Shown: piece after piece, positions 1 to 64,000 of the stretch
Numbering within the stretch: position 1 is the first letter of the stretch
How the letters are laid out: every line of letters begins with the position of its first letter
DNA from: Synechococcus sp. A18-25c
GTDB lineage: Bacteria > Cyanobacteriota > Cyanobacteriia > PCC-6307 > Cyanobiaceae
NCBI RefSeq assembly: GCF_014280035.1
Contig: NZ_CP047957.1
Span: 558,001-622,000, forward strand
DNA: 64,000 bases
Direction: 5' to 3'
Notes under the pieces: model-generated
Told to the model about the DNA's origin: nothing
The model's input: only the letters and a program-made list of their open reading frames with translations
Database searches by the model: none
Program-made: the position numbers and the translations under genes

Positions 1-96
1 GGGAACGAACTTGACCTGCGTGAAGGCCGCGGGGGGCAGCATCAGCACAAGCCCCAAGAGGGACAGCGGCAATCTCACGGAGGGTGAATCAGTCAT
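1..96 (-). CDS. N-terminus of a secreted or membrane protein (partial)
   Basis: Only the first 32 codons lie in the window; the gene runs off the left edge. From the ATG at 96 it reads as a signal peptide: a short polar start, a Leu-rich hydrophobic core and a PPAAFTQV segment that could be a signal-peptidase site. Product unknown. It is transcribed in the same direction as the phospholipase-D-like gene upstream of it, about 225 nt away. Confidence 0.5.
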   Translation of the reverse strand, partial: MTDSPSVRLPLSLLGLVLMLPPAAFTQVKFVP

Positions 97-320
97 TGCA
101 AGAGCATTCTGGCCCGACTGGTGTGGCGATCGGTCATCGGTGTTTGGGTTGACCAACGCCTTGCTTGCTGGGGATCAAGTTGGAGACGACCGGGTGTGGT
201 TTTTGGAGGGATTGCTGTTGTCCAGTTTTCGACTTGAATTGTGTCAGCGGATGTTGCCAATGATCAATGTCAATGGATTCATCTTCGTGAATGGAATCTT
301 TTGCAGTAGTCGTGATTCAT

Positions 321-1760
321 TCATGGATCTGAGGTGATTTCTCCCCTTTGCTCTCCACTGCCGCACAGCGCTTGCTGACGCTCCAACTTGCGCTGCATTC
401 GCAGAGTGATCCCCAGCTCAGCACTGCGCCACATTCGATTCATTTCACGGGTGAAATGCGCAGCAAGCTTCGGTGAGTGGATCACCAGCAGGGTTTCATC
501 GTTGGTGTGTGCTGCAGATGGCGACCAATTGAAGCTCCCGGTGATCACCGTTTTGTTGTCGATCACGGCGAACTTGTGGTGCAGTTTGTCGCCACGCGCG
601 AGGAGCGGGGTGCCGATGTTCTTTAACGGTGTAGTCAGGGGTTGATTGCCAGCTTCGAGTTTGCAGAAACGGTCTGGCAGTGCCAGTCCCAGCAGGTCCA
701 GGACCTCTGAAAAGAAGCGGCTGGCAAAACCGGGATCAGCCAGCAATCGGATCGCCACGCCGGCGTTGTGGCGCTCAGTGAGCACGTCGGTCAGTGACTG
801 CGCTGAGAACACGAACAAGGCCATGTCGATGGTTTGTCGTGCTTTGGCCAGCGTTCGGCCAATCAGGTTCAAGCCATGCTCCGGATCCTGTGGGGAATGG
901 GGTGGGAACAGCACTTCCACCCTGATGCCGTCGATGCTTGCGACCTGTGGGCCTCGCCGCTCTTTCCCTCGACCGAAGCGGCTGTTGTTCAGCCCTGAGG
1001 GTCCGTCACCCCACATGAGTTCGAACTCCTCGCGGAATATCGCAGCCAGATCCATGCTGTCGATGCTGAGGAGATGATTCACGTTGCCCCGGCTATTCGG
1101 GGCACCGACATCACCATGCAATCCCGAACTGGTGAAGTTGGCGCTTCCTGTCACGACACGCCGTTGGTCCACCACGATGAATTTGTGGTGCATCAGGCCG
1201 CTCCCGCGACTGCCGTCTTCGGTGTCGTCGATGATCGGTACACCGCCGCGCTTCAGGATGGCAACGGCATCACCTCGCATCCGTTCTTCAGCGCTCAGTT
1301 GGCCGTCACGGTTGCGATCGGCGAGCTTTTGGAGTTGATGCAGGCGTTGACGGCCACGGGCCGGCAGGTCCGTGGGGTGCAGCTCGGTCCAGGGCGTGCT
1401 GTAAGTGTTCTCCAGAACCACGTGAACCTTCACTCCGTTCTGGCTGGCCTGCACCAAGGCCTCAGCGATGGCGGGCAATGACAGCTCTTGAACGGCCACG
1501 AGCAGTTCGTGCTCGGCGCTTTTGATCTGTGCGATCAACGCCTGTTCGAGGTTGTCGCCATTGCGCCATTCCCCCGTGAGCGGATGGCGGTAGCGGCTGC
1601 TGTCGCGGTGGTTGAAGTGCAGCGCAATTCCCTTGGGTCTTGGAAGTGGCTCGCTTCCATGTCCCACCACCTCACCGGGCTGGCTGCAGCTCAACAACAA
1701 AAAAGACAGCGTCGAAGCCACAATCGATGCCGCTTTCGGCGGGCATGCTCTTGGGCCCAT
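321..1760 (-). CDS. Phospholipase D-like lipoprotein with two HKD motifs and an EF-hand
   Basis: 479 aa. A lipobox (LLLSC, Cys25) ends the signal peptide, so the protein is probably membrane-anchored on the outside of the cytoplasmic membrane. Two HxKxxxxD motifs, HHKFIVVD at 191-198 and HHKFAVID at 394-401, each followed by a TGS-x-N/F motif, mark both halves of a PLD-superfamily active site (phosphodiesterase, nuclease or phosphatidyl-transfer chemistry). Between them, residues 148-159 (DRNRDGQLSAEE) form a canonical 12-residue EF-hand calcium loop, which is unusual in this family. ATG start. The substrate cannot be told from sequence; cardiolipin-synthase-like or secreted nuclease activity are both possible. 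Confidence 0.85.
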   Translation of the reverse strand: MGPRACPPKAASIVASTLSFLLLSCSQPGEVVGHGSEPLPRPKGIALHFNHRDSSRYRHPLTGEWRNGDNLEQALIAQIKSAEHELLVAVQELSLPAIAEALVQASQNGVKVHVVLENTYSTPWTELHPTDLPARGRQRLHQLQKLADRNRDGQLSAEERMRGDAVAILKRGGVPIIDDTEDGSRGSGLMHHKFIVVDQRRVVTGSANFTSSGLHGDVGAPNSRGNVNHLLSIDSMDLAAIFREEFELMWGDGPSGLNNSRFGRGKERRGPQVASIDGIRVEVLFPPHSPQDPEHGLNLIGRTLAKARQTIDMALFVFSAQSLTDVLTERHNAGVAIRLLADPGFASRFFSEVLDLLGLALPDRFCKLEAGNQPLTTPLKNIGTPLLARGDKLHHKFAVIDNKTVITGSFNWSPSAAHTNDETLLVIHSPKLAAHFTREMNRMWRSAELGITLRMQRKLERQQALCGSGEQRGEITSDP

Positions 1761-1810
1761 GGGATCTCACCACTCCTGTGAAGGCAGTGTTCCCCTGTGC
1801 GGATGGAGGG

Positions 1811-1993
1811 TTAGTGGGGCATTTCTGCTGTGCTGAGCATGGTCACAAACCAGAGACTGCTTAGCACCAACGCCACGCCCACTCCGGCGCCGATTCCAAG
1901 TTTCGCCATGGTCAGAGGGACTAAGACGGGAAAGGCCATCGCTCCCACAAGGGGAGTGATGGCCACAAACCAACGGAGGGTGTTCCGTTTCAT
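1811..1993 (-). CDS. Small membrane protein, hypothetical
   Basis: 60 aa from the ATG at 1993 (a GTG two codons earlier is possible). Two hydrophobic stretches, about residues 8-28 and 33-53, suggest two transmembrane helices with short loops. It starts 10 nt after the stop of the upstream DUF4912 gene, so the two are probably co-transcribed. No functional motif recognised. Confidence 0.6.
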   Translation of the reverse strand: MKRNTLRWFVAITPLVGAMAFPVLVPLTMAKLGIGAGVGVALVLSSLWFVTMLSTAEMPH

Positions 1994-2003
1994 GGTCACG
2001 AGA

Positions 2004-3074
2004 TCAGAACCACTCAGCTTTGGCTTCGCTGGCGGGATTGCTGTTGTCTTCCGGTGTCACGCGCTCGAAATTCAAGGTGATGTTGCGCTTCTGTTCGCCA
2101 TCGGCAGCTGTGGCTTCGATGGCGTACATCTGCTCGCCGTCGCGGAAGGGCACCTGAATGCGGAAGGTACCTTCGTCAGAAAGGGGAACTTCTTCGCCGC
2201 CGATGGTGAGGCATGCCGAGGGATCAGTGGCGCCGTAAACGATCAGCTCGGCGTCAGCCACTAACCAGAAGGTGCGCTGGCGAGGGGCGACACCACCCAG
2301 ACCTGATTCGTTGCGTCCGCTGGCCCAGAGTCCAGCGCCGGAATCGCTCAGTCCGCGCTGGTCACCCGCCATGGAGTCTTGCTCATGCAGCACTTCGGAA
2401 CCCACCCTGCGGCTGCGGAAGTGGGTGGTCGCACTCTGATAGAGACGCTCGTGCAGACCGCTGTCGCTGGGCTCGGCGGGCGGGGCGACTGGCGCGGGAG
2501 CGGGGGCTGCCGCTTCGAGGCTGAAGGGAACGAACTGATCGAGAATCTGATCGCTGGGGTGCAAGGCGGGGACGCGGGCCACTGAGGAGAAGGCCAAGGA
2601 GATCCAGTTGCTGCCGGAACGAAAACCAAGTTCAACGCGGTAGTCGCGGTCGCACAGAGGGACAGGCAAATACCACTCGGTGCTGTGACTATCGACGGGG
2701 ACCTCCTGGAGAGTGTGCGGGTGAGACGAACCGTCCTGTAGGCCAGTGACGTCTGCGAGGCGGAGGCTGAGGTGCGCGGCGCCTTCGGCTTGAGCACGAC
2801 GGCGATCGCTGTCTGAAATTTCCCAAAACACGTAGGCCCATTGGGGATCCCTGGGGAGGAACACCACACGGGTGGTCGCTTGAGACAGGGCGGGTGGTGT
2901 GAGTTCAGCTTCAATGGCCTTGAGGTCGCCACCACGACGTTCTTGCCGCTCAGCAATCGCTGAGACCAAGTCTTCTTTGCTCTTGCGGCTGTAGAGAGTG
3001 ACGCCTAGATCGCTAGCCATCTGACGCAGCTGACGCAGGGTCATGCGGGCGAGGGATGTGATGGCTTGCGTCAC
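2004..3074 (-). CDS. DUF4912 domain protein with Rho-N-like N-terminus
   Basis: 356 aa from a GTG at 3074; an ATG at 3044 (MTLRQLRQMASDLG) is an equally good start. Residues about 10-45 resemble the Rho termination factor N-terminal (SAP-like) helical domain. Residues about 65-180 carry the DUF4912 signature: VVFLPRDPQWAYVFWEIS, then a beta-rich domain. The middle is Pro/Ala-rich linker and the C-terminal 90 residues form a second beta-rich block (VYGATDPSACLTIGGEEV). The architecture is common in cyanobacteria; its role is unknown, with nucleic-acid or carbohydrate binding suggested by the fold type only. Confidence 0.75.
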   Translation of the reverse strand: MTQAITSLARMTLRQLRQMASDLGVTLYSRKSKEDLVSAIAERQERRGGDLKAIEAELTPPALSQATTRVVFLPRDPQWAYVFWEISDSDRRRAQAEGAAHLSLRLADVTGLQDGSSHPHTLQEVPVDSHSTEWYLPVPLCDRDYRVELGFRSGSNWISLAFSSVARVPALHPSDQILDQFVPFSLEAAAPAPAPVAPPAEPSDSGLHERLYQSATTHFRSRRVGSEVLHEQDSMAGDQRGLSDSGAGLWASGRNESGLGGVAPRQRTFWLVADAELIVYGATDPSACLTIGGEEVPLSDEGTFRIQVPFRDGEQMYAIEATAADGEQKRNITLNFERVTPEDNSNPASEAKAEWF

Positions 3075-3192
3075 GTTCGAACTACCGGGTTTCTTTGGGA
3101 TCAGTTTGCTGGAGATTTTTCTTTTTCAGGGCGCCAAGAGGCCCGGGGTCAGCATCTTCTGACGGCAATGCCCTTGGAGGGCCTGTGATCAA

Positions 3193-3224
3193 CAAAAAAA
3201 AGGAGCCCCTCGGGGCTCCTTTTT
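3193..3224 (-). terminator. Rho-independent terminator of cpcG
   Basis: A perfect 9-bp stem (AGGAGCCCC/GGGGCTCCT) is flanked by an A-run on one side and a T-run on the other, so it can work in both directions. It lies about 25 nt after the stop of the minus-strand linker gene and separates it from the DUF4912 gene. Confidence 0.85.
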
Positions 3225-3247
3225 GAAGGATTGAGCTGGGCTTGGAC

Positions 3248-4006
3248 TCAGCGGCCGATGCTGCGGAACGGGACCTTGGAGAGGTAATCGATATCGGCGC
3301 TGCCGGTCGGTGACGCACCCATCCCGGAGGCCATGCCGCGGACCCAGGGGAGGTAGTCCTCGGTATATCCGCCGCGCTTGCGATTGGCGCGCTCGGGCAG
3401 AGCCTTGGCTTTGCCGGTAAAGACGATCTTCGGGAAGCCCAGGATTCCCCGGTAGTACTCGTCGTAGCGAGGCGTGGTGATGTTGAAAGGGGTTTCGCCG
3501 AGATCACGGCCAGGCAGTACGCGATTGCGCTGATAAGGCACCGTGTCGTAACCGAAGGCGCTCAAGTATTCCTCGCTGTCGAGCAAGGCATCGACCATGC
3601 CTTCGATGCCTTGGGAGGCAATCACGATGGACCAGGAAATCTCTTCCGATTGGCCGTGGGTCTTGCGGCCGAGGATTTTCTGCACAAGGTGGCGCACCAC
3701 CTTGTAGTTGGAGTTGAAACCGTAGAAAGTCCGCTTGAAGGTGTCAGAGAGGCAGAGCCCACGAATGAAATCGCGGACCGTGATCTGACCGTTCCGAAGC
3801 TGGGATTCCAGGAAGGCGTCGCGGTCGCTCTTGAACGCGTGAAAGAACACCTGGCGGTACGCCGACTCGATGACCGTCTCAACGTTGTCAGCGTCCATCG
3901 CGATATCCATCTGCAGAGAACGTTCGTTCTCGTCGGATGCGACGCGGATGGGAGCAACGCGATTGTTTTGCGTGGTCGGTGCGTACTGCAGGAGAGGAAG
4001 AGCCAC
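3248..4006 (-). CDS. cpcG: Phycobilisome rod-core linker polypeptide CpcG
   Basis: 252 aa when started at the GTG at 4006, giving the family N-terminus V/M-ALPLLQYAPTTQNNRV; the longer frame from 4027 adds seven residues with no family match. Residues about 20-200 form the phycobilisome linker domain (YRQVFFHAFKSDRDAFLESQ, VRDFIRGLCLSDTF, YKVVRHLVQKILGR). There is no C-terminal CpcD-like domain, as expected for CpcG. It connects phycocyanin rods to the allophycocyanin core on the thylakoid surface. A phycobiliprotein lyase gene lies directly upstream on the same strand. Confidence 0.93.
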   Translation of the reverse strand: MALPLLQYAPTTQNNRVAPIRVASDENERSLQMDIAMDADNVETVIESAYRQVFFHAFKSDRDAFLESQLRNGQITVRDFIRGLCLSDTFKRTFYGFNSNYKVVRHLVQKILGRKTHGQSEEISWSIVIASQGIEGMVDALLDSEEYLSAFGYDTVPYQRNRVLPGRDLGETPFNITTPRYDEYYRGILGFPKIVFTGKAKALPERANRKRGGYTEDYLPWVRGMASGMGASPTGSADIDYLSKVPFRSIGR

Positions 4007-4099
4007 GCTGTTCGGAACACACTGCAACGATCGTAGAAGTGCGAATGAACGTGCTCCCCGCGGCTCCCTGGGCTACTCACAGTCCGTAACAGTGAGTGC

Positions 4100-4690
4100 T
4101 CACCATCCGAACGGCGAATGCACAGCTGTTGACGGAGCAGTTCCCCCGCTTGAGCCGTCTTCCTTCAATCGGGTCTCAACGCAGAAGGACGCGTTGTTGG
4201 ACAGACCTTCCACCGTGCTGGAGCGAATCCGCACATCGACTCCCGAAAAGCTGAAGCGCTCCCAAACGGTCATCATCTCGTAGCTCGTGCAGAGAATCAG
4301 GCCATCCCTGTCGTCCATGCTGAACGTGGATGTGGCAGGAGATTTTTCTGCATAGCCCTGGTCTCTGAGCATGGTTCCCGATCGTGCGGACGCGCTGTCG
4401 CCGATCAAGGCAAAACAGGTCTCACCGTCGTGGGCATCTCCGTCGCGATCCCAGGCCATGGAAGCGCTCCAGCGCACATGGCTTCCTCCGATGATCCGAT
4501 CTGGGTTTTGGCCGTGCTGACGGGCCATCTCCAGCAGCCGTGGATCGTCGATCTCCAGGTCGTCCACAACGATCAGAGATCCGCCGGCCTCGGCGCGACG
4601 GTGCAGCAGGTGGTGCACGCTGCGTTGGGATCGCCAGCTGCCGCAGCTCAGGCGGAAAAAGGTCGGCGCATCGGGGATGTCCAGGGTCAT
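4100..4690 (-). CDS. Phycobiliprotein lyase, CpcS/CpeS family
   Basis: 196 aa from the ATG at 4690; the frame stays open to 4957 but the family begins with the short N-terminus before FFRLSCGSWRSQRSVHHL. That motif, the beta-barrel strands and the late TVWERFSFSGVDVRIR segment fit the CpcS/CpeS lipocalin-like lyases, which attach phycobilins to the conserved Cys-82/84 of phycobiliprotein subunits. It lies 93 nt upstream of cpcG. Whether it serves phycocyanin, allophycocyanin or phycoerythrin (CpcS-I versus CpeS) needs a tree. Confidence 0.85.
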   Translation of the reverse strand: MTLDIPDAPTFFRLSCGSWRSQRSVHHLLHRRAEAGGSLIVVDDLEIDDPRLLEMARQHGQNPDRIIGGSHVRWSASMAWDRDGDAHDGETCFALIGDSASARSGTMLRDQGYAEKSPATSTFSMDDRDGLILCTSYEMMTVWERFSFSGVDVRIRSSTVEGLSNNASFCVETRLKEDGSSGGTAPSTAVHSPFGW

Positions 4691-4758
4691 CAGCGTCGAA
4701 TGCAATCGTTTGGATGATCGCAGGACGCAGTCGTCAACGTGATGGCCTGATTGCGAAG

Positions 4759-5148
4759 TCACGATGACTTGGAGCTTTCTAGCCGTTGCCTGCTGTCGCT
4801 CTCGCTGTGGCGGATGAGATCGTCCAGGCTGAGCTCGAGAGGGCTGATGCCTAGGTTGTTCGCCAGATTTTCCAGCTGTATTGCGATCACAGTGAACTGG
4901 ATCATCAGGAGCTCCAAGAAGTCGGGGTCGTCGACCAGTTGCGGCTGCTGCTTGCACCAGCTCTGCCAGCGTTGGCGGTTCGGAAGCGGTCCCTGAACAA
5001 CAGGGCGAGCCATGTGCTGGAACGTGGCCAGGCAGTGAGCCTGCAGCCTGAGGTGGTGACGATCCAGTGTGGGCAGCAAGGTGGCTTCGATCGCTTCGAT
5101 CTGTTCACGGGATAGAGGTCCTGTCCCTGGGATCGCGTCACTGGTCAT
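4759..5148 (-). CDS. Conserved hypothetical protein downstream of sufR
   Basis: 129 aa, predicted mostly helical, soluble and acidic. Its ATG overlaps the stop of sufR by 4 nt (ATGA), implying translational coupling. No motif recognised. A role linked to Fe-S regulation is an inference from position only. Confidence 0.75.
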   Translation of the reverse strand: MTSDAIPGTGPLSREQIEAIEATLLPTLDRHHLRLQAHCLATFQHMARPVVQGPLPNRQRWQSWCKQQPQLVDDPDFLELLMIQFTVIAIQLENLANNLGISPLELSLDDLIRHSESDSRQRLESSKSS

Positions 5149-5819
5149 TTGTGAAGGTCTGACTTCGGCTGGGGGAGCGGATTGGCCTGGGGTTTGATTT
5201 CAAATCCACAGGAGTGTCCGGATTCCAATCGCCAGTGAACCCGTTCCACTTGGCAGTCCTGAAAGGTCATGCGAATCACTTGTAATTCCTGATCACAGAC
5301 CGCTGGATGCTCTTCGGCAATCCGCTGGACGGAACAGTGATACTCATTGATGCACCACCCCGATCCGTCGGTGGCCGGCACCATTTCGCTGACATACCCT
5401 TCGTTGCTGCGCAACTGAACCAGGATGCGGATGCGTTCTTCGAGGGAGCCATCGCCGAGTTGACGTCTGTAAAGGTCCGCTTTATGCAGAGCCTGGCTGT
5501 TGAGCAGCGTGGCCAGGGTTTCGGCTGGGAGACTCGTGACCATTGACTCCAGCAGGTCGATGGCGAAGGTTTCGCTGCCGTCTGGAAAGTGCTGATGCCC
5601 TTGTTGCGTGAGTCGCCATTGGTTGGAGGGACGTCCTGGCCCTGCTGACACCGCACTTGATTCCACCAACCCTTCATCTTCGAGGGTGCGTAGATGCCTA
5701 CGCATGGCTTGCACAGAGATATTCAGCTGACCCGCAAGGGCAGACGCACTGACTTGGCCCTGCCTCAGGAGCAGGGTCAGCGTCGCTTCACGTGTGGGAG
5801 CTTGCGCGGACGCGCCCAT
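5145..5819 (-). CDS. sufR: Fe-S cluster-sensing repressor SufR
   Basis: 224 aa. Residues about 8-75 form a winged helix-turn-helix (QGQVSASALAGQLNISVQAM, then LRTLEDEGLV and a GPGRPSNQW wing). Cysteines at 156, 162, 175, 189 and 204 cluster in the C-terminal half around INEYHCSVQRIAEEHPAVCD, as in SufR proteins that ligate a [4Fe-4S] cluster. It is divergent from ftrC-sufBCDS; SufR in cyanobacteria represses the suf operon and often itself when the cluster is intact. The likely operator is the palindrome at 5989-6012. Confidence 0.92.
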   Translation of the reverse strand: MGASAQAPTREATLTLLLRQGQVSASALAGQLNISVQAMRRHLRTLEDEGLVESSAVSAGPGRPSNQWRLTQQGHQHFPDGSETFAIDLLESMVTSLPAETLATLLNSQALHKADLYRRQLGDGSLEERIRILVQLRSNEGYVSEMVPATDGSGWCINEYHCSVQRIAEEHPAVCDQELQVIRMTFQDCQVERVHWRLESGHSCGFEIKPQANPLPQPKSDLHK

Positions 5820-5988
5820 GGATTCAGGACGATACGGTCACGATGCCACGGGATCAAAGCAACTGCCTTGGGATTCAATTCAGATTTTGTCGAGACCTGG
5901 ATCGGTCGCCATTGAGGGAGCGGTTGGGATCCAGGGTCCGTCACAATGAGCTCGACGTCGGGTGCCCGATCCGTGCCCTAGGCTCCGA

Positions 5989-6012
5989 ATACGAAACTTT
6001 TCTGTTTCGTAT
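5989..6012. promoter_or_regulatory. Perfect palindrome between sufR and ftrC-suf; candidate SufR operator
   Basis: ATACGAAAC - TTTTCT - GTTTCGTAT: 9-bp perfect arms around a 6-nt spacer, ending 35 nt before the ftrC ATG. The inner AAAC-N6-GTTT resembles the CAAC-N6-GTTG inverted repeat reported for cyanobacterial SufR. It is the only strong inverted repeat I see in this 228-nt divergent spacer. Assignment to SufR is inference from location and symmetry. Confidence 0.7.
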
Positions 6013-6047
6013 CTCCCCGGCTTCGTTCCTCTGCCAGTTTCGTTGTC

Positions 6048-6407
6048 ATGACTGAGTCCCCTGCGGGCAACCAAGAACCGACCGCGGAGAGCCTTGAAGT
6101 GATCCGCAAGTTTGCTGAAACCTATGCCCAGCGGACAGGCACCTATTTCTGCAGCGATCCCGGTGTGACGTCCGTGGTGCTGAAAGGACTTGCGCGCCAC
6201 AAAGATGAGCTGGGAGGTGCGCTGTGCCCCTGCCGCCATTACGAGGACAAACAGGCCGAGGTATCGCAGGCCTTCTGGAATTGCCCCTGCGTGCCGATGC
6301 GAGAGCGCAAGGATTGCCATTGCATGCTCTTCCTCACTGAGGACAACCCGTTCCGTGGTGAGGAGCAGACGATCACCACCGAAACCATCCATGCCACTGC
6401 AGGCTGA
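6048..6407 (+). CDS. ftrC: Ferredoxin-thioredoxin reductase, catalytic beta chain
   Basis: 119 aa. Six cysteines in the family pattern CPC (60,62), CPC (79,81) and CHC (90,92) supply the [4Fe-4S] ligands and the redox-active disulfide that passes electrons from ferredoxin to thioredoxin. It is the first gene of the suf operon: sufB starts 5 nt after its stop and the SufR-like palindrome lies just upstream. The variable subunit (ftrV) is not in the window. Co-transcription with Fe-S assembly genes fits an Fe-S enzyme. Confidence 0.95.
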
Positions 6408-6412
6408 GTGAC

Positions 6413-7852
6413 ATGACATCCACCTCCACCCGTGATCTCGTCAGCAAGCCGTACAAATATGGCTTTGTCACGGACATCGAGACCGACAAGATCGCCAAAG
6501 GTCTCAGCGAGGAGGTGGTGCGTCTGATCTCCAAGAAAAAGGAGGAACCTGATTTTCTTCTTCAATTCCGCCTGAAGGCCTTCCGGCACTGGTTGACCCT
6601 TGAAGAGCCGGATTGGGCTGAGTTGGGTTATGACCCAATCGATTATCAAGACATCGTTTATTACGCAGCTCCCAAGCAGCAGGAGAAAAAAACCAGCCTC
6701 GATGAAGTGGATCCCAAGCTTTTGGAAACCTTTGACAAGCTCGGTATTCCGCTGAGCGAGCAGAAGCGTCTGAGCAACGTGGCCGTGGATGCTGTCTTCG
6801 ACAGCGTCTCGATTGCCACCACTTACAAGGAGAAATTGGCAGAGCACGGGGTGGTCTTTTGCTCCTTCAGTGAAGCCGTGAAAGAGCACCCCGAGCTGAT
6901 TGAGCGTTATCTCGGGACTGTTGTTCCTAGCAATGACAACTATTTTTCCGCACTGAATTCTGCCGTTTTCAGTGACGGATCCTTCGTCTTTATCCCAAAG
7001 GGTGTGGAATGCCCGATGGAGCTTTCCACCTATTTCAGGATCAATTCAGGGGATACCGGTCAGTTTGAGCGCACTTTGATCGTTGCAGAAGAAGGTGCGT
7101 CGGTGAGCTACTTAGAAGGCTGCACCGCTCCGATGTTTGACACCAACCAGCTGCACGCGGCGGTGGTGGAACTCGTGGCTCTTGATGATGCGTCGATCAA
7201 ATACTCCACGGTTCAGAACTGGTATGCCGGTGATGAAAATGGTGTTGGCGGCATCTACAACTTTGTGACCAAACGTGGCCAGTGCCGTGGTGATCGAAGC
7301 CGGATCAGCTGGACACAGGTGGAAACTGGGTCTGCCATCACTTGGAAATATCCCAGCTGTCTTCTTCAGGGTGCCGATTCCGTCGGAGAGTTCTATTCCG
7401 TGGCACTCACCAACAATCGTCAGCAGGCTGATACCGGAACAAAAATGGTTCACATTGGTCCCCGAACCCGCTCCACGATCGTGAGCAAGGGCATCAGTGC
7501 TGGGCAATCGAGCAATAGCTACCGGGGTCTGGTGCAGATGGGGCCGAAAGCCAAGGGTGCTCGCAACTACAGCCAGTGCGATTCGATGCTCATCGGCGAT
7601 CAAGCTGCCGCCAACACTTACCCCTACATCCGTTCGCAGCAGCCTCAGGCTGCGATCGAACATGAGGCCAGCACCTGCCGCATCTCTGAAGATCAGCTGT
7701 TTTATCTCCAAAGTCGAGGCATCGGTTTTGAGGAGGCGGTTTCGATGATGGTGAGCGGCTTTTGCCGGGATGTGTTCAATCAGCTTCCAATGGAATTTGC
7801 TGCTGAAGCCGATAAGTTGTTGGCGCTCAAGCTTGAGGGTTCTGTGGGCTGA
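6413..7852 (+). CDS. sufB: Fe-S cluster assembly scaffold SufB
   Basis: 479 aa, full length for SufB. Recognisable blocks include [14 protein letters not shown] near the N-terminus, [24 protein letters not shown], the [21 protein letters not shown] stretch and the C-terminal [20 protein letters not shown] with the conserved Cys. SufB forms the SufBC2D scaffold on which clusters are built from sulfide delivered by SufS. Second gene of the ftrC-sufBCDS operon. Confidence 0.97.
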
Positions 7853-7902
7853 GTCTTTCTTTTCCCATCTCTATTCATCGTTTCTCATTATTCATCTCTT
7901 CC

Positions 7903-8691
7903 GTGATTCGTTCAGACGCCGAGTTGCTCCTTGATATCACCGACCTGCATGCTTCGGTTGACGACAAGCCCATCCTCAAGGGCGTCAATTTGCAGGTGCG
8001 AGCCGGCGAAATTCATGCCGTGATGGGGCGCAACGGCAGCGGCAAAAGCACGTTGTCGAAAGTTCTCGCAGGTCATCCCGCCTACCGTGTAACTGCTGGA
8101 ACTGTGCGTTATCGCGGCGAGGACCTTTTTGACTTGGAGCCTGAAGATCGTGCCCGCCTGGGTATCTTTCTTGGTTTCCAATATCCAGTGGAAATTCCGG
8201 GCGTCAGCAACCTTGAATTTCTACGCGTCTCCACCAATGCTCGGCGTGATAAGCAGGGGCAAGAAGAACTCGACACCTTCGATTTTGAAGATCATGTGCG
8301 CGAGAAGCTCAACGTGGTCCAGATGGACCCAGCCTTCTTGGAGCGCAGTGTGAATGAAGGCTTCTCCGGCGGCGAGAAGAAGCGCAACGAGATTCTTCAG
8401 ATGGCTCTTCTTGAGCCTGTGGTGTCAATCCTTGATGAAACGGATTCCGGCCTCGATATCGATGCTCTCCGCATCGTCGCCGGGGGTGTGAATCAGCTGG
8501 CGACGCCCGACAACGCCACGCTGTTGATCACCCACTACCAGCGTCTACTCGGTGAGATCACTCCGGATTATGTGCATGTGATGGCAGCGGGTCGAATCCT
8601 GCGCACCGGTGGTCGTGAGCTGGCACTCGAGCTCGAGGAAACCGGATACGACTGGGTGGATCAGGAACTGGCTGCTCAGGGGGTGGCCTGA
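7903..8691 (+). CDS. sufC: Fe-S cluster assembly ATPase SufC
   Basis: 262 aa from a GTG at 7903; ABC ATPase with Walker [10 protein letters not shown], signature [10 protein letters not shown] and Walker [11 protein letters not shown]. The [10 protein letters not shown] form is typical of SufC rather than transporter ATPases, and no membrane domain is present. Powers the SufBC2D complex. A 50-nt AT-rich gap separates it from sufB; its stop overlaps the sufD start by 1 nt. Confidence 0.96.
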
Positions 8692-9872
8692 TGATGGCCA
8701 ACAGTGTGCTCGCACCAGTCCAAGAACGCGGTCGTGCGGCCCTCGAACGGTTGGGCCTGCCAACCCGTCGGCAGGAGCCCTGGCGACTGACCGACCTGAA
8801 GCGGCTTGAGTGCATGGCGGCGTTGCCGCTCAGTGCAGATGCCAGTGATGGATCATTGCCGTTCAGTGCTGATGGCGTGTTGCGTCTCGTTCTGAATGGT
8901 CAGGCCAACCCTCTTGAGGGTTTGACCTTGCCGCCCGGCATCAGCGTCCTCTCCGAAGCAGAGCTCAAACAGGCTCTCGGGCATACGCTCGACCGCTGTG
9001 GCTGCGCCGAGGCTTGGCCTGTGGAGTTCAACCACGCCAGAAGCCGTCAGGTGCTGGCTCTGCGCATTCGTGGTTCGGTTCCACCGCTTGAAGTCGTGCT
9101 GACCGGTGGCGATGGACTCACAGCGACGCGCGTGCTCCTTTTGCTTGAAGAGAAAGCCTCGCTCGATCTGTTGGAGGTGGTGCTCGCAGATGGGACCAAC
9201 GCTCACAGCCACGTGATCGAAGTCCATCTGGGTCAGGAATCCCAATTGCGACACGGCTTCCTCGCGATGTCTAGCGGAGCCGCCTCTCTGTTGACTCATT
9301 GCGCTGTGGAGCAAGAGCCCCGCAGCCGCTATGCCTTCACGTCGGTGGTGCAGGGCTGGTCGCTCGGCCGGTTGGAACCGCGCGTCGTTCAGGTGGATGG
9401 ACAGGCCACCACCACCATCAAAGGGTTGGCAGTCACAAGCGCAGAGCAGCAGCTCGCCACCCACACATCGGTGAGTTTCAACGGCCCTGAAGGCGAGCTG
9501 GATCAACTGCAGAAATGTCTGGCGGCCGATCGTTCGCACACCATTTTCAACGGTGCCATCAACGTTCCTCGCGAAGCGCAGCGCACCAATGCCGCTCAGC
9601 TCAGCCGCAATCTTCTTCTCTCCGATCGCGCCAGAGTCGACACCAAGCCTGAACTAGAAATCGTTGCTGACGATGTGCGCTGCGCTCATGGCGCGACGGT
9701 CTCGCAACTTCAAGAAGACGAGCTCTTCTATCTCCAGAGTCGAGGCATCGGTGCTGCTGACGCCGCAGCATTGCTTTTGCGTGGAGCCTGCCAGGAGATC
9801 ATCGGGCAGCTGCCGGAAGCGGCCCAGGTCTGGAGCCCGCTGGAGCGGGTCATGGAAGGACTGAGCTCATGA
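8691..9872 (+). CDS. sufD: Fe-S cluster assembly protein SufD
   Basis: 393 aa. N-terminal part contains LGLPTRRQEPWRLTDLKRL as in SufD; the C-terminal half is a beta-helix with VPREAQRTNAAQLSRNLLLS and [20 protein letters not shown], shared with SufB. Two adjacent ATGs (8691, 8694) are possible starts. It overlaps sufC by 1 nt and sufS by 4 nt (ATGA), so translation is coupled. Confidence 0.95.
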   Translation: MMANSVLAPVQERGRAALERLGLPTRRQEPWRLTDLKRLECMAALPLSADASDGSLPFSADGVLRLVLNGQANPLEGLTLPPGISVLSEAELKQALGHTLDRCGCAEAWPVEFNHARSRQVLALRIRGSVPPLEVVLTGGDGLTATRVLLLLEEKASLDLLEVVLADGTNAHSHVIEVHLGQESQLRHGFLAMSSGAASLLTHCAVEQEPRSRYAFTSVVQGWSLGRLEPRVVQVDGQATTTIKGLAVTSAEQQLATHTSVSFNGPEGELDQLQKCLAADRSHTIFNGAINVPREAQRTNAAQLSRNLLLSDRARVDTKPELEIVADDVRCAHGATVSQLQEDELFYLQSRGIGAADAAALLLRGACQEIIGQLPEAAQVWSPLERVMEGLSS

Positions 9873-11149
9873 CGCTGATGCAGTCAGCTCAGTCGCAGGC
9901 GGATCTCGGCGTCTTGCTGGCCCGGACCCGTGCCGATTTCCCGATCTTGGATCAGCAGGCTTCCGATGGCAGGCCGCTGGTTTATTTGGACCACGCTGCC
10001 ACCAGCCAGAAGCCGCGTCAGGTGCTTGAGGCTCTGCAGCGTTACTACAGCGCCGACAACGCCAACGTGCACCGTGGTGCCCACCAGCTCAGTGCCAGGG
10101 CAACCGAATCGTTCGAGGCAGCCCGCGCGACAACCGCTGATTTCGTTGGTGCAGCCAGCGCCACTGAAATCGTGTTTACCCGCAATGCCACTGAGGCAAT
10201 CAACCTTGTGGCGCGCACCTGGGGTGATGCCAATTTGCGCGAAGGCGATGAGGTGCTGCTCACGCTGATGGAGCACCACAGCAACCTAGTGCCTTGGCAG
10301 CAGCTGTCTCAGCGCACCGGTTGCGTGCTTCGTCACGTCGGCGTCACTGAGACCGGTGAGCTGGATCTCGATGATTTCCAAGCCAAGCTGAGCCCGCGAA
10401 CCCGCCTGATGAGCCTTGTGCACATCAGCAATGCTCTGGGCTGTTGCAATCCGCTGGACGTGATCATTCCTGCGGCGCATGCCGTCGGCGCTTTGGTGCT
10501 CGTGGATGCCTGCCAGAGCCTGGCTCACAAGCCCATCAACGTGGCGTCTCTCGATGTTGATTTCCTTGTGGGCTCGTCCCACAAGCTCTGCGGACCTACG
10601 GGGATGGGCTTCCTGTGGGCACGGCAATCGCTTCTTGAAGAGATGCCGCCGTTCCTCGGCGGCGGCGAGATGATTCAGGATGTGTTCCTCGATCACAGCA
10701 CCTGGGCGTCGCTCCCTCACAAGTTCGAGGCGGGAACACCAGCTATCGGTGAAGCTGTGGGTATGGGTGCCGCCATCCGTTATCTGCAGTCCATCGGGCT
10801 AGACACCATTCAGGCCTGGGAAGCCCAGCTCACGGGGCATTTGTTTGAACGCTTGCGGGGTATCGACGGACTGCGCATTCTTGGGCCGACTCCTGATCAG
10901 CAGTCCGGTCGCGGCGCCTTAGCCACCTTCCTGGTTGAGGACGTGCATGCCAATGACATCGCCGCCATGCTCGATCTGGCGGGCATTTGCATCCGCAGTG
11001 GTCATCACTGCTGCCAGCCTTTGCATCGCCATTACAACGTGACCGGTTCTGCGCGAGCGAGCCTCAGTTTCACCAGCACGGTGGATGAGATTGATCGCTT
11101 TGCGGACGAACTTCAGAGCGTGATCGCGTTTTTCCGCGAACACGCCTGA
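9869..11149 (+). CDS. sufS: Cysteine desulfurase SufS
   Basis: 426 aa class V aminotransferase-fold enzyme that extracts sulfur from L-cysteine. Lys239 in GSSHKLCGPTG is the predicted PLP Schiff-base residue, and Cys381 in SGHHCCQPL the predicted persulfide carrier. HHSNLVPWQ and ATEAINLVA are also SufS-like. Last gene of the operon; no SufE or SufU partner lies in the window. Confidence 0.96.
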   Translation: MTLMQSAQSQADLGVLLARTRADFPILDQQASDGRPLVYLDHAATSQKPRQVLEALQRYYSADNANVHRGAHQLSARATESFEAARATTADFVGAASATEIVFTRNATEAINLVARTWGDANLREGDEVLLTLMEHHSNLVPWQQLSQRTGCVLRHVGVTETGELDLDDFQAKLSPRTRLMSLVHISNALGCCNPLDVIIPAAHAVGALVLVDACQSLAHKPINVASLDVDFLVGSSHKLCGPTGMGFLWARQSLLEEMPPFLGGGEMIQDVFLDHSTWASLPHKFEAGTPAIGEAVGMGAAIRYLQSIGLDTIQAWEAQLTGHLFERLRGIDGLRILGPTPDQQSGRGALATFLVEDVHANDIAAMLDLAGICIRSGHHCCQPLHRHYNVTGSARASLSFTSTVDEIDRFADELQSVIAFFREHA

Positions 11150-11161
11150 AGCATCCGCTCA

Positions 11162-12595
11162 TCACGCTGGTGCGTCGCTGTTGGTGCGACGGCGCCCAAG
11201 GCTCAGACCCAACAGCAGGGAGGTCAACGTCAGCACCAACGCTGCAGCGCTGAAGCGAGGCAGTCCCCAGCTGATAATCAGTAGAGGTGAGAGTGCGGTC
11301 ACCAAGCCCCCACCCAGAAAGGGTTCAAACAGCAGTTGCTTGAAGGAAAAGGCTTCCATGGCTCTGCTGCGTCCCCATGGATCGGCCATGCGCAGCAGCA
11401 GCAGTCCTGTGGCGGTCACGCCCGTTGCCTGACCGAAATCGGCGATGCCTCGTTCGAACCAGTGATCGCGGAAGATGCGCGGCGCTAGCCAGAGGAAAGC
11501 GCAGACGTTCCAGCTCAATCCCGCGATGGCCAGGGCCAGGAAGGGGATCCAGTTGTCTTCGAGCAACGGCAGGTTCAGGCTCGCCATCGCTGCCGTGATC
11601 AGCAGATCCATGGCGAGAGATCCCACACTGGCCTGAGCCACAGCGGACACCAGCTGTGTCTGCTGGGCGCGTTGCAGGATCATCTGCACGATCAGGCCTC
11701 CCACCATGGTCAGAGGGAATACGGGAATGGCCTGGAGCAGCTTGGCGGTTTCGGGTCCACCGAACACTCCCCCCAATCCGGTGAGACTGGCTTTGAGAAG
11801 GATGCCCAGACCCACCGCACCTCCGGCGAGCGCCACATTCACGGTCAACGAGTCGATGGTCATCGACCGGGCTGATTCCGGCTGGATCGTGCCTGCTGCA
11901 CGTTCCAGACTCAGACGCTCATCGGCGGAGATGGGGTCCTGGTCTGTGCTCTTCAAGCCCTTGCGAGTGCGCCCGGTGGCGGTGGTGCCGTCTGGATCTC
12001 CGCTCACCAGCCAGTTGCGTCCGCGCCCGATCACCACGAGGGCGCTCCCCAGCAAAACGGCCGTGAGCACGCCCACTGTTGCCATGGCCAGACCCAGCGT
12101 TTCACCAGCCGGAAGCCCGAGTTCGCTGAATGTCGCTCCCATCCCTGCCGCCGTGCCATGGCCACCTTCGAAGCCCACTTCGATCAGTGCCGCCAACAAG
12201 GGGCTCGATCCGAGCAAAGGCTGGAGCACCAGCAGAACCAATAGGCCTCCCACCAGGTACTGGCCGAAGCCGAGCACCATGCCGAAGGCGGTCTGCCCTG
12301 CCGCCCGATTCCAGATCACTCGAGGGCTCGGCAAGGTCTGGCCGAGGAACAGCGTTGCGAAGACCAGTGCAATCAACACTCCAGGGGTTTGACCCCAGAT
12401 CCGGTAAACCCGCTCGGGAAAGATGGACCAGGGACCGAAAGGACCGATCAACAGTCCGAGCAGTCCTGCCACGAGGGCTTCCGGAATGCCCAGAACCCTC
12501 AGCCAGCGCAGCCTTTGCCGTAAGGCCATCCCCAGGAGCAGCAGCAGACTGAGCCCGGAGAAGGCCACGAGAACATCAAACAGCTTGAGTTCCAA
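11162..12595 (-). CDS. Sodium/glutamate symporter-like (GltS/ESS family) carrier
   Basis: About 477 aa from a TTG at 12595 (LELKLFDVLVAF); the frame stays open to 12706 but that extension is Arg/Pro-rich and crosses the divergent promoter region. About 11-12 hydrophobic helices with GltS features: IPEALVAGLLGLLIGPFG, EVGFEGGHGTAAGMGATF and GVTATGLLLLRMADP. The symmetric halves are separated by a charged cytoplasmic loop (around residues 205-260). Probable Na+-coupled organic anion uptake; specificity for glutamate is inferred. Convergent with sufS, divergent from mtnA. Confidence 0.75.
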   Translation of the reverse strand: MELKLFDVLVAFSGLSLLLLLGMALRQRLRWLRVLGIPEALVAGLLGLLIGPFGPWSIFPERVYRIWGQTPGVLIALVFATLFLGQTLPSPRVIWNRAAGQTAFGMVLGFGQYLVGGLLVLLVLQPLLGSSPLLAALIEVGFEGGHGTAAGMGATFSELGLPAGETLGLAMATVGVLTAVLLGSALVVIGRGRNWLVSGDPDGTTATGRTRKGLKSTDQDPISADERLSLERAAGTIQPESARSMTIDSLTVNVALAGGAVGLGILLKASLTGLGGVFGGPETAKLLQAIPVFPLTMVGGLIVQMILQRAQQTQLVSAVAQASVGSLAMDLLITAAMASLNLPLLEDNWIPFLALAIAGLSWNVCAFLWLAPRIFRDHWFERGIADFGQATGVTATGLLLLRMADPWGRSRAMEAFSFKQLLFEPFLGGGLVTALSPLLIISWGLPRFSAAALVLTLTSLLLGLSLGRRRTNSDAPA

Positions 12596-12698
12596 GCCCG
12601 CATTGCAAGTGTGGGCAGGTTGCCATCTCCCGTGGTGCGCTGGTCGTGGCGGGAAGCGGGGAGGCAAATTGATCAAGGTTCTCCGTTCACCCCCGCGC

Positions 12699-13811
12699 AT
12701 GAACATTGACGGTCAGGCCTGGCGCACTATCGGCCTGGAACCGGATGGTCGATCGGTTTGGGTGATTGATCAGACGCAGCTTCCTCATCACTTCTGCACC
12801 CGCACCCTTACCAGTTGTGACCAGGCGGCCTCTGCGATCAGCACGATGGTGGTTCGCGGGGCTCCGTTGATCGGCGTGACGGGTGCCTATGGCCTGATGC
12901 TTGCGCTACAGGTCGATCCCAGCGATGCGGCTTTGGTGGCGGCCTTCGATCAGCTCAATGCCACCCGTCCGACGGCAATCAATCTTCGCTGGGCCCTGGA
13001 GCGGGTGCGTGACCGTGTGATCTCGTTGCCCCTCAACGAACGTGCGGCAGCCGCTAGGGAGGAAGCCGGTTTGATTGCAGATGAGGATGTGGCCATGTGC
13101 TCGACCATCGGTGATCACGGTCTCGGGCTGTTCCAGCAGTTGGCGGCGGCTCGTCCCCCTTCCCGTCAGGATCAGCCGTTTCAGGTGCTGACCCACTGCA
13201 ATGCCGGCTGGCTTGCCACCGTGGACTGGGGGACAGCTTTGGCGCCGATCTACAAGGCCCATCGCGCTGGGCTGAAGGTGCACGTGTGGGTTGATGAGAC
13301 CCGCCCCCGCAACCAGGGCGCTTCCCTCACGGCCTACGAACTTGCCTGTGAAGGGGTGCCGCACACCGTGATCGTCGATAACGCGGGTGGTCATCTGATG
13401 CAGCACGGAGAGGTGGATGCAGTGATCGTGGGCACCGACCGCACCACCCGCCGTGGGGATGTGTGCAACAAGATCGGCACCTATCTGAAGGCGCTCGCAG
13501 CCCACGACAATCACGTGCCCTTCTATGTGGCGTTGCCGGCCTCCACTATTGACTGGACCCTGGATGACGGTGTCGCTGAGATCCCTATCGAAGCGCGGTC
13601 CGCCGCTGAGGTGACGGCGATTCAAGGTCGGGTGCTCACAGGGGGCGCTGCCGGTGAGCTGGCTCAGGTGCAGCTCACGCCGGATGGGAGTGATGGATTC
13701 AATCCAGCCTTTGATGTGACTCCAGCACGGCTGGTCACGGCCTTGATCACCGATCGCGGTGTTGCCGAAGCCAGCGAGCCGGGGCTTCAGGGGTTGTACG
13801 GCTGTGGCTGA
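12699..13811 (+). CDS. mtnA: S-methyl-5-thioribose-1-phosphate isomerase MtnA
   Basis: 370 aa from the ATG at 12699 (MNIDGQAWRTIGLEPDG); the frame is open upstream to 12423 but overlaps the opposite-strand transporter. Catalytic Cys167 in LTHCNAGWLAT and Asp247 in VIVGTDRTTRRGD are present, separating it from eIF2B-like relatives. It isomerises methylthioribose-1-P (or 5-deoxyribose-1-P) to the ribulose form. The next gene, an aldolase, overlaps by 8 nt, so the product is probably passed to it. Confidence 0.93.
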   Translation: MNIDGQAWRTIGLEPDGRSVWVIDQTQLPHHFCTRTLTSCDQAASAISTMVVRGAPLIGVTGAYGLMLALQVDPSDAALVAAFDQLNATRPTAINLRWALERVRDRVISLPLNERAAAAREEAGLIADEDVAMCSTIGDHGLGLFQQLAAARPPSRQDQPFQVLTHCNAGWLATVDWGTALAPIYKAHRAGLKVHVWVDETRPRNQGASLTAYELACEGVPHTVIVDNAGGHLMQHGEVDAVIVGTDRTTRRGDVCNKIGTYLKALAAHDNHVPFYVALPASTIDWTLDDGVAEIPIEARSAAEVTAIQGRVLTGGAAGELAQVQLTPDGSDGFNPAFDVTPARLVTALITDRGVAEASEPGLQGLYGCG

Positions 13812-14478
13812 TCCACAGCACCAGCTGCTGCTGCGTCAGCAGCTGGTGAGCGTCGGTCGTCGCATGAACGACATCGGTCTCAATCAGGGAACTTCTGGAA
13901 ATCTCTCCGTACGCATCGAGGGCGGGATGTTGGTCACCCCGAGCTCGCTTCCCTATGAGCAGATGCAGGCCAATGATCTGGTGGCCCTTGATCTGAAGGG
14001 GCAACCGCTGCAGTCAGGCCAGCGACGACCGTCATCCGAATGGCGACTGCATGCGGATGTGCTCGCTTCACGCCCCGAAGCGATGGCCGTGCTTCATTGC
14101 CATCCCATCCATGCCACCGCTCTGGCATGTCATGACCGCGGCATTCCCGCCTTTCACTACATGGTGGCTGTGGCCGGAGGGGACGACATCCGCTGTGCTC
14201 CTTACGCCACCTTCGGCACCGCTGAGCTGTCGAACCACGTGGTGACAGCTCTGGTGCAGCGCCATGCCTGTCTGCTGGCCCGGCATGGACTGGTGACCTT
14301 GGGCGCTGATTTGGAGGCGGCTCTGCGGTTGGCGGTGGAGGTGGAGACTTTGGCGCGAATGTATTTGCAGGCTCTCCAGCTGGGCGCTCCTCCGCTGCTG
14401 ACAGCAGCGCAGATGCAGCAGGTTCATGCCCAATTCAAGGGCCTGCACTACGGACAACAGGATCAGAGTCCGAGGTGA
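13804..14478 (+). CDS. Class II aldolase/adducin family protein paired with mtnA
   Basis: 224 aa from a GTG at 13804 inside the end of mtnA. Zinc and catalytic residues of class II aldolases are in place: Glu79 (SSEWRLH), His98/His100 (HCHPIH) and His161 (ARHGLVTLG), plus the NQGTSGNLS phosphate loop at 27-35. Next to mtnA it could be the dehydratase MtnB or a 5-(methylthio)ribulose-1-P/5-deoxyribulose-1-P aldolase yielding dihydroxyacetone phosphate. No mtnC, mtnD or mtnK is nearby, which favours the aldolase. Its 3' end overlaps the convergent peptidase by 16 nt. Confidence 0.8.
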   Translation: MADPQHQLLLRQQLVSVGRRMNDIGLNQGTSGNLSVRIEGGMLVTPSSLPYEQMQANDLVALDLKGQPLQSGQRRPSSEWRLHADVLASRPEAMAVLHCHPIHATALACHDRGIPAFHYMVAVAGGDDIRCAPYATFGTAELSNHVVTALVQRHACLLARHGLVTLGADLEAALRLAVEVETLARMYLQALQLGAPPLLTAAQMQQVHAQFKGLHYGQQDQSPR

Positions 14479-16391
14479 TGACGGAAGAACGTTTCCGTGG
14501 CTTCCAGAACTTGGACCTTCACCGCGCTGTCTCGGAAGCCGTGGCCTTCTTCGGCGAAGGTCTGCACGTCAACCGGGATGCCCTTGGCCCTAAGGGCGGC
14601 TGCCATCCGTTCGGTCTGCTCAGGAACGACGACCTTGTCTTGCAGGCCCTGGAAAAAGATCACGGGGCATCGAATCCGATCGGCATGCTGCAGTGGTGAG
14701 CGTTCCTCGTAATGCGACTGTTCCTGCGGCCATCGACCCACCAGGGTGTCGAGATACCGCGCTTCAAACCGGTGGGTTTCCTTGGCTAAGGCACTGAGGT
14801 CACTCACTGCGTAACGACAGGCTCCAACGCGGAAGACATCGGTGAAGCAGAGGCAGGCCAGGGTGGTGAAACCCCCGGCACTGCCTCCTTCAATGGCGAT
14901 CCGCTCCGGGTGTGCCTTGCCGGCTTGCACCAGTGTCGTTGCGGCGGCGGCACAGTCCTGCACATCCACCACCCCCCAACCGTTATTGAGACGTTCCCGG
15001 TAGGACCGTCCAAAACCGGTGGAGCCTCCGTAGTTGACATCCACCACCCCCCAACCGCGGCTGGTCCAGAACTGAATGCCCAGGTTGAGGCCGCGGCGGG
15101 CCATGGCGGTGGGTCCGCTGTGGCTCTTTACCAGCAAGGGCGCTTCTTGGTTTGCGCCTGCGTTGGGCGGGTAATACCAGGCATGGGTGCGCTGACCGTT
15201 GGCGCCTTCAAACCACAATGGTTCCGCGGTGCTGATGGCGTCAGGCTCCAACACCGCCTCGGTGGCAGGGGTGTGCCACCACGTGCCGCTGTGAAGGTCC
15301 AGCTCCAGGAGCCCCTGGCCGATGCTGTTGTTGCTGGCGATGGCCACGGCTCGTCCGGCATCGGCATCAAGATCCGCAAGGTCGTCGAAGGGCTGAGCCA
15401 CCGGGCTGGTGCCGCCATCACTGGACAGCCGTGTGAGCTGCCAACGCCCCTCGGTGCAAATCGCAGCCAGCAAGTGAGTGCCATCCCAGGCGGTGGTGCG
15501 CATGCCGAACACCCACTGGGGCATGGCGGTTTCCGCCTGCATCGGCCAGGGACGCGCCCAGTTCTGGTCGTTATCAGAGGCACTGGCACTGCCGTGGTTG
15601 GCTTGGCGTAAGAGGTTCCACCAACCGCTTGAATCCTCCGCAGCCACCAAGGTTCCGTCTGGCAGCCAGAGGGGTTGAAACACGGAGATGCGCTTCTTTG
15701 CGCTGGGGCGGCTGCCTGCCAGGGTGTGGTGGTTCCCAAGTTGGCCTTGGGTGTCGATCGAGGCGCAATGCAGCTCTGAGGCATCCCAGGGCATCGCCGG
15801 CTGCTGCCATTCCACCCAGGCCAGCTGTTGAGCATCCGCACTGATGGCTGGATAGCCGGCGAAATCAGCGGCGCTGTGCAGCACGAGCGGTTCTTGATCG
15901 CTCCGATTCAGAGCAGCGCTCACGAGGTGGTCGCGTCCATCCCGCTCCAGCACACCAAGCCACCGCTGTCGCTGCAGATCGATCACGCCGCCTCCCAGGG
16001 AACCCGTGCCTGGTGCAGTCAGGCGTGTGAGCGCTGATGCGGCTGTGAGGGCCGTTGGCTGCGGCGATAGCAATCCTTGCCAGCTCTGCTGCCAAAGGCA
16101 GCGGTCCTGGTCGTCAACCCAGATGAGGAGCAGTTCGTCCCCGTTCGCTGCTGCGGAAAGAGGCCCACCGCCGTATTCATGAATGCGGCAGCGCAGGTTG
16201 GTGGGTGCCGGTGTTAGTTCCTGCGGCGTGATGTCGGGCTGGCCCCAGGGCCTGATCAAGGCCGTGGTGCGCCCTTTCTCTTGAGGGCGCTGTTCCAGCC
16301 ACAGCACCCAGTTCCCCAGCAGTCGGGGCTCTTTGAACGCCGGAGACCGTCCAAGGGCAGTCCGGGCGGAGAGAGGCTGGGGACGGCTCAT
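14463..16391 (-). CDS. Prolyl oligopeptidase family (S9) serine peptidase
   Basis: 642 aa without an evident signal peptide. An N-terminal beta-propeller-like region (about 1-380) is followed by an alpha/beta-hydrolase domain with predicted triad Ser504 (GGSAGGFTTLA), Asp585 (GLQDKVVVP) and His617 (EEGHGFRD). The order and spacing match S9 acylaminoacyl-peptidase/dipeptidyl-peptidase relatives. Cytoplasmic peptide turnover is likely. Divergent from def, which starts 64 nt away. Confidence 0.88.
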   Translation of the reverse strand: MSRPQPLSARTALGRSPAFKEPRLLGNWVLWLEQRPQEKGRTTALIRPWGQPDITPQELTPAPTNLRCRIHEYGGGPLSAAANGDELLLIWVDDQDRCLWQQSWQGLLSPQPTALTAASALTRLTAPGTGSLGGGVIDLQRQRWLGVLERDGRDHLVSAALNRSDQEPLVLHSAADFAGYPAISADAQQLAWVEWQQPAMPWDASELHCASIDTQGQLGNHHTLAGSRPSAKKRISVFQPLWLPDGTLVAAEDSSGWWNLLRQANHGSASASDNDQNWARPWPMQAETAMPQWVFGMRTTAWDGTHLLAAICTEGRWQLTRLSSDGGTSPVAQPFDDLADLDADAGRAVAIASNNSIGQGLLELDLHSGTWWHTPATEAVLEPDAISTAEPLWFEGANGQRTHAWYYPPNAGANQEAPLLVKSHSGPTAMARRGLNLGIQFWTSRGWGVVDVNYGGSTGFGRSYRERLNNGWGVVDVQDCAAAATTLVQAGKAHPERIAIEGGSAGGFTTLACLCFTDVFRVGACRYAVSDLSALAKETHRFEARYLDTLVGRWPQEQSHYEERSPLQHADRIRCPVIFFQGLQDKVVVPEQTERMAAALRAKGIPVDVQTFAEEGHGFRDSAVKVQVLEATETFFRHHLGL

Positions 16392-16455
16392 GGGAACGTT
16401 TCGTGCTCAGAGGAGACTGCCTAAGATCAGCGCAGACAGGACGCAGGTTGAGACC

Positions 16456-17061
16456 TTGGCAAGGAGCTTCGCCCAGTTGGCACGATCTGCGGAAAAATCC
16501 GGCTCGACGGTGGCTGTCCCGAAGACACCTCTTGAAGTTCCCCCGCTTGAGATCCACACGCTTGGCGATGACGTCTTGCGTCTCGATGCCCGCCGGATCG
16601 GCAAGGTGGATGCGACTGTGCGCGATCTGGCCCGCGACATGTTGCGCAGCATGTACACCGCTCGTGGGATCGGCCTGGCGGCGCCTCAGGTGGGAGTCCA
16701 TAAGCAGTTGCTGGTGATCGACCTGGATCCGGAGAACGCCAGCACGCCACCGTTGGTGCTGATCAATCCTGAAATTGTTTCCGCCAGCGCCAGCCTTGAC
16801 ACCTACGAGGAGGGCTGTCTGAGCATTCCCGGGGTGTATCTCGATGTGGTGCGTCCCAGTGCTGTGCAGGTGAGCTACCGCGATGAGATGGGGCGTCCCC
16901 GCACCATGAAGGCCGATGGATTGATGGCCCGCTGCATCCAGCATGAGATGGACCATCTCACCGGCGTGCTGTTCGTGGACCGTGTCACGGATGTCGGGGG
17001 ACTCGACAAAGAATTAAAGGATCATGGCTTCCAGTCCTCTGACGTTCGCGCCCTCTCCTGA
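16456..17061 (+). CDS. def: Peptide deformylase
   Basis: 201 aa from a TTG at 16456 (LARSFAQLARSAEKSG), the start that matches the family in related cyanobacteria; the frame is open further upstream only over the opposite gene. All three active-site motifs are present: GIGLAAPQVG, EEGCLSIPG (metal-binding Cys) and QHEMDHLTG (two His ligands and the catalytic Glu). Removes the N-formyl group from nascent proteins. Followed after 4 nt by a small membrane protein gene. Confidence 0.95.
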   Translation: MARSFAQLARSAEKSGSTVAVPKTPLEVPPLEIHTLGDDVLRLDARRIGKVDATVRDLARDMLRSMYTARGIGLAAPQVGVHKQLLVIDLDPENASTPPLVLINPEIVSASASLDTYEEGCLSIPGVYLDVVRPSAVQVSYRDEMGRPRTMKADGLMARCIQHEMDHLTGVLFVDRVTDVGGLDKELKDHGFQSSDVRALS

Positions 17062-17065
17062 TCCC

Positions 17066-17263
17066 ATGCCGATGAAACCTCTTGCAGGGCTGTTTTTGGC
17101 CCTCGCCTGTGTGCTGGGCATCGCCGCCACCGGAAGCGTCTTTGAGCTCTCCTATGGAGACCCTGATCTGGGGGTCGCTACAACGCGCTGGATTTTGGGT
17201 CTGAGCCTTCCCGCCACCGTCGGGTCACTTCTGGTTGCGATTCGGCTGAACAAACCGGCCTGA
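17066..17263 (+). CDS. Small two-helix membrane protein, hypothetical
   Basis: 65 aa from the ATG at 17066 (a second ATG at 17072). Two hydrophobic helices, about residues 4-24 and 40-60, joined by an acidic loop (SYGDPDLG). It starts 4 nt after def and is probably co-transcribed. Function unknown. Confidence 0.65.
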   Translation: MPMKPLAGLFLALACVLGIAATGSVFELSYGDPDLGVATTRWILGLSLPATVGSLLVAIRLNKPA

Positions 17264-17319
17264 ACCCGCAGACGCAGCACCTCCTCACTTTTACGATCCC
17301 AACACATCCTTCTGCTCTG

Positions 17320-17976
17320 ATGGCCCGTCTTCGGATCGCCGCTGCCGCTCTCGCTGTCTTCGGCTCCACCCTCATCACGGAGCTGAACTCCTCGGTGCGT
17401 GCGCAGGGCTCCCTATTCACTTTCGCTGATGTAGACGAATCGAAATTCGTTCTTGTAGCAGCACCGATCGGCTCTGGGCCCAGATCTCAGCTCAACATCT
17501 ACGAACAGAGAACCAGTGCCCGTCCCTGTTACGAGGTCAAGGGAAGTGCTCCTGCCGTGGTCGATCCCCTGATGGCGACATTCGACTTCACCGGGATCTG
17601 CAACCGCTACATCGATGGCAATGGCTATTCCCTGCGCATCGGTGGAGACGACCTGGGCACGCGCTATCGACTCTCGGTGACCAAGACGGCTGATGACATT
17701 GAGTTGATTGCCGTTCCCACCAAGAATCCAGCCCAACCCACGCTGGTGGTGGCTAAAGCCGGTGGTCCTGGCAACGGTTTCATCCAGCTAGTGCTTGAAC
17801 CGGGCTGGAGTTTGAAGCGTCGTCAGTACGGCACCAAAACTTTGGGCCATCTCTACGTGTATCGCGATGCCATCCAGCCAGCCGCTGGCGTTGAGGAGCA
17901 ATCGGCTGATGCGGAGGCTGCTGATGCGGAGGCCGCAGACACCACCCAAGACGGTGGCGCTGAAATGACTCCCTGA
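17320..17976 (+). CDS. DUF3747 domain secreted protein
   Basis: 218 aa. A signal peptide (ARLRIAAAALAVFGSTLI, cleavage near VRAQG) is followed by the DUF3747 region: SLFTFADVDESKFVLVAAPI, a CYEV and GICNRYID cysteine pair, and the GWSLKRRQYG block. The last 25 residues are an acidic Ala/Glu/Asp repeat (EAADAEAADA). Periplasmic or exported; function unknown, conserved in cyanobacteria. Confidence 0.8.
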   Translation: MARLRIAAAALAVFGSTLITELNSSVRAQGSLFTFADVDESKFVLVAAPIGSGPRSQLNIYEQRTSARPCYEVKGSAPAVVDPLMATFDFTGICNRYIDGNGYSLRIGGDDLGTRYRLSVTKTADDIELIAVPTKNPAQPTLVVAKAGGPGNGFIQLVLEPGWSLKRRQYGTKTLGHLYVYRDAIQPAAGVEEQSADAEAADAEAADTTQDGGAEMTP

Positions 17977-18018
17977 GGCCGCTTGCTAAGTTGGAGAGCT
18001 TAAATCCCTGCTTGTTGA

Positions 18019-18189
18019 ATGACTCAGGTCACGGTCGGCGAAAACGAAGGCATCGAGTCGGCTTTGCGCCGGTTCAAGCGTCAGGTCTCGAAAGCAGGGA
18101 TCTTCGCTGACCTCAAGCGTCTGCGTCACCACGAGACCCCGATCGAGAAGTACAAGCGCAAGGCTCAACAGCGCCGTCGCCGTCGCTGA
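18019..18189 (+). CDS. rpsU: 30S ribosomal protein S21
   Basis: 56 aa, the usual S21 size. The sequence ([20 protein letters not shown], then [15 protein letters not shown] and the basic tail [13 protein letters not shown]) is diagnostic. S21 binds near the anti-Shine-Dalgarno region of 16S rRNA. A hairpin (AACAGGC/GCCTGTT, about 18206-18235) lies just after the stop but lacks a T-run. Confidence 0.95.
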
Positions 18190-18281
18190 TCCGCGCACCG
18201 AACAGGCTGAAAGTTCGGTATTTCGGCCTGTTGGCGTCGTCTCTTTCTGCGCCGAGACTGAGTGAAGAGACGAGGCTGATC

Positions 18282-18425
18282 ATGGGTCGCAAGTTCGATG
18301 AATTCCGTTCCTGGGTGATGGAGACCTTGTCTCATGCCATGGGCAATCCCAGGGAAGAAAAGTTGACCAACCCTCCGGCCATTGGCCCACAGCCCTACAG
18401 GGATGTGCCTGTGCATGGCCGCTGA
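18282..18425 (+). CDS. Small conserved hypothetical protein
   Basis: 47 aa from the ATG at 18282 (MGRKFDEFRSWVMETLSHAM); an upstream ATG at 18231 would add 17 residues but crosses the post-rpsU hairpin. One amphipathic helix and a Pro-rich tail (NPPAIGPQPYRDVP). Function unknown. Confidence 0.5.
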   Translation: MGRKFDEFRSWVMETLSHAMGNPREEKLTNPPAIGPQPYRDVPVHGR

Positions 18426-18457
18426 GGTGCTCTTAGGTCATTCGTGGTGATCTGGCG

Positions 18458-20032
18458 TCAGGATTGCTCGAGATCAAAACTTCGAAAACAGAGCGCTGAC
18501 GCCAGGTCGGCAACATCGACTGATTCGCTAGCGCGAAGGTCGGCAACGCTCCTGGCCACACGCAGCAGGCGCAATCCACTGCGAAGGCTCAGCCTGCGGG
18601 CATGGACGACGGCTTCCCAGCGATCGATTGTTTCGGCACTGAACTGACCGCTCTCGTAGAGCGCTTTGGCGTCGAGGTCTCGGTTGGTCCTTTGATCTGG
18701 ATTCCGTTCCATCATTCGTTCTCTCGCCTGCAGGATCGTTTCCGCATTCAGGCGCGGCTCCAGATCTGTCGCGTCCTCGCCGAAACAGTGCCGCAGGTTG
18801 TCGGCAGCGGGAACCTCCAGTTTCAGTTGAAGATCCAGGCGGTCCAGCAGGGGGCCCGACAGTCGATTCCAGTACCGCTTGCGCTTGAGCTCGCTGCATG
18901 TGCAGCGGGGATCCCCGGCCCATCCGCAGGGGCAGGGATTGGTGGCAGCCACCAGAGTCACGCGACTAGGAAAGCGACAGCGCTGACGCGATCGGCTGAG
19001 CCAGATCGCTCCCTCTTCTAAAGGCTGCCGGAGTTGATCCAGCAGAGATCTGGGAAATTCCGCCATTTCATCAAGGAACAACACGCCTCCATGGGCCAGG
19101 CTCAGTTCTCCTGGGCGTGGATGCGCGCCACCCCCCAGCAAGGCCGCTGATGTAGTGGTGTGGTGCGGACTCCGGAACGGCCGCGTACGGATCAATTGCC
19201 CATGACCTCGGGTTAAGCCGGCAATGGAGTGGAGCCGAGTGATTTCTAGCGACTCTTGCCGTTTCAGGGGTGGAAGCAGGGCTGGCAATTGATGCGCCAG
19301 ATGTGTCTTGCCGCAACCAGGCGGCCCCACCAACAACAGGTGATGTCCGCCCGCGGCAGCAAGGGCCAGTCCTTGCCGTGCCACGCGCTGGCCCGGGAGG
19401 TGTGCCAAGGGGGTGTTGGGTGAGGAGCAATTGGGTGATGAGCTGCTGGTCGGAGGTGGGGGCGGGGCCGATGGCGTGGCCAGCATCGATGCCTTTGAAG
19501 GATGGTTTTCGCCGAGTTCCCTGCTCACCTTGAGACTCTTCACCAGGTCATGCAGTGTGTTGGCGCTGATCACAGTCAGGTCGTCCACCAATGAGGCCTC
19601 TGCGGCGTCCTCGCCGGCCACGACAAGCCCGCGTGCCTTCTGCTCAGCGGCCTGGCAGGCAATCGCGAGAATGCCGCGGCAGGGCCTGATGCTCCCGTCC
19701 AGTCCGAGTTCGCCAGCGCACCAGAGTCCACGCAGGACGGTGGCATCCAGTTGTCCGCTGGCCACCAGTAGTGCTAAGGCGATGGGCAGATCGAAGCAGG
19801 GGCCCTCCTTCCGCAGGTCGGCAGGTGCCAGGTTCACCACCACCCGCACCAGAGGACCGCGGAAACCGCTGTTGCGCAGCGCGGCTCTCACCCGTTCGCG
19901 TGATTCCTGGATGGCAGCATCGGGTAGTCCCACCAGCTGGAGGCCAGGCAGTCCAGGGGCGAGGTCGACCTCCACAGTCACAGGGATGGCGTCGAATCCG
20001 AGCAGAGATGCGCTGAGGCAGCGTGCCAGCAT
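18458..20032 (-). CDS. YifB/ComM family Mg-chelatase-like AAA+ ATPase
   Basis: 524 aa from the ATG at 20032 (MLARCLSASLLGFDAIP); an ATG at 20053 is possible. The N-terminal Lon-protease-like fold (PVTVEVDLAPGLPGLQLVGL) is followed by an AAA+ module with Walker A GPPGCGKTH, Walker B GVLFLDEMAEF and the CPCGWAGDPRCTC zinc-like motif before the C-terminal magnesium-chelatase domain. ComM-type helicases promote branch migration in natural transformation, which fits a transformable cyanobacterium. Divergent from the HIT gene. Confidence 0.9.
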   Translation of the reverse strand: MLARCLSASLLGFDAIPVTVEVDLAPGLPGLQLVGLPDAAIQESRERVRAALRNSGFRGPLVRVVVNLAPADLRKEGPCFDLPIALALLVASGQLDATVLRGLWCAGELGLDGSIRPCRGILAIACQAAEQKARGLVVAGEDAAEASLVDDLTVISANTLHDLVKSLKVSRELGENHPSKASMLATPSAPPPPPTSSSSPNCSSPNTPLAHLPGQRVARQGLALAAAGGHHLLLVGPPGCGKTHLAHQLPALLPPLKRQESLEITRLHSIAGLTRGHGQLIRTRPFRSPHHTTTSAALLGGGAHPRPGELSLAHGGVLFLDEMAEFPRSLLDQLRQPLEEGAIWLSRSRQRCRFPSRVTLVAATNPCPCGWAGDPRCTCSELKRKRYWNRLSGPLLDRLDLQLKLEVPAADNLRHCFGEDATDLEPRLNAETILQARERMMERNPDQRTNRDLDAKALYESGQFSAETIDRWEAVVHARRLSLRSGLRLLRVARSVADLRASESVDVADLASALCFRSFDLEQS

Positions 20033-20105
20033 TGGCTTGGTTAGGCGGTGCACGGTTCATGTGCCCCGCCTGTCTCATTTCCCCCTGCATGCGAGCTTCT
20101 GCGCC

Positions 20106-20447
20106 ATGGCCGAGGACACGATCTTTTCCCGCATCCTGCGGGGCGAGATTCCCTGCGATGAGGTCTACAGCGACGACCGTTGCCTCGCCTTCCGCGACGT
20201 CGCGCCTCAGGCTCCGATTCATGTGCTGGTGATCCCGCGCGAGCCGATCCCCAGCCTGCGTGAAGCCAGCGATCAGCACGCTGCTCTGCTCGGTCACCTT
20301 CTGCTGGTTGCCGCCAAGGTGGCAAAACAGGAAGGTCTGGATGACTGGCGGACGGTGATCAACAGCGGCGCTGGCGCAGGGCAGACTGTGTTTCACCTGC
20401 ATGTGCACGTGATCGGCGGTCGTGAGCTCGCATGGCCTCCCGGCTAG
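20106..20447 (+). CDS. HIT family nucleotide-binding hydrolase
   Basis: 113 aa. The histidine-triad motif HLHVHVIGG lies near the C-terminus and the N-terminus (TIFSRILRGEIPCDEVY) is typical of the HinT branch, which hydrolyses nucleoside phosphoramidates and acyl-adenylates. Full length for a bacterial HinT. Confidence 0.92.
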   Translation: MAEDTIFSRILRGEIPCDEVYSDDRCLAFRDVAPQAPIHVLVIPREPIPSLREASDQHAALLGHLLLVAAKVAKQEGLDDWRTVINSGAGAGQTVFHLHVHVIGGRELAWPPG

Positions 20448-20471
20448 GCCTGAGCTGGTCAGAATGTCGTC

Positions 20472-22457
20472 ATGATCAATTCTTCTGTGGCGCCTGCTGC
20501 TGGCCTTTCGGGCCAGCTGAAGAGGCTTCGTAACCTCGCCCAGCCATTTTTCCTCCCTCTCGATCAGGCCTCCGGTTGGCAATTCTCATGGCTGCTGCTT
20601 TCGCTTCTGTTCTGCGTGGGTGGCCTGGTGTTGGTGGCCCTCACGGGCTTGATCAATCTTTTGGAGCAACTGCTTCCAGTACTGACTGAGAAATATTTCG
20701 GTGGCATCAGTACCACCATTGATGGCATCTGGAGTGGCTGGTGGGGTGTCGTTTTTTCAGCACTGTTTGTGCTGGGTGCATCGTCATTTCTGCTGATGCG
20801 CCAGCAGCTGCGCAATCGACGCTGGCTGCATTGGCTCTTGCTTGGGGTCATTGTGCTGATGTTGCTCGCGGTCAATGGCATCAATGCCGGAATCGGATTT
20901 ATTGCGCGAGACATCACCAATGCCTTGGTTGCGAGACAGCAAGAGGGCTTTAATCGAATTCTCGCGATTTATGCATCTTGTTTTGTTGTTGCGTTGCCCA
21001 TCCGCACGGCTCAAATTTATTTTACGGCCAAGCTCGGTTTGATCTGGCGTGAGTGGCTATCGAGTGGATTGATCGATGAATATTTGAGTAATAGGGCTTA
21101 TTACGTCTTGAACCCAAATGACGAGCAGTCGACGGGTCTTGATAACCCTGATCAGCGAATCACGGACGATGTGAAGGCATTCACTGAGCAAAGTCTGTTG
21201 TTTACACTGGGTATTTTTGATGCAATTTTAACGTTTTCGCTCAATATTCTTATTCTTTGGACGATTAGCCAAAGGTTAACATTTTACCTTTTTGCCTATG
21301 CGCTTTTGACGACAACATTGCTGGTTTTTGCTGGGCGCCGTTTGGTGCGAATTAACTTTGACCAGTTGCGTTATGAGGCGAATTTTCGTTATGGCTTGGT
21401 TCACATACGCAACAATGCCGAGTCAATTGCCTTTTATGCGGGGGAGGAGCCTGAGCGCCAGGAAACGTCCCGAAGGCTTGGCACAGTTGTGGACAACTTC
21501 AATCTTTTGATTGTGTGGCAGGTGATCATTAGCGCCATGCAACGATCGGTGGGATATGCGGGCATCTTTTTCCCTTATTTGATCATGGCCGGTCCGTTTT
21601 TTGCAGGCGAGATCGACTACGGGCGTTTTGTTCAGGCGGGATTCGCGTTCAACATGGTGGAGGGTTCACTGCTGTTTGTTGTGAACCGCATCGATGAACT
21701 CGCCAAATTCACGGCCGGTGTGACGCGTCTTGAAGGCTTCCAGAGTCAGGTTGAGCAAGTCAGTTGCGACACCATCGATGTGTCGCCTGTCCAGCAGGCG
21801 TCCAATTCGATTGTGATCCGCCATGCCGACCTCACGCCTCCAGGGAGTCAGTTGCCCATCCTCCGCGATCTGAGCCTCAGCGTTGGGGAGGCGGATCGTC
21901 TGCTGGTGGTGGGTCCCTCCGGTTGTGGCAAAACCTCATTGCTGCGCATGATTAGTGGTCTCTGGACTCCCAGTCGTGGCGATGTGATGCGACCGGCTAC
22001 TGGAGACTTGCTGTTCATTCCCCAGAAGCCCTACATGCTGCTGGGATCGTTGCGCGAGCAGCTTTGCTACCCCACGGACGAAAGCCGCTACAGCGACGAT
22101 CAGCTTCGTCATGTGCTTCAGGAGGTCAATCTCGGCGGATTGCTCAACCGCTATCCCGATCTTGACGTGAAGCAGGATTGGCCCCGGATCCTGTCGCTGG
22201 GTGAGCAGCAGCGGCTCGCTTTTGGACGGTTGCTGCTCAACGCACCGCGGTTCGTGGTGCTGGATGAAGCGACGAGCGCTCTGGATGTGGCGACAGAAGA
22301 TCGGCTCTACTCGCTGCTACGCCAACGCGAACTCTCTGTGATCAGCATCGGCCACCGGCCCACGCTGAAATCGTTCCACGACACCGTTTTGGCCTTGGAT
22401 GGTCAGGGTGGCTGGCAGCTCCTCCCTGCCGCCAGCTATGACTTTGGGCATTCCTGA
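20472..22457 (+). CDS. SbmA/BacA-like ABC transporter, fused permease-ATPase
   Basis: 661 aa. An N-terminal membrane domain with about six helices (to about residue 400) of the ABC_membrane_2/SbmA-BacA type (WREWLSSGLIDEYLSNRAYY, NPDQRITDDVKAFTEQSL) is fused to an ABC domain with Walker A GPSGCGKTS, signature LSLGEQQRLAFGR and Walker B FVVLDEATSALD. Relatives import peptides, bacitracin-like compounds or cobalamin, or act as ALD-type half transporters. Codon use in 20.9-21.4 kb is locally more AT-rich than the flanks. Confidence 0.85.
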   Translation: MINSSVAPAAGLSGQLKRLRNLAQPFFLPLDQASGWQFSWLLLSLLFCVGGLVLVALTGLINLLEQLLPVLTEKYFGGISTTIDGIWSGWWGVVFSALFVLGASSFLLMRQQLRNRRWLHWLLLGVIVLMLLAVNGINAGIGFIARDITNALVARQQEGFNRILAIYASCFVVALPIRTAQIYFTAKLGLIWREWLSSGLIDEYLSNRAYYVLNPNDEQSTGLDNPDQRITDDVKAFTEQSLLFTLGIFDAILTFSLNILILWTISQRLTFYLFAYALLTTTLLVFAGRRLVRINFDQLRYEANFRYGLVHIRNNAESIAFYAGEEPERQETSRRLGTVVDNFNLLIVWQVIISAMQRSVGYAGIFFPYLIMAGPFFAGEIDYGRFVQAGFAFNMVEGSLLFVVNRIDELAKFTAGVTRLEGFQSQVEQVSCDTIDVSPVQQASNSIVIRHADLTPPGSQLPILRDLSLSVGEADRLLVVGPSGCGKTSLLRMISGLWTPSRGDVMRPATGDLLFIPQKPYMLLGSLREQLCYPTDESRYSDDQLRHVLQEVNLGGLLNRYPDLDVKQDWPRILSLGEQQRLAFGRLLLNAPRFVVLDEATSALDVATEDRLYSLLRQRELSVISIGHRPTLKSFHDTVLALDGQGGWQLLPAASYDFGHS

Positions 22458-22466
22458 TCCCTGCGC

Positions 22467-22682
22467 ATGACCACCAGCAGTGCCGACGCCAATGGCCAGG
22501 GGGCTGAAGCCGAAGCGATTCCGACCCCCAGTGCCACCACGACAGACATTCCCGCTTTCGGCTGGAGTGCTTACGCCGAACGGGTGAATGGCCGTTTCGC
22601 GATGATCGGATTTGTCGCCGTGCTGGTGGTTGAAGCCATCAGCCATGACACGTTCCTGCACTGGGCTGGCCTGGTGTCCTGA
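22467..22682 (+). CDS. hli: High-light-inducible protein (Hlip/SCP)
   Basis: 71 aa with one transmembrane helix carrying the chlorophyll-binding motif ERVNGRFAMIGF. The N-terminal 30 residues are Thr/Ala-rich. Hlips protect and help assemble photosystem II and bind chlorophyll and carotenoid under light stress. It begins 9 nt after the ABC transporter stop. Confidence 0.93.
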   Translation: MTTSSADANGQGAEAEAIPTPSATTTDIPAFGWSAYAERVNGRFAMIGFVAVLVVEAISHDTFLHWAGLVS

Positions 22683-22696
22683 CCGCGTGCAGCGAC

Positions 22697-23185
22697 TCAG
22701 GGCAGACGGATCAAGTCAACGTCCCACTGTCCCCTGCGACTCACCTGAACAGCGAGTAGGCGTCCAGAGCCGTCGAGGCTCACGTTCCTTGGAACGCCTG
22801 CGGGTTCCAGGGGCAGTCGTTGCAGCAGTCCAACGTTGCGTCGGTAGAGGTTGAGTTCGGTCTGCCCGTTGCGCTGACGCACCAGCGCAATTCTGTCGCC
22901 ATCAGCATTGACGCTCACACTCACGGGTTGTGCATCCGCCTGATTCAGGCCTGGCAGTGGCACTGGTGAACCGCTGCTTAGATCCACCAACTCGATGCGC
23001 TCGCGTCCGTTGCGGCTGGCGATGGAGACCATCCAGCGGTCGCTCAGGTCTGGCCAGCGACGACTATCCGCGCTGCGTTGCAAGGCGCTGCTGATCGCTG
23101 TTTGCGGTCTGAGTCCTGATCCGCTGCAACTGGCAAGAGAAAGGCTCGCCAACAAGGCGATGATCACCCTGTCAGGCCTGGTCAT
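22697..23185 (-). CDS. Lipoprotein with TolB-like beta-propeller repeats (second of a pair)
   Basis: 162 aa. Lipobox LASCSG after a short hydrophobic segment. Repeated WMVSIASRNGRERIEL, DGDRIALVRQRNGQTELNLY and RLLAVQVSRRGQWDVDLI segments resemble TolB/WD-like blades. It is probably a paralogue of the gene just upstream, overlapping it by 4 nt. Each protein carries only about three blades, so the two may form one propeller together; that is inference. Confidence 0.65.
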   Translation of the reverse strand: MTRPDRVIIALLASLSLASCSGSGLRPQTAISSALQRSADSRRWPDLSDRWMVSIASRNGRERIELVDLSSGSPVPLPGLNQADAQPVSVSVNADGDRIALVRQRNGQTELNLYRRNVGLLQRLPLEPAGVPRNVSLDGSGRLLAVQVSRRGQWDVDLIRLP

Positions 23186-23715
23186 GGCGTGGACTCCATC
23201 GGAGTGCTCTGGCGCAGGCCTCCTGGGTTGTCGGGTTCCAGCACACCGCTGAGATCGAGAATCTCCACCTGCCAGCGACCGCGTTCTGCGGTCTGAACGG
23301 CCAGGCGCCGCGCATCCGGTGCAAGGCTCAACCGCACTGGGTTGCGCCCCGATGGGAGTCGCAGGGGGTGGGCGCGGCCGCTAAGGCGATCTTCCACAAG
23401 AACCATCCGGCGGTTTCCCCGTTGGACGATCACGGCCAGATAGCGCCCGTTCCAGCTCAGAGAGGGTGAGCTATGGGGCTGGTTTCGATTCAGGTGGCGA
23501 AGTGGCAGCGATCGCCCATCCCGAAGATCTTTCAGCTGAACCGTCGCGCGGCCGCGTTGGTCCGTAATCACCGCCAGCTTGCGTCCATCACCGCTCAAGG
23601 CAGGTTCCTGTTGCTGTTCAGGCAGGAGCGATCCAGGGGCACGTTGGGATCTGCCGCTGCACCCGGTCGCCATCAAGCTGACCACGAGCAGCAGCAGCGG
23701 GGTGAAGTGGATCAG
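23182..23715 (-). CDS. Lipoprotein with TolB-like beta-propeller repeats (first of a pair)
   Basis: The body (ATGCSG lipobox, then GDGRKLAVITDQRGRATVQL, GRYLAVIVQRGNRRMVLV and ARRLAVQTAERGRWQVEI blades) is clear. The only standard start is the GTG at 23685, which leaves an 8-residue, too-short signal peptide. Reading back to a CTG at 23715 gives LIHFTPLLLLVVSLMATGC, a proper lipoprotein signal, and that CTG overlaps the ycf66 stop as CTGA. I therefore extend to 23715 with a proposed non-canonical CTG start. Confidence 0.55.
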   Translation of the reverse strand: MIHFTPLLLLVVSLMATGCSGRSQRAPGSLLPEQQQEPALSGDGRKLAVITDQRGRATVQLKDLRDGRSLPLRHLNRNQPHSSPSLSWNGRYLAVIVQRGNRRMVLVEDRLSGRAHPLRLPSGRNPVRLSLAPDARRLAVQTAERGRWQVEILDLSGVLEPDNPGGLRQSTPMESTP

Positions 23716-24677
23716 TCGTCGAAGCGGGAACTGTTGTCCCGTGGACGGGAACTCCGGGGTGGCGTCCGGCCAGGCTCCTGTGGGCGGACGGCTGGGGACG
23801 AGGCGGCCGATGAGGGAGCTGCTGATGATGGAGCGTTGTTGGTCCGTCGGCTGGGGCTGTAAGCCGCGTCTTCGGCAGCTTGCCGATATGGGGTGCCCTG
23901 CGGAACCCCTGGCTGCCCGTTCATGGGTGCACGGCTGCTTGCCGAGGGGCGGGACCCTGAAGGTTTGGAATCATTCACAGCTGCACGAGGAGAGGCTGTG
24001 CTGTCGTTGCGTGCAGCGGCGCTAGGGCGGCTGCCGCGGCGTTGATCGTCTTTGCTGGTGCGGCGATCGCCAAAGTTGGGACCCGAAGTTGAACCCTCGT
24101 CATCGCGATTGCCGAATCGCGCCATCCGACGGTCCTGCTCGCTGTCACCAGCCCAAGCGGAGGATGCATCGGGGCGGCCCCGCCTGCGGCTGGCGGCCTG
24201 CTCGGGGATGGCGGCTCTTGAGTTCCGGCGCGGGCGATAGAAATCTTGCTCCGGTCCTTCCGTCTCATCGAAGTCCTGGGCCGCAAACCGTCGCCTGACG
24301 GGCTGGGGTTCATCGAAGCGGTCGTAGCTGTCGTCGTAGCCACGCATGCCTCCAGCTGGAGCCCTTGCTGGAGGCTCGTCATCGAAGTATGCGGAGCGAC
24401 GGGCTTGCTCTGCCGAAACACCTCGCAGGCGAACGCTCTCGTAGGCAAAGAACACTGTTGTGCCCGCCAGCAGGAACTGTCCGAATTGAAGGATGGGATC
24501 GAGTCTCCAGCCCTGGAAGAACAAGATGCCGCCGCACAGAAGACCGATGGCAGCGAAGAAAACGTCGTAGTCGCGGGCGAGAGCAGGTTTAAAACTGCGC
24601 ATGAAATAGAGCATCGCCCCGCCCACGGCAAGAACGATGCCCACAATGCTGGCCCAGTTAAGACTGGCGTTAACCAC
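23712..24677 (-). CDS. ycf66: Ycf66 family protein with long disordered tail
   Basis: 321 aa from a GTG at 24677 (MVNASLNWASIVGIVLAVGG). Residues 1-90 form the Ycf66 region with about three membrane helices (LNWASIVGIVLAVGGAMLYF, DVFFAAIGLLCGGILFF, FLLAGTTVFFAYESVRLRG). The remaining 230 residues are low-complexity Arg/Ser/Pro/Asp-rich and probably disordered. Ycf66 is conserved in cyanobacteria and some plastids; its role is not established. Confidence 0.88.
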   Translation of the reverse strand: MVNASLNWASIVGIVLAVGGAMLYFMRSFKPALARDYDVFFAAIGLLCGGILFFQGWRLDPILQFGQFLLAGTTVFFAYESVRLRGVSAEQARRSAYFDDEPPARAPAGGMRGYDDSYDRFDEPQPVRRRFAAQDFDETEGPEQDFYRPRRNSRAAIPEQAASRRRGRPDASSAWAGDSEQDRRMARFGNRDDEGSTSGPNFGDRRTSKDDQRRGSRPSAAARNDSTASPRAAVNDSKPSGSRPSASSRAPMNGQPGVPQGTPYRQAAEDAAYSPSRRTNNAPSSAAPSSAASSPAVRPQEPGRTPPRSSRPRDNSSRFDD

Positions 24678-24700
24678 GTTGAGGCCCTCTGATTGGGTGG

Positions 24701-24720
24701 TCCGGTCACTAGAGACCGGA
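24701..24720. other. Hairpin between psbX and ycf66
   Basis: TCCGGTC-ACTAGA-GACCGGA, 7-bp perfect stem with a 6-nt loop. It sits after psbX and before ycf66, both minus-strand. There is no T-run, so it may be a processing or mRNA-stability element rather than an intrinsic terminator. Confidence 0.5.
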
Positions 24721-24757
24721 AACTTTCACACCCAGTTTACGAAGCGCGCCAGCGGTA

Positions 24758-24880
24758 TCAGAGCTTGCGGTCGACCTGGTCGGTCTGACTGAGGAAAAAC
24801 AGGCCGATCGAGGCGGGGACCACCACAATCACGGCACCCCAGGCCAGGCTGCTGAGGAAGTTGGCGAGGGATGGGGTCAT
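24758..24880 (-). CDS. psbX: Photosystem II reaction center protein X
   Basis: 40 aa from the ATG at 24880. One transmembrane helix in the PsbX pattern ([20 protein letters not shown] then [15 protein letters not shown]). PsbX is a low-mass PSII subunit near cytochrome b559 that affects the QB site. The reading frame continues upstream to 25009 but that part has no family resemblance. Divergent from the yggT-like gene. Confidence 0.93.
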
Positions 24881-24957
24881 AACGATCGAGTCGGAACCGA
24901 CGTCTAAAGACTGAATGGAGCAGATCTTAGAGATCAGCGACGACTTTCTACGATGCC

Positions 24958-25299
24958 GTGGCCAATGTTTTGAGCTTTGTGACGCCGACGATGCTCCAGG
25001 TTCTGCCATCGATCCATCTGATCCTTGGCCTGCTCCTGGCAGCTTGGAGCCTGATGTTCTTGATGCGGATTGTGCTCACCTGGTATCCCCAGGTGAACTC
25101 GGCCTCAGGGGTCTGGGCGTTCGTGATCTGGCCGACGGAGCCGGTGCTGTCGCTCACGCGCCGTGTGGTGTCTCCCATCGGCGGAGTGGATGTCACGCCA
25201 GTCATCTGGTTAGGGCTCGTCAGCCTGTTGCGTGAGCTGCTCGTCGGGCAGCAGGGGGTCCTGTCTCAGATCCTGATGCGCGCTCAGATCGTGGCCTGA
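24958..25299 (+). CDS. YggT family membrane protein
   Basis: 113 aa from a GTG at 24958; an ATG at 24991 ([20 protein letters not shown]) is an equally plausible start. Two hydrophobic regions flank the YggT motif [11 protein letters not shown] and the [24 protein letters not shown] block. Cyanobacterial and plastid homologues (YlmG) are linked to nucleoid partitioning and thylakoid complex maturation. Confidence 0.85.
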
Positions 25300-25332
25300 T
25301 GTCTGGACGGGGTGTTTGCTGAGCGAGCCGAC

Positions 25333-26679
25333 TCAGGGGAGCATTTCCTGCTCGACGAATTTGGTGTGCACATCACCATTGATGAATTCCGGCCTATCCA
25401 GCATTTCCAAATGGAAGTCAACGGTCGTAGGGATGCCGGTGACGGCGCATTCGTTGAGTGCTCGTTTCATGCGTGCAAGCGCATGGTTGCGATTGGTTCC
25501 CCACACGATCAGCTTCCCAATGAGGGAGTCGTAGAACGGTGGGATGTCATAGCCCGTGTACACGTGGCTATCGACGCGAACGCCGGGGCCGCCGGGGGGG
25601 AGCCATCCGGTGATCTTTCCCGGTGCTGGTCTGAAATTGTGGCGAGCGTCTTCGGCGTTGATTCGACACTCGATGGCATGACCGCGCAGCTGAATCTCCT
25701 CTTGACGAATGCTGATCGGTTCGCCACCTGCGATGCGTAACTGCTCGGTGATTAGGTCGACACCGGTGACCATTTCGGTTACAGGATGTTCCACCTGAAT
25801 GCGGGTATTCATCTCCATGAAATAAAAACCGCCGTTGCGATCCAGCAGGAATTCGACGGTGCCCGCGCCTTCATAGTTGATGCTGCGGGCTGCCGCGACG
25901 GCGGCGTCGCCCATGCGGCGTCGCAGCTCAGGATCGAGGGCCGGACTGGGAGCCTCCTCGAGCAGTTTCTGGTGACGGCGCTGGATCGAGCAGTCGCGTT
26001 CGCCCAGATGCACAACGTTGCCGTGACGATCCGCAAGCACTTGCACTTCCACGTGACGCGGCCTGTCGATGAATTTCTCCATGTACAGCCCGGGGTTACC
26101 GAAGGCCGCTTCCGCCTCGCCCTGAGCAGCCTTGAAGAGTGTGTCGAGCTGATCAGGGCTCTGAACCAGGCGCATGCCGCGACCTCCGCCTCCGGCAGTG
26201 GCCTTGATCATCACCGGGTAGCCCATGGATTCGGCCAGGGCTGCGGCCTCTGAAGGATTGGCTAGGAGCCCCTCACTGCCGGGAACGGTCGGGACACCAA
26301 CCGCTTGCATGGTCGATTTGGCGGTCGACTTGTCGCCCATCGACCGGATCGCGTGCGGCGATGGGCCGACGAACGTCAAGCCGTGGTCGCGGCACATCTC
26401 CGCAAACTTGTCGTTCTCGGCCAGGAATCCATAGCCGGGGTGGATGGCATCGACCCCCCTGGATGTGGCTGCCGCAAGAATGTTGGGAACATTGAGATAG
26501 CTGCGGTTGCTCGGCCCCTCGCCCACGCAAACCGCTTCATCCGCCAACTGAACGTGCAGAGCATTGCGGTCAACGGTGCTGTACACAGCGACCGTGCCAA
26601 TACCAAGTTCCCTGCAGCTCCTCAGGATTCTGAGAGCGATTTCGCCGCGGTTGGCGATCAGCACCTTGCCGATGGGCAT
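25333..26679 (-). CDS. accC: Acetyl-CoA carboxylase, biotin carboxylase subunit
   Basis: 448 aa, full length. The N-terminal Rossmann-like domain starts [18 protein letters not shown]; the ATP-grasp has the Gly-rich loop [10 protein letters not shown], the [14 protein letters not shown] and [15 protein letters not shown] blocks and the catalytic [14 protein letters not shown]. Carboxylates biotin on AccB in the first step of fatty-acid synthesis. AccB and AccA/D are not in the window. Upstream lies the tRNA-Leu region. Confidence 0.97.
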
Positions 26680-26827
26680 CCCGCAGTTTCAAAGCCAGGG
26701 CGGATCGTATCAGTGACTGCGTTTACCGTTCCTGCGCGAGAGAGCATCGACGTCTGGGCTTGCTGGGGATGGGCCCCCTAGCCGGTATATTTCTCTGCGA
26801 TACAGCCCGAGTGGCTGAATCAACCAC

Positions 26828-26909
26828 GCGGATGTGGTGGAATTGGTAGACACGCACGTTTGAGGGGCGTGTGGCTTCGGCCTTGCGAGTTCAAGTCTCG
26901 CCATCCGCA
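26828..26909 (+). tRNA. tRNA-Leu (GAG anticodon)
   Basis: 82-nt class II tRNA. The acceptor stem GCGGATG pairs with CATCCGC with discriminator A at 26909. The D-arm has TGGTGGAATTGGTAGACAC. The anticodon stem CACGT/GCGTG holds loop TTGAGGG, giving anticodon GAG (reads CUC/CUU). A long variable arm (TGGCTTCGGCCTT) and T-arm GCGAGTTCAAGTCTCGC follow. CCA is not encoded. Confidence 0.95.
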
Positions 26910-26937
26910 TTCTTTTTCCCAGCACGATCCGGCACGC

Positions 26938-28224
26938 GTGACGCTCCGAACCCCGGATCCAACGCTTTCAATTCTGTTTGTGTCCAACGGTCCGGGTGAA
27001 TTGAGCACCTGGGTCCGCCCCTTAGCGGAAGCGTTGCACCGCCAACTCCTGTTGCGGCCCCGCGCTCCGCAATCGGCACTGAGCCTCTCTTTGGTGCTGG
27101 TGCCCTGTCCCAATGCCACAGGACAGGAGGCGGATGCAGCAAGTCGCTGGAGCCAGTTCGACCGCATCATTCCGGCACGTCACTTTTGGTCTCTGCTGCT
27201 GCGTCCCCAGCGGTTTGGCAGCTGGCCATCGCAGGGGGTGGTGGTGTTTTTGGGGGGCGATCAGTTCTGGACGGTGTTGCTCTCAGCGCGTCTTGGTTAC
27301 CGCCACATCACCTACGCGGAATGGGTGGCGCGATGGCCCCGTTGGAATGACCGCATCGCGGCCATGGCCCCGTCGGTGCGCGATCAGCTGCCCAGGCGAT
27401 TGCGTTCCCGTTGCGAAGTGGTGGGAGATCTCATGGCCGATCTCTCCAGCCACGCCCGGGCTCAAGACCCTCTGCCTAAGGGGGAATGGGTGGCTCTGTT
27501 GCCGGGATCCAAGCCGGCCAAGCTTTCCGTTGGCGTTCCTTTCCTGGTCGAGACAGCGGACCGTTTGGCGGCCGAGCGTCCTGGGTGCCATTTTCTGCTG
27601 CCGGTCGCTCCCACCACCAGCGTTGAGGAGCTGCTTCGGTATCTGGAGCTTTCCAATCCCATCGCGGCGAGTTATCTGGCCGGTATCCAAACCCTGCTGC
27701 CACCGGGTGATAGCTGGCCGTGGCGGCGTTTACTCACCCGAGCAGGAACACTCATTCATCTGCAAGAAGAACCGCCAGCCCATGGTGTGCTCAGTCAGTG
27801 CGCCCTCGCGCTGACCACCGTGGGTGCAAATACTGCTGAGCTGGGGGCTTTGGGAGTCCCCATGATTGTGCTGGTGCCCACGCAGCATCTGGGGGTGATG
27901 CAGGCCTGGGACGGATGGATGGGGCTGGTGGCGCGGCTCCCGGGGTTGAATCGTGTGATCGGGTGGCTGTTGAGTGCCTGGCGCTTGCGCAATCACGGTC
28001 TTCTGGCCTGGCCCAACATCTCCGCGGGCCGCATGGTGGTGCCTGAACGAGTGGGTCCGATCACGCCTGCTCAGATCGCCATGGAAGCATCGGAGTGGCT
28101 GCAGTCGCCCGAGCGGCTTGAAGGTCAGCGACAGGACCTGAGGGCCTTGCGTGGACAGCCCGGCGCAGTAGCGGCTCTGGCGAAACAGGTTCAGGAGCTG
28201 CTGCCACTGGCGCTTTCCGACTAG
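26938..28224 (+). CDS. Lipid-A-disaccharide synthase-related glycosyltransferase
   Basis: 428 aa from a GTG at 26938; the frame is open back into the tRNA, so a start at 26860 is rejected. The N-terminus (LSILFVSNGPGELSTWVRPL) and the C-terminal sugar-nucleotide region (LTTVGANTAELGALGVPMIV) are those of LpxB-related GT-B proteins common in cyanobacteria. They usually lack a complete lipid A pathway context, so the acceptor is uncertain. It starts 28 nt after the tRNA. Confidence 0.75.
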   Translation: MTLRTPDPTLSILFVSNGPGELSTWVRPLAEALHRQLLLRPRAPQSALSLSLVLVPCPNATGQEADAASRWSQFDRIIPARHFWSLLLRPQRFGSWPSQGVVVFLGGDQFWTVLLSARLGYRHITYAEWVARWPRWNDRIAAMAPSVRDQLPRRLRSRCEVVGDLMADLSSHARAQDPLPKGEWVALLPGSKPAKLSVGVPFLVETADRLAAERPGCHFLLPVAPTTSVEELLRYLELSNPIAASYLAGIQTLLPPGDSWPWRRLLTRAGTLIHLQEEPPAHGVLSQCALALTTVGANTAELGALGVPMIVLVPTQHLGVMQAWDGWMGLVARLPGLNRVIGWLLSAWRLRNHGLLAWPNISAGRMVVPERVGPITPAQIAMEASEWLQSPERLEGQRQDLRALRGQPGAVAALAKQVQELLPLALSD

Positions 28225-28250
28225 CTTTTTTCAAGTGCAGCGCCTTGACC

Positions 28251-28676
28251 ATGACCAGTCCAACTTCCGTCGGTGGCGATCGAATCGAACGCTCTCCGGA
28301 GGAATGGAGGGCGCAGCTCACCCCTGAACAGTTTCAAGTTGCCCGTCAAGGGGGTACTGAGCGTGCCTTCACTGGTGCTTACTGGAATCACAAGGAGGAT
28401 GGGATGTATCACTGCGTCTGCTGTGATGCCCCCTTATTCAGTTCACGCACCAAATTCGAGTCAGGCACCGGTTGGCCCAGTTTCTGGGAGGGTGTCAGCT
28501 CGGGTGCGATCCGCACCAAAGAAGACCGCACCCACGGGATGGTCCGCACCGAGATCCTCTGCGCTCGTTGTGATGGACACCTGGGCCATGTGTTCAAGGA
28601 CAGCCCCACTCCCACAGGGCAGCGCTACTGCGTCAACAGCGCTTCTCTGCAATTCAAAGGGGCAGATGCCGATTGA
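28251..28676 (+). CDS. msrB: Peptide methionine-R-sulfoxide reductase MsrB
   Basis: 141 aa from the ATG at 28251 (TTG at 28245 also possible). Two CxxC zinc motifs (CVCC and CARC), the substrate-binding SGTGWPSFW and GHLGHVF blocks, and the catalytic Cys in RYCVNSASL are all present. Reduces methionine-R-sulfoxide in proteins during oxidative stress. Confidence 0.95.
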   Translation: MTSPTSVGGDRIERSPEEWRAQLTPEQFQVARQGGTERAFTGAYWNHKEDGMYHCVCCDAPLFSSRTKFESGTGWPSFWEGVSSGAIRTKEDRTHGMVRTEILCARCDGHLGHVFKDSPTPTGQRYCVNSASLQFKGADAD

Positions 28677-28704
28677 TTTGATCTGAATGGGATCTGGTGA
28701 GCAA

Positions 28705-29859
28705 TCACCAGGGATCATCCAACGGTTCATTCGGAGCCTGCTGCTCTTGGGGGGCTCGCTGTGGCGGTTCTGGATCCCGAGGGGCGCGATTGCGGGGCTC
28801 AAAGTCCATGGGCAGCCGCTCTCTTTCCATCGGTTCGACGTCCAGCGGAGCCCCCGGGCGTTCCACGGGTCGCCTGGACGCTGGGCGTGGCCGATCGTCG
28901 TAACGAGGTCTTTCGTCGTAAGCAGCAGGTTGTTCCCAGTCCCTGCGAGGCTCATTCAAGCGGGGTTCGGGATCTCTGTAGGTGCGCTCCTGTTGTTCCA
29001 GGCCACGGCTGCGATAGCGGTCCGGATCCCGGTAGGGCTCCGGGTCGTTCATCGGCATCTCGTCGAGGTAACGCCGCATTGTTTGCTCTTGTTCCCGAGG
29101 CTGCTCGAGTTCGACGTATTCCAACTCCGGTTGCTCGGCTTGGAAGGATTCGGCCTGGGACGCCTCGAGCTGACGGGGTGCTGATTCCGTTGGCTGGCCG
29201 GAGCTCAGCTGGTTCTCGACAGGCACCACGTTGAGCCGATAACGATCCCGTTCCTGCTCGTCCCAGCTGGAGCCCCCAACCCCGAGCTTCTCCAGGAATC
29301 CACTGTTGAGCTGCTTGAGCTTCTCTTCAGCTCCTTCGTAAACAATGATCCGGTCAGCGCCACTGCTGACGATCTCGTCCACGGGAATTTCCCAGGTGCT
29401 CAGGACGCCCTCACCCAGGAGCGGCACCCCCACCGCACCCATCACCAGGGTGGTGAGATCACCGGTTTCGATATCAAAGGAGAAGCCGAGCACCCGGCCA
29501 AGCTGTTGCCCGGATTCAGTGATCACTTGGCAATTGATCACTCGGCTGTAACGGTCCGCCGAAAATCCTTCGCTCAAAGAATCTGCTGAGTCGACCAGGA
29601 TGACGTCGCCGACCTGACGGATGCGATCGAGCGGCATCCAGCGCGGCAGGCCCGGCAAAAAGCGTGTGAGGGGGTTGTCGCGCAGCCCCAGAGCCACCAC
29701 TTCACGCCGGTCGATGTCCACAATCACCTCGCCCACGACGCCGAGGCGACGTCCGCTGTCGCGGGTGATCACCTGTGTGCCCATCAGTTCCGACCTCAGC
29801 CAGAGGCGGTCACTGGGCACGTTGGCCAAAGGATCGTTCGTTGTTGACGACAAGCTCAA
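28705..29859 (-). CDS. PRC-barrel domain protein with disordered C-terminus
   Basis: 384 aa. Two PRC-barrel-like repeats: about residues 20-100 (GTQVITRDSGRRLGVVGEVI) and 105-180 (INCQVITESGQQLGRVLGFS). Residues 200-384 are rich in Arg, Pro, Glu, Asp and Tyr (repeated RDPEPR/YDDRPR types) and probably disordered. PRC barrels occur in photosynthetic reaction centre H subunits and the RNA-processing protein RimM; the role of this cyanobacterial version is unknown. Confidence 0.8.
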   Translation of the reverse strand: MSLSSTTNDPLANVPSDRLWLRSELMGTQVITRDSGRRLGVVGEVIVDIDRREVVALGLRDNPLTRFLPGLPRWMPLDRIRQVGDVILVDSADSLSEGFSADRYSRVINCQVITESGQQLGRVLGFSFDIETGDLTTLVMGAVGVPLLGEGVLSTWEIPVDEIVSSGADRIIVYEGAEEKLKQLNSGFLEKLGVGGSSWDEQERDRYRLNVVPVENQLSSGQPTESAPRQLEASQAESFQAEQPELEYVELEQPREQEQTMRRYLDEMPMNDPEPYRDPDRYRSRGLEQQERTYRDPEPRLNEPRRDWEQPAAYDERPRYDDRPRPASRRPVERPGAPLDVEPMERERLPMDFEPRNRAPRDPEPPQRAPQEQQAPNEPLDDPW

Positions 29860-29919
29860 CCGCAGGCCTCAGCCGGAGTGATTGCGGCCATTTTGACGCA
29901 AGGACTCAAGGAGGGAAGA

Positions 29920-32900
29920 TCAGGCGGCATCCGGAAGGCCCACCACCTGAGTGTGGGCGCCACGTGCCTGGGTGACGCCAATGGTGCGTGTCGAGGCACC
30001 GATCATCGGCCTCCGGTGGCTTACCACCAGAAACTGGGCCTGTTCGGCTTGCCGTGCGATCAAGGCGGCGAGACGCTCCACATTGACCCCATCGAGGAAG
30101 CTGTCGACCTCATCAAGGGCATAAAAGGGAGAGGGGCGGAAGCGTTGCAGAGCAAAGAGAAAACTGAGCGCCGTCAGCGATTTCTCCCCTCCGGACATGG
30201 CCGCTAGCCGCCGAACCGCTTTGCCTTTGGGATGCGCCACCAGTGTTAGTCCTCCCTCCAGGGGATCGTCCGGGTTGTCGAGCTGAAGTTTGCCGTCGCC
30301 GTCGGACAGGCTGGCGAAGATCTCTCTGAAATGGCTGTCCACCGCGGTGAACGCCTCCATGAACGCCTCCTGCCTCAGCGTGGCCACCGTTTCAATGCGC
30401 AGCAGCAGTTCCTCGCGTTCCTGGCTGAGCACATCCAGGCGTTCTCCAAGATCCCCAAGCCGCTGCTCCAGCTCCTGGAGCTCTTCGAGAGCGAGCATGT
30501 TGACCGGTTCCAGGGCTTCCATGCGGCCTTGCAGCTGCTGCAGTTGTTCCTGAAGCTGCTCTAGTCCTGCTTCGCGCAGGTCGTCGCTGATCTCCGGAAG
30601 CGGATTGGGAAGGGTGTTGCGCAGTTCTTCCAGGCGGATGCCACCGCTGCGCAGCTGCTCATCCAGGGCCGCGCGTTCTTCTCGCAGTCGCTCCAGCTCC
30701 CAGCGAGCCTGCTGCAATGCCTGGCGCTGTTGGGCCACTACCGCTTCGGCCTCATCCCGGGCCCGGCGCTCTTCTCCGAAACGCGTCTGCAGTTGCTGCT
30801 GCTGGGCTTCGAGTGACTCGCGACGGATTTTCAGAGCCTGTTGCTGTTCTCTCCAGCGGCCATGGGCGTCGGCGAGGGTCTGCACCGCTTGCTGCAGCGA
30901 CTGTTCCTCCCGTTCGGTGCTCTGTTGCTGATCCGCCAATCTCTGCTGGGAGAGTTGGCGGTCACGTTCCTGCTGAAGTAGGGCATCCCGTTGACGGCGG
31001 GCCGTTTCCAGTCCCGCATCAGCCTGTTCCAGTTCCTGCTGCAGTGCCTGCCAGCGCTCGGCATCACCGTTGGCTTCCACTGCGGACTCCTGCTGGTTGA
31101 GCTGCTCCAGCTCGGTGTGCATTGGGGTCAGGCTGGCCGTTAGTTGCTGCAGCCTTTGTTCATGGGACTGCTGGGCTTGCTGTAGCTCATTCAGCTTGCG
31201 TTGACGCTGTTGCACGCGTTCCAGCAATGGGCCATGGGCGCGCTTGGCGGCCTGACGTTCGGCCTCCAGCGCCGCCTGGCGTTGCTCCAGCTGACGCAGC
31301 GCGGGACGCTGCTGATCCACCGCTTCCACCAGCCGTTGTTCTTCCCGCCTGCAGGCGGCGAGGGTTTCACCCAGTTCCAGCAGTCGCTGGCGCAAGGGGG
31401 CGGCCTCGTCACCATCACTGCTGATGCCGAAGCTCAAGCCGCCGCTGCGTTGGGAGAAGCTGCCACCGGTCATGGCGCCGCTTTTCTCGAGCAATTCACC
31501 TTCTAAGGTCACCGCGCGCGAGCGTCCTAGGAACTGACGCGCGCTACTGAGGTCAGAGAACACCTGGGTGTCTCCAAACACATAAGCGAAGACGTCTGCG
31601 TAGATCGGCTCATAGCGAATGAGATCCACAGCGCGACCCACCAGGCCTCCAGCACCGGTGGCTTCCGGGCGTCGTCCCCGTGCCATGGCGGCACCACCAC
31701 CACCGGGTGCGCGGATCTTGTTCAGCGGCAGAAAGGTCAAGCGTCCGGCCCGTCGACTTTTGAGCAGATCGATGGCGCGTGCGGCGATGCGGTCGTCATC
31801 CACCACCACCTGGCCCATGCGTGCACCGGCGGCCACTTCGAGCGCCAGCCGGTGGCGGTCTTCAACCTCTCCAAGCTGGGCGACCGGACCATGAATGCCC
31901 TCCAGACCGGATTCCAGCAGCAGCCGGAGTGCGCCGGTGCCTCGGCTTTCCTGCAGCGCTTCCCGACGGCTGTCGAGACGGGCGATGTCCCGTTCAAGCC
32001 GCGCTTGCTCCTGTTCCAGCCGAGAGCGGGTGCGTTGCTGAATCGCGACTGACTCCAGTAACTGCTGAAGCTGTTCCTTGCCGTTTTTGATCGATTCGAG
32101 CAAGGTCTGCCACTCCTGCTCGAGCTGTTCGAGAAGTCCCTGAACGCGTTGATCCTCAGCGCCGTCTTGGTCACAATCCTGTTCCAGCTCACGCTGGCGT
32201 TCCTCGTCTTGGCGTCGGCGTTCCTTTAGCTGTTGACGTTCCTCTTGCAGCGGCTGAATGGATCTCAGCAGTTCCTGTCGCCGCCCAGAGCGTTGCTTCT
32301 GTTCCTCCAGCCAGCTCCCGGATCGGCCAGCCACTTCTCCGAGCCGACGCCGAGACAGTTCAACCGCCGCTTCCGCCTCTCTGCAGAGTTGCTCCACCTT
32401 CTCAAGGCCATCGGTATCGGTCTGGAGGTTCAGTGTGTCGCTCTCGGCTTGGAGCTGGCCGCGGCGGGCCTGAAGCTGATGCCGCAGCCCCTGGAGGCGT
32501 TCGCCCTCTTGTTGATGCTGTGCCGCCTGGCGCTCCAGTTCGCGGCTCTGCGGATCCAAGCCAGCCAGTTCCGCCTGCACGCTTAGAAGCTGGTCTTCTC
32601 CCAGTGCCTTAACACTGTTCTGCAGCGTCTGAAGACGCTTCGCTGATTCCTGCAGCGTGAGATCCCGTTGCTCGATCGTGCGCGCATCACGCTCGTCTTG
32701 TTCGCCCAGTTGCTGCTGGCGTTGCTGCAAGCGTTGACGTTCGGCCTGGGCGGCTTCAAAGGCCAGCACAAGCTCCTGGCGCCGTCCAAGTTGCACCTGT
32801 TCCTTGAGCTCCTGGTAAGCGCGTGCCTTGGCGCAATCTTTCTCCAGTCTCTGGCGGGCTGTCAGCAGCTCCTGCTCCACGATCCGACAGCGTTCCTGTC

Positions 32901-33522
32901 GTTCCTGAACCTCATCCAACTTGCGTCGTGTTTGCTCGATGCGGGTGTCGAACAGGGCCACTCCGGCTAGTTCATCAATCAGCCCGCGGCGATCGCGGTT
33001 GCTCATCGACACGATGCGGGTGACGTCCCCCTGCATCACCACGTTGCTGCCTTCCGGATCGATGCGTAGACGCCGCAACTGGGTTTGCAGTTGTTGAAGG
33101 TTGCAGGGGATGCCGTCGGCGCTGTAGCTGCTGCTGTAAGAACCGCCCGGCATCACCCGTAATTTGCGCGTGACCGTCCATTCCCTCTGATCCGCATGGA
33201 TCCAGGGGCCTTCATCCGGGGCCTCCAGGCCCTCTTCGGCTGCATCGGGCTGCCAGTCCGACAGGTCGAAACGCACACTCACGGATGTTTCCGCTGATTT
33301 GCCGGCCTTGAGAACGCCACTGTTGACGAGATCGGGCAAGCGATCTGCGCGCATGCCACGGCTGTTGGCCAGGCCCAGACAGAACAGCACCCCATCCAGG
33401 ATGTTGCTCTTGCCGGAGCCGTTGGGTCCGGTCACTACCGTGAATCCCTCCTCAAGAGGGATCGTCATGGCCCCACCGAAGGACTTGAACTGCGTTAGCC
33501 CAACCTGATTGATATGTACCAA
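29920..33522 (-). CDS. smc: Chromosome segregation protein SMC
   Basis: 1200 aa, TTG start at 33522 (VHINQVGLTQFKSFGGAMTI). Walker A GPNGSGKSNILDG is at about residue 32; long coiled coils flank a hinge at about 510-670 (GIHGPVAQLGEVEDRHRLAL and later VTLEGELLEKSGAMTGGSFS). The C-terminal head has signature AAMSGGEKSLTALSF and Walker B FYALDEVDSFLDG. With ScpA/ScpB (not in window) it organises and separates chromosomes. Confidence 0.95.
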   Translation of the reverse strand: MVHINQVGLTQFKSFGGAMTIPLEEGFTVVTGPNGSGKSNILDGVLFCLGLANSRGMRADRLPDLVNSGVLKAGKSAETSVSVRFDLSDWQPDAAEEGLEAPDEGPWIHADQREWTVTRKLRVMPGGSYSSSYSADGIPCNLQQLQTQLRRLRIDPEGSNVVMQGDVTRIVSMSNRDRRGLIDELAGVALFDTRIEQTRRKLDEVQERQERCRIVEQELLTARQRLEKDCAKARAYQELKEQVQLGRRQELVLAFEAAQAERQRLQQRQQQLGEQDERDARTIEQRDLTLQESAKRLQTLQNSVKALGEDQLLSVQAELAGLDPQSRELERQAAQHQQEGERLQGLRHQLQARRGQLQAESDTLNLQTDTDGLEKVEQLCREAEAAVELSRRRLGEVAGRSGSWLEEQKQRSGRRQELLRSIQPLQEERQQLKERRRQDEERQRELEQDCDQDGAEDQRVQGLLEQLEQEWQTLLESIKNGKEQLQQLLESVAIQQRTRSRLEQEQARLERDIARLDSRREALQESRGTGALRLLLESGLEGIHGPVAQLGEVEDRHRLALEVAAGARMGQVVVDDDRIAARAIDLLKSRRAGRLTFLPLNKIRAPGGGGAAMARGRRPEATGAGGLVGRAVDLIRYEPIYADVFAYVFGDTQVFSDLSSARQFLGRSRAVTLEGELLEKSGAMTGGSFSQRSGGLSFGISSDGDEAAPLRQRLLELGETLAACRREEQRLVEAVDQQRPALRQLEQRQAALEAERQAAKRAHGPLLERVQQRQRKLNELQQAQQSHEQRLQQLTASLTPMHTELEQLNQQESAVEANGDAERWQALQQELEQADAGLETARRQRDALLQQERDRQLSQQRLADQQQSTEREEQSLQQAVQTLADAHGRWREQQQALKIRRESLEAQQQQLQTRFGEERRARDEAEAVVAQQRQALQQARWELERLREERAALDEQLRSGGIRLEELRNTLPNPLPEISDDLREAGLEQLQEQLQQLQGRMEALEPVNMLALEELQELEQRLGDLGERLDVLSQEREELLLRIETVATLRQEAFMEAFTAVDSHFREIFASLSDGDGKLQLDNPDDPLEGGLTLVAHPKGKAVRRLAAMSGGEKSLTALSFLFALQRFRPSPFYALDEVDSFLDGVNVERLAALIARQAEQAQFLVVSHRRPMIGASTRTIGVTQARGAHTQVVGLPDAA

Positions 33523-33572
33523 CAGGGGCCACGGCTGTTAGCTCATCGAAATTAGCGGAGCTTCGGAAAACC

Positions 33573-33983
33573 TCAAGTGCTGTCTTTAGAAAGCGTTTTG
33601 CTGCTTCGCAGACGGCATTGATTCCCCTCCAAATCCAGCACCACCTGCTCGGGCAGACCGATCATTTCCAGACCCGAGAGGAGCACGTGAATCGGCGCTA
33701 AGGGGTCGGGAGGTAGGGGAGCGGCCATCGCGCCGCCCACCACACGGCGAGCCCAACCTCTGCCGCCAGAGACTGCGGCGGCCTGCCGATCGAGCCACAC
33801 CAACCGATGCGGTGGCAAGGCGGTGGCTCTGACTGCCGGGCCATCGAGGCCAGGAATGGCATCCAGTCGCCAGCTGCGGCAGCTGTCACCGTCTTCCAGC
33901 AGCAGATCGAGATGGCAGCCGCGCGGATCGTCCGGAGCACCGAAATGCTCCAGCAGCACGTAGCGCAGCGGATGCGCACCCAT
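33573..33983 (-). CDS. Conserved hypothetical protein upstream of smc
   Basis: 136 aa from an ATG at 33983. Starts HPLRYVLLEHFGAPDDP, followed by HLDLLLEDGDSCRSWRL and a later LPPHRLVWLDRQAA. This resembles short cyanobacterial proteins of unknown function, distantly recalling LigD phosphoesterase-like folds (DFHLDLL-type strand) but without clear catalytic residues. Same strand as smc, 50 nt upstream. Confidence 0.65.
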   Translation of the reverse strand: MGAHPLRYVLLEHFGAPDDPRGCHLDLLLEDGDSCRSWRLDAIPGLDGPAVRATALPPHRLVWLDRQAAAVSGGRGWARRVVGGAMAAPLPPDPLAPIHVLLSGLEMIGLPEQVVLDLEGNQCRLRSSKTLSKDST

Positions 33984-34037
33984 GGGTTTCCTCCGGCTGT
34001 CACCACCCTTACCCTGCGTGAGGATGTCAGCACCGTC

Positions 34038-34478
34038 ATGGATTCAGCACCATCCCCTGCCGACGTGCCTGAGCAGTCGCCCGATCTGGCGCATCGATTC
34101 CGAGATCGTTTCGAGTCGCTGGTGCCTGAGATCCAGCAACGTTGGCCTGAGGTGACGCAACAGGCACTCGAGGCCACGCGCGGAAGCTTTGATGAGGTGG
34201 TGCAGCTGCTTTCGAAGCACAGCGATCGCGCCGGTCATGTGGTCAGCATCCAGCTCGAGGAACTGCTGCATCAGGCTGGGGATCGCACAAAGCATCTGGC
34301 AGACAGCCTGGATCCTTTGGAGGAGCAACTGGAGCGACTTCTGGATGAGCTCAACCAAACGTTGCGGCCCAAGATCGAGAAACCTGTGCGTGAGCGCCCC
34401 TTGCTGGCGTTGGCGGTCGCGGCCGGTGTGGGTGTCTTGGTGGGTGCCATCATCCGCGGCGGTGGGAGGTCCTCATGA
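34038..34478 (+). CDS. Membrane-anchored coiled-coil protein (ElaB/DUF883-like)
   Basis: 146 aa from the ATG at 34038. A long amphipathic helical region (about 15-115) ends in one C-terminal membrane helix with the pattern RPLLALAVAAGVGVLVGAII, like DUF883/YqjD ribosome-associated inner-membrane proteins. The stop overlaps the next ATG (ATGA). Assignment rests on architecture only. Confidence 0.6.
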   Translation: MDSAPSPADVPEQSPDLAHRFRDRFESLVPEIQQRWPEVTQQALEATRGSFDEVVQLLSKHSDRAGHVVSIQLEELLHQAGDRTKHLADSLDPLEEQLERLLDELNQTLRPKIEKPVRERPLLALAVAAGVGVLVGAIIRGGGRSS

Positions 34479-34876
34479 GTGAACTGCCGCGTCAGCAGGA
34501 CTCTCGGCCCCGTGGCCTTGGAGCTGCTGCCAGAGTCACCGCGCTGGCGGGATCCGTCATGGATCTCCATGTGCGCATCGCCCTGCAGGAGGTGGACCGC
34601 GAAAAACGCCGCCTGATCAGTGGTGGCGTCTTCTTGGCAATGGGTGGAACACTCATGCTGCTCGCCCTGGTGACAGCTGAAGCGGCCTTGCTGGTGTGGA
34701 TGCTGGAGGTCGGGGGCTGGTCGTTGCTGCGATCTTTGCTCACGCTGGCTGTGTTGAATCTGGCCGTTGCTGGCGTCAGTTTGCGCATCGGCGGACAGGT
34801 GCTGAAGGGACCCTTCTTGCCGCAGACGTTGGATGGTGTCACCAAGACGATTCGTGCGCTTCTCGGCAAGGTTTGA
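34475..34876 (+). CDS. Holin-X/phage_holin_3_6-like membrane protein
   Basis: 133 aa. N-terminal amphipathic stretch (residues 1-45) then two close transmembrane helices (VFLAMGGTLMLLALVTAEAA and SLLTLAVLNLAVAGVSLRIG) as in the putative superfamily III holin family. Coupled to the upstream coiled-coil protein by a 4-nt overlap; such YqjD-YqjE-like pairs are widespread and not phage-specific. Confidence 0.7.
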   Translation: MSELPRQQDSRPRGLGAAARVTALAGSVMDLHVRIALQEVDREKRRLISGGVFLAMGGTLMLLALVTAEAALLVWMLEVGGWSLLRSLLTLAVLNLAVAGVSLRIGGQVLKGPFLPQTLDGVTKTIRALLGKV

Positions 34877-34882
34877 CCCTGC

Positions 34883-36058
34883 TCAGCGCATGGAGGCTTC
34901 TTGCACGCTCGATGGGGCGCGCAATCCGTAGTGAAGCCATCGGCAGTCAAGACCTCCATTGCTGACAGGGATGCGTTTTGAGGCTTTGAGCCTCAGGGCT
35001 CCTGTGAGCGAGCGGTTTCCGCTCAGCAGCCAGAGCTGCCAACCTGCAGCGTTCTGTTTCGCGTAAGTGCCAAGGTCGCGATAAAGAGCTTCGAGTTGCT
35101 GTTCATCGCCAATGCGATGGCCGTAGGGCGGATTGCAGACCAGAACGCCTGGTAAATCAGGAAGTGTTTGATCCAGAAAGTCGCCTGTGTGGATGTTGAT
35201 GCATGCCTCCAGGCCTGCGGCTCTGACGTTGTCGCGCGCTTGCTCTGCGATTTCAGGGTCTTGTTCAAACCCCACGATGGGAGGAAGGGTTTGTGGCTCG
35301 CGCTGGCGAGTGCGAGCTCGATCGCATTCCCGTCGCCAAAGCTCTTGATCAAAATCGGCCCACCCCTCTAGCGCGAATTGACGTCCGAGCCCTGGGGCCT
35401 GTTGGAGCGCACTGAGCGCTGCTTCGATCAGCAGGATGCCCGAACCGCAACAGGGATCCACCAAGGGTGTTGAACCATTCCACTCGGTGAGTCTGATCAG
35501 GCCTGCTGCCAGGTTTTCCTTGAGTGGAGCCACACCCATGGCGGCCCTGTAGCCACGGCGGTGCAAGCTGCCGCCGCTGCCGTCGAGGCTGAGCACGGCA
35601 TCGCCTCGTCCGAGGTGCACCTGCAAGGAGAGATCGGGATTCTGCAGATCAACGGAGGAACGTTCACCCCAGAGGTCGCGCTGCTGGTCCACCAGGGCGT
35701 TTTTCACCTGCAGAGCTGAGTAGTGGCTGTGGTTCAGTCCTGGCGCTGTGCCGGTGACATCCACCCGGAAGGTCATGGAGGGATGGAGCCAGCGCTCCCA
35801 GTTCATGGCCCGTCGGATGCCGTCATAGAGATCGTCTCTCCCCAGACAGGGAAAGCGGGCCATCTGGCGCAGCAACCTGAACGGCAATCGGGCCTGGAGG
35901 TGCAACCGATAGAGGCAGGCCATGTCGGCCTGGAAGGCGGCTGCACGCCGAAGTGGTCGCACCTCATGAGCCCCAAGGGCCTGAAGCTCTTCGCAGCCAG
36001 CGTCTTCCAACCCCTGGGGAAGCACGGCGACTGCGGAGATCCGGTTTTCACGACCCAA
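34883..36058 (-). CDS. RlmL/RlmK-like class I SAM-dependent RNA methyltransferase
   Basis: 391 aa. An N-terminal THUMP-like/ferredoxin-like region is followed by a Rossmann methyltransferase domain with PLVDPCCGSGILLIEAA and the N6-adenine/N2-guanine motif VLVCNPPYGHRI. Homologues modify 23S rRNA (G2445) or are annotated as putative N6-adenine-specific DNA methylases. Divergent from the tmRNA locus. Confidence 0.85.
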   Translation of the reverse strand: MGRENRISAVAVLPQGLEDAGCEELQALGAHEVRPLRRAAAFQADMACLYRLHLQARLPFRLLRQMARFPCLGRDDLYDGIRRAMNWERWLHPSMTFRVDVTGTAPGLNHSHYSALQVKNALVDQQRDLWGERSSVDLQNPDLSLQVHLGRGDAVLSLDGSGGSLHRRGYRAAMGVAPLKENLAAGLIRLTEWNGSTPLVDPCCGSGILLIEAALSALQQAPGLGRQFALEGWADFDQELWRRECDRARTRQREPQTLPPIVGFEQDPEIAEQARDNVRAAGLEACINIHTGDFLDQTLPDLPGVLVCNPPYGHRIGDEQQLEALYRDLGTYAKQNAAGWQLWLLSGNRSLTGALRLKASKRIPVSNGGLDCRWLHYGLRAPSSVQEASMR

Positions 36059-36098
36059 CGGCAGTGCTCCCGGTCTGCACTGCTGTCAGAATGACAGG

Positions 36099-36166
36099 GT
36101 CCGGTTTTCCGGACTAGGTGATCCACACCAGTGTTTCGGACAGCGGTTCGATTCCGCTCAGCTCCA
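36099..36166 (+). ncRNA. ssrA: Permuted tmRNA, acceptor (3') piece
   Basis: The 3' half of the tRNA-like domain is encoded upstream of the 5' half. T-arm AGCGG-TTCGATT-CCGCT (36142-36158) is followed by acceptor strand CAGCTCC (36159-36165) and discriminator A (36166); CCA is not encoded. CAGCTCC pairs with GGGGCTG at 36180-36186 (one G-U). The 5' boundary is uncertain; a hairpin at 36099-36114 may mark it. The 13-nt segment 36167-36179 (TTTCTTCTTTCTC) would be removed during maturation. Confidence 0.85.
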
Positions 36167-36179
36167 TTTCTTCTTTCTC

Positions 36180-36392
36180 GGGGCTGCAATGGTTTCGACG
36201 GGGCATGAGGAGGGTGACTGAAGCCTGCTCGGTGAGAGCAAACCCGTAACTGCGAACAACATCGTTCGTTTCTCCCGTCAAGCAGCCCCTGTTGCTGCCT
36301 GACCCATTAAGGGAGATGGGGTGAGGTCAGCCTTATCACCCAATTGATCCACGGGGGCTGGAAGGCCCCCACCACCATTCCAGGGCAAGGGA
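36180..36392 (+). ncRNA. ssrA: Permuted tmRNA, coding piece with proteolysis tag
   Basis: Starts GGGGCTGCAATGGTTTCGAC, the conserved 5' end of cyanobacterial tmRNA. The tag frame at 36252-36302 encodes ANNIVRFSRQAAPVAA then TGA, the picocyanobacterial type of tag. Downstream hairpins, including GGGGGC/GCCCCC near 36354-36377, fit remaining pseudoknot elements. The 3' end is approximate. With SmpB it rescues stalled ribosomes and tags the truncated product. Confidence 0.92.
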
Positions 36393-36402
36393 TTTCAGAG
36401 AT

Positions 36403-36783
36403 TCAGTCCGTTGACAGAATCCAGCCCGTTGACAAGGCGTTGACAACGATCGGGGCATTCAGCCCACGTTGACAAAATTCAGCGTCCAGGCGATCGAGCA
36501 CCATCGCCACCAGCAGACGCTTGCTGTTCCAGGTCAGGTGGGCCAGCAACAGACGCACCGTGGTCGCCGCCACCTCGGGGTCACCGGTGGCCAGGCCATC
36601 AAGCCATGGGCCCTCCAGCCTTTCCAAATCCGCCAGACCCTGAAGACACGTCATCTCGACGTTGGTCGTGGCGGTTCCCGGCATGGGCGTTTGTTGGCAA
36701 CGCTTCAGTTTGGCGGCGGTGCTCACCACCAGTGCATTGACCACAAATGCACCCGGTTTAAAGCTGCTTCTCGTAGGCAACAC
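36403..36783 (-). CDS. Hypothetical protein next to tmRNA
   Basis: Up to 126 aa; an internal start near residue 45 (MTCLQGLADLERLEGPWLDG) is plausible. The C-terminal part is a coherent helical segment (ATTVRLLLAHLTWNSKRLLV then VLDRLDAEFCQ). No family recognised. The last codons overlap the repeated CGTTGACA motifs after the tmRNA. Confidence 0.4.
   Translation of the reverse strand: MLPTRSSFKPGAFVVNALVVSTAAKLKRCQQTPMPGTATTNVEMTCLQGLADLERLEGPWLDGLATGDPEVAATTVRLLLAHLTWNSKRLLVAMVLDRLDAEFCQRGLNAPIVVNALSTGWILSTD
36409..36474. repeat. Four copies of CGTTGACA just after the tmRNA
   Basis: CGTTGACA occurs at 36409-36416, 36427-36434, 36438-36445 and 36467-36474, two copies preceded by CAGYCC-like sequence. 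Spacing is irregular (18, 11, 29 nt). They overlap the end of a hypothetical gene, so they could be coding coincidence, protein-binding sites or integration-related repeats. Confidence 0.4.
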
Positions 36784-37093
36784 CTCGGTAGGTCAGGCTC
36801 ACAACTTTTTGGATCGCCGTCTGTGCCTTCAGACGATTGAGGATGTACTCCCCCCTTCTGTACTGCATCAGGTGGATGCGCTCAGAACGTTCAGCGATCA
36901 AGGCTCTTTGTCCAGAAACCGGGATAAAAGCATTGATTCGCCGCATCAAATCTGAAGCTAAGTGGAAGCTCCAACTGGGCTGGCGTCGGTGCTCACCGCC
37001 AGTCGGAATTACAAAAAAAGCGCCCCCGCAGGGATGCTCGAGTTTCAGGATTCCAGGGCCTTTTTGATCCGCCGCCGGTGGTCTGAGATCCAC
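36758..37093 (-). CDS. Hypothetical ORF ending in a truncated DUF4278-like start
   Basis: 111 aa open frame with no recognised domain in its first 95 residues. Its last 14 codons, starting from a GTG at about 36802, read MSLTYRGVAYEKQL then stop; LTYRGVxY is the hallmark of DUF4278. This looks like a DUF4278 gene cut off after 14 residues, so the ORF may be a decayed locus rather than an intact gene. Confidence 0.3.
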   Translation of the reverse strand: MDLRPPAADQKGPGILKLEHPCGGAFFVIPTGGEHRRQPSWSFHLASDLMRRINAFIPVSGQRALIAERSERIHLMQYRRGEYILNRLKAQTAIQKVVSLTYRGVAYEKQL

Positions 37094-37251
37094 CGTGCCG
37101 CCCGTGCTGGGTCAAGCTCAGCAATCGCCGCCTGCAACAAAACCGCTGTCATTCCTGACTTCTCAAACGGATTTGATGGACTGATCTTGCTTGAATCAAC
37201 GCCTGCCATCTTGCAAGCACGATTCAATAGTTGAATCTGATTTGGTGTCAT
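37045..37251 (-). CDS. Small hypothetical protein
   Basis: 68 aa, helical, with a basic C-terminus (AARWISDHRRRIKKALES). Begins MTPNQIQLLNRACKMAGVDS. No family recognised. Overlaps the start of the neighbouring ORF. Confidence 0.4.
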   Translation of the reverse strand: MTPNQIQLLNRACKMAGVDSSKISPSNPFEKSGMTAVLLQAAIAELDPARAARWISDHRRRIKKALES

Positions 37252-37425
37252 GATTTACGGGCTGCAATGTCCCTAATTGACACCCTAATTTTAGCGAATG
37301 CGTTTTATCTACTTTGACTCAACTGCCCTTATCTATGCCAGGTATTGAAGGCTGATTGATGGAGTTAGTCAGACTAATTAGCAATGATAAACCTCTGTCA
37401 ATGCAGGGGCTTTGGGGGTGTAGGC

Positions 37426-37671
37426 TCAACAATTGTGGCTGCACTCGAACGTCCAAACTCCCTCACAGGCTCCGCCAGCTGTAGCTTCCAGCTCCTCGAC
37501 TGATAATTCTACCGATTGCATTGATTGAACATCTTCTGCAGTAATTGAAAAGCCTGCGTCTTTGGCGATTTCAACAGCAGCTTCAGGGGAGGCTGCTGCC
37601 TTGAGCTTGTCCTGAAGGCTGGTGTCAGCCATGACCTTCTCTAGGAACGCTTTGAGTTGCTCTTCTGACAT
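37426..37671 (-). CDS. Prochlorosin-like (Nif11-leader) lantipeptide precursor 1
   Basis: 81 aa. Leader residues 1-67 begin MSEEQLKAFLEKVMADTSLQ, contain IAKDAGFSITAEDVQSMQS and end ELEATAGG, the class II double-glycine leader seen in ProcA peptides of Prochlorococcus and Synechococcus. The 14-residue core ACEGVWTFECSHNC has three Cys plus Thr and Ser, enough for two lanthionine-type rings. No LanM enzyme or peptidase-transporter lies in the window, so modification would be in trans. Confidence 0.85.
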   Translation of the reverse strand: MSEEQLKAFLEKVMADTSLQDKLKAAASPEAAVEIAKDAGFSITAEDVQSMQSVELSVEELEATAGGACEGVWTFECSHNC

Positions 37672-37859
37672 TGGAGGGCGTGGAGCTACAGCCTGGTCAT
37701 AGCAACGTTCGGTAGCGGTGTCAGTTAGTAATAAAACAGCGCGCTAAATGCGGGCGATGGTATTAGGTATTGAAGGCTGATTGAAGGGGTTAGTCAGACG
37801 ATTGAAGCAATAAAAGCTCGTGACAATGCAGGAGCTTTGGGGACGTAGGATTACTTGCG

Positions 37860-38105
37860 CTAACCCAACCCCCAACCACAGGTCGCTGTGGGGTATCCCC
37901 CGCCGGATGCGCCCTCTAGCTCCTCGTCTGAAACTTCTACCGTTGCCGATTGCATTGATTGAACATCTTCTGCAGTAATTGAAAAGCCTGCGTCTTTGGC
38001 GATTTCAATGGCGGCTTCAGGTGAGGCTGCTGCCTTGAGCTTTTCCTGAAGGCTGGTGTCAGCCATGACCTTCTCTAGGAACGCTTTGAGTTGCTCTTCT
38101 GACAT
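37860..38105 (-). CDS. Prochlorosin-like (Nif11-leader) lantipeptide precursor 2
   Basis: 81 aa, leader almost identical to precursor 1 through IAKDAGFSITAEDVQSMQS, with a small insertion before EELEGASGG. The core GYPTATCGWGLG has one Cys at position 7 and Thr at 4 and 6; Thr4-Cys7 would give one four-residue ring. The leader is conserved while the core is unrelated to its neighbour, the pattern typical of prochlorosin families. Confidence 0.83.
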   Translation of the reverse strand: MSEEQLKAFLEKVMADTSLQEKLKAAASPEAAIEIAKDAGFSITAEDVQSMQSATVEVSDEELEGASGGGYPTATCGWGLG

Positions 38106-38229
38106 TGGAGGGCGTGGAGCTACAGCCTTTTGATAGTCACGATTGGCTTCAACGACTCAAACGGTCATCGATAAGCCACCAAACAGCCACTTGCGCATGG
38201 GTCGCATGCCAGGGCAACGACCCCATGGC

Positions 38230-38499
38230 TCAACTACTACCTAATTGACCCCCGCCACCAGCAATGGCAGCAAGGGCAACAGCATCCAGCTCGAAATCAT
38301 CGAACTCGTCATCGTCATCCATCTGCCTGAGGAAGCCACGCACCTCTTCCACGGTGAGGGTCATCCCCTTCTCTGCCGCAATCTCCACCATGCGCTGGAT
38401 CGAGGCATCAGGGTCTGAGGTCATCAGCTTGAACAGCTCACCCTGCACACTCATCGGCACCGCATCACGCATTGCCTTGAACTCGTCCAGGGTTGCCAT
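38230..38499 (-). CDS. Nif11-related double-glycine peptide with acidic leader
   Basis: 89 aa. Begins MATLDEFKAMRDAVPMSVQG, contains MVEIAAEKGMTLTVEEVRGF, an acidic DDDDEFDDFELD stretch and ends AIAGGGGQLGSS. The fold pattern and GG site resemble Nif11/nitrile-hydratase-type leaders, but the remaining peptide has no Cys. It may be a helper or a decayed precursor. It lies directly upstream of precursor 2; a damaged copy sits in the same position upstream of precursor 3. Confidence 0.6.
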   Translation of the reverse strand: MATLDEFKAMRDAVPMSVQGELFKLMTSDPDASIQRMVEIAAEKGMTLTVEEVRGFLRQMDDDDEFDDFELDAVALAAIAGGGGQLGSS

Positions 38500-38552
38500 C
38501 AGCGGATCTGCAGCGTGACTCCGTTGTAGCCCTGATGCGGCAACAGTTCAGC

Positions 38553-38573
38553 CACCCGGATCGAACCGGGTGA
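38553..38573. other. Hairpin after a small ORF
   Basis: CACCCGG-ATCGAA-CCGGGTG, 7-bp perfect stem, starting a few nt after the stop of the 36-aa ORF on the minus strand. No T-run follows. Confidence 0.4.
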
Positions 38574-38579
38574 CCCGCT

Positions 38580-38690
38580 TCAGCGCACTTGGACCCGAAG
38601 TCCTTCCTCGATGCGGTTTAAAGATGTTTGCTCGGAGTGAGTGGCGAGCATGCCAATGACGGTGAAGGCGATAACCAGTGCGCAAGCCAT
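38580..38690 (-). CDS. Small single-helix membrane protein, hypothetical
   Basis: 36 aa from the ATG at 38690: a hydrophobic N-terminal helix (MACALVIAFTVIGMLATH) then a polar tail (NRIEEGLRVQVR). It is too short for most gene finders. It is followed by the 38553-38573 hairpin. Function unknown. Confidence 0.4.
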   Translation of the reverse strand: MACALVIAFTVIGMLATHSEQTSLNRIEEGLRVQVR

Positions 38691-39264
38691 GAGCTGAGAA
38701 GTGTGTGGTTTGGGGTCTCCCCCTTCGATGCACACACCATCTCGGGAATCACCAAACGACTCGATGATCTGCCTTAAAGCAACCTGTGATGTTGCTCACA
38801 GGGTTTTAAAAGCACTGCAATGACTCGGTTTCAAAGACTCACTCCCCAGTTCCAGCCCACCATCCGATCTGCTTCCTCCTCGTTAAGTCATGGCACCGTG
38901 AAGTGACGCTTCAGCTCGTCAACCACATCCAGCAAAAGCTTGTAAAAGCCCAGCTCAAGCAATGACCCGTACCCAAAACTTTTTCGCACGTCATACAAGT
39001 ATCAGTTCAATCAAGAGCATGACGGTCATCAATATTTCCAGTGTCAACGGTTTGGTTGAACTGCTGTAAGTGTTGATGACCGTCAGAAGAATCTGAGGTA
39101 TGGCTAACAAGGATCGCCCGCTCGTTGATCATCATTCGCCCTAGGCTGGTGAAGTGGGTTGGCTGGCGAACGCTCAAGATTGGTGGTACGGATCAAACTC
39201 GCCGTCATGCCCACACTTTTGGGTTTCTACAAAAAATCAGTCTTGTGAGTACATCGTCGAAGTC
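38691..39264. other. Long intergenic stretch with an inverted repeat
   Basis: No convincing gene in about 570 nt. A 16-codon open frame (MTVINISSVNGLVELL) sits inside the 39020-39085 inverted repeat. The remainder shows no clear ORF, repeat or RNA signature. Confidence 0.5.
39020..39085. repeat. Perfect 13-bp inverted repeat with 40-nt spacer
   Basis: TGACGGTCATCAA at 39020-39032 and its exact complement TTGATGACCGTCA at 39073-39085. As RNA this forms a strong stem with a 40-nt loop; it could be an sRNA, a regulatory stem or a relic of a mobile element end. Confidence 0.7.
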
Positions 39265-39597
39265 TTAGTTAGTTTCATCAAGTACGCTGGGTTGGCACAT
39301 CAAAATAATGAACCAGATGCCGCCTATAAACGGAACCAGGCTAATAAAGATCCACTGCCATTGTTTGCCAATGTCGCGAAGCCGACGAACCACGAGCGAA
39401 AGATTGGGGAAGATGCTCGCGACTCCATAGAAAAGGGTTAGAACAGCTCCAAACTCTGATGCATTTCCTAGCGATTGCAACACGAGTATGACGATGAACT
39501 GGGTGAGGAAGAACCACCAATATTCGGCTCTTGTTGCTTTACCGCCGTAGGTGAAGGCCTTTCTCCAAGCAGTAGTGAATGCTTCTGCAGGTCCCAT
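39265..39597 (-). CDS. DUF805 family membrane protein
   Basis: 110 aa from the ATG at 39597 (MGPAEAFTTAWRKAFTYGGK), the usual DUF805 start; the frame is open to 39717 but that part is not family-like. Contains the DUF805 motif RAEYWWFFL, several membrane helices and VVRRLRDIGKQWQWI. Function unknown. Confidence 0.8.
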   Translation of the reverse strand: MGPAEAFTTAWRKAFTYGGKATRAEYWWFFLTQFIVILVLQSLGNASEFGAVLTLFYGVASIFPNLSLVVRRLRDIGKQWQWIFISLVPFIGGIWFIILMCQPSVLDETN

Positions 39598-39823
39598 GTG
39601 ACTCAATGCAAGGTCTCCGTGCCTTGTTTTAGAGCTCAACAGAGCGACTGGCAGCACGAGGTTCACTACAGCACACAAAAGAGAGAGTCGTGCTAGTCGC
39701 AGCTTGTAGCCCACCATTCACATTCGTCGTATCCCAGCTGTCAGCTAGCTGCCCCAGCACAAGCATTGGAGTCCGCCGGCCGCGCCATCACTGCTCATCT
39801 ACCGAAAGCCCCGCTTGAGATGT

Positions 39824-39968
39824 TTATCGCTCTTCAACAGAAATTGTGAAGCCTGCTTCCTTGGCAATGCCTCCAATGGCATCAGGGTCGGTGACACCTT
39901 TTAGCTTTTGTTGAAGCGCTGGGTCTGACTGAATGGCTTCCAGAACGCTTTGGTTGCTCTTTTTACAT
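39824..39968 (-). pseudogene. Decayed Nif11-leader precursor gene
   Basis: Reading from just after a degraded start (ATG followed by TAA at 39963-39968) gives a frame with LEAIQSDPALQQKLKGVTDP then IAKEAGFTISVEER and a stop, clearly a Nif11-type leader. There is no GG site and no core. The flank ACATTGGAGT resembles the intact copies. Confidence 0.65.
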
Positions 39969-40102
39969 TGGAGTAAGTGATACTATAATTTAGCTGTAGC
40001 AACGGTCAGCACCATTTCGCTGATTGATCTTCAATGAGGGCGTTGGCTACTAGAAGACTTCACGAAATGCTCAAGCTTTCTTCTCTAGGCGTTTCTCGGA
40101 CC

Positions 40103-40390
40103 TTACAGCACGCGTGCGGGTGGGTTTCCCTCGGTCTGAAACAAGCACGCTCTGCATCTGATGTCGATATCGAAGCTGGGAGATTGCACTCCTCCTGCTG
40201 CAGCTTCCAGCTCCTCGTCTGATACTTCTCCCGATTCCATTGATTGAATATCTTCTGCGGTAATTGCAAATCCTGCTTCTTTGGCGATTGCAATCGCAGC
40301 TCCAGGGGAGGCTGCTGCTTTCAGCTTTTCCTGAAGCCCGGTGTCGCCTTTGACAATTTCTAGAAAGGCTTTGACTTGTTCTTCGGACAT
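40103..40390 (-). CDS. Prochlorosin-like (Nif11-leader) lantipeptide precursor 3
   Basis: 95 aa. Leader begins MSEEQVKAFLEIVKGDTGLQ, contains IAKEAGFAITAEDIQSMESG and ends EELEAAAGG. The 28-residue remainder starts VQSPSFDIDIRCRACLFQTE and has two Cys (12, 15), two Ser (3, 5) and one Thr (19), so one or two rings are possible. More diverged from precursors 1 and 2 than they are from each other. Confidence 0.8.
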   Translation of the reverse strand: MSEEQVKAFLEIVKGDTGLQEKLKAAASPGAAIAIAKEAGFAITAEDIQSMESGEVSDEELEAAAGGVQSPSFDIDIRCRACLFQTEGNPPARVL

Positions 40391-40494
40391 TGAAGTGAGT
40401 GGGACTTCTGGCGTCTCCTAGCCACGATCGGCTTCAACGACTCAAACGGTCAGGGATGAGCCGCCAAAGAGCCATCTGCGCATGGGTCGCATGC

Positions 40495-40721
40495 CAAGGC
40501 AACGGCATCCAGCTCGATGTCATCGAACTCGTCATCGCCGTGCATCTCCCTGAGTAAGCCACGCACCTCTTCGGCGGTCATCGTCATCCCTTTCTCAGCA
40601 GCTCTCCACCATGCGTCGAACCGAAGCATCAGGTTGTTGAGGTCATCAGCCTGAACAGCTCCCCTTGCACATTCATCGTCACCGCATCTCGCATGGCCTT
40701 GAACTCTTCCAGCGTTGCCAT
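40495..40721 (-). pseudogene. Frameshifted copy of the MATLDEFK-type peptide gene
   Basis: From the ATG at 40721 it reads MATLEEFKAMRDAV then stops after 30 codons because of a +1 change (ACAACC where the intact copy has GACCC). A second frameshift follows in the VEIAAEKG region. DNA similarity to 38230-38499 continues to about 40495. It occupies the same place relative to precursor 3 as the intact copy does to precursor 2, so the pair was duplicated as a block. Confidence 0.8.
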
Positions 40722-41324
40722 CGGTCTTTGTGTGGAATCCCTGTTCGGGGTTGCGCAGCGACCGCCAAGAGATCTATCACGGACATGTAGCGACCGCTAC
40801 TAAACGTTCACTCCACTTCTGTGGGGCGCAGCTCGATCCAAGCCATGGAACGGGGGCTTGGGCTCTGCAGGAGCTGTGATGACCGCGTTGTATTGGAACG
40901 GTTCAGCATTTGCACCAGTGAGGAAGACTGCCGCTAAGAAAGAGGCGGTTTTACTGCATCTGGAAGCAGCTTTCATGGGCGCCGATGCCATCCCCTCACA
41001 GAAGCACCGAGGATTGATGTATCTCCGCCAAAACGGATTCGCAGCAACCCGCTGAGTCTCTCAAGCGCTGAGTGGAGTGGTTTTGCAGACAACACCACAC
41101 ATCACGGCGTTGCAAGGCGGCTCTTTCTGAGTGCCCAGGGGTCTTTTTAGGGGTCTTTGGGAATCCAATCGGGTGACGGCCTACTCCACGTCCAGGTGAT
41201 TTAGCGCCATTCCCTCCTCGCCATCGACTGTTTGCCGGTCCAATGACCCAATCAGTTACGGCAACGTTGTTGAAATCCCACTTCCCTGCTCCTAGAACCA
41301 GTCTTGAATGAGTCCCTACTTCCG
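40722..41324. other. Intergenic stretch with one ambiguous small ORF pair
   Basis: About 600 nt. Opposing small frames overlap at 40800-41055: plus 65 aa (MTALYWNGSAFAPVRKTAAK core) and minus, from an ATG at 40976, 58 aa with a signal-peptide-like start (TASFLAAVFLTGANA). Neither can be preferred from sequence alone. Nothing else recognised. Confidence 0.4.
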
Positions 41325-41579
41325 ATGAGAGCTGTCGTCACTTCACTCGTCCTTGTCTCGTCAGCCATCGCTGCACCGGCCTTCGCCCAAAAGGAAATTC
41401 CCAAAGCTCCGGGGCATGACCAGTGCCCGCTGGGTTACGTCAACACTCTGGGAACAACCTGCGTCTCTCCCATCTACTACGAGGTTGCGCCCACGAATGG
41501 CGGGGCATGCTTAGAGGGGTGGATGAACATCGGCGCTGGGTATTGCAAGAAGAAAACAGGTCCCCTCGGAATCCTCTAA
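41325..41579 (+). CDS. Small secreted protein with four cysteines
   Basis: 84 aa from the ATG at 41325. Signal peptide (MRAVVTSLVLVSSAIAAPAF, cleavage after AFA) then a mature part with four Cys in two similar halves: DQCPLGYVNTLGTTC and GACLEGWMNIGAGYC. The internal symmetry (C-x2-G-x-N-x4-G-x2-C type) suggests two disulfides. Function unknown. A secreted metalloprotease gene follows. Confidence 0.65.
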   Translation: MRAVVTSLVLVSSAIAAPAFAQKEIPKAPGHDQCPLGYVNTLGTTCVSPIYYEVAPTNGGACLEGWMNIGAGYCKKKTGPLGIL

Positions 41580-41815
41580 CCACCTCCGGAGCGATCGGCA
41601 AAAAGGTGGCTTCGTTGCCACCCTTCACTATCAGAATTCCAGCACTCTGTTGATCTGCTGCCGGTTGTCTCCCTGTTGTCAGGGGAATGCTGAGGCACAA
41701 CGCCATCGAAGTCAGGGAAACCCTGCAGAGATCAGGAGGCCGGGAACGATGCTCCCTTCCCGGTGCTGACGATGCAAGCGCAGCTCGGCATTATGCGCGG
41801 ACTAACTCTCGATCC

Positions 41816-42529
41816 ATGCTGCGCCGTCTCCCCATTGGATTACTGGCGTCTGCTGTTGTCATGGCGCCACTGCCAGCTTTTGCTGAGCATTGCGACAATC
41901 AACCCACAGCTCGGGCTTTGATTGCCCCATGGAATGCTGCCGACCAGGAGTTCCTTGGAGGACGCACATCAATCAGCTATTTCTTTGAAATGCGGCGACG
42001 CCGCTATCAAGTGGTGTATGGCAATGCCAAAGGGGAAATTATCCCAGGCTCACCATGGCAAATGATCGAGTCTGATCCTTTTTATGACGAAGAAAAAACC
42101 TTGGGCATTGAGCTGATCAGGGCCACTGATCGGTTGATCAGCCTTGATTTTCGGGAGGTTCGGCGGGCCCAAGATGCTGACCTGGTCATCGTTGGATACT
42201 GCGATAAGAACGACGAAAAAGAGGGAGCGCTTGCGCAGAATGCTGGAGGGACTCAATACATCATGATCTTGAATGGATGTCGGGGAATCGCTACTGGGCA
42301 AGAAGATCCCGTCTGGTTATTCCTGCACGAATTTGGCCATGCCCTTGGCCTTGAACATCCCTTCTCAGACGTCGATGGGGATTGTCTCTATGACAACCAG
42401 CCCTTTTCAAAGGCTTCTGCGCATGCAGGGATAACGGTGATGGCTTACAAGCCAGGACCAGGTCGTCCGCCTCGGTTTTTTACTGATTATGACATTGCTG
42501 TCTTGCAGAGAATCTGGGGCTCGGAATGA
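41816..42529 (+). CDS. Secreted matrixin-type zinc metalloprotease
   Basis: 237 aa from the ATG at 41816, with a signal peptide (RRLPIGLLASAVVMAPLPAF, cleavage near AFAEH). The metzincin zinc motif HEFGHALGLEH is followed about 35 residues later by a Met-turn (GITVMAYKPG). The domain is short, with no repeat or targeting region. Probably periplasmic or extracellular; the substrate is unknown. Confidence 0.85.
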   Translation: MLRRLPIGLLASAVVMAPLPAFAEHCDNQPTARALIAPWNAADQEFLGGRTSISYFFEMRRRRYQVVYGNAKGEIIPGSPWQMIESDPFYDEEKTLGIELIRATDRLISLDFREVRRAQDADLVIVGYCDKNDEKEGALAQNAGGTQYIMILNGCRGIATGQEDPVWLFLHEFGHALGLEHPFSDVDGDCLYDNQPFSKASAHAGITVMAYKPGPGRPPRFFTDYDIAVLQRIWGSE

Positions 42530-42825
42530 AGAAGGGACTCCCATGATCGATGGATCAATAACTCTCTTAAATAGTCATTGGGTTTCAGGAATGCAGGACC
42601 AAAGCAAAGCAAGCGCACTGGGTGCAAGCCGATACGCACTCAGTCTCTGGTCAGGGGTAGCCCGTGATTCGTCAGACAAAACGTCTTAACGCCATTGATG
42701 CGTGGAAGAAGATGCAGCAAAGAAGCTTGCAACGGTCTTAGTCCCTGTGCACTTAACACTCTTCAAGGCTGCGAATGGTGCCAGGTCTTGGAGCTTCTGT
42801 TGAAGCGCTGGGGCTGATTGATTGC
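42530..42825. other. Spacer with a Nif11-leader-like fragment
   Basis: A 48-codon plus-strand frame from 42543 has no recognisable features. On the minus strand about 42770-42824 reads NQSAPALQQKLQDLAPFA, resembling the leader fragment at 39824-39968 (PALQQKLKGVTDP), and may be another remnant of the precursor family. Confidence 0.35.
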
Positions 42826-42945
42826 TTATTCGCCTTCATCATCTGGCTGCTTGGCCTTCCAACGTTCAAACCAAACAGCGACTGCGAGGGACACACCCAT
42901 GGCAAATCCAGCACCAATCAGAACCACGCCAACTTCGACCGGCAT
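42826..42945 (-). CDS. Small single-helix membrane protein, hypothetical
   Basis: 39 aa from the ATG at 42945: MPVEVGVVLIGAGFAMGVSL then AVAVWFERWKAKQPDDEGE. One transmembrane helix with a charged C-terminal tail, the layout of many small thylakoid or plasma membrane proteins in cyanobacteria. Function unknown. Confidence 0.6.
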   Translation of the reverse strand: MPVEVGVVLIGAGFAMGVSLAVAVWFERWKAKQPDDEGE

Positions 42946-43170
42946 CAAGACCACCTGTTACTGCCCCAAATCATCGGACAAGATCGACCATGGGTACCGG
43001 GGCACTTCCGCTTGAAGAGATCCTCCAGCCAATCCACTGCCGTAGGACTTCGATCAATCAGCTGACTGGAGCGATGCCGTGCCGCCACACCAGCCAGTTG
43101 CTGCGGAGTACTGCAAGCAACAGCTCAGACTGGGCTTTCAATTCAAGATGTGCTGAATCACGATTGCTTC

Positions 43171-43512
43171 ATGGCCTCGAAGTTTTTCCACGTTCACCAC
43201 GAGTTCCGTGCCGGTAAAGCGCAGCAGTGGTGGGAGACAGCGCAAGCTGCGATGGCCCCAGGTGGTGGTTGGGATGAGGCAGTCGCTCAAAATCTCGAAG
43301 CGGGTTTCTACAACCACGCCTTCTGCCCTGTTGGACCTGAGGGGCCTGCTTTCTGCATCTGGGAAGTCCGCGAGGGAATCACAGCAGAGGAGTTTCAAGA
43401 GTTCATCGACGGCCCCAATGGCGTGAACTTTGGATTGGGTGCATGGATGAATATTTGCAAGGAGATCAACATTGAAATGGCAGGGAACCCTCCGTATCCA
43501 AGGAAGTTCTGA
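43171..43512 (+). CDS. Conserved hypothetical protein, possible dimeric alpha-beta barrel
   Basis: 113 aa from the ATG at 43171 (MASKFFHVHHEFRAGKAQQW). The pattern of strand, helix (KAQQWWETAQAAM), strand with NHAFCPVGPEGPAFCIWEV and helix (TAEEFQEFIDG) suggests a ferredoxin-like/dimeric alpha-beta barrel fold, similar in style to the DUF3303 protein at 45.6 kb. Function unknown. Confidence 0.65.
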   Translation: MASKFFHVHHEFRAGKAQQWWETAQAAMAPGGGWDEAVAQNLEAGFYNHAFCPVGPEGPAFCIWEVREGITAEEFQEFIDGPNGVNFGLGAWMNICKEINIEMAGNPPYPRKF

Positions 43513-43660
43513 AAACAATCGCGAATCAGTGCAGTGGTGATGAGCCATGCTCCCGCCAGAGCTCTGATCATTCAGGCCGAAGTTCGTCATCATGGTGATC
43601 GATGACACATTGTGGTTTGGTTCGTTTGGCTACGACTGAAGTGTTGTCTGATGGGTGGAC

Positions 43661-43816
43661 ATGGGTTTTGACGAACTGGATCGCACGACCAGGTACATCG
43701 TTGATGCCAAGGCTCGGGCCAGTGCAATGCTCGATGAGCAAGCTCCAAAGCTGACTGCTCTTGAGAAGGCCATTTGGGTGAAGTTAAAGCGGGATGAACG
43801 TCACTCACCCAGATAA
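43661..43816 (+). CDS. Small conserved-looking hypothetical protein
   Basis: 51 aa from the ATG at 43661: MGFDELDRTTRYIVDAKARA, then MLDEQAPKLTALEKAIWVKL and a basic end. Strongly helical with good codon use; a shorter overlapping frame from 43651 stops early. Function unknown. Confidence 0.5.
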   Translation: MGFDELDRTTRYIVDAKARASAMLDEQAPKLTALEKAIWVKLKRDERHSPR

Positions 43817-44339
43817 GGGAGGCTTGAGGGTGTTGCAGTTCCTCAGGAGGGGGATGAAGAACACCTGTTGCGGCGTCCGGAGTTTTGATTTTTGAACTTT
43901 GACGCGCGTTGTGCAGTCATGCTCGGCATATTCTTTTGGCTTCATTGATCTCTGTTTGCCAGCAGTCTTTTGCAATCAATGAGCCAAATTTTTAGTTGAA
44001 ATGCTGTTTTGCAACGTCAAAAGGCTATCGCGATCGATGCGATGGTATGAAAAAGGGTTGAAGTTGACCTGCCGATAGGTCGTTCCTTGATCGGCTGCTA
44101 GAAATTCAAAATTTCAATGTCTGCTCCAGATCTCTACGTGCGCCCGTGGTTTGGAGAAAGTCGGATTGGACGATTTCTCTAAACGGATTGTCTGCGTCTG
44201 TCGCGAGTTTGCACTCGACTTTGACGATTTCCTCGCTGATTCGTGTGAGTCAGAGTCATGGCGCGACCTTGTGGTAAAAGCAGACTCGGACTCCCCTCGC
44301 GCCCCTTCAGTCACTCAATTCATCCGTCGTTGAACTGGA
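43817..44339. other. AT-rich spacer with one doubtful ORF
   Basis: About 520 nt. A TTG-started frame at 44151-44333 encodes 60 aa with an acidic helix (ALDFDDFLADSCESESWRDL). An ATG at 44117 (MSAPDLYVRPW) is in another frame and would join it only through a frameshift, so this may be a decayed gene. The rest shows nothing recognisable. Confidence 0.35.
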
Positions 44340-44519
44340 TCAGCCGTTCGCGTCCCCTTCAGCAAGTTTGCGGTGGGCTTTGTTTGCTTTTCTGATGATC
44401 TTCTGTGCTTCCTCTCGAGACAGGCAGTCTTGGGCCTTCAGCTGTAGCTTCTTGAGCTTGTGATGTTGCTTTTCAGGGTTCAATCGCTTGAAGGCTTTGG
44501 TTAAGAGCAAGTAAAGCAT
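44340..44519 (-). CDS. Small basic hypothetical protein
   Basis: 59 aa from the ATG at 44519 (MLYLLLTKAFKRLNPEKQHH). Lys/Arg-rich and helical (KLKKLQLKAQDCLSREEAQK), which would fit nucleic-acid or membrane-surface binding. The frame continues upstream to 44651 without further support. Confidence 0.45.
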   Translation of the reverse strand: MLYLLLTKAFKRLNPEKQHHKLKKLQLKAQDCLSREEAQKIIRKANKAHRKLAEGDANG

Positions 44520-44666
44520 CTTAGGCCTTGGCTTGAAAGCCCCCGCGTTCATTCCTGGAGGCCACGTGCGACAGCGTTGCCTCAAGCGAACCTCGTCGAT
44601 TTCTGTCCTTGGCGCATCGCTGAAGCTTTTCGGCCATGTGAGCCTCTGCATGACTTATTGCTTGAC

Positions 44667-44885
44667 ATGGCTAAGGGCGGAACTCGTTTTCTTTGTCGAG
44701 ATCTCGATACCGATTTAGGGGAGAGACAACCTGGCCATCTCACGGTGATCGTCGAATTTGGATCTCTTGCTGAAGCGAAGGCGGCCAATGAAGCTTCCGA
44801 CGATCAGGAGATTCTCAAGCTTCGACAGCCCCATGGCGATGTTTCCTTGTCCATCATCGAAGAGGCCGATCATGCTACGCATTAG
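44667..44885 (+). CDS. DUF1330-like protein, apparently N-terminally truncated
   Basis: 72 aa from the ATG at 44667. KGGTRFLCRDLD and GHLTVIVEFGSLAEAKAANE match the second half of the DUF1330 dimeric alpha-beta barrel; the family's first strand and helix are missing. An upstream in-frame ATG at 44577 does not restore them. Either a short variant or a remnant. Confidence 0.5.
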   Translation: MAKGGTRFLCRDLDTDLGERQPGHLTVIVEFGSLAEAKAANEASDDQEILKLRQPHGDVSLSIIEEADHATH

Positions 44886-45089
44886 AACGCATTCATCTCA
44901 CTGAAATGGGCATAACTCTGTTGGTTGTGTCTCTGTCTCCCTGCTGTTGGGTTCTTTGATTTCGATGCTTTGGCTAAATTCAAGCTCATCAAGGTGAATG
45001 GCACCTGGTCTCTCATCTGTTGGCTCATTTCAGGACAATCCGACCAAAATTTGCTATGACGGACTGAGTGCATCAAGTGTTTGAGGCGT

Positions 45090-45467
45090 ATGCGGCTGAT
45101 TCGATTGATCCCCTTGCTTGCCGCCGTTCTGGTTGTCCATCCGAATGCACTACATGCATCAAGCATAAAGGCCGCTGGCAACATTAAGGACGAATTTGAG
45201 CGTGCCCAGGCGTGCGATTACTTCGAAGCTGAATTCATTAGTGATGTTGGCGTTTACACCGATGAGAAAGTGAGATATTGCATCAGTTCTGATCAGAAGG
45301 AATTGATTTATGTGATGGCAATGGGGACCTCTTGGGTTGTGCCATTCAATCGCCAATATCGTGCTGATGGTTTTGTCAACTATGTCACGTTGGAAGACGA
45401 TCGCCTTGTCCTCTATCAGAAGGAGAATGGTGTGGTGACGCGGAAGGTTTTGGGTCGCCGTCGCTGA
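45090..45467 (+). CDS. Secreted hypothetical protein
   Basis: 125 aa from the ATG at 45090. Signal peptide (MRLIRLIPLLAAVLVVHPNA, cleavage near LHASS). The mature part has two Cys (QACDYF, VRYCISS) that could pair, and alternating strands. No family recognised. Confidence 0.6.
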   Translation: MRLIRLIPLLAAVLVVHPNALHASSIKAAGNIKDEFERAQACDYFEAEFISDVGVYTDEKVRYCISSDQKELIYVMAMGTSWVVPFNRQYRADGFVNYVTLEDDRLVLYQKENGVVTRKVLGRRR

Positions 45468-45573
45468 TGAACTCCTTGATTGCTGCGCTCTGTTGAACCG
45501 ATCGACGTGTTCCTGCTGATACGGACTCTGGGAGTTTTCATGCGACGATTGTGAGGAGTCAATTGTTTGAGTG

Positions 45574-45843
45574 ATGTTTTTGATGCACTGGTCGTTCAAG
45601 ACCGGTTACCACGAAATTGCCGCGAAAAAGTTCCTGGCGACAGGCGCTCCTTTCCCGCAATGCAAGTCTTTCAAGCGCTTGCATGGTCCTGGTTCCTGCG
45701 AGGGTTGGATCCTCGTGGAAACAGATGATCCCAAGGTCTGCTATGAGCATGCTGCTGAGTGGGCAGAAATCATGCATTGGACCGTGACGCCTGTCTGCAC
45801 GGATGAAGAGGCGGCGCCTTTGATTGCCAAGGTTTACGGCTGA
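45574..45843 (+). CDS. DUF3303 family protein
   Basis: 89 aa from the ATG at 45574. Begins MFLMHWSFKTGYHEIAAKKF, then KRLHGPGSCEGWILVETDD and the C-terminal VTPVCTDEEAAPLIAKVYG. This matches DUF3303, a small dimeric alpha-beta-barrel-like family common in marine cyanobacteria. Function unknown. Confidence 0.82.
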   Translation: MFLMHWSFKTGYHEIAAKKFLATGAPFPQCKSFKRLHGPGSCEGWILVETDDPKVCYEHAAEWAEIMHWTVTPVCTDEEAAPLIAKVYG

Positions 45844-46171
45844 GTCCGTCATCCCACCAGGGCCGCCTTGCGCTTTGGTTCTGGTGGTCAATATGGGTAT
45901 TCGATGCGTAGCTCTTCGCTTGTTGCGGAAAATTCGGTTTTGTCGACGTGCAAGCGGGGTTGGCACATGCTGATCACTGATCCCACACAGTCTTCATGCA
46001 GAGGATTGTGTGCATTTTTTCTAGATTGAATCAAGATTATATGTTCTAGAAGGATTTAAACTAGGTCGAAGGGCTGGACGCTTGACCGATATTTGTTGCG
46101 TTTACGATTTTGATAGGGTCATGTTTGTTTTTAATGAGTTTATAGATTCATTTCGCCTGTTATCGACTTTT
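45844..46171. other. Intergenic, AT-rich; nothing recognised
   Basis: About 330 nt. An imperfect candidate stem (CCACCAG at 45854, CTGGTGG at 45881) follows the DUF3303 gene. The AT-rich remainder shows no ORF with protein-like composition. Confidence 0.4.
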
Positions 46172-46441
46172 TTAATATGCAGGTGTTCGTTGGTTAAGGC
46201 TTTTCGTTGCTTGATTTATGGTTTCCCAGGTTGTGGGATTCTCTCTAGCTAGTCGTCTTGGATTGATGATGTAGCATTTGATGTCTCTCATGATGCTTTT
46301 CGGAGACGCGAACAGGTGTTCAGAGATTGATTGATAGGTCCATCCTTGGTTCCTTAATGCCATGGCAATGCGCACCCGTTTGGATCTCCAACCCATGCTT
46401 GGACCAAGCCTCCTCGAGATGCTGCATGATGTTGTGTTCAT
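46172..46441 (-). CDS. Small helix-turn-helix-like hypothetical protein
   Basis: 89 aa from the ATG at 46441 (a GTG at 46486 would add 15). The segment RIAMALRNQGWTYQSISEHL then FASPKSIMRDIKCY has the layout of a helix-turn-helix in which the second helix recognises DNA. It lies in the most AT-rich part of the island. Low-confidence regulator. Confidence 0.4.
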   Translation of the reverse strand: MNTTSCSISRRLGPSMGWRSKRVRIAMALRNQGWTYQSISEHLFASPKSIMRDIKCYIINPRRLARENPTTWETINQATKSLNQRTPAY

Positions 46442-46666
46442 GGAATTGCCGAAACTTTGATCATTTTCGGTAGTTGGTTTTTCCACAGTGAATGTTATGG
46501 CAGTGTTCTGTGTGCCGAATGAAACTTTTTAATGGATCAGTTGTTCTTGTGGAAGCACTTTTCAGGTGAATGTCCTTTGCGATTGATTGTTCTGCATGGA
46601 TTGATCATTTGATACACGGTTTGCGTTGGAATCTCTATTACTTTCGTAGAGGTTTAGCTCAGGGTT

Positions 46667-46873
46667 ATGGAAGCTGTAGATTGTGGGAAAGTGAAGTCGC
46701 TAGTCGTTGAGCTTTATCTAAATGCAACTTGTTCTGGCGTAATCAGCAAGAGTCAATTTCAAAAGTTGACTCAATTAGAATGTGTTGCCGATGTAGGGGA
46801 GTTGAAGCTTATTCGTCATCTCAATCTGCTGATTAAAAGGCGTGCGATTCGTATTCATAGGATCGCCTCTTGA
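46667..46873 (+). CDS. Small hypothetical protein
   Basis: 68 aa, ATG at 46667. Helical, beginning MEAVDCGKVKSLVVELYLNA with a basic C-terminus (LLIKRRAIRIHRIAS). The pattern of helices suggests a small winged-helix-like or regulatory protein but no family is recognised. It lies just upstream of the hydrolase gene on the same strand. Confidence 0.4.
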   Translation: MEAVDCGKVKSLVVELYLNATCSGVISKSQFQKLTQLECVADVGELKLIRHLNLLIKRRAIRIHRIAS

Positions 46874-46890
46874 GTCTTATTTTCACCTGA

Positions 46891-47745
46891 ATGTTGTGCT
46901 TGATACTTGGATTGGTGCTTTTTAGAGCTCAGTGTTCCAGCTTCTCTTTGAAACTATTCAAAACTAGATGCCTCGTGGCTCCTCCTACTCTTTTTTGGGT
47001 TGATCTACAGCCCTCTTTGTATTGTCTGAATTCAAGACTTGCTCAGCGGTTAAGCCACTCTTTCACTGTGCGTCGTTGGTCTTTTTGCCATGACCCTGAT
47101 GAAACTTGTTCCATTGATACTCTTCATAATCTTCTTAGAGAAACATTATTGGATGAAGATCAGCCCTCTCATCTGATTGGTCACGGCATCAGTGGCACAG
47201 TCGCATGCCTTTTCGCGCATCGTTACCCAGAGTTAGTGCAATCCCTCACGCTACTAGCGGTCGATACAAAGATTGCCAATCATTGGTCTTCTCACTACTT
47301 TCAGATGAGACGACAATTGCCTTGCTCAAGGTCGAATGTCTTAGCTCATTTGTCATCCTTATTGATCTCTAGTCAGCACTTGCGCGCTAAAGCATTATTT
47401 CCGCGGCTTCTTGAGAAGTGTCTTGATCAAGACTTTGTTGATGGCTCATTGCTGGATCACCAGCGATTGTCGGGCTGCTTGCAAGTACCTTCGATGCCGA
47501 TGCTTGTTCTGAATGCTGCTAATGACATTGTGGTTGATTCTGGTTCTCATGCGCGTTGGGATCGATTGTTAAAGCCAGGCGATCGCTATGTAGAGGTGGA
47601 GCAAGGGAGACACTTTTTCCCTGCAGACAAATTTATGACCGCAGCTGATTCCATCACTAAATTCATTACTCTTGTGCCTGATCAGTGGCGCAACTTCGAT
47701 ATGCAGTCGACTAATCATTCTTCATTGCTGGGAGGCCGATCATGA
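46891..47745 (+). CDS. Alpha/beta-hydrolase fold protein lacking the nucleophile
   Basis: 284 aa. The fold is indicated by HLIGHGISGTVACLFAHRYP, the elbow position where active enzymes have GHSMGG; here the nucleophile Ser is replaced by Gly (GHGISG). The candidate acid (LNAANDIVVDSGS) and His (EQGRHFFPADK) positions remain. It may be a pseudoenzyme or use other chemistry. The stop overlaps the next start by 4 nt (ATGA), so it is translationally coupled to the flavoenzyme. The N-terminus (first 30 aa, hydrophobic) is uncertain. Confidence 0.7.
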   Translation: MLCLILGLVLFRAQCSSFSLKLFKTRCLVAPPTLFWVDLQPSLYCLNSRLAQRLSHSFTVRRWSFCHDPDETCSIDTLHNLLRETLLDEDQPSHLIGHGISGTVACLFAHRYPELVQSLTLLAVDTKIANHWSSHYFQMRRQLPCSRSNVLAHLSSLLISSQHLRAKALFPRLLEKCLDQDFVDGSLLDHQRLSGCLQVPSMPMLVLNAANDIVVDSGSHARWDRLLKPGDRYVEVEQGRHFFPADKFMTAADSITKFITLVPDQWRNFDMQSTNHSSLLGGRS

Positions 47746-48701
47746 CCGATATCATTGAAGCGGACGTTTTGATTATTGGTGGAGGTCCCGCTGGCTGTGC
47801 TTGTGCTCTTTATGCCGCGCGATCGGCATTGAAAACGATTGTTTTGGATAAAAACCCTGCTGTTGGTGCTTTGGCGATTACGCATAAAATTGCAAATTAT
47901 CCAGGAATATCAGCTGACACTACAGGTTCGGATCTTCTCAAGGTGATGCGTGACCAGGCTGTTGCTTATGGCGCTGAGTACCAGCAAGCACAGGTTTATG
48001 GAATTGATGTATCTGGTCCTTTGAAGTTGGTCTACACACCTGTTGGTGTCTTTCAATGTAAAGCCTTGGTTTTGGCTACAGGCGCAATGGGTCGGTCGTC
48101 AGTGCTTCCCGGTGAAGATGAATTTCTGGGGCGTGGTGTCAGTTATTGTGCCACTTGTGACGGGGCTTTCTATCGAAATCAGAATGTTGTTGTTTATGGA
48201 GCGAATCAAGAGGCAATTGACGAAGCGATGGTGTTATCGAAATTCGCCTCAACCGTGTATTGGGTGACAAACGCAAAGCCAAGCTCTTCAGCTTTGGGAG
48301 TTCAGCATCTTGAGTCTGCCCCGAATGTCAAGCGATTAAACCGTACGCGTTTGTTGTCAGTCGAGGGTAATGACTCAGGTGTCACGGGTGTCATGCTTCA
48401 GAAGTTAGGAGAGGATTGCTCTGCAAATCTTGAGGCCAATGGAGTATTTATTTACTCCACAGGCAGTCTTCCTATTACTGACTTTTTGCAGGGCCAGATT
48501 CCGCTTCGAAGCGATGGGGGTGTGGACGTCAATGCTGACATGATGACGGCTGTGGAGGGTGTGTGGGCTGTCGGTGATATCCGTAATACGCCTTTTAAGC
48601 AGGCTGTTGTTGCTTGTTCGGATGGCTGTATTGCCGCCATGTCGATTGATAAGTTTTTGAATCACCGTCGCGATATTCGTGTCGATTGGGTCCATCGATG
48701 A
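47742..48701 (+). CDS. Thioredoxin-reductase-like FAD disulfide oxidoreductase
   Basis: 319 aa. The FAD-binding GGGPAGCACALYAARSA is near the N-terminus, the redox-active CATC at 136-139 (GVSYCATCDGAF) and the C-terminal FAD motif VWAVGDIRNTPFKQAVVACSD. The second nucleotide site is altered: where TrxB has GGGDSA and HRR motifs, this has VVYGANQEAIDEA and WVTNAKPSSSAL. NADPH use is therefore doubtful; ferredoxin- or flavodoxin-linked relatives (FFTR, DDOR) are known. It converges on flavodoxin. Confidence 0.85.
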   Translation: MTDIIEADVLIIGGGPAGCACALYAARSALKTIVLDKNPAVGALAITHKIANYPGISADTTGSDLLKVMRDQAVAYGAEYQQAQVYGIDVSGPLKLVYTPVGVFQCKALVLATGAMGRSSVLPGEDEFLGRGVSYCATCDGAFYRNQNVVVYGANQEAIDEAMVLSKFASTVYWVTNAKPSSSALGVQHLESAPNVKRLNRTRLLSVEGNDSGVTGVMLQKLGEDCSANLEANGVFIYSTGSLPITDFLQGQIPLRSDGGVDVNADMMTAVEGVWAVGDIRNTPFKQAVVACSDGCIAAMSIDKFLNHRRDIRVDWVHR

Positions 48702-48718
48702 ACTTTTCCTGATGCCAA

Positions 48719-48742
48719 CATGCCCGCTGTTAGGCGGGCACA
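48719..48742. other. Hairpin between the flavoenzyme and flavodoxin genes
   Basis: GCCCGC-TGTTAG-GCGGGC, a 6-bp GC stem between two convergent genes, so it can act on either transcript. There is no T-run beside it, so intrinsic termination is uncertain. Confidence 0.55.
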
Positions 48743-48763
48743 CTGGCGTGAGGGAGTCTGTTT

Positions 48764-49273
48764 TTAGGCTTCGGAGTTGATCTGCTGGATCCATGCACTT
48801 AGGCGCTGATCTGTGAGTTCCGACTCGTTGTCCTCATCGATAGCCAGCCCGCAAAACTTGCCATCGATCACGCTTTTCGATTCGTCAAAAGTGTAGCCTT
48901 CTGTAGGGACTTTCCCGATTAATTTTGCCCCTGATTGCAAGAAAGCTGTGTAGAGCTCTTCCATGGCATCACAAAAGTAATCGCCATAGCCTGAGGAATC
49001 TCCTAGGCCAACGATGGCAACAGCTTTTCCTGCAAAGTCTTTGTCTGGAATCTCTTGAATCAGGTCATCCCATGCTGTTCCAGAGCGTGCTTCATCGGAT
49101 CCCGTGTTCCATGTGGGAATGCAGCAGATTAGTTGTTCTGCGTTGACCAGCTCATCGATTGAGCTGATGTTGTCTACGTCTTTGGCCTCCGTGCCTGGAA
49201 TTAATTCTTTTAAGCGGTCAGCTACATCCTCGGTTTTTCCTGTGGAGGTAGCGAAGAAGATTGTAAATGCCAT
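48764..49273 (-). CDS. isiB: Flavodoxin
   Basis: 169 aa long-chain flavodoxin. The FMN phosphate loop ATSTGKTEDVAD is at residues 9-20, the aromatic loops TWNTGSDEARSGTAW and GDSSGYGDYFCDAM follow. It replaces ferredoxin as electron carrier under iron limitation. The upstream region contains AATAAGAATAAGAAAGAT, loosely Fur-box-like. It faces a thioredoxin-reductase-like gene that lacks NADPH motifs. Confidence 0.95.
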   Translation of the reverse strand: MAFTIFFATSTGKTEDVADRLKELIPGTEAKDVDNISSIDELVNAEQLICCIPTWNTGSDEARSGTAWDDLIQEIPDKDFAGKAVAIVGLGDSSGYGDYFCDAMEELYTAFLQSGAKLIGKVPTEGYTFDESKSVIDGKFCGLAIDEDNESELTDQRLSAWIQQINSEA

Positions 49274-49425
49274 GTGTGATGTAAATCTTTCTTATTCTTA
49301 TTGAGCCTCTTCCGTGGGTGGATGGCTTATGACTTCATCCTGTGTTGTAGGTATTACAAGGGTTTGTAAGGTTGATACAATCTTGCTCGCGTTGAGATAC
49401 TCCTTTCGCTGGTTGCCGTGAGCTT

Positions 49426-49611
49426 TCATCTTTTTTCGTGATTGCGTTTGATGGCGCTGTACTCCGATAGTGCCTGATCAAAGCCCACCTCTCGAACGCG
49501 TGAAAGCCAGTGCTTTCTCTTGATTCCATCCGCTTCGATGTGATCAATGAAGGATTCGAGTATTTCTCTTCCGGCTAGTGGCATCGGTTTAGGAAGACTT
49601 TGCTCCAGCAT
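49426..49611 (-). CDS. Small hypothetical protein
   Basis: 61 aa from the ATG at 49611: MLEQSLPKPMPLAGREILES then FIDHIEADGIKRKHWLSRVR. Helical and basic at the end (SAIKRNHEKR). It was preferred over an overlapping 70-codon frame that reads as low-complexity. Function unknown. Confidence 0.5.
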   Translation of the reverse strand: MLEQSLPKPMPLAGREILESFIDHIEADGIKRKHWLSRVREVGFDQALSEYSAIKRNHEKR

Positions 49612-49739
49612 GCCGTCATCCAGACAGGAGTCTGTGTGCTCTTAGGCTTCTGCTGGTGTCGTAAGTGTCCTTTGTGCGGAAAATTTGGTTCGCTTTGCCG
49701 TGCTCTTGTGCGTCTGCTTTTGTGCTGCTTCCGTGTCGC

Positions 49740-49913
49740 TTAGCCTTTGTTGATTTGGCTTTTTGAATTTTTGATTTGATTTGATGTGTGCGGATGTTGT
49801 CGTCTTTTGGGGCTTGATCTCAGTAGCCAAAACCATACTCCTATCAGGGTTGTAGTTGGAACGATGATCACTAACAGTTGGCTAATGATCAAAACTCTGG
49901 CATCAGGATCCAT
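49740..49913 (-). CDS. Small membrane protein with basic tail
   Basis: 57 aa from the ATG at 49913. One strong transmembrane helix (VLIISQLLVIIVPTTTLIGV, then WFWLL) and a basic, Asn/Ser-rich tail (RSSPKRRQHPH). It was preferred over a 64-codon overlapping frame (49642-49836) whose composition is only Lys/Thr/Gln. Function unknown. Confidence 0.5.
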   Translation of the reverse strand: MDPDARVLIISQLLVIIVPTTTLIGVWFWLLRSSPKRRQHPHTSNQIKNSKSQINKG

Positions 49914-49993
49914 GGTTCGTGTTCTGCTTTTTGCTCTCTAATTGGTGATTTGTCTGGGATTCTGATGTCAGGAGAGTTTGATTTGTTTCAGTG

Positions 49994-50476
49994 TTAGCCC
50001 AATCCAGGAATATCTGGGCCGGGTTTCACGGTTTGTGGATCAGGCCATGCTCCTTGGCCGAATAGGGCGTCTCCGATGCGCTGAAGCAGGCTTTTCTCCT
50101 GGCTGAGCTCTTGGCGAACGCTCCATTCAATTTCTTCCAGCTCGCTGGTTTCTAAGCCAAGTGCTGCGATCAATTCTCGGTACGCGGTGCGCTCCAGAGC
50201 ATTGATGTCTTGTTGGTCGCCAGGGTTTCTGGACACACCTGCCACCAGGCCGGCAATCCGAGCGGCCAGGCATCGGTCTCCAGCTGTGGAGAGTTGTTGG
50301 GCCAGTGACGACAGGCTCGGCAGCGCTTGGCGGTCGCTCCCTGCTTCCGCCTCGATCCCCAGTCGTTTTGGCAGTTCCATGATGAGGTGCTCTTCCTCCT
50401 GCGAGATCGAGCCATCGCTGAGAGCGATCACCTGGGCAATCAGCAGCAGGGTCGAATGGTTGGAAGCACGCGTCAT
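49994..50476 (-). CDS. TerB-like helical protein
   Basis: 160 aa from the ATG at 50476 (MTRASNHSTLLLIAQVIALS). The pattern LLLIAQVIALSDGSISQEEE then HLIMELPKRLG is that of TerB/DUF533-type helical bundles, where an early acidic EF-like turn (SDGSISQEE) may bind metal. Function unknown. Adjacent to the BicA-like transporter on the same strand, with upstream frames overlapping its end. Confidence 0.6.
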   Translation of the reverse strand: MTRASNHSTLLLIAQVIALSDGSISQEEEHLIMELPKRLGIEAEAGSDRQALPSLSSLAQQLSTAGDRCLAARIAGLVAGVSRNPGDQQDINALERTAYRELIAALGLETSELEEIEWSVRQELSQEKSLLQRIGDALFGQGAWPDPQTVKPGPDIPGLG

Positions 50477-50526
50477 GGAGAGCTGATCATCCTGTCTTCC
50501 TGAGTCTGCAGCCAATGGCCTATGGA

Positions 50527-52185
50527 TCAACCGTTCAGCCAGTTGGCAGCCTGTTGAAGAGCATCCAAGCGCTCATCCACCAGCTCGTGGATGCCGAACT
50601 GCGCCAGGCGTCGTTTGACCTTGCCCTTAGCGCCCGTGACGAGCACCCGTCGATTGTTTTCCTGCGCTTCTTCCACCATGCGTTCGATCGCGAGGCTTGC
50701 CGTGACGCCGAGGTGTGGCACATCGGTGATGTCGAGCAACAGGATTCGGTATTGCCGCACCAGCATCATCCGTTCACTGATCCCCTTCGCAGCACCGAAA
50801 CTCAACGGCCCGTGCAGGTGGAACAGGATCAAGTCGTCGCCGCAGCGCTCCAGGAGCTGCTGTTCCTGTGTGGACAGGTGAGCCGTGCCGGTGTCCATGC
50901 TGCCTAGCTGATGGTCGGTGATTGATTCGATCGTGAGCAGGTTGGCCACAAACATGCCAACGACAACGGCACCAATCAGGTCCCAGAACACCGTCATTAA
51001 CAGAACGCTCCACATCACCAGCGCTGTTTTCTTGGACAGGCGATGGGCTCGGCGCAGGAAACCCCAATCGATGATGTCGAGTCCCACTTTGATCAGGATT
51101 CCCGCCAGCAAGGCCGTGGGGATGCCTGCTGCTAGCGGGCCTGCACCCAGCAGAAGCAACAGCAAAACGATCGAATGGGTCATGCCGGAGAGGGGTGTGC
51201 GTCCTCCGGACTGGATGTTGATCACTGTTCGCATCGTGGCTCCAGCCCCAGGGAGTCCGTTGAACAGTCCAGCAACCGTGTTGGCGATGCCTTGACCCAC
51301 CAGCTCACGGTTGGAGCGATGGCGAGTGTGGCTGATGTTGTCCGCGACCAGGGAGGTCAACAAGGAGTCGATCGCACCCAGCACGGCCAGCACAAGGCCT
51401 GCTCGAAGCAGGAGTGGCCACTGTTCCTGCCAGTTCGGAAGGTTGAAGCTCAGGCCACCCCCGGGGATGGAGCCGATGCGGGCCAGTCCTTCTGGAAAGA
51501 CCAGCAGAGACAGCGGAGTGATCAAAACGAGCGCCAGCAGGGGTGACGGAATCCATTGGCTGATCCGCCGTGGAGTGGTGAACACCACCAGAAGGGTCAC
51601 CAGGCCAACGATGAGAGCCGCGGGATTCGGCTCAAAATCACGGATCACCATCTGCAGCGATTGCAGCACTCCGCCCCGGCTGTTGATCCCCAGCAAGGGT
51701 CCGATCTGCAGGGTGAGGATGATCACTCCGATCCCCGACATGAAGCCGGAGACCACCGAATAGGGAACCATCGTGATGTAGCGCCCCAGCCTGAGAACGC
51801 CCATCAGGATCTGTAGCAGTCCGCCAATCACCACGGCCGCCATGACCAGGGGCAGCATGTCGCCATCTGCCAGATCTCGACTGGCACCAATGGCCGCAAG
51901 CGTGCTCACCACCCCGGCAACAGTGACGCTCATCGGGCCGGTCGGTCCACTCACCTGGGCCGGTGTGCCTCCGAACAAGGCGGCCAGAAAGCCAGTGATG
52001 ATCGCCCCATACAGGCCATAGATGGCCCCTCCGGGCCCGAGAGCTGCATTGCCAAAGGCCAACGCCAGCGGCAAGGCCACAACGGCGGCGGTGAGTCCTC
52101 CGGTCAGATCACCTCGCCAATGCTGTCGACTGAAGCCAACGAAGAGGGCGGGCCGGCGCAAGGGCATGGCGTTAAGGGTTCGCAC
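50527..52185 (-). CDS. bicA: SulP family anion transporter, BicA-like bicarbonate transporter
   Basis: 552 aa; an internal ATG at 52167 is also possible. About 12-14 membrane helices with BicA-type blocks GGLTAAVVALPLALAFG, SGPTGPMSVTVAG, VPYSVVSGFMSGIGVIIL, SNRELVGQGIANTVAGLF, GAGATMRTVINIQSGGRTPL and GLDIIDWGFLRRAH. A C-terminal STAS domain (from about 440) includes DITDVPHLGVTASLAIERM. BicA is the Na+-dependent, low-affinity, high-flux HCO3- transporter of cyanobacteria; a sulfate role cannot be excluded by sequence alone. Confidence 0.82.
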   Translation of the reverse strand: MRTLNAMPLRRPALFVGFSRQHWRGDLTGGLTAAVVALPLALAFGNAALGPGGAIYGLYGAIITGFLAALFGGTPAQVSGPTGPMSVTVAGVVSTLAAIGASRDLADGDMLPLVMAAVVIGGLLQILMGVLRLGRYITMVPYSVVSGFMSGIGVIILTLQIGPLLGINSRGGVLQSLQMVIRDFEPNPAALIVGLVTLLVVFTTPRRISQWIPSPLLALVLITPLSLLVFPEGLARIGSIPGGGLSFNLPNWQEQWPLLLRAGLVLAVLGAIDSLLTSLVADNISHTRHRSNRELVGQGIANTVAGLFNGLPGAGATMRTVINIQSGGRTPLSGMTHSIVLLLLLLGAGPLAAGIPTALLAGILIKVGLDIIDWGFLRRAHRLSKKTALVMWSVLLMTVFWDLIGAVVVGMFVANLLTIESITDHQLGSMDTGTAHLSTQEQQLLERCGDDLILFHLHGPLSFGAAKGISERMMLVRQYRILLLDITDVPHLGVTASLAIERMVEEAQENNRRVLVTGAKGKVKRRLAQFGIHELVDERLDALQQAANWLNG

Positions 52186-52540
52186 TCATGCCTGACCAGC
52201 GCTGCAGTTCCTCAAGCGATTGCACGCCGACACGACGATCACCGTTCGGCAGGATCCAGGTGGGATATGCACGGATTTCAGCGGTCTGACAGGCAGCGGC
52301 CTGAATCGGGAACTCATCGGGCTTGGCGCATTCCACATACGGAAGTCGGTTCACGGCATCCCCGAACAGGCGACCTTGGTATTGACAGGCCGAGCAGCGC
52401 CAGGAGCCGTAATAGAGGACCTTGGAAGCCCTGAGGTAATCCGCGAGTGCCGTCGGATCCGGTGCGGCGTTTACGGCCTCGCTACTCAACACAACTGAGC
52501 TGCCGCCAGCAAGGGCCGCCAACAGAAGAAATCTGACCAT
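52172..52540 (-). CDS. Secreted thioredoxin-fold protein (CSAC)
   Basis: 122 aa from the ATG at 52540. Signal peptide (VRFLLLAALAGGSSVVLSSE, cleavage near VNAAP), then YYGSWRCSACQYQGRLFGDA, a thioredoxin-like CxxC, with an additional YVEC-x15-AACQ Cys pair and the cis-Pro loop IRAYPTWIL. It resembles the thioredoxin domain fused to cyanobacterial VKOR enzymes, so a periplasmic or lumenal disulfide-forming role is likely. Its start is divergent from the DnaJ gene and its end overlaps the transporter start. Confidence 0.75.
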   Translation of the reverse strand: MVRFLLLAALAGGSSVVLSSEAVNAAPDPTALADYLRASKVLYYGSWRCSACQYQGRLFGDAVNRLPYVECAKPDEFPIQAAACQTAEIRAYPTWILPNGDRRVGVQSLEELQRWSGMSANP

Positions 52541-52658
52541 GGCCGAAATGTACGTGTGGTGCGACGTACGGGCATCCCGACTCCTGCTTCGGTGCCGAAC
52601 CCCGGACGGAACTGGGACACTGGGGATCATGTGGAGCCCTCGGGGCTGAACGATCACC

Positions 52659-53660
52659 ATGGCCGGCAGTGGCTACCGCGACTACTTCAAGGTGCTGGGA
52701 GTGGACCGCGGTGCCGATGCCGATGCGATCAAGCGCGCGTTTCGCAAGCTCGCGCGTCAGTACCACCCTGATGTGAACCCCGGCGATAAGGCAGCGGAAG
52801 CGAAGTTCAAGGAGATCAGTGAGGCCTACGAGGTGCTTTCGGATCCGGACAAGCGCCGTCGATACGAGCAGTTTGGCCAGTACTGGAATCAGGCAGGAGG
52901 TGGAGCTGGAGCAGGGCCGGGTGGTTTCGACGTCGATTTCGGTCGGTATGGCAATTTCGATGACTTCATCAATGATTTGCTGGGTCGTTTTGGTGGGCCT
53001 GGCGGCGGTGGGTTCGGCGGCGCACCCGGTGGCTTTGCTGGCGGAGGGTTTCCGGGGGGAGGCTTCCCTGGTGGTGGTTTCGGAGGGGGTGGGTTTCCCC
53101 GCAGCGCGTCACGGGCTCCCGTCAATCTCGATGCTGAAACCAGCGTGAAAATGAGCTTCGGTGAGGCCTTCCGCGGAGCTGAGAGAACCTTGTCGGTGAA
53201 CGGTGAGCGCGTGCAGGTGCGCATTCCAGCCGGCGTCAAGACTGGATCTCGTCTGCGTTTGAAGGGGAAAGGCAATCTGCAGCCAGGGACCGGGCGTCGC
53301 GGTGACCTCTATCTCAATCTCGACGTGCAAGCCCATCCAGTGTGGCGTCTTGATGGTGATCAGCTCCGCGCCGAATTGCCCGTGTCTCTCGATGAGTTGG
53401 CGCTCGGTGGCACGGTGACAGTGATGACTCCCGATGGGGAAGCCGAGGTGTCGATCCCTGCAGGGACAGCACCCGGACGCAGCCTTCGTTTGAAAGGCAA
53501 GGGTTGGCCGGTGAAATCGGGTCGTGGCGATTTGCTGCTCAGCCTCAGCCTGCGCTGGCCGAGTGAGTGGTCTGAAGAACAGCGAACTCTGTTGGAACAG
53601 CTGCGGGGAGCACGCCATGAAGATCCGCGTGGAGACTGGCTACAGAAGGCCCGCCTCTGA
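52659..53660 (+). CDS. CbpA-type DnaJ co-chaperone (no zinc finger)
   Basis: 333 aa. J-domain (1-70) with the HPD motif in RQYHPDVNPG, a long G/F-rich linker (about 80-150, repeats of GGFPGG/GGGFGG), then two C-terminal substrate-binding beta domains (RIPAGVKTGSRLRLKGKGN). The four CxxCxGxG zinc motifs of DnaJ are absent, as in CbpA and type II Hsp40s. Stimulates DnaK ATPase. Confidence 0.9.
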   Translation: MAGSGYRDYFKVLGVDRGADADAIKRAFRKLARQYHPDVNPGDKAAEAKFKEISEAYEVLSDPDKRRRYEQFGQYWNQAGGGAGAGPGGFDVDFGRYGNFDDFINDLLGRFGGPGGGGFGGAPGGFAGGGFPGGGFPGGGFGGGGFPRSASRAPVNLDAETSVKMSFGEAFRGAERTLSVNGERVQVRIPAGVKTGSRLRLKGKGNLQPGTGRRGDLYLNLDVQAHPVWRLDGDQLRAELPVSLDELALGGTVTVMTPDGEAEVSIPAGTAPGRSLRLKGKGWPVKSGRGDLLLSLSLRWPSEWSEEQRTLLEQLRGARHEDPRGDWLQKARL

Positions 53661-53715
53661 CAGGAAAGGCAGGGTTTGACGCCTACGATCGCCCTCCATT
53701 GAGCCACGCCCGTTG

Positions 53716-54711
53716 ATGGACATCACCTATCGCCCTCGCCGCCTGCGCCGTTCACCGGCGTTGCGTGCCATGGTCAGGGAGACGGGTCTGTCTCCTGCTG
53801 ATTTCATCTACCCCCTCTTCGTGCATGAGGGCGCCGATGTGCAGCCGATCGGTGCCATGCCGGGTGCTAATCGCTGGAGCCTTGAGAACCTCACCGGGGA
53901 GGTCAAGCGGGCCTGGGATCTCGGCATCCGTTGCGTGGTGCTCTTCCCCAAGGTGGCTGAAGAACTCAAAACCGAAGACGGTGCTGAGTGCTTTAACGAG
54001 GATGGCCTGATTCCTCGAGCCATCCGCCAGCTGAAGCAAGAGCTTCCTGAGATGGCGATCATGACCGATGTCGCCCTTGATCCTTATTCCTGCGACGGAC
54101 ACGATGGCATCGTTAGTGAGCAAGGGGTGGTGCTCAACGATGAAACCATCGAGCTGCTTTGCAAGCAGGCGGTTATGCAGGCCCGTGCTGGTGCGGATCT
54201 GATTGGCCCTAGCGACATGATGGATGGGCGGGTCGGTGCGATCCGTGAAGCGCTCGATGACGAGGGCTTCGAGCATGTGGGCATCATCAGCTACACCGCG
54301 AAATACTCCTCGGCCTACTACGGCCCCTTTCGCGAGGCGCTCGACTCAGCCCCCCGCGCTGCCGGCAGCAAGCCCATCCCTAAGAACAAGGACACATATC
54401 AGATGGATCCCGCCAATGCCAGGGAGGCCATCACGGAAGCCCAGCTGGATGAGCAGGAGGGTGCCGACATCATGATGGTGAAGCCTGGACTGGCCTATCT
54501 CGACATCATTCATCGCTTGCGGGAGGAGTCCGACCTGCCGATTGCTGCTTACAACGTCAGTGGTGAGTATTCGATGGTGAAGGCCGCAGCGGAGCGTGGT
54601 TGGATCGATGAGCGCGCGGTTGTGCTGGAAACACTGCTCAGCTTTAAGCGGGCTGGAGCGGATCTGATCCTCACGTATCACGCGTGTGATGCGGCGGAGT
54701 GGTTGAAGTAG
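53716..54711 (+). CDS. hemB: Delta-aminolevulinic acid dehydratase (porphobilinogen synthase)
   Basis: 331 aa from the ATG at 53716. Substrate lysine motif MMVKPGLAYLDII and the metal region DVALDPYSCDGHDGI. The latter has the Asp-rich Mg-type pattern of plants and cyanobacteria rather than the Cys-rich zinc site of animals. Condenses two ALA molecules to porphobilinogen for chlorophyll, haem and phycobilin synthesis. Confidence 0.95.
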   Translation: MDITYRPRRLRRSPALRAMVRETGLSPADFIYPLFVHEGADVQPIGAMPGANRWSLENLTGEVKRAWDLGIRCVVLFPKVAEELKTEDGAECFNEDGLIPRAIRQLKQELPEMAIMTDVALDPYSCDGHDGIVSEQGVVLNDETIELLCKQAVMQARAGADLIGPSDMMDGRVGAIREALDDEGFEHVGIISYTAKYSSAYYGPFREALDSAPRAAGSKPIPKNKDTYQMDPANAREAITEAQLDEQEGADIMMVKPGLAYLDIIHRLREESDLPIAAYNVSGEYSMVKAAAERGWIDERAVVLETLLSFKRAGADLILTYHACDAAEWLK

Positions 54712-54842
54712 GGGTGATTCTGCTGCCGACGGCTTGAACGCTGGAGCCTCGGCCCAGTCGCTGACATGGATGGTCTCGCTGGGCTCATCTCTCGTTCAGG
54801 ATCAAGCGCACTACAGAATGAGCCGATCTGGAGAGCTCATTC

Positions 54843-55241
54843 ATGTCTGCGGTGCAGCGCCTGGGTCATGTCGCCATCCGCGTCAACGACATGGAACGAG
54901 CCGTCGGCTTCTACACCGATCTCGGCATGCGCATGGTGTGGGAGGCCGACGACTGGTGCTACCTCGAAGCAGGAGACTCAAGGGACGGTCTGGCCCTGCT
55001 AGGGCCGAACTACAAGGCTGCCGGACCGCATTTCGCCTTTCACTTCCGCGACCGCGCAGAGGTGGATGTTGTGCATGCACGCCTGAAGGCCTCCGGTGTG
55101 GCGGTGGGTGGTGTGCACGACCATCGCGATGGAACGGCATCGTTTTATTTGCGTGACCCAGAGGGCAACTGGTTGGAGATGCTCTACGAACCGCCTGGAG
55201 GGATTCCATCCAATCAGCCAGGCGGGACGACGACCGGTTGA
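54843..55241 (+). CDS. VOC/glyoxalase I family protein
   Basis: 132 aa. A single VOC domain beginning RLGHVAIRVNDMERAVGFYT and ending FYLRDPEGNWLEMLYEPP. Metal-type ligand positions His9 and Glu near the end are present. Could be a glyoxalase-like or fosfomycin-type enzyme, or a dioxygenase relative. The stop overlaps the mutS2 start by 1 nt. Confidence 0.85.
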   Translation: MSAVQRLGHVAIRVNDMERAVGFYTDLGMRMVWEADDWCYLEAGDSRDGLALLGPNYKAAGPHFAFHFRDRAEVDVVHARLKASGVAVGGVHDHRDGTASFYLRDPEGNWLEMLYEPPGGIPSNQPGGTTTG

Positions 55242-57619
55242 TGTCTGCTTTCGAGGAAACCCTGGAGCTGCTCGAGTGGCCGCGGCTGTGTGATCACCTG
55301 TCCAGTTTCGCCAGCACGGTCCAAGGCCGTCGCGCCTGTCGTGTTGGTTCCCTGCCGGAGTCGCTGCCCGCCAGCCTGCTGCTTCAAGCCAGAACGCTGG
55401 AAATGGCCGCGCTGGATGGTCTGCTGGAAGGCGGACTCAGTTTCCAGGGCGTCAGTGATCTGGACCCGATCCTGCTGCGCTGCAGCAAGGGGGGGACCGC
55501 CTCCGGTGAGGACTTGCTGGCGGTGGCTGAGACCCTCGGGGCGGCTAGGCGCTTGCGCCGTCAGATTGATGATCCGGACTTGCGCCCGCACTGCACCGCA
55601 CTGCTGGTGGATGTGGCCACACTGCCGGAGCTTGAACAGCGCCTTAAATTCGCGATCGAAGACGGGGGGCGCGTTGCCGATCGCGCCAGTGCGTTGCTTG
55701 AGGGCCATCGACGGCAGTGGCAGGAGCTGCGCGCCCGGCGTCGCGACAAGTTGCAGGAGATCATCCGGCGCTGGGCGTCCCATCTGCAGGACACGGTGAT
55801 TGCGGAGCGCCATGGTCGCCCCGTGCTGGCGGTGAAAGCTGGCGCCGGAGGTCAGTGTCCCGGCATGGTTCATGACAGCTCCGCCTCCGGAAGCACGGTG
55901 TTTGTGGAACCCAAATCGGTGATCGATTTGGGGAACCGACTGGCCGATCTTGATGGCCGCATTCGCGAGGAAGAGCAGCGGGTGTTGGCGGAGCTGAGTG
56001 CTGCTGTGGCTGAGCAGGTGGATGGGCTGCAGGCGCTGATGGTGGTGTTGCTTGAGCTGGATTTGGCACTGTCGCGCGGTCGCTATGGCCAGTGGCTCGG
56101 CGCTGTGCCTCCCCGCCTGGAGGCCTCAGAGAATGCGCCATTCGCACTCAAGGACCTCCGCCACCCCCTGCTGGTGTGGCAAGAGCGAAAAGAACAGGGA
56201 CCTGCCGTTGTGCCGGTCAGTGTGGACGTCTCCAGTTCCCTGCGGGTGGTGGCGATCACCGGTCCCAATACGGGCGGGAAAACTGTCACCCTCAAAAGCC
56301 TAGGCCTTGCGGCACTCATGGCCCGTGCCGGCCTCTGGCTCCCCTGTGGTGGGATCCCGACGCTCCCCTGGTGCGCCCAAGTGCTGGCTGACATCGGGGA
56401 TGAACAGTCCCTGCAGCAAAGCCTTTCCACCTTCAGTGGCCATGTGAAACGCATTGGGCGCATCCTCGCTGACGTGGATTCCGGTCCAGCACCGGCCTTG
56501 GTGCTGTTGGACGAAGTGGGTGCAGGAACGGATCCCAGCGAGGGCACGGCTTTGGCGACAGCCCTGCTCCGCACCCTGGCGGATCGGGCGCGGCTCACCG
56601 TGGCAACCACGCATTTCGGGGAGCTCAAGGCCCTCAAATACAGCGACCCGCGCTTTGAAAATGCGTCTGTTGCGTTCGACAGCGAGACCCTGTCTCCGAC
56701 TTATCACTTGTTGTGGGGGATCCCTGGACGCAGCAATGCCTTGGCGATCGCCACCCGTCTGGGCCTGGAGACGGGCGTGATCGAACAGGCCCGCAGCCTG
56801 TTGTCACCTGGAGGAGAGGGTGAGGCCAACTCTGTCATCCAGGGCCTGGAGGAACAACGGCAGCGCCAACAAGCTGCCGCTGAAGATGCCGCAGCCCTGC
56901 TGGCTCGTACCGAGTTGTTGCATGAGGAGCTTCTTCAGCGTTGGGAGACGCAGAAGCGTCATTCCGCAGAACGTCAGGAACAGGGGCGGCAACGGCTGGA
57001 GACCTCCATCCGTGCTGGCCAGAAAGAGGTGCGCCAGCTAATTCGTCGCCTGCGTGATGATCAAGCAGATGGTGAGACCGCACGCAAAGCAGGGCAGCGC
57101 TTGCGCAAGCTCGAAGATCGTCATCGCTCGACCCCAGAGCGCCGAAATCATCAGGGTTGGCGCCCCCAGGTCGGAGACCGCATTCGTCTGCTCGCCCTGG
57201 GGAAAGCAGCTGAGGTGCTAGCGGTTTCGGACGATGGTCTGCAACTTCAGGTGCGTTGTGGCGTGATGCGCAGCACCGTGGAGCTGTCGGCGGTGGAAAG
57301 TTTGGATGGGCGCAAGCCTGAGCCGCCCCAGGCACCTGTGGTGCAGGTCAAGGCTCGTCGGGGCAGTGGTTCGGCAGGGGTGCGCACCGCGCGTAACACC
57401 GTTGATGTGCGTGGCATGCGCGTGCACGAGGCCGAGGCCGCAGTTGAAGACGTGCTGCGTGGAGCCAATGGACCCGTCTGGGTGATTCACGGCATCGGCA
57501 CAGGACGCCTGAAGCGTGGGCTACGCGACTGGCTTGGATCCTTGAACTACATCGACCGGGTCGTGGATGCCGATCAGGGGGATGGTGGCGCCGGCTGCAG
57601 TGTGATCTGGGTGCGCTGA
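55241..57619 (+). CDS. mutS2: Endonuclease/ribosome-rescue protein MutS2
   Basis: 792 aa from the ATG at 55241 (SAFEETLELLEWPRLCDHLS). Core helices, then Walker A GPNTGGKTVTLKSLG and Walker B VLLDEVGAGTDPSEG, a long coiled coil (about 520-620), a KOW-like segment and a C-terminal Smr nuclease domain (DVRGMRVHEAEAAVEDVL then HGIGTGRLKRGL). It lacks the mismatch-recognition domain of MutS. Implicated in suppressing recombination and splitting collided ribosomes. Confidence 0.95.
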   Translation: MSAFEETLELLEWPRLCDHLSSFASTVQGRRACRVGSLPESLPASLLLQARTLEMAALDGLLEGGLSFQGVSDLDPILLRCSKGGTASGEDLLAVAETLGAARRLRRQIDDPDLRPHCTALLVDVATLPELEQRLKFAIEDGGRVADRASALLEGHRRQWQELRARRRDKLQEIIRRWASHLQDTVIAERHGRPVLAVKAGAGGQCPGMVHDSSASGSTVFVEPKSVIDLGNRLADLDGRIREEEQRVLAELSAAVAEQVDGLQALMVVLLELDLALSRGRYGQWLGAVPPRLEASENAPFALKDLRHPLLVWQERKEQGPAVVPVSVDVSSSLRVVAITGPNTGGKTVTLKSLGLAALMARAGLWLPCGGIPTLPWCAQVLADIGDEQSLQQSLSTFSGHVKRIGRILADVDSGPAPALVLLDEVGAGTDPSEGTALATALLRTLADRARLTVATTHFGELKALKYSDPRFENASVAFDSETLSPTYHLLWGIPGRSNALAIATRLGLETGVIEQARSLLSPGGEGEANSVIQGLEEQRQRQQAAAEDAAALLARTELLHEELLQRWETQKRHSAERQEQGRQRLETSIRAGQKEVRQLIRRLRDDQADGETARKAGQRLRKLEDRHRSTPERRNHQGWRPQVGDRIRLLALGKAAEVLAVSDDGLQLQVRCGVMRSTVELSAVESLDGRKPEPPQAPVVQVKARRGSGSAGVRTARNTVDVRGMRVHEAEAAVEDVLRGANGPVWVIHGIGTGRLKRGLRDWLGSLNYIDRVVDADQGDGGAGCSVIWVR

Positions 57620-57644
57620 GTTCAGTCGTTCAATTCAGCATGGT

Positions 57645-58877
57645 TCAGCTCAGTTTGGGCAGAACCGGCTCGTCATCGTTCAGGCGGCTGGCCGCCACGG
57701 GGCTGATCGCGCTTCCTTGCTGATCGAACAAACGCCATCCGCGCGGATCCGGCTCAAGGTGGATGAGAGCCCCAGGCACGGCATCGAGGCCGGGTTCGGC
57801 TCTCACCTGCACCAAGTGGTTGCCGTTGAGCAACCGGCAGGTAACCAGTTGTTCGTTGCCCAGCACTTCGCTGTGGCTTACCTCTGCTGGCAGATTGCGG
57901 TTGGTGGCAGGAGCCACCCGCAGTTGTTCAGCGCGGATCCCCCCACTGAGCTGCTGACCTTCCAAGGGGTCCAATGCATCGGCCAAGGGGCCTTCCACAC
58001 TGAGGCGACGCTCTCCGAGCATGAGCGTCTGGCTTGGCCCCACCTGCACGGGAAGCACATTCATCGGAGGACTGCCCATGAACTGGGCGACGAACAGATT
58101 GGCTGGCCATTGGTAGAGCTCCATCGGTGTCCCCAGCTGCTGCAGCTCCCCTTGGTTCAGCACTGCGATCCGATGCCCCATGGTCATCGCCTCCACCTGA
58201 TCGTGGGTCACGTAGAGGGTGGTGGTGCCCAGCTGGCGCTGCAGTTCCACGATCTGTTTGCGCGTGGATCCGCGCAATTTGGCGTCGAGATTGCTGAGGG
58301 GCTCATCCATCAGAAACACCGCCGGTTGCCGGGCCATGGCCCGGCCCAGGGCCACCCGCTGCTTCTGCCCGCCTGACAACTCTTTGGGACGTCGATCCAG
58401 GAGACGGTCCAGTTCGAGTGCGGCGGCCACTTCCTGCACTCGATGCTCAACCCTGGCTTCCCGTTGGGAGTTGTATTGCAGTCGCTCGGGGAGCCAGCGT
58501 GTGCTGCGATGCAGCTGATCCTGCAGTTGGTCGACGGTGGATCGCTGACGGCTGCGCCGCAGTCCGAAGCCCAAGTTGTCGCGCACGCTCAGGTGTGGGT
58601 AGAGCGCATAGCTCTGGAACACCATGGCCACGTTGCGCTTGGCGGGACGCAGCTGGCTGACAGCCTGATTGCCGACCCAGATCTCTCCGGAACTTGGCGC
58701 TTCCAGTCCGGCCATCAAACGCAGCAGGGTGCTCTTGCCGCATCCGGAGGGGCCGACGAGCACCAGGAATTCGCCATCATCGACGGCGAGAGACAGGTCT
58801 TTGATCACCTCGACGGGGCCTTCACCACCGCGTGCTGGGTAGCTCTTGCTGAGCGCTTCAAAGCGAACGCCGGCCAA
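57645..58877 (-). CDS. MalK/UgpC-type ABC transporter ATP-binding protein
   Basis: 410 aa from a TTG at 58877, placed 7 nt after a GGGAG ribosome-binding site; a TTG at 58883 would sit too close. Walker [15 protein letters not shown], signature [13 protein letters not shown], Walker [17 protein letters not shown], then a C-terminal TOBE/OB region ([20 protein letters not shown]). An insertion of about 25-30 residues ([20 protein letters not shown] region) sits between the Q-loop and the signature. Probable sugar or osmolyte importer ATPase; no permease lies nearby. Confidence 0.85.
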
Positions 58878-58937
58878 GCTCAATCTCCCGTGCCTCGCGA
58901 TCCTAGGGTTGGTGGTTGGCCACGACCGAGGCATTTC

Positions 58938-59927
58938 GTGCAGTTCATCGACCAGGCGCGAATCACCGTGAGGGGCGGCCGTGGCGGCGACGGCATCGTG
59001 GCCTTTCGGCGTGAGAAGTACGTACCCGCAGGGGGCCCCTCTGGCGGTGACGGCGGCCATGGCGCTCATGTGGTGCTGGAGGCGGATTCCAACCTTCAGA
59101 CCCTGCTGGATTTCAAATACAAGCGCTTGTTCGCTGCCACTGATGGTCGTCGTGGTGGCCCCAATCGCTGCACAGGGGCATCGGGCCAAAATTTGGTCAT
59201 CCCTGTTCCCTGTGGCACCGAGGTGAGACACCTCTCCACCGGCATCCTGTTGGGGGATCTCACGTCAGTGGGTGAACAGCTCACCGTCGCCTTTGGGGGG
59301 CGAGGCGGTCTTGGCAATGCCCACTATCTGAGCAATCGCAACCGTGCTCCGGAGAAGTGCACGGAGGGGCGCGATGGTGAGGAATGGCCGCTGCAGCTCG
59401 AGCTCAAGCTCCTCGCGGAGGTCGGCATCATCGGCTTGCCCAATGCGGGCAAAAGCACTCTGATCAGCGTGCTGTCAGCGGCACGTCCAAAGATTGCCGA
59501 TTACCCCTTCACCACGTTGGTGCCCAATCTGGGTGTGGTGCGACGGCCCACCGGGGATGGCACAGTGTTTGCTGACATCCCGGGGCTGATTGCCGGTGCC
59601 GCGCAAGGCGCCGGACTAGGGCATGATTTTCTCCGCCACATCGAGCGCACACGGCTGTTGATTCATGTGGTGGATGGTGGTGCTGAGGATCCCCTCGGTG
59701 ATCTGCGTGTGGTGGAGCGAGAGCTCGAGGCCTATGGCCATGGTCTGGTGGATCGTGAGCGCATGCTGGTGGTCAACAAGCTGGAGCTGCTGGATGACGC
59801 TGGTCGCGAAGAGCTGTCGGCGCAGCTGGAGCAGGCCAGCGGCCAAAAGCCTCTTCTGATCTCTGCGGCGATGGGGCAGGGGCTGGAGGCTCTGTTGAAC
59901 CGGGTGTGGGCCGAACTGGGGGTCTGA
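58938..59927 (+). CDS. obgE: GTPase ObgE/CgtA
   Basis: 329 aa from a GTG at 58938 ([20 protein letters not shown]). The glycine-rich Obg fold (residues 1-158) precedes the G domain with P-loop [28 protein letters not shown] and NKLE. No C-terminal OCT domain, as in other cyanobacteria. Involved in 50S ribosome assembly and stress control. Divergent from the ABC ATPase by 60 nt. Confidence 0.95.
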
Positions 59928-60017
59928 GCCCCTCGCGCCTGTTTATGGGCGTGGGCACATTTGCACTTGTGTCGGGTGCTGGCCGTGGCGATAACAGAAG
60001 CACCGCGAGAACGTCTC

Positions 60018-60200
60018 ATGACTTTCTTCACTTGTTTCGACAACCATGGTCAACTGATCGCCCGTTGTCAGACGCCTGCTCAGATTGAGGCTCTTCGTCG
60101 CCGGGGCCGCCCCATTGCAACGGTGCACGCCATGAAGCCTGAAGAAGCTGTCGTCTGCACGCTGACCGGCAGTCCCGCAGAATTTGATGAGGAGCAGTGA
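60018..60200 (+). CDS. Small conserved hypothetical protein
   Basis: 60 aa from the ATG at 60018 (MTFFTCFDNHGQLIARCQTP). Contains AQIEALRRRGRPIATVHAMK and an acidic tail (EFDEEQ). The compact alternation of strands and helix suggests a small alpha/beta domain. No known function. Followed 14 nt later by a strong terminator. Confidence 0.65.
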   Translation: MTFFTCFDNHGQLIARCQTPAQIEALRRRGRPIATVHAMKPEEAVVCTLTGSPAEFDEEQ

Positions 60201-60214
60201 TGGCTTGGCCATCA

Positions 60215-60240
60215 AAAAGCGGGGCCTTAGCCCCGCTTTT
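60215..60240. terminator. Bidirectional Rho-independent terminator
   Basis: AAAAGCGGGGC-CTTA-GCCCCGCTTTT, an 11-bp perfect stem with a 4-nt loop, A-run on one side and T-run on the other. It serves the plus-strand small gene and the convergent CP12-like gene. Confidence 0.92.
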
Positions 60241-60270
60241 GAGTGATCCAACGCAGAGGCCAAAGACCGC

Positions 60271-60489
60271 TCAGTCGTCGTAGACGCGGCACTCATCGGC
60301 ATCAGGATTCGCTTCGCAGTAGAGCTCCAGGGGAGTGGGGTCGTGGCTGTCGCCGGGATGCTCTTTCTTGTAATCCTGAAGAGACTCCAGCTCTTCGCTG
60401 ATATGGCGAATTTTGGCGTCGTTGCCCTCGGCTTTAGCCGCTTCAAGATCGGTCAGGTCTTTCTTGATGTGTTCGTCGATCGATTTCAT
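60271..60489 (-). CDS. CP12-like protein without the N-terminal cysteine pair
   Basis: 72 aa from the ATG at 60489. The C-terminal LELYCEANPDADECRVYDD is the CP12 motif that binds NAD(P)-GAPDH, with the cysteine pair at 58 and 67. The N-terminal half is helical and charged (MKSIDEHIKKDLTDLEAAKA) but has no cysteines, and the usual AWDxVEEL core is replaced by ISEELESLQDYKKE. CP12 normally links GAPDH and phosphoribulokinase in the dark; this variant may bind GAPDH only. Confidence 0.85.
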   Translation of the reverse strand: MKSIDEHIKKDLTDLEAAKAEGNDAKIRHISEELESLQDYKKEHPGDSHDPTPLELYCEANPDADECRVYDD

Positions 60490-60645
60490 GGCAACGCGGC
60501 GTGTCCAAGCCGATGTCAACCTCTTCACCTTACGGCTGTCGAACGGGGCTGCCAGCACCCACGCCGAACCGCTGGTTTCCGTAACAACACCGTTGCAGCA
60601 TTTTGGTGACCTCAGCTACCAGCAAAGAAGAGTGGGCTGGTGGTC

Positions 60646-61143
60646 ATGGTCAGGATCCGACATCGTCAGGGGCGTCATTTCATGGATGATGAAGGGCGGA
60701 TGTTCTGGATTAATGGTCCGGAAACGTTTTGCTACCTCTCTGAACAACGCCAGTGGCGCACTGGTCTGAGCTTTCAAGATGTGCTCGAGTGGAAGCAATG
60801 CGCGCCGTCGGGACTGGTGAGCCAGCGGTTCAAGTCCGTGCAGGCGGCTTGCGAAGCCTTTGAGCACAACCAGGTGCTCTGGTCGCATGACCTCTATCTG
60901 CGCCGGATGGGTGACCAGATGGCGCTCCATCGTTCTGCCTCGGATTACCGGCCAACGGCGATGAAACTGGCCGAAGCGTCAGGCCGGTCGGTCAGGCCGG
61001 CTCCCTGGATCAGTGAGGAGCCGGCCTGCCTGAGCTGCCCGATCCCTTCCATGGCGGAGGGTGATCACCCAACAGCGCCAGCAGTGGATGAACTGCTCCA
61101 TCCGCGTCGCCGTCGACGCTCGCTCAGGGAGCCAGTTCACTGA
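60646..61143 (+). CDS. Conserved hypothetical protein
   Basis: 165 aa from the ATG at 60646 (a GTG at 60640 also possible). Starts VRIRHRQGRHFMDDEGRMFW; Trp-, Cys- and His-rich (SFQDVLEWKQCAPSG) and ends in a Pro/Arg-rich stretch (HPRRRRRSLREPVH). No family recognised. It overlaps the convergent ABC-F stop. Confidence 0.6.
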   Translation: MVRIRHRQGRHFMDDEGRMFWINGPETFCYLSEQRQWRTGLSFQDVLEWKQCAPSGLVSQRFKSVQAACEAFEHNQVLWSHDLYLRRMGDQMALHRSASDYRPTAMKLAEASGRSVRPAPWISEEPACLSCPIPSMAEGDHPTAPAVDELLHPRRRRRSLREPVH

Positions 61144-63034
61144 GCTCAAGCCAGCGTTCCTCGCTGTTGTTCAGCGTCTCCAGCAGAGTGGCCAACTCCT
61201 GACTGAGGCTTGTCAGATCGCCTGTCCCTGAGGCGATGGCCTGCGCAAGTTCTGTTTTGCGTTGCTCCATCTGGGGCAGCTCGCGTTCCAGTGATTCCAG
61301 CTCCTTGGACTCCTTGAAACTGCGCCGTCGTGGGCCATCGCTGGGTTTCGGAGAAGCTTTTTTCTTGCCGGCCACATTCGTTCGGCTGCGATTGGCTTGG
61401 TCCGCAGCCGCTTTCTCCAGCTCGCGTCGGTAATCCAGGAACGCGCTGTAGTTGCCTTCGAAGCGTTCCAGTCGTCCAGCCTCGAAGCAGAAAAGGCGAT
61501 CGACCGTGCGATCTAGGAAGTAGCGGTCGTGTGACACCACCACCACACAGCCACGGAAGTCTTCGAGTAGGTCTTCTAGGACGCTCAGAGTTTGCACATC
61601 AAGGTCGTTCGTGGGTTCATCCAGCAGGAGCACATTCGGCGCCTGAATCAACATCCGGCAGAGGCTCAGACGCCGGCGCTCTCCACCCGACAACTTGCTG
61701 AGGGGGCTGTGCTGCTGGGCGGGGGGGAAGAGGAAGCGCTCCAGCAACTGAGAGGCGCTCAACTGTTCCCCACCAAGGTCAATCCTGGATGCGGCCTCTT
61801 CGATGAATTCGATCACCTTGCGTTCCAGCCCACGACCTTCGGTGAGTGCATCGGTGTGTTGATCGAGATAGCCCAGGTGAACGGTCTCACCAAGGCGCAG
61901 GCTGCCGCCGGTGACGTCGCGTCGTCCCGCGATCAGGTCCAGCAGGGTGGACTTGCCGCTGCCGTTGGGGCCGATGATTCCGACGCGATCCTCTGGGCTG
62001 AAGCTGTAGGTGAAATCCTGAAGCAGCACTGGGCCGTCCGGGGTGCCGTCGGCCGTGACCATCAGCTGTTCCGCTTCGATGGCGAGCTTGCCGATCCGGC
62101 GGCTCACACTGCTCATCTCCAGCTGGGCACGACCCTGTTTCACCGGCGCTTCGCGCATGGCCTCGATCCGCTGGATCCGGGCTTTTTGCTTGGTGCTGCG
62201 TGCCTTAGGGCCTTGCCGCAGCCAGGCCAGCTCCCGGCGCATCACGCTTTTGAAGCGTGCGGCTTCCGCTGCGTCGGCCACCTCCTGCTCCGCCTTGCGT
62301 TGGAGATAGGTGCTGTAGTTGCCCTCGATGCTGGTGGCCTGACCGCGGTTCACCTCCACAATCCGTCGTGTCACCCGGTCGAGCACGTAGCGGTCGTGGG
62401 TGACCAGCACCACCGCTCCGGGGTAGCGATCCAGCCAGCTCTGCAGCCACTCCACAGCAGCGGCGTCGAGGTGGTTTGTCGGTTCATCGAGCAAGAGCAC
62501 ATCCGGGCTGGCCACGAGGGCCGAGGCCAGCCCAACGCGTTTGCGATACCCCCCGGACAGATCCTCCACTGGTCGATGCAGATCACTAATGCCCAGGCGT
62601 TGCAACACCTCTTGGCACTGTTGCTCCAATCCCCAGGCACCCTCTTCATCCATGCGCTCGCTCAGGGCGCCGAGCTCCTTCATCGCCACCGCGTTCTCGG
62701 GATCACGGGCCACGGCCTCCGACACCGCACTGAATCGCAGCAGCAGCTCACGCTTTTCTCCACAGCCGGCGAGCACCTGTTCCAGCACTGTTAGGCCTGG
62801 CTCCACAACGCTGTCCTGACCGACCAGTTCCACGCGCAGCCGCGATGAGCAGCGACGTTCTCCACCCCCTAGGGGTTCCTTGCCCGACAACACCCGCAGC
62901 AGGGTGGATTTACCGGCACCGTTGGGACCGATCAGTCCCACGCGGTCATTGTCACGGATGTGGAGCGTGAGGTCCTCGAACAGGGTTCGGATGCCGAAAT
63001 CCTTGGAGGCATCAACCAGGCTGATCAGACTCAC
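61124..63034 (-). CDS. ABC-F family ATPase (tandem ABC domains)
   Basis: 636 aa from a GTG at 63034 that overlaps the upstream stop (GTGA); the frame continues to 63535 but that part is the shadow of the membrane protein gene. Two ABC domains: GPNGAGKSTLLRV, LSGGYRKRVGLA and LLLDEPTNHLD, then [26 protein letters not shown] and LLLDEPTNDLD. No membrane helices; a C-terminal Lys/Arg-rich tail and coiled coil. ABC-F proteins act on the ribosome (Uup/EttA-like). Confidence 0.93.
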   Translation of the reverse strand: MSLISLVDASKDFGIRTLFEDLTLHIRDNDRVGLIGPNGAGKSTLLRVLSGKEPLGGGERRCSSRLRVELVGQDSVVEPGLTVLEQVLAGCGEKRELLLRFSAVSEAVARDPENAVAMKELGALSERMDEEGAWGLEQQCQEVLQRLGISDLHRPVEDLSGGYRKRVGLASALVASPDVLLLDEPTNHLDAAAVEWLQSWLDRYPGAVVLVTHDRYVLDRVTRRIVEVNRGQATSIEGNYSTYLQRKAEQEVADAAEAARFKSVMRRELAWLRQGPKARSTKQKARIQRIEAMREAPVKQGRAQLEMSSVSRRIGKLAIEAEQLMVTADGTPDGPVLLQDFTYSFSPEDRVGIIGPNGSGKSTLLDLIAGRRDVTGGSLRLGETVHLGYLDQHTDALTEGRGLERKVIEFIEEAASRIDLGGEQLSASQLLERFLFPPAQQHSPLSKLSGGERRRLSLCRMLIQAPNVLLLDEPTNDLDVQTLSVLEDLLEDFRGCVVVVSHDRYFLDRTVDRLFCFEAGRLERFEGNYSAFLDYRRELEKAAADQANRSRTNVAGKKKASPKPSDGPRRRSFKESKELESLERELPQMEQRKTELAQAIASGTGDLTSLSQELATLLETLNNSEERWLELSELAP

Positions 63035-63669
63035 GGGTTGGCGACTTGGCGCTGGGCGTCCAGATAAGCAAACACGCTCTTGTCTCCCACGTCGGCCGCT
63101 GCGTCCATGCCGAATTTGCGCATCGACAGCACCAGGAGCAGCAGGGCGGCAATGAGCATTAGCCCCATGCAGCTGCTGGTGCCGACCAGGCCCGTTAACC
63201 GGCCCAGAAGGGCGATCGGCAGCAACAGGGTGAGGCCAACAGCTTCCGGGCGTCTGAAGCAGAAAAATTCTTTGAACCCAATGCCGGTCAATGCCGCGAA
63301 CAGGGGGCCGACGGCCAGAATCCAAAGGGGATTGAGGCCAAGGGTCTGGAGGGCTTGGCCCGGTGAGACCTTCCACATCAGCACCAACCACCCCAGGCAG
63401 CCCATCAACCAAAAGAGTTGCAGCGCTTGATGCAGTGGGCGCAGGTAGATATGAATCCACTGCAAGGCCAAGCCAAGCCCGATGCAGAGCGGCATTAGCC
63501 AGACCCAGGCCCACTGGCTGCCGATCAGCCACCAATGGAGAAGGCCTGCGGTCATGGCGATGCCGCTGATGAGCAGGCAGAACCGGTAGCGCTGTACCTC
63601 CGCACGATCCGAGGCGGTGATTGTGAACGGCCCGTACACACCGTCGAACTGGGGATCGGCCATGGTCAT
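63031..63669 (-). CDS. DUF2301 family membrane protein
   Basis: 212 aa from 63669 (an ATG at 63663 is also possible, starting MADPQFDGVYGPFTITASDR). About six membrane helices with LLHWWLIGSQWAWVWL and the GFKEFFCFRRPEAVGLTLLL block typical of this cyanobacterial/proteobacterial family. Function unknown. Overlaps both neighbours by 4 nt, so it forms one transcription unit with them. Confidence 0.8.
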   Translation of the reverse strand: MTMADPQFDGVYGPFTITASDRAEVQRYRFCLLISGIAMTAGLLHWWLIGSQWAWVWLMPLCIGLGLALQWIHIYLRPLHQALQLFWLMGCLGWLVLMWKVSPGQALQTLGLNPLWILAVGPLFAALTGIGFKEFFCFRRPEAVGLTLLLPIALLGRLTGLVGTSSCMGLMLIAALLLLVLSMRKFGMDAAADVGDKSVFAYLDAQRQVANP

Positions 63670-64000
63670 GGCTGCGGGACTGGTTGATTCACCAGTGTGC
63701 TCAAGCTCGGTCCATCCGGGACGATCCCCCCGGGATGGAGCGGGAACAGGGCGCCGAAGTAGTCATGACGCCAGGCCGCGGCATCACAAGTGGAGGCCAC
63801 TCCCGGCAGGTTGAGGAACCGCTGTCTCCAGGTCCATAGTGCTGGGAACATCCACAGCGGCTGGGCACTACAGCCGAACAAGGGGGCGTACACACTTTCC
63901 CAGCGAATCAAGGTCGGAAAAAGGCGCACATCCGCAAGGGTTAGGACCTCCCCGCACAGCCATGGCCCTGTTCGACGCAACGCCACTTCGGTGTGCTGCA
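63666..64000 (-). CDS. Glutathionyl-hydroquinone reductase, C-terminal part (partial)
   Basis: About 111 residues to the right edge. GPWLCGEVLTLADVRLFPTL, then IRWESVYAPLFGC, LPGVASTCDAAAWRHDYFGA and the ending HPGGIVPDGPSLS match the helical C-terminal domain of ECM4/YqjG-type omega-class glutathione transferases, which reduce glutathionyl-hydroquinones. The N-terminal thioredoxin domain lies outside the window. Confidence 0.85.
   Translation of the reverse strand, partial: QHTEVALRRTGPWLCGEVLTLADVRLFPTLIRWESVYAPLFGCSAQPLWMFPALWTWRQRFLNLPGVASTCDAAAWRHDYFGALFPLHPGGIVPDGPSLSTLVNQPVPQP

Follow-up and report, generated by a model that had tools for sequence, protein, structure and literature searches.

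Within the window, that is, the whole stretch of 64,000 nucleotides from the genome of Synechococcus sp. A18-25c that was analysed, three genes encode peptides with leaders of one kind and unrelated cores. The locus raises the questions of which enzyme acts on these peptides, and how a genome keeps dozens of unrelated cores. The reading favored here, with a probability of roughly 85%, is that all three genes encode prochlorosin (synechococsin) precursors for a distant LanM, and that their core diversity came about by block exchange.

Precursor genes

The three genes and their parts are:

37426..37671, minus strand: precursor 1, prochlorosin-type, 81 aa (ORF and Nif11 matches); leader 37471-37671, core plus stop 37426-37470 (ACEGVWTFECSHNC)
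37860..38105, minus strand: precursor 2, prochlorosin-type, 81 aa (ORF and Nif11 matches); leader 37899-38105, core plus stop 37860-37898 (GYPTATCGWGLG)
40103..40390, minus strand: precursor 3, prochlorosin-type, 95 aa (ORF and Nif11 matches); leader 40190-40390, core plus stop 40103-40189 (28 residues, 2 Cys)

An earlier note had described leaders running from MSEEQ(L/V) to GG at 37426, 37860 and 40103, followed by unrelated cores with three, one and two Cys, the third of 28 residues. All three ORFs are present as described, and their translations give the same counts. The leaders start with MSEEQL in precursors 1 and 2 and with MSEEQV in precursor 3, and end in EELEATAGG, EELEGASGG and EELEAAAGG, respectively. 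PMC10783134 describes the prochlorosins of Prochlorococcus MIT9313 (ProcA/ProcM) and the synechococsins of Synechococcus MIT9509 (SyncA/SyncM), and gives the leader motif as an MS/TEEQL start and a D/EELExxxGG end. Both ends of this motif were found in 3/3 window leaders, precursor 3 having V in place of L at its sixth position; the leader end of precursor 1 reads VEELE at the second motif. All three leaders score above the curated cut-off of the leader_Nif11 model TIGR03798 (79.4, 86.0 and 78.3 bits for precursors 1, 2 and 3, cut-off 32.3). These matches are not due to chance, given the E-values for TIGR03798 (1.7e-22, 1.5e-24 and 3.8e-22) and for Pfam Nif11 (1.2e-17, 6.9e-18 and 1.1e-16). 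The precursors are further members of the prochlorosins and synechococsins covered by that paper, with different cores.

Each of the three cores contains Cys together with Ser/Thr. By residue count, at most two thioether rings fit core 1 (3 Cys, 2 Ser/Thr), one fits core 2 (1 Cys) and two fit core 3. Promoter-like sites were not found beyond chance (2, with 2.2 expected). A conserved 3' element lies downstream of the first two genes:

37340..37424, minus strand: copy behind precursor 1, with an imperfect terminator-like stem
37765..37849, minus strand: copy behind precursor 2, with a terminator-like stem and a T-rich stretch

The element accompanies 19/37 precursor copies of the genome, precursor 3 not being among them. 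Sequence and single folds suggest a terminator-like nature: 16 of the 19 copies fold with z < -1 against mononucleotide shuffles (single folds), and against dinucleotide shuffles the window copies reach z of about -1. Folding based on the alignment gave no convincing structure, and the stems of the window were not listed by the consensus scan.

Second precursor-like family and remnants

Between and beside the precursors lie a further small gene and several remnants:

38230..38499, minus strand: second precursor-like gene, 89 aa, with conserved EFDDFELDAVALAAIAGG followed by a short tail
38178..38231, minus strand: remnant of a conserved tail peptide (EPWGRCPGMRPMRKWLFG)
39812..39943, minus strand: Nif11 leader remnant with an internal stop
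40450..40721, minus strand: copy of the gene at 38230-38499, broken by a frameshift

No Pfam or NCBIfam model scored above its cut-off with the gene at 38230-38499, and TIGR03798 gave no match there; among 11 aligned members of this second family, TIGR03798 matched three at E<=1 (best 0.02), none of them over the cut-off. The EPWGRCPGMRPMRKWLFG remnant lies at the gene's stop and beyond it, outside its reading. Nine of ten aligned members end in Cys (the eleventh, from genome G029, was left out), and the stop after the terminal Cys is TGA in 14 and TAA in 2 of 16 Cys-ending copies. Reading the in-frame TGA as selenocysteine was dropped in view of the two TAA stops and of the tails that stand out of frame in several A18-25c copies. 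None of the six neighbors scanned beside one tail-bearing copy in G029 was a RiPP-like enzyme; they comprise glutathione-transferase, Rieske/PaO, bestrophin, AhpC/TSA and DUF1499 proteins and one protein without a match.

Modification enzyme, exporter and genome-wide precursor set

The genome of strain A18-25c consists of one contig of 2.51 Mb. A profile search of the genome found one class II LanM, of 1126 aa and about 1.26 Mb from the window, at 738 bits against a curated cut-off of 304, with the domains PF13575 and PF05147 and the motifs YKPKD, DTETLL, HHENL, WCHGAPG and CCG, the last being the ProcM-type motif. The earlier note had seen no modification enzyme in the window, and as regards lanthionine synthetases this is borne out, the one LANC_like match and the one LanM match found in the genome both lying outside it; its proposed search of the genome for a ProcM-type LanM and a peptidase-domain ABC transporter turned up both. 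The LanM gene row holds two ABC proteins, one of which, encoded upstream of LanM, carries a C39 peptidase domain (PF03412, E 6.1e-31), and an HlyD-like protein seen in part. The exporter proteins score under the curated NHLM cut-offs (700.8 vs 853.3; 532.6 vs 709.4; HlyD-like part 75 vs 156.2), and despite these scores the NHLM models are their best families. By the completeness rule of this analysis, the genome contains 37 complete precursors, and 36 of the 37 cores have Cys plus Ser/Thr. The searches establish, at the level of sequence, the family membership of the precursors, the enzyme and exporter genes, and the 37-precursor set. The distant LanM, with the C39-peptidase ABC protein in its gene row, supports the proposal of one promiscuous enzyme with substrates encoded elsewhere.

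By analogy with ProcM and SyncM, we infer core modification, leader cleavage and product export. The LanM would bind the Nif11 leader common to the precursors, dehydrate Ser/Thr of any core behind it, and join thioether rings to the Cys of the core; the C39-peptidase ABC protein encoded nearby would then cleave after GG and export the product. In this way the distant LanM probably turns the window peptides into ring-shaped molecules.

Novelty and exchange of cores

The comparison set comprised 265 precursors, drawn from stretches in 11 genomes. Since 256 of these 265 precursors have distinct cores, new cores are the norm for prochlorosin precursors and unsurprising in themselves. None of the three window cores recurs in the set, and when two candidate stretches were scored in each of 399 further genomes from the family, the core of precursor 3 gave matches of at most 36 bases; within the same scope, no second context was found for the three cores. 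To call the products potentially new, as had been done from the sequence, thus seems fair.

Most cores in the comparison set are unrelated to one another, and this extends to precursors with closely matching leaders: of 13 pairs at leader identity of 0.95 or more, 8 have core identity below 0.6. At leader DNA identities of 0.80-0.85 (5,163 pairs) and 0.85-0.90 (765 pairs), mean core identity is 0.48, against 0.47 for shuffled cores. In a few cases, nearly identical cores lie between clearly different leaders. Taken together, unrelated cores on matching leaders and near-identical cores on different leaders indicate that cores are apparently exchanged as blocks.

There are 15 core-sharing pairs, picked for their alike cores, several of them with one core common to three genomes. 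Among the 11 tested, the difference between core and leader is significant at p<0.05 in six and survives Bonferroni correction in three, while the remaining five resemble ordinary shared genes as to the leader. The A18-25c gene 792702 and gene 1344625 of genome G023 agree in 107/111 positions of the core and in 142/198 of the leader (Fisher 1.3e-8), with 52/111 upstream and 74/140 downstream. Two paralogues of genome G028 have the same core (111/111) behind leaders that agree at 166/198 (Fisher 2.8e-7), and their identical run begins about 57 bases before the leader end and reaches about 45 bases past the stop. The identities of leader and 3' flank were uncorrelated in three genomes, with leader halves as the positive control. 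This test is weak because, in a finer split with the second 3' segment in G028 left out of the values, the 3' flank halves correlate poorly themselves (r 0.20, p 0.12; 0.10, p 0.11), and because one leader-3' pair correlates in G028 (0.19, p 0.003), as do upstream and leader identities in G008 (0.18, p 0.002). The 3' signal itself being weak, block exchange is argued without reliance on flank genealogies.

Block exchange by recombination appears to explain unlike cores on like leaders best, when set against slow mutation in place. Recombination events in the leader and in the 3' flank would carry a core, along with some of the flanking sequence, into another context; the block would be bounded by the 3' part of the leader and by the first tens of bases after the stop. 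That ready-made blocks were transplanted in this manner between copies and species, without a retroelement and here without a Y1-type transposase, is put at even odds.

Diversity-generating retroelements act on a localized hypervariable stretch within an otherwise conserved gene. The precursors share this pattern, but differ in that the exchanged blocks apparently vary in length and no reverse transcriptase was found. The model PF00078 had no match in the A18-25c genome (the control matched in 3/14 genomes), and a reverse transcriptase was therefore rejected as the engine of core change. Laurenceau et al. reportedly described REP-transposase-linked lanthipeptide genes, and a PNAS paper of 2017 is said to deal with prochlorosin evolution. 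A Y1 transposase as the engine was likewise rejected for lack of PF01797 matches in the A18-25c genome (three candidates scored; control matched in 5/14). The PF01797 model fits a protein adjoining precursors in genome G219. An alignment of eight precursors, run against a viral collection, gave 256 pattern-matched stretches and no confirmed viral relative, so that phages are not shown as carriers of the precursors. A search for core templates by shared 16-mers, over 300,204 bases of partly overlapping A18-25c loci (about one eighth of the genome), gave extra matches for one core only, that of gene 793888. A truncated copy of this gene with a nearly identical core exists. A limited literature search found no work linking prochlorosin with gene conversion.

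Alternative explanations

Cores could also diverge where they stand, through rapid point mutation and short indels, selection on them being diversifying or relaxed, with leader and terminator kept by purifying selection and without block exchange. Insertion-deletion in the core is one of two mechanisms named in PMC10783134, and one pair (FVPPPPPPGPG..., leader 0.96, core 0.85) has an apparent length change in a Pro-Gly repeat. Such divergence is nevertheless unlikely: core identity falls near the shuffled level in 8/13 pairs whose leaders are 95-97% identical, cores of 96-100% DNA identity stand on leaders only 72% and 84% identical, and the near-identical blocks include silent sites and some untranslated flank. 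A closer competitor, somewhat short of an even chance, is concerted evolution, in which gene conversion homogenizes the leaders and 3' flanks of paralogues while the cores are old, unique and immobile. It would account for leaders and flanks that are alike across scattered copies, and for two core-sharing pairs of genomes G016 and G025 in which core (33/33; 80/81) and 3' flank (149/150; 143/150) agree closely and leader (162/186; 168/192) and upstream region (51/107; 47/101) less so. The A18-25c/G023 pair, with both flanks unlike and mainly the core block alike, would however need two such exchanges. From the sequences compared, block exchange and concerted evolution are hard to tell apart.

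The window genes have broken copies for neighbors (39812-39943, 40450-40721), some of them in between, precursor 3 lacks a place among the copies with the 3' element and the stem of precursor 1 is imperfect, as decaying leftovers without a product might present; the three intact ORFs, each with a complete leader, GG and a core that contains Cys, together with the open frames of LanM and both ABC genes, make decay improbable. Very unlikely is modification by an enzyme other than LanM, for instance of the YcaO type, clusters of which occur with syncA genes in some marine Synechococcus strains according to PMC10783134; A18-25c has a LanM, and Cys with Ser/Thr in nearly all of its cores.

Relation to known systems

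As described in PMC10783134, the ProcA/SyncA systems resemble A18-25c in the Nif11 leader with both end motifs, in hypervariable cores and scattered genes, and in a CCG-type LanM with ABC/C39 export genes nearby. Strain A18-25c differs in its cores, in its number of complete precursors and in that no Y1-type transposase was found in its genome. Its LanM is 43.5 to 87.2% identical to the nine other LanMs of the same genus that were aligned (an Opitutae row was left out, the longest open frame there not being LanM). The Nif11-derived precursors (N11P, TIGR03798) share the leader family and the paralogous expansion and, according to PMC2887384, some cyanobacteria have lanthionine machinery instead of a TOMM cluster; that family is wider than the window set, as it takes in precursors of TOMM enzymes.

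The window precursors extend the known prochlorosin library. If block exchange holds true, the prochlorosin family would amount to a natural library of cassettes, read by a single promiscuous enzyme. The core-sharing pairs name the genes on which such exchange is testable, and those with discordant flanks would offer a testable answer to how a genome keeps dozens of unrelated cores.

Precursor genes and neighbouring features

The features of the window considered here are as follows.

36077-36393, plus strand: cyanobacterial tmRNA gene, about 1 kb from precursor 1
37426-37671, minus strand: precursor 1, 81 residues
37860-38105, minus strand: precursor 2, 81 residues
38230-38499, minus strand: second precursor-like gene, 89 residues, with C-terminal ELDAVALAAIAGG and then GGQLGSS
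40103-40390, minus strand: precursor 3, 95 residues
40450-40721, minus strand: broken copy of the second family
40802-40862, plus strand: Glutamine-II riboswitch (66.9 bits, gathering 33)

Precursors 1 to 3 all start with MSEEQ(L/V)KAFLE and have a leader that ends in GG. The Nif11 leader model TIGR03798 matches the three far over its cut-off, and Pfam Nif11 also matches each of them. The earlier note had claimed three precursor genes with such leaders; the reading frames and both models agree, and the cores it gave are the same as those read from the ORFs. Precursors 1 and 2 lie in near tandem (repeat spacing 434), and their leader block is repeated at precursor 3. The three belong to a known kind, the prochlorosin type. 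The riboswitch overlaps the start of a 65-residue ORF (40858-41055), for which Pfam gave no match.

Modification enzyme and exporter genes

The genome of strain A18-25c is a single contig of 2,511,360 bases, with the window at 558001-622000. A single LANC_like match and a single match to LanM, the lanthionine synthetase (738 bits, cut-off 304), were found in it, both in one gene at about 1862320-1865700. The protein of 1126 residues carries the dehydratase domain PF13575, the cyclase domain PF05147 and the motifs YKPKD, DTETLL, HHENL, WCHGAPG and CCG, the last of which marks the ProcM group according to PMC10783134. Beside the LanM gene, in a row on the same strand, lie the following.

ABC protein, 714 residues
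ABC protein with C39 peptidase domain, 737 residues
HlyD-like protein, 274 residues visible before the fetched stretch ends

The best NCBIfam families for these proteins are those of the NHLM exporter set, with scores under the curated cut-offs. A ProcM-type LanM and a peptidase-domain ABC transporter, both of which the earlier note proposed to seek elsewhere in the genome, are thus present. Of nine other LanMs of the genus aligned to that of A18-25c, the closest was from genome G023 (87.2% identity); the LanM of G010, taken as UW105, showed 49.0%.

LanM relatives beyond cyanobacteria were seen in two Roseovarius loci (L050, L051; CCG motif in both) and an Opitutae MAG (L053), with 44, 44 and 45% identity in the best segment and one, one and six Nif11-leader-like ORFs, respectively. 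Such loci suggest that prochlorosin-type systems have been transferred between phyla.

Genome-wide precursor set

TIGR03798 at E<=0.01 matched 54 stretches of the A18-25c genome, 47 of them over the cut-off. Complete prochlorosin-type precursors, defined by EQ or VQ near the start, a GG-like leader end and a core, number 37; a profile made from these 37 leaders and run on the fetched stretches of the genome likewise gave 37. Cys together with Ser or Thr is found in 36 of the cores, the exception having no Cys and 14 Ser/Thr. With 37 precursors and one LanM found in the genome, the window genes are therefore ordinary members of a large set, served most likely by one enzyme.

Among the 31 genomes of the genus, A18-25c included, all match the Nif11 leader model and 13 match LanM, 12 of these above the cut-off. 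The 3.31 Mb genome G008 has two LanM matches over the cut-off, one partial match under it and, with 135 of 276 candidates scored, no fewer than 135 matches to the Nif11 leader. Four short ORFs of A18-25c, at 1451557-1451963 and 1713013-1713688, have a leader end like EELESVSGG and, in some, Arg-rich tails; they are absent from the TIGR03798 matches.

Second precursor-like family

No Pfam or NCBIfam model scored over its cut-off on the gene at 38230-38499; its family is unannotated and only weakly like Nif11. The genome has 13 matches, some broken, and relatives occur in the fetched loci L119, L124, L152, L155, L203, L210 and L221-L237. In an alignment of 11 members, Cys stands at the very C-terminus in nine of ten, the G029 member, taken without its in-frame tail, being left out of the count; the window copy lacks this Cys. 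A motif search of all fetched loci gave 18 stop-closed members, 16 ending in Cys (6/7 for A18-25c). Some members in relatives read on in frame into a fixed tail, CCQEEAHDEPWGRCPGMRPMRKWLFG or a near variant, also written QEEAHDEPWGRCPGMRPMRKWLFG, which is joined to several different leaders; in the A18-25c copies seen, a stop or frameshift parts leader and tail. Among 350 genomes of the bacterial family, 6 carry the tail, A18-25c being one of them. LanM gave no match in G014 (only 58% complete) or G029, both with tail-bearing genes.

Leaders, cores and proposed recombination

For the comparison of cores, 265 precursors were drawn from the fetched parts of 11 genomes; 256 of their cores were distinct. 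Leader DNA identity was at least 0.80 in 6,032 of 34,980 pairs. At leader identity 0.80-0.85 (5,163 pairs) and 0.85-0.90 (765) mean core identity was 0.48, with shuffled cores giving 0.47; it was 0.52 (shuffled 0.48) for the 91 pairs at 0.90-0.95 and 0.70 (shuffled 0.53) for the 13 at 0.95 or more. The last 13 comprise four pairs at 0.9 or more, one intermediate and eight below 0.6. On direct alignment, A18-25c genes 794337 and 801692 show 96% identity in the leader and 94% in the 3' flank, with unrelated cores between. A terminator-like stem in the 3' flank (CCCCTG..CAGGGG plus T run) was found by pattern in 19 of the 37 copies. Leader and 3' flank identities were uncorrelated, a weaker test compromised by noise in the flank.

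Core identity was at least 0.9 in 15 pairs, some representing one core in three genomes; the three window cores are absent from them. Of 11 such pairs tested, six had fewer mismatches in the core than in the leader at p<0.05, and three after correction for 11 tests. A18-25c gene 792702 and G023 gene 1344625 are identical at 107/111 positions of the core block and much less alike outside it (leader 142/198, upstream 52/111, downstream 74/140), the likeness stopping about 45 bases past the stop codon. Two G028 paralogues share 111/111 core positions, silent sites included, and 166/198 leader positions, with an identical run from about 57 bases before the leader end to about 45 bases past the stop. 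Identity at silent sites and in the bases past the stop is not accounted for by purifying selection acting on the peptide.

On the plain reading of these alignments, the core-sharing pairs, more telling than the like-leader pairs, would reflect recombination with break points in the leader end and the 3' flank; either the core itself may have moved, or the flanks may have been converted with the core in place. Reverse transcriptase and Y1-type transposase gave no match in the A18-25c genome; in G219 a Y1-type transposase adjoins precursor-like genes. Plain homologous recombination between precursor copies would be sufficient for core exchange.
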